Below are positions 1 through 6,036 of a stretch of 6,036 bases of DNA, piece after piece. The position numbers and the translations under genes were made by a program. Every line of letters starts with the position of its first letter. The first letter of the stretch is position 1. A model generated the notes under the pieces. That model did not search any database, was not told where the DNA came from, and saw nothing but the letters and a program-made list of their open reading frames with translations. The DNA is from an uncultured bacterium (GTDB lineage: Bacteria; Planctomycetota; UBA1135; UBA2386): the NCBI GenBank assembly GCA_938003515.1, contig CALKYL010000333.1:1-6036 (forward strand). Direction: 5' to 3'.

Positions 1-1487
1 GGCGGAACATCGGAAACGGCGCCGGCGAGCGCTTCGCGCAGCCGCGCGCGCAGCAGCCACGCGCCCTGCAGCAGGAAGCCGAGCACGTACAGCGCGACGA
101 TCGGCGCGAGCCACGGCGACCGGCTCGACCAGATGCCGGCGAGCCCGACGGCGCCGAGTCCGCCGAGGGCCAGCTCGCCGAGCCCGGACGCGGGCGGGGC
201 GCGGTAGCTGCCGCGGCCGCGGCCGTGCTTGGGCGTGCGCACGAACGGCGACACGAAGCCCAGGAGCGCCTGCCACGCGGCGCGCGCGTTCGACAGCGCG
301 ATGCCGGTGCCGAACGACATCAGCGCCGGCAGCGCCAGGAGCCGCGTCGGGCGTCGGCCCAGGCTCAGCTGCGAGACGACGTAGAGCAGCAGCGGCGGCA
401 CGAGTCCTGCGGCCAGGAGCACGCTGCCGAGCGCGACGGCGAGCATCGGCGCGTGGCGCAGCCACAGCGTCGCGATCGGCGCGAGGACCAGGCTCGCGAC
501 CATGGCCGGATGCACCAGGTAGTGCGTCAGGTGCATCGTCGCCGCGAACGTCTCGACGCGCCCGAGCCCGCTCCGCCAGATCGCCGGCAAGAGCTTGCGC
601 GCCGTCTGCAGCGAGCCCTTCGCCCAGCGGAACTGCTGCGCGCGCCACGCCTCGAGCGTCGGCGGGAGCTCGCCGGGCACCGCGAGGTCGAGGTCGTAGC
701 GTGCGCGGTAGCCGCGCAGCCGCGCGCGGTAGCTCAGGTCGAGGTCCTCGGTGAGCGTGTCGTGCTGCCAGCCGCCGGCGTCGGCGATCGCGGCGCGCCG
801 CCACACGCCGCACGTGCCGTTGAAGTTGAGCGGCAGGCCGCTCCACGCGCGCGCGGCCTGTTCGACGGCGAAGTGGCCGTCGATGCCGATCGCCTGCGCG
901 CGGGTCAGCAGCGACTGGTCGGCGTTGAGGTGCTCCCAGCGCCCCTGCACGAACGCGAGCCGGTCGTCGGCGACGAGCGGCGGCACCGCGCGCGTGAGGA
1001 AGTCGGGACGCGGCACGAAGTCCGCGTCGAAGATCGCGACGAACGCGGCGGGGCCGTCGGCGCGCCGCGCGTCGACCTCGAGGCCGTGCGCGAGCGCGCC
1101 CGCCTTGAACCCGGTGCGGTCCGGGCGGCGGATCTGCGCGGCGTCGATGCCGCGGGCACACAGCCGCGCGATCGCGGCCGCGCCGATCGCGACGCTGTCG
1201 TCGGTGCCGTCGTCGAGCAGCTGGATGCGCAGCCGGTCCGCCGGCCAGTCGAGCGCGCCGACCGCTTCGACGCGCCGGTCGACGACGTCGCGTTCGTCGT
1301 AGACCGGCAGCTGCACGAGCACCGCGGGCCGTTCGGCCGCGGAATCGGCCGGCGGCGGCGTCGGCCGCCGCGCGCGCACGAACCGCAGCAGGAGCCAGAG
1401 GCTGTGCAGCCCCTGGCCGGCGAGGAACGTCGTCGCGACGGCGTAGCCGCCGAGCGCCAGCAGGCCCAGGAGGTCGAGCGCGTGCAC
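1..1487 (-). CDS. CesA-like family 2 glycosyltransferase, membrane-bound (C-terminus cut by window edge)
   Basis: Processive-type GT2 (cellulose-synthase-like) enzyme, expected to transfer a sugar from a nucleotide-sugar at the inner membrane. The frame is open from GTG at 1487 to the left edge, at least 495 residues with no stop. Residues about 3-34 form an N-terminal membrane segment. The cytosolic GT-A domain spans about 55-300 with LPVYDER (60-66), DDG (92-94), RTGFKAGAL (124-132), DAD (154-156), TED (246-248) and QQFRW (284-288), so the nucleotide-binding and catalytic motifs look intact. Four or more hydrophobic segments follow. No PilZ domain is visible in the part present. The start is 16 bp after the arsS stop, with GAGGG (1501-1505) about 13 nt upstream. 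No in-frame ATG exists nearby, so the exact start is uncertain. Tandem placement suggests co-transcription with arsS. The family is clear; the polymer or acceptor is unknown. It is far larger than the small GT2 proteins usually linked to arsenosugar loci. Confidence 0.9.
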
Positions 1488-1503
1488 GGCGTGCCCGTCG
1501 CCC

Positions 1504-2511
1504 TCAGCCCTCGACCGCCGCCGCCGCGGCCACCGCGCCGGTGCAGCTCGAGCCGGCGCCGGCCGTGCACGCGAGGCAGTGCGACGCCATCGCGACCTCG
1601 CGGCCGGTCAGCTGCTCGGGCGTCACCTGCCACAGCTTCGGCCGCGGCTCGGCGCCGCCCAGCCCGAGGCCCCGCCCGCCGCCGAGCGCGAGGCCGAGTG
1701 CCAGGTTGAAGTCGCAGTCGTGCAGGCTGCCGTCGTGGTCGACGCTGAGCGTCGTGCGGCACATCAGGTTGTCGAGCGTCGCCGGGTTGTAGGCACGCCG
1801 CAGCAGCTCCTCGTAGGCGCCGAGCGTGCCCAGCCGCTCGAGCAGGTGGCGGAACCGCGTGATCGGCACGTTCGCGAGGCACCACAGCTCGTCGAACACG
1901 ATGCCCCAGTCGTCGCGGAGGCGGGTCTTGTAGTCGCCTTCGAGCGCCTTCTGGTCGGGCGGCAGCGAAGGGCCGCCGGGGTTGTAGACCAGGTGCAGCG
2001 GCAGCTCCGGTCGCCTGCCGTAGCCGGCGGCGTTGAGCTTCTGCAGGCCGGCGATCGAGCGGTCGTAGGTGCCGCGGCCGCGCTGCTTGTCGACGTTGGC
2101 GACCAGGTAGCACGGCATGCTCGCGACGACGGTGACCCGATGCGCGGCGAGGAACTCGACGAGGTCCTCCTGGCCGGGCTCGTCGAGCACGGCGAGGTTG
2201 CAGCGGTCCATGACCTTCGCGCCGGCGTCGCGCGCGGCGCGCACCAGCTCGCGGAAGCCGCGGATCAGCTCCGGCGCGCCGCCGGTCAGGTCGACGGTCT
2301 CGGGCCGGTGCCGCCGGATCCACGCGATGACGCGCTCGCGCACGTCGTCTTCCATCTGCTCGCGGCGCCGCGGGTTCGACTCGACGTGGCAGTGGGTGCA
2401 CGCGAGGTTGCAGTAGCGGCCGAGGTTGAGCTGCAGGGTGGTCAGGCGGGCGCGGCGGACCGGCGCGGACCACGGCAGGTCTCTACGAGCGTCGACGGGG
2501 GTTCCGGGCAT
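1504..2511 (-). CDS. arsS: Arsenosugar biosynthesis radical SAM protein ArsS
   Basis: Radical SAM enzyme that, in the known pathway, adds a 5'-deoxyadenosyl group to methylated arsenic made by ArsM, giving the arsenosugar precursor. With the ATG at 2511 the product is 335 residues, normal for the family. The [4Fe-4S] motif CNLACTHC provides C34, C38 and C41. The SAM-binding TGGAPE is at 76-81. The C-terminal Cys-rich (DUF3641-type) domain has C251, DCDFN at 265-269 and HCLACTAGAGSSC (311-323), a family signature. Some family members carry selenocysteine; the corresponding positions here appear to be ordinary Cys codons. The frame is open upstream to 2700, but residues before 2511 look non-coding and overlap the divergent arsM-like ORF, so I prefer the internal ATG. 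No Shine-Dalgarno is visible (the upstream bases are C-rich), so initiation may be weak or leaderless. Its usual partner arsM is represented next door only by a fragment. Confidence 0.93.
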   Translation of the reverse strand: MPGTPVDARRDLPWSAPVRRARLTTLQLNLGRYCNLACTHCHVESNPRRREQMEDDVRERVIAWIRRHRPETVDLTGGAPELIRGFRELVRAARDAGAKVMDRCNLAVLDEPGQEDLVEFLAAHRVTVVASMPCYLVANVDKQRGRGTYDRSIAGLQKLNAAGYGRRPELPLHLVYNPGGPSLPPDQKALEGDYKTRLRDDWGIVFDELWCLANVPITRFRHLLERLGTLGAYEELLRRAYNPATLDNLMCRTTLSVDHDGSLHDCDFNLALGLALGGGRGLGLGGAEPRPKLWQVTPEQLTGREVAMASHCLACTAGAGSSCTGAVAAAAAVEG

Positions 2512-2658
2512 GGGGCTCGGGGTCGGGAGGGCCGCGCATGATACGCCGGCCGCGGCGGGCGATCCCGGCCCGTTGCGATTCGCCGCCGCCTGCAGGAACG
2601 TGTGCGGCGCCGGCTCGTAGATGCCGCGCCGGCTCGCTCCGATCTCCGTCCCACTCCC
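2512..2658. promoter_or_regulatory. Divergent intergenic region between arsS and the arsM-like remnant
   Basis: This 147-bp region lies between the divergent starts of arsS (minus) and the arsM-like fragment (plus), so it should hold the promoters for both directions. On the minus strand TATCAT (plus-strand 2538-2543) is an isolated AT-rich hexamer in very GC-rich DNA. It could be a -10 element about 26 bp before the arsS start, but no convincing -35 box is seen. On the plus strand TTGCGA (2573-2578) is -35-like but has no matching -10. I see no clear dyad operator of ArsR type. Promoter function is inferred from position only. Confidence 0.35.
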
Positions 2659-2763
2659 ATGCCCGAACGTCCGATGCTCGACCACGAGGCGAGCGTGCAC
2701 GCGCGCTACGCGCGCGCCGCGCCGTCGCCCGACGCCGCCCTCTGCTGCCCGGCGTGCCGCTGA
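2659..2763 (+). pseudogene. arsM: Truncated N-terminal remnant of an arsenite methyltransferase (ArsM)
   Basis: A 34-codon ORF runs from ATG 2659 to TGA 2763. A segment HARYARAAP followed by ALCCP resembles, from memory, the first ~30 residues of the ArsM type encoded beside arsS. That type begins with a (V)xxRYxxAA stretch and a Leu-Cys-Cys-Pro arsenic-binding motif, then Tyr-Asp and the methyltransferase domain. Here the motif is followed only by ACR and a stop. None of the other two downstream plus-strand frames resumes an ArsM-like protein: one is the upstream extension of the next gene and the other stops at 2790-2792. So this is a deletion or recombination break rather than a single frameshift. 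No Shine-Dalgarno precedes the ATG. Alternatives are a genuine small CPAC-containing peptide or a leader ORF for the gene 25 bp downstream. The divergent position opposite arsS supports the remnant reading, which rests on recalled family sequence rather than an alignment. Confidence 0.6.
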
Positions 2764-2788
2764 TGCGGGCCCGCCGCGGAGTGCGACC

Positions 2789-3460
2789 GTGAAGCCGCGC
2801 GAGCTGATCGCGACCGCGCGCGTGCCCGGCCACGACGCGGAGCTGCGCTGCTACCACCACGACGGCGCGTTCGAGGTCTGGATCGGGCACGCGGAGCTGA
2901 TGAGCAGCCGCGTGTTCGGCTCGGAGGAGCTGCTCGCCGAGCTCGCGTTCGAACGGCTCGGCCACCGGCGGTCCCCGCGGGTGCTGGTCGGCGGGCTCGG
3001 CATGGGCTTCACGCTCGCGCGCGCGCTCGCGCTGGCCGGGGACCGCGGGCGGGTCGTCGTCGCCGAGCTGGTGCCCGAGGTCGTCGCGTGGAACCGCGAG
3101 CTGTTCGGCCACTGCGCCGGCCATCCGCTGCGCGATCCGCGGGTCGAGGTGCAGGTCGCCGACGTGCGCGACGTCGTCGCCGCTGCCTCGGCCGACTACG
3201 ACGTGATCCTGCTCGACGTCGACAACGGCCCCGAGGGGCTGTCCCGGCCGGGCAACGACAGCCTCTACAACAAGGTCGGCCTGCAGCGCCTCGGCGCCGC
3301 GCTCAACCAGGGCGGCGTGCTCGCGGTCTGGTCGTCGGCCGACGACGCGGCGTTCGACGCGCGCCTGCGCCGCGGGCCGTTCGCGGTCGACCGGCACCGC
3401 GTGCGCGCGCGCCGCACGAAGGGTCCGTACCGCACGATCTGGACCGCGCTGCGCCGGTAG
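2789..3460 (+). CDS. Spermidine synthase-like protein (SAM-dependent methyltransferase fold)
   Basis: The protein has 223 residues from GTG at 2789. That start is supported by GGAG (2778-2781) 7 nt upstream; the frame is open further upstream but overlaps the arsM-like fragment and looks non-coding. The Rossmann nucleotide-binding core follows the SpeE/class I methyltransferase plan: VGGLGMGFT at 67-75 (motif I), acidic E93 after the second strand (AELVPEVV), D125 in VADVRD, and ILLDVDNGPEG at 140-150 in place of the usual aminopropyltransferase acidic loop. It is shorter than typical spermidine synthase (about 280-300 residues), with a reduced N-terminal part. True polyamine synthesis is therefore uncertain, and small-molecule methyl or aminopropyl transfer is equally possible. 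It ends 10 bp before the ECF sigma gene and is probably the first gene of that operon. Confidence 0.8.
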   Translation: MKPRELIATARVPGHDAELRCYHHDGAFEVWIGHAELMSSRVFGSEELLAELAFERLGHRRSPRVLVGGLGMGFTLARALALAGDRGRVVVAELVPEVVAWNRELFGHCAGHPLRDPRVEVQVADVRDVVAAASADYDVILLDVDNGPEGLSRPGNDSLYNKVGLQRLGAALNQGGVLAVWSSADDAAFDARLRRGPFAVDRHRVRARRTKGPYRTIWTALRR

Positions 3461-3470
3461 CGGGCTCGCC

Positions 3471-4088
3471 ATGGCCGAAACCGACGCCGACACCCCGGAC
3501 GACGAGCGCGCCGAGCGAGCGCTGCTGGCGCGGATGCGTGCCGGCGACGACGACGCGTTCGCCGAGCTCGTGCACACGCACGGCGGCCGCATGCTCGCGG
3601 TGGCGAAGCGCGTGACGCGCAGCGACGGCGACGCCGAGGACGTGGTGCAGGAGGCCTTCCTTTCGGCGTTCCGCGCGCTCGACCGCTTCGACGGCCGATC
3701 GCGGCTCTCGACGTGGCTGCACCGCATCGTCGTCAACGCGGCGCTGATGCGGCTGCGCAGCCGCGCCGCGCGGCCCGAACAGCCGATCGAAGCGCTGCTG
3801 CCCGAGTTCGAGGCCGGCGAGCACGTGCGCCCGCCGGCGCGCTGGGCGCCCACGCCGGCCGACGAGGCGGCGCGAAGCGAGCGGCGCGAAGCGCTGTGGC
3901 AGGCGCTCGAGCGGCTGCCCGCGGCGTATCGTGAGGTCGTCGTGCTGCGCGACCTCGAGGGCATGGAATCGAAGGCCGTCGCCGAACAGCTCGGCGTCGC
4001 CGACGCGCTCGTGCGCCAGCGCCTGCACCGCGGGCGCCAGGCGCTGGTCAAGCTGCTGGGTCCCGCGATGGAGGCGCTCTCCGCATGA
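3471..4088 (+). CDS. ECF-type RNA polymerase sigma factor (sigma-70 family)
   Basis: Alternative sigma factor of 205 residues that would direct RNA polymerase to a small stress regulon. Region 2 covers about 27-97, with DAEDVVQEAF (54-63) for core binding and -10 recognition and STWLHRIVVNAALMRLR (80-96). A linker containing LLPEF (109-113) and a conserved-looking Trp (W125) leads to region 4 at about 143-195. There, LPAAYREVVVLRDLEGM and a helix-turn-helix around 167-190 would read the -35 element. Regions 1 and 3 are absent, as expected for ECF factors. The ATG at 3471 lies 10 bp after the preceding stop; the ribosome-binding site is weak. The stop overlaps the start of the anti-sigma gene in an ATGA arrangement, pointing to translational coupling of the pair. 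The target promoter sequence cannot be read from this window. Confidence 0.94.
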   Translation: MAETDADTPDDERAERALLARMRAGDDDAFAELVHTHGGRMLAVAKRVTRSDGDAEDVVQEAFLSAFRALDRFDGRSRLSTWLHRIVVNAALMRLRSRAARPEQPIEALLPEFEAGEHVRPPARWAPTPADEAARSERREALWQALERLPAAYREVVVLRDLEGMESKAVAEQLGVADALVRQRLHRGRQALVKLLGPAMEALSA

Positions 4089-4402
4089 CGGTTCCGCACG
4101 AAGACCCGTGTCCGCACGGACCGGACGCGATCACCTGCCAGCAGTGCGTCGACTTCCTGCTCGAATACGTCGACGACCGACTGCCCACCGAGCAGCGCGC
4201 GCGCTTCGACGCGCACGTCGCGGCCTGCGCGGCCTGCGAGCGCTTCCTCGGCAACTACCGGGACGCGGCCGCGCTGGCGCGTGAGGCCGGCCGGGAGCTG
4301 GACCGGGTCGAACCCGCGGCGCTGCCTCCGGAGCTCGTGGAGGCGATCCTGCGCGCCCGCCGCGGCGGCGACGGTGGCAACCGCGGCGGCAGCGGCGGCT
4401 GA
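4085..4402 (+). CDS. Zinc-finger (ZAS / zf-HC2) anti-sigma factor, soluble
   Basis: Predicted cytoplasmic anti-sigma factor of 105 residues that would bind and silence the ECF sigma encoded immediately upstream. The zinc site is visible as H44-x3-C48-x2-C51 plus an upstream ligand, C18 (or C21, from CQQC). The C18-H44 distance (26) and C18-C51 distance (33) equal those between C11, H37 and C44 of Streptomyces RsrA as I recall its sequence. Additional C9, H5 and H11 make the N-terminus cysteine/histidine rich. There is no transmembrane helix, unlike most envelope-stress anti-sigma factors, so an intracellular signal such as oxidation or a thiophilic metal is likely. After about residue 80, LPPELVEAIL forms a final helix, followed by a Gly/Arg-rich tail. 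The ATG overlaps the sigma stop by 4 bp. A C-terminal tail of low-complexity Gly residues is probably disordered. Confidence 0.85.
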   Translation: MTVPHEDPCPHGPDAITCQQCVDFLLEYVDDRLPTEQRARFDAHVAACAACERFLGNYRDAAALAREAGRELDRVEPAALPPELVEAILRARRGGDGGNRGGSGG

Positions 4403-4504
4403 CGACGTGCCGAATCCGCGATCTCGGCTGTCACGGATCGGCGGCGGCCGGCATCCGAGACGGCGTGCGGGCGCCTCCGCGCCCGTCCGACCAGGAACCG
4501 AACC
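4403..4504 (+). promoter_or_regulatory. Untranslated gap before thioredoxin gene, with a GC hairpin
   Basis: These 102 bp separate the anti-sigma and thioredoxin genes, in contrast to the 10-bp and overlapping joints upstream. A perfect 7-bp stem, CGGGCGC (4468-4474) and GCGCCCG (4479-4485) with a CTCC loop, sits 7 nt before the AGGA ribosome-binding site at 4493-4496. No T-tract follows, so it is not a classic intrinsic terminator. A weaker imperfect dyad pairs CCGAATCCG (4410-4418) with CGGATCGG (4434-4441). The gap could hold a separate promoter, possibly one recognised by the adjacent sigma factor, or a leader structure affecting translation. Both are inference. Confidence 0.35.
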
Positions 4505-4855
4505 TTGAAACAGACCCAAGACATCCAGGACCAGCTCCCCGGCGCGCTGCACTTCGACCGCGCGTCCCTCCAGCACCAGCTCGACCAGCCGGGCGTCGTG
4601 CTGGTCGACTTCTGGGCCGACTGGTGTGGCCCGTGCCGCGCGCTCGCGCCGACCGTCGACGCGCTCGCGCGCCGCTTCGCCGGCCGCGCCGTCGTCGGCA
4701 AGCTCGAACTCGACGCGGCGCCGGACCTCGCCGAGCAGCTGGCGATCCACTCGATCCCGACGCTCGTCCTGTTCCAGGACGGCGAGCCCGTGGACCGCGT
4801 GGTCGGCCTCATGAGCGCCGAGGTGATCGCGGCGAAGCTCGAGACCTGGCTGTGA
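4505..4855 (+). CDS. Thioredoxin
   Basis: Cytosolic thiol-disulfide oxidoreductase of 116 residues with a single thioredoxin fold. The active site WCGPC is at 40-44, preceded by the family strand VVLVDFWAD, and the cis-proline is P85 in SIPT (83-86), followed by LVLFQDGEPVDRVVG. No signal peptide or membrane anchor is present, so it acts in the cytoplasm. The start is TTG at 4505, supported by AGGA (4493-4496) 8 nt upstream; no in-frame ATG occurs until residue 103. The first ~14 residues extend beyond a minimal thioredoxin. Its position after an ECF sigma and zinc anti-sigma suggests it is a target or feedback element of that pair, comparable to the trx genes controlled by SigR-RsrA in actinobacteria. 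It could also simply be a housekeeping gene. Confidence 0.95.
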   Translation: MKQTQDIQDQLPGALHFDRASLQHQLDQPGVVLVDFWADWCGPCRALAPTVDALARRFAGRAVVGKLELDAAPDLAEQLAIHSIPTLVLFQDGEPVDRVVGLMSAEVIAAKLETWL

Positions 4856-4876
4856 GCCGCGGCGCCGGCGCGTCGG
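4856..4876. terminator. Convergent gene junction with GC palindrome
   Basis: Only 21 bp separate the stop codons of the convergent thioredoxin and outer-membrane protein genes. The junction contains the perfect 10-bp palindrome GCGCCGGCGC (4862-4871) overlapping another, GCCGCGGC (4856-4863). No T-rich tract follows on either strand, so intrinsic termination is doubtful and such palindromes arise easily at this base composition. Confidence 0.2.
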
Positions 4877-6036
4877 CTACAGCACCCAGATCATCTCGAC
4901 GTAGCCGTAGCGGCTGTCGCCGCTGCGGGCGTTCGGCGCGCGCTCGAGGAACGTGCCGCCGAACAGGTATGCGCCGCCGATCTCGACGTGCATGTTCTGC
5001 GGCAGCACGTCCCACCGCGCGCGCAGCTCGAGCTGCTGGCCGACGTGGTCGCCGGCCGCGCCCGACGGGTCGCGCACGCCGCTGCCGACCCATTGGTCGC
5101 GCGACGCCGCGAGCCGGAAGTCGCGGTAGTTGACCATCACCCACGTCGTCGCCGTCGGTCGCACCGACACCCGGAGCTCGGGCGAGCTCAGGTTGCTGCG
5201 CTGCATCGCGCCCCAGAGCCCGGTCGGCCCGTACTCGAAGCGCGGCGCGCCGAACAGGCGATCGAAGCGGTTGTTCTCGCCGTCGGTGGGGTCGCGGTCG
5301 CCGGTCGCGAAGTCGTAGGCGAGCCGCACCGTCGGCACCCACGCGAGGTCCCACTGCCAGCCGACCGAGCCGTGCAGGAAATACGCGGCGTGGTCGAGGC
5401 TCGGTCCGGCGGCGGAGGCGCGGGAGCGGCCGAACTGGAACGCGCCCTCGAACTCGCCGAACCAGGTGCCGCGGCTCGCCGGCCGGAACAGCCGCATGCC
5501 CGGCGTCACGAACTCGCGAACCGTCGTGCCGGCGTCGTCCTCGAACACGCCGAACACGAACGCCTCGAAGATCGTCCTGCCCTCCAGCACGCGCGTCGCG
5601 TGCACGCCGGGGAACTGCAGGTCGAGGTCCTGGTCGTCCCACTCGAACTCGTTGTCGCGCAGCGACGGGACGTCGGACGGCCGCCGGCGCACCGGCATCG
5701 TCCAGAAGGCGCGCACCGCGTCGCCGTCGTCGTTCTGCCAGAGCCAGTCGACGCCGGTGAAGTTGTTGACGGTGTTGCGGTAGACGTTGCGGATCACGAA
5801 CCGGCGTCCGCCGAGCGACATCGTGTAGCGGCCGGCGAGCAGGCGATGGCGGCCGTCGCCGAGCGTGCCGAGGCTGCAGGTCGCGAAGCCCTGCACGACG
5901 TCGGTCGCGTTGACGGTGCCGGTGTCGGCGAGGCCGTCGTCGCCGGCGCCGAAGGCCCTCGAGTCCATCACCTCGAACGTCGCGCCGACCGGCGCGAACT
6001 GCGCGTCGGCCCGCACGCTCGTGCGCGTAAACCACT
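4877..6036 (-). CDS. Alginate-export-family outer-membrane beta-barrel protein (N-terminus beyond window)
   Basis: The C-terminal 385 residues of a porin-like barrel of the alginate export (AlgE-like) family, expected in the outer membrane for passage of polysaccharide or other anionic solutes. The frame stays open through the right edge (WFTRTSVRADAQF...), so the GTG at 6016 is internal rather than the start, and the signal peptide lies outside. Family-like features include the strand LLAGRYTMSLGGRRFVIRN with the nearby FTGVDWLW segment, repeated alternating aromatic/polar strands (for example AYFLHGSVGWQWDLAWVP and VRLAYDFATGD), acidic loops such as GDRDPTDGENN, and a barrel-type end, YGYVEMIWVL. 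The gene is convergent with thioredoxin, so it belongs to a different transcription unit that starts beyond the window. Substrate is unknown: many family members lie in genomes without alginate synthesis. The family name is recalled from pattern, with good but not complete certainty. Confidence 0.8.
   Translation of the reverse strand, partial: WFTRTSVRADAQFAPVGATFEVMDSRAFGAGDDGLADTGTVNATDVVQGFATCSLGTLGDGRHRLLAGRYTMSLGGRRFVIRNVYRNTVNNFTGVDWLWQNDDGDAVRAFWTMPVRRRPSDVPSLRDNEFEWDDQDLDLQFPGVHATRVLEGRTIFEAFVFGVFEDDAGTTVREFVTPGMRLFRPASRGTWFGEFEGAFQFGRSRASAAGPSLDHAAYFLHGSVGWQWDLAWVPTVRLAYDFATGDRDPTDGENNRFDRLFGAPRFEYGPTGLWGAMQRSNLSSPELRVSVRPTATTWVMVNYRDFRLAASRDQWVGSGVRDPSGAAGDHVGQQLELRARWDVLPQNMHVEIGGAYLFGGTFLERAPNARSGDSRYGYVEMIWVL

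Follow-up and report, generated by a model that had tools for sequence, protein, structure and literature searches.

A truncated arsM start beside an intact arsS on a planctomycete contig

Findings

The window considered here, i.e. the whole stretch of 6036 bases that was analysed (GC 74.5%), contains an intact gene for the radical SAM enzyme ArsS and, divergent from it, a 34-codon open reading frame whose product matches the N-terminus of the methyltransferase ArsM, with the similarity ending sharply at an LCCP motif and the body of the enzyme missing. We read this frame, here termed arsM', as a dead fragment, namely the start of an arsM gene left by a rearrangement that joined the arsS block to a resident spermidine-synthase-like gene, and give this reading a probability of about two in three (0.66). 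As a gene fragment, arsM' is most likely an ordinary rearrangement (or assembly) scar rather than a new gene. The genes of the window are ordered as follows (Table 1): a GT2 glycosyltransferase (minus strand), arsS (minus), arsM' (plus), the spermidine-synthase-like gene (plus), an ECF sigma factor, a zf-HC2 gene, a thioredoxin and an alginate-export porin (minus).

Table 1. Features around the truncated arsM start; positions are those of the window
Feature	Position	Strand	Remarks
GT2 glycosyltransferase	3..1487	-	16 bp past arsS stop; cut by contig end
arsS, radical SAM enzyme of arsenosugar biosynthesis	1504..2511	-	intact, 335 aa; TIGR04167; DUF3641, Radical_SAM
Divergent intergenic region, arsS to arsM'	2512..2658		
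arsM' (truncated arsM start)	2659..2763	+	profile match residues 5-31 = 2671-2751, then A-C-R-stop
Junction zone	2752..2788		ArsM similarity stops at 2751; spermidine-synthase-like start codon at 2789
Spermidine-synthase-like gene (PF01564)	2789..3460	+	GTG start, 25 bp past arsM' stop

Identity of the peptide

The arsM' frame extends from an ATG at 2659 to a TGA at 2763 (34 codons plus the stop), is translated as MPERPMLDHEASVHARYARAAPSPDAALCCPACR, and has its start codon separated by 147 bp from that of arsS (ATG at 2511, minus strand). A prior examination of the letters alone (hereafter the sequence-only reading) had noted an RYxRAA-type segment and an ALCCP motif in this divergent frame, and both are found, the former as RYARAA. 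It had further proposed that the peptide resembles ArsM N-termini, which is borne out by profile comparison: against a profile of 58 ArsM starts from the fetched loci (window excluded) the peptide scores 26.5 bits. The best real ORF of the fetched loci outside the ArsM set reaches 9.4 bits (n = 30,588, i.e. 30,656 ORFs of at least 25 aa minus 68 of the ArsM set), the best random ORF 9.1 bits (n = 40,486, out of 400 first-order Markov versions of the window), and all 64 ORFs scoring at least 18 bits are ArsM. Chance resemblance in a GC-rich frame, for which one could cite the Ala/Arg-rich composition that arsM' shares with random ORFs in 75% GC DNA and the lack of an ArsM match for this very short 34-residue peptide in the curated Pfam and NCBIfam libraries, is refuted by the profile score against both ORF controls, with the peptide 17 bits over the best of all 71,074 control ORFs, and its probability is negligible.

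In a tblastn search the peptide matched the N-terminus of the full-length ArsM of locus L214 in genome G460 (50% over 30 residues; E = 1.4e-6). When aligned with 16 chosen from the 58 ArsM starts, arsM' proved to keep every one of the eight positions that do not vary among those 16 (V, R, Y, A, L, C, C and P); across all 58 the arginine does vary. For instance, the ArsM start from locus L166 reads DVESHVRDRYARAAETTEAALCCP versus DHEASVHARYARAAPSPDAALCCP in the window. When the 53-aa in-frame ORF served as a database query, no candidate had three 5-residue words in common with it; the LCCP-type ArsM family was reached in the databases by the profile search and not by this word search.

Judged by its sequence, the peptide is the N-terminus of a long LCCP-type ArsM. 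Such proteins carry near their start codon a segment of the form V..RY..(G/A)A....LCCP, typically V..RY..AA....ALCCP, with the first cysteine pair, and both segment and pair are also present in arsM'. The SAM-binding domain and the later cysteines, which follow LCCP in these proteins, are in contrast all missing from it. The best NCBIfam match of two LCCP-type members was NF040538, a model named for arsinothricin biosynthesis, at 371 and 325 bits, under its cut-off of 500. Some genomes of the phylum have the LCCP segment within long proteins, four of which we examined (L268 from G362, L269 from G280, L270 from G065 and L271 from G354). In all four it is followed by an ArsM-like methyltransferase domain, indicating that the segment belongs with the methyltransferase; upstream of it lie a radical SAM domain in L268 and a SPASM domain in L270 and L271, and in L269, fetched only in part, the region upstream matched nothing in the libraries. 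Conceivably, such a protein could hold a whole pathway of carbon-arsenic chemistry in one chain.

The missing body and the junction

The similarity to ArsM ends at base 2751, the end of the LCCP motif. No ArsM body was found in any of the six frames of the window, where the best other segment scored 2.5 bits and both the SAM-binding methyltransferase domain (the LDLGSGGG region) and the later conserved cysteines are absent. For the window, the sequence-only reading is supported in that the arsM body is absent, whereas its proposal that arsM was lost beside its own arsS is only partly supported. The junction (2752-2788) is free of repeats of 22 nt or longer, no sigma-70-type promoter consensus was seen in a scan of 2400-2900, and repeat, promoter and terminator scans yielded nothing decisive. 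Codon usage and GC content are alike on both sides of the junction, and codon-usage distances across it do not exceed those among the right-hand genes (zf-HC2 gene left out).

Arrangements of arsM and arsS elsewhere bear on how the fragment arose. In cyanobacteria, pirellulas and other bacteria that have the two genes as neighbours, an intact arsS lies beside an arsM start, as it does in the window; however, all such pairs seen are codirectional, whereas arsM' is divergent from arsS. From 136 arsS loci we obtained 59 rows holding both genes, and the two are codirectional in all 59. After taking off nine repeats (L180 and L214, which repeat L184, and L216, L217, L218, L220, L222, L227 and L229, which repeat others) about 50 distinct loci are left, none of which has arsM divergent from arsS. 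The lack of an intact divergent arrangement counts against the remnant reading. The sequence-only reading had put the break within a few bases of 2750-2763: a junction is supported, at about 2752-2788, but a simple deletion within a divergent arsS-arsM pair, though possible, is without an intact ancestor among the loci seen, since every linked arsM there is codirectional with arsS.

ArsS, its clade and the supply of methylated arsenic

The earlier statement that arsS is intact agrees with the match of its product to TIGR04167, which scores 393.6 bits where 300 is the cut-off and covers the full length (profile positions 2-303 of 303). The window ArsS falls in a six-member clade (support 99) with its closest relatives (68-71%), which come from genomes G001, G002 and G003 of one class and G455 and G456 of another. 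In none of these five does the DNA examined show arsM next to arsS, an absence that holds only as far as the contigs reach (373 bases ahead of arsS in L001 and 2569 ahead of the match in L212, while L213 ends within arsS). A canonical ArsM (NF008823; cut-off 263 bits) unlinked to arsS is encoded in G001, G002 and G003 (317, 302 and 328 bits, respectively), where it might supply methylated arsenic. None of the three proteins has the LCCP segment at its N-terminus, so the fragment does not derive from an ArsM of this canonical kind. G455 and G456 gave no ArsM at E = 1e-20, a threshold that a canonical ArsM would escape.

The sequence-only reading had further taken arsM and arsS for genes that as a rule occur side by side. 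This found no support here, given the five clade relatives and a planctomycete class in which the two lie within a few kb of each other in 18 of the 50 genomes that have both (counted by eye at E <= 1e-20 among 154 genomes, 58 with arsM and 68 with arsS; genes on separate draft contigs were taken as unlinked, and those of G420, 3.5 kb apart, as linked). Its suggestion that ArsS depends on another ArsM is plausible in view of the unlinked canonical enzymes of the three relatives. SsArsM and SsArsS are reported to act together in Synechocystis (PMC8552651), and arsenosugar production to include a step in which arsenic is adenosylated by a radical SAM enzyme (PMC12159101). An active ArsS in our organism would need methylated arsenic from elsewhere.

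Separately, two in-frame TGA codons lie inside the arsS match of G003 (L083). A single TGA is recorded for several further ArsS matches, although in some of them it may be the terminal stop. Such codons might stand for selenocysteine, as the name of TIGR04167 suggests.

Neighbouring genes and kinship of the flanks

The GT2 gene, on the strand of arsS, codes for a CelA/PgaC-like protein. Neither of the arsenosugar glycosyltransferase models TIGR04282 and TIGR04283 is among its library matches, and it is at most 48-50% identical to its relatives, the best being in G457 (only the class of G455 and G456 was searched). On the other flank, the spermidine-synthase-like protein has planctomycete proteins as its named relatives, and its gene (75%) and the alginate-export gene (58-60%) have their closest counterparts in G477-G480. 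We fetched 20 loci out of 25 matches to the spermidine-synthase-like protein (57-75% identical), and within the DNA examined none of them has arsS, arsM or the peptide nearby; tblastn of the peptide against these loci (E <= 5) gave only weak matches, the best (E = 0.028, L143) without a match to LCCP. Likewise, G476-G480, four of which hold the closest spermidine-synthase-like copies, showed no arsM or arsS match at E = 1e-20. In two of the 20 loci (L132 and L134) the spermidine-synthase-like gene has the alginate-export gene close by, so that the right side looks resident, and the former is probably a resident planctomycete gene. The sigma factor is closest to G458 and had no match in G476-G480 at E = 1e-30 (20 candidates scored per genome).

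Ten of the 20 spermidine-synthase-like relatives (L136-L143, L147 and L149) carry a TAnnnT box 12-13 bases before the start (background 7/540 upstream; 3.6% in shuffled sequence), which looks like a leaderless promoter. No such box precedes the start in the window, suggesting that the gene may there rely on upstream transcription, a weak indication given that the other ten relatives are also without it. As a further observation, the ECF sigma and zf-HC2 pair, which in the window (3471-4402) is one gene away from arsM', is also found in L214 (3967-4866), divergent beside arsM-arsS; this likeness is possibly a coincidence.

Alternative explanations

A mis-assembly, which the sequence-only reading had already named, deserves serious attention even though we think it unlikely. 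Two contigs would here have been falsely connected, one carrying arsS and the opening of an intact arsM, the other starting shortly before the spermidine-synthase-like gene. This would account for the different closest relatives of the left block (ArsS, GT2) and the right block (spermidine-synthase-like, alginate-export), and the window, apparently an entire contig, is probably a metagenome record. However, the right block is itself patchy, as the sigma factor is closest to G458 and not to G477-G480, and with its mixed kinship and the similar codon usage we set aside the unlike origins of the flanks as proof of a chimera. The absence of a repeat of at least 22 nt at the junction, and the similarity of codon usage and GC left and right of it, also speak against a false join, as would the recording of the spermidine-synthase-like protein on two contigs if the second of them spans the junction. 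A natural rearrangement is favoured over mis-assembly.

The frame could also encode a functional short peptide, a translated Cys-Cys leader that would be a putative arsenite binder coupling translation to the spermidine-synthase-like gene 25 bp downstream. The codon-position GC of arsM', 0.73/0.67/0.97 from 2674 on, is coding-like at the third position, where it falls in the range of the real genes of the window (0.90-0.98); at the second it is above theirs (0.41-0.53). Such third positions fit a young remnant, but also a short expressed peptide, and the missing TAnnnT box might likewise make the downstream gene dependent on upstream transcription, though half of the relatives share that lack. 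A profile search of 5.8 billion proteins, confined for the arsM' query to lengths of 29-93 residues, gave 191 matches, of which the 120 listed all run at least 12 residues past LCCP (LCCA in P0206), in the manner of partial genes at contig ends. In genomes sampled from the phylum, the segment occurs at E <= 0.001 in 120 of 392, and at every listed place but one (125 aa, running into a contig end) the frame stays open for 256 aa or more; with at most 17 candidates scored per genome, a weak match could escape this search. A complete short ORF with its own stop, whose conservation in relatives the sequence-only reading had named as the mark of a true small protein, was looked for and found neither in the 120 listed proteins of the 191 nor in the 392 genomes. 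Moreover, what the peptide resembles is the stretch ahead of the ArsM catalytic domain, and nothing points to selection acting on it separately; we regard a functional peptide as highly improbable. Slightly less probable still is the specific proposal that the arsM start has been kept as a leader peptide that binds arsenic and, through its translation, governs the spermidine-synthase-like gene; if true, the metal-binding N-terminus of an enzyme would have been reused as a sensor.

Proposed origin and implications

The reading of arsM' as a dead fragment is favoured by the profile score, the absence of an ArsM body in the window and of a conserved short ORF in the searches, the 20 loci around related spermidine-synthase-like genes without arsS, arsM or peptide, the five close ArsS relatives without an arsM neighbour, three of which have a canonical ArsM elsewhere, the methyltransferase domain that follows the segment in the four long proteins, and the codon-usage distances across the junction, which stay within those between right-hand genes. 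Under this reading, a rearrangement would have left the first 31 or so codons of an LCCP-type arsM at its edge, and the junction would be a real event in the genome. The remaining peptide, with the first cysteine pair only and no SAM-binding domain, should not methylate and probably has no catalytic activity. ArsS, if active, would draw its methylated arsenic from an ArsM encoded at another locus or from the surroundings, and transcription of the spermidine-synthase-like gene may now start at the former arsM promoter.

Should the junction be real, the window would add one more case of bacterial arsenic genes that have been moved and broken, and an intact arsS would be no evidence for an adjacent arsM. 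The ArsS clade, with five relatives lacking an adjacent arsM in the DNA examined and three having a canonical ArsM, makes the question of substrate supply testable.
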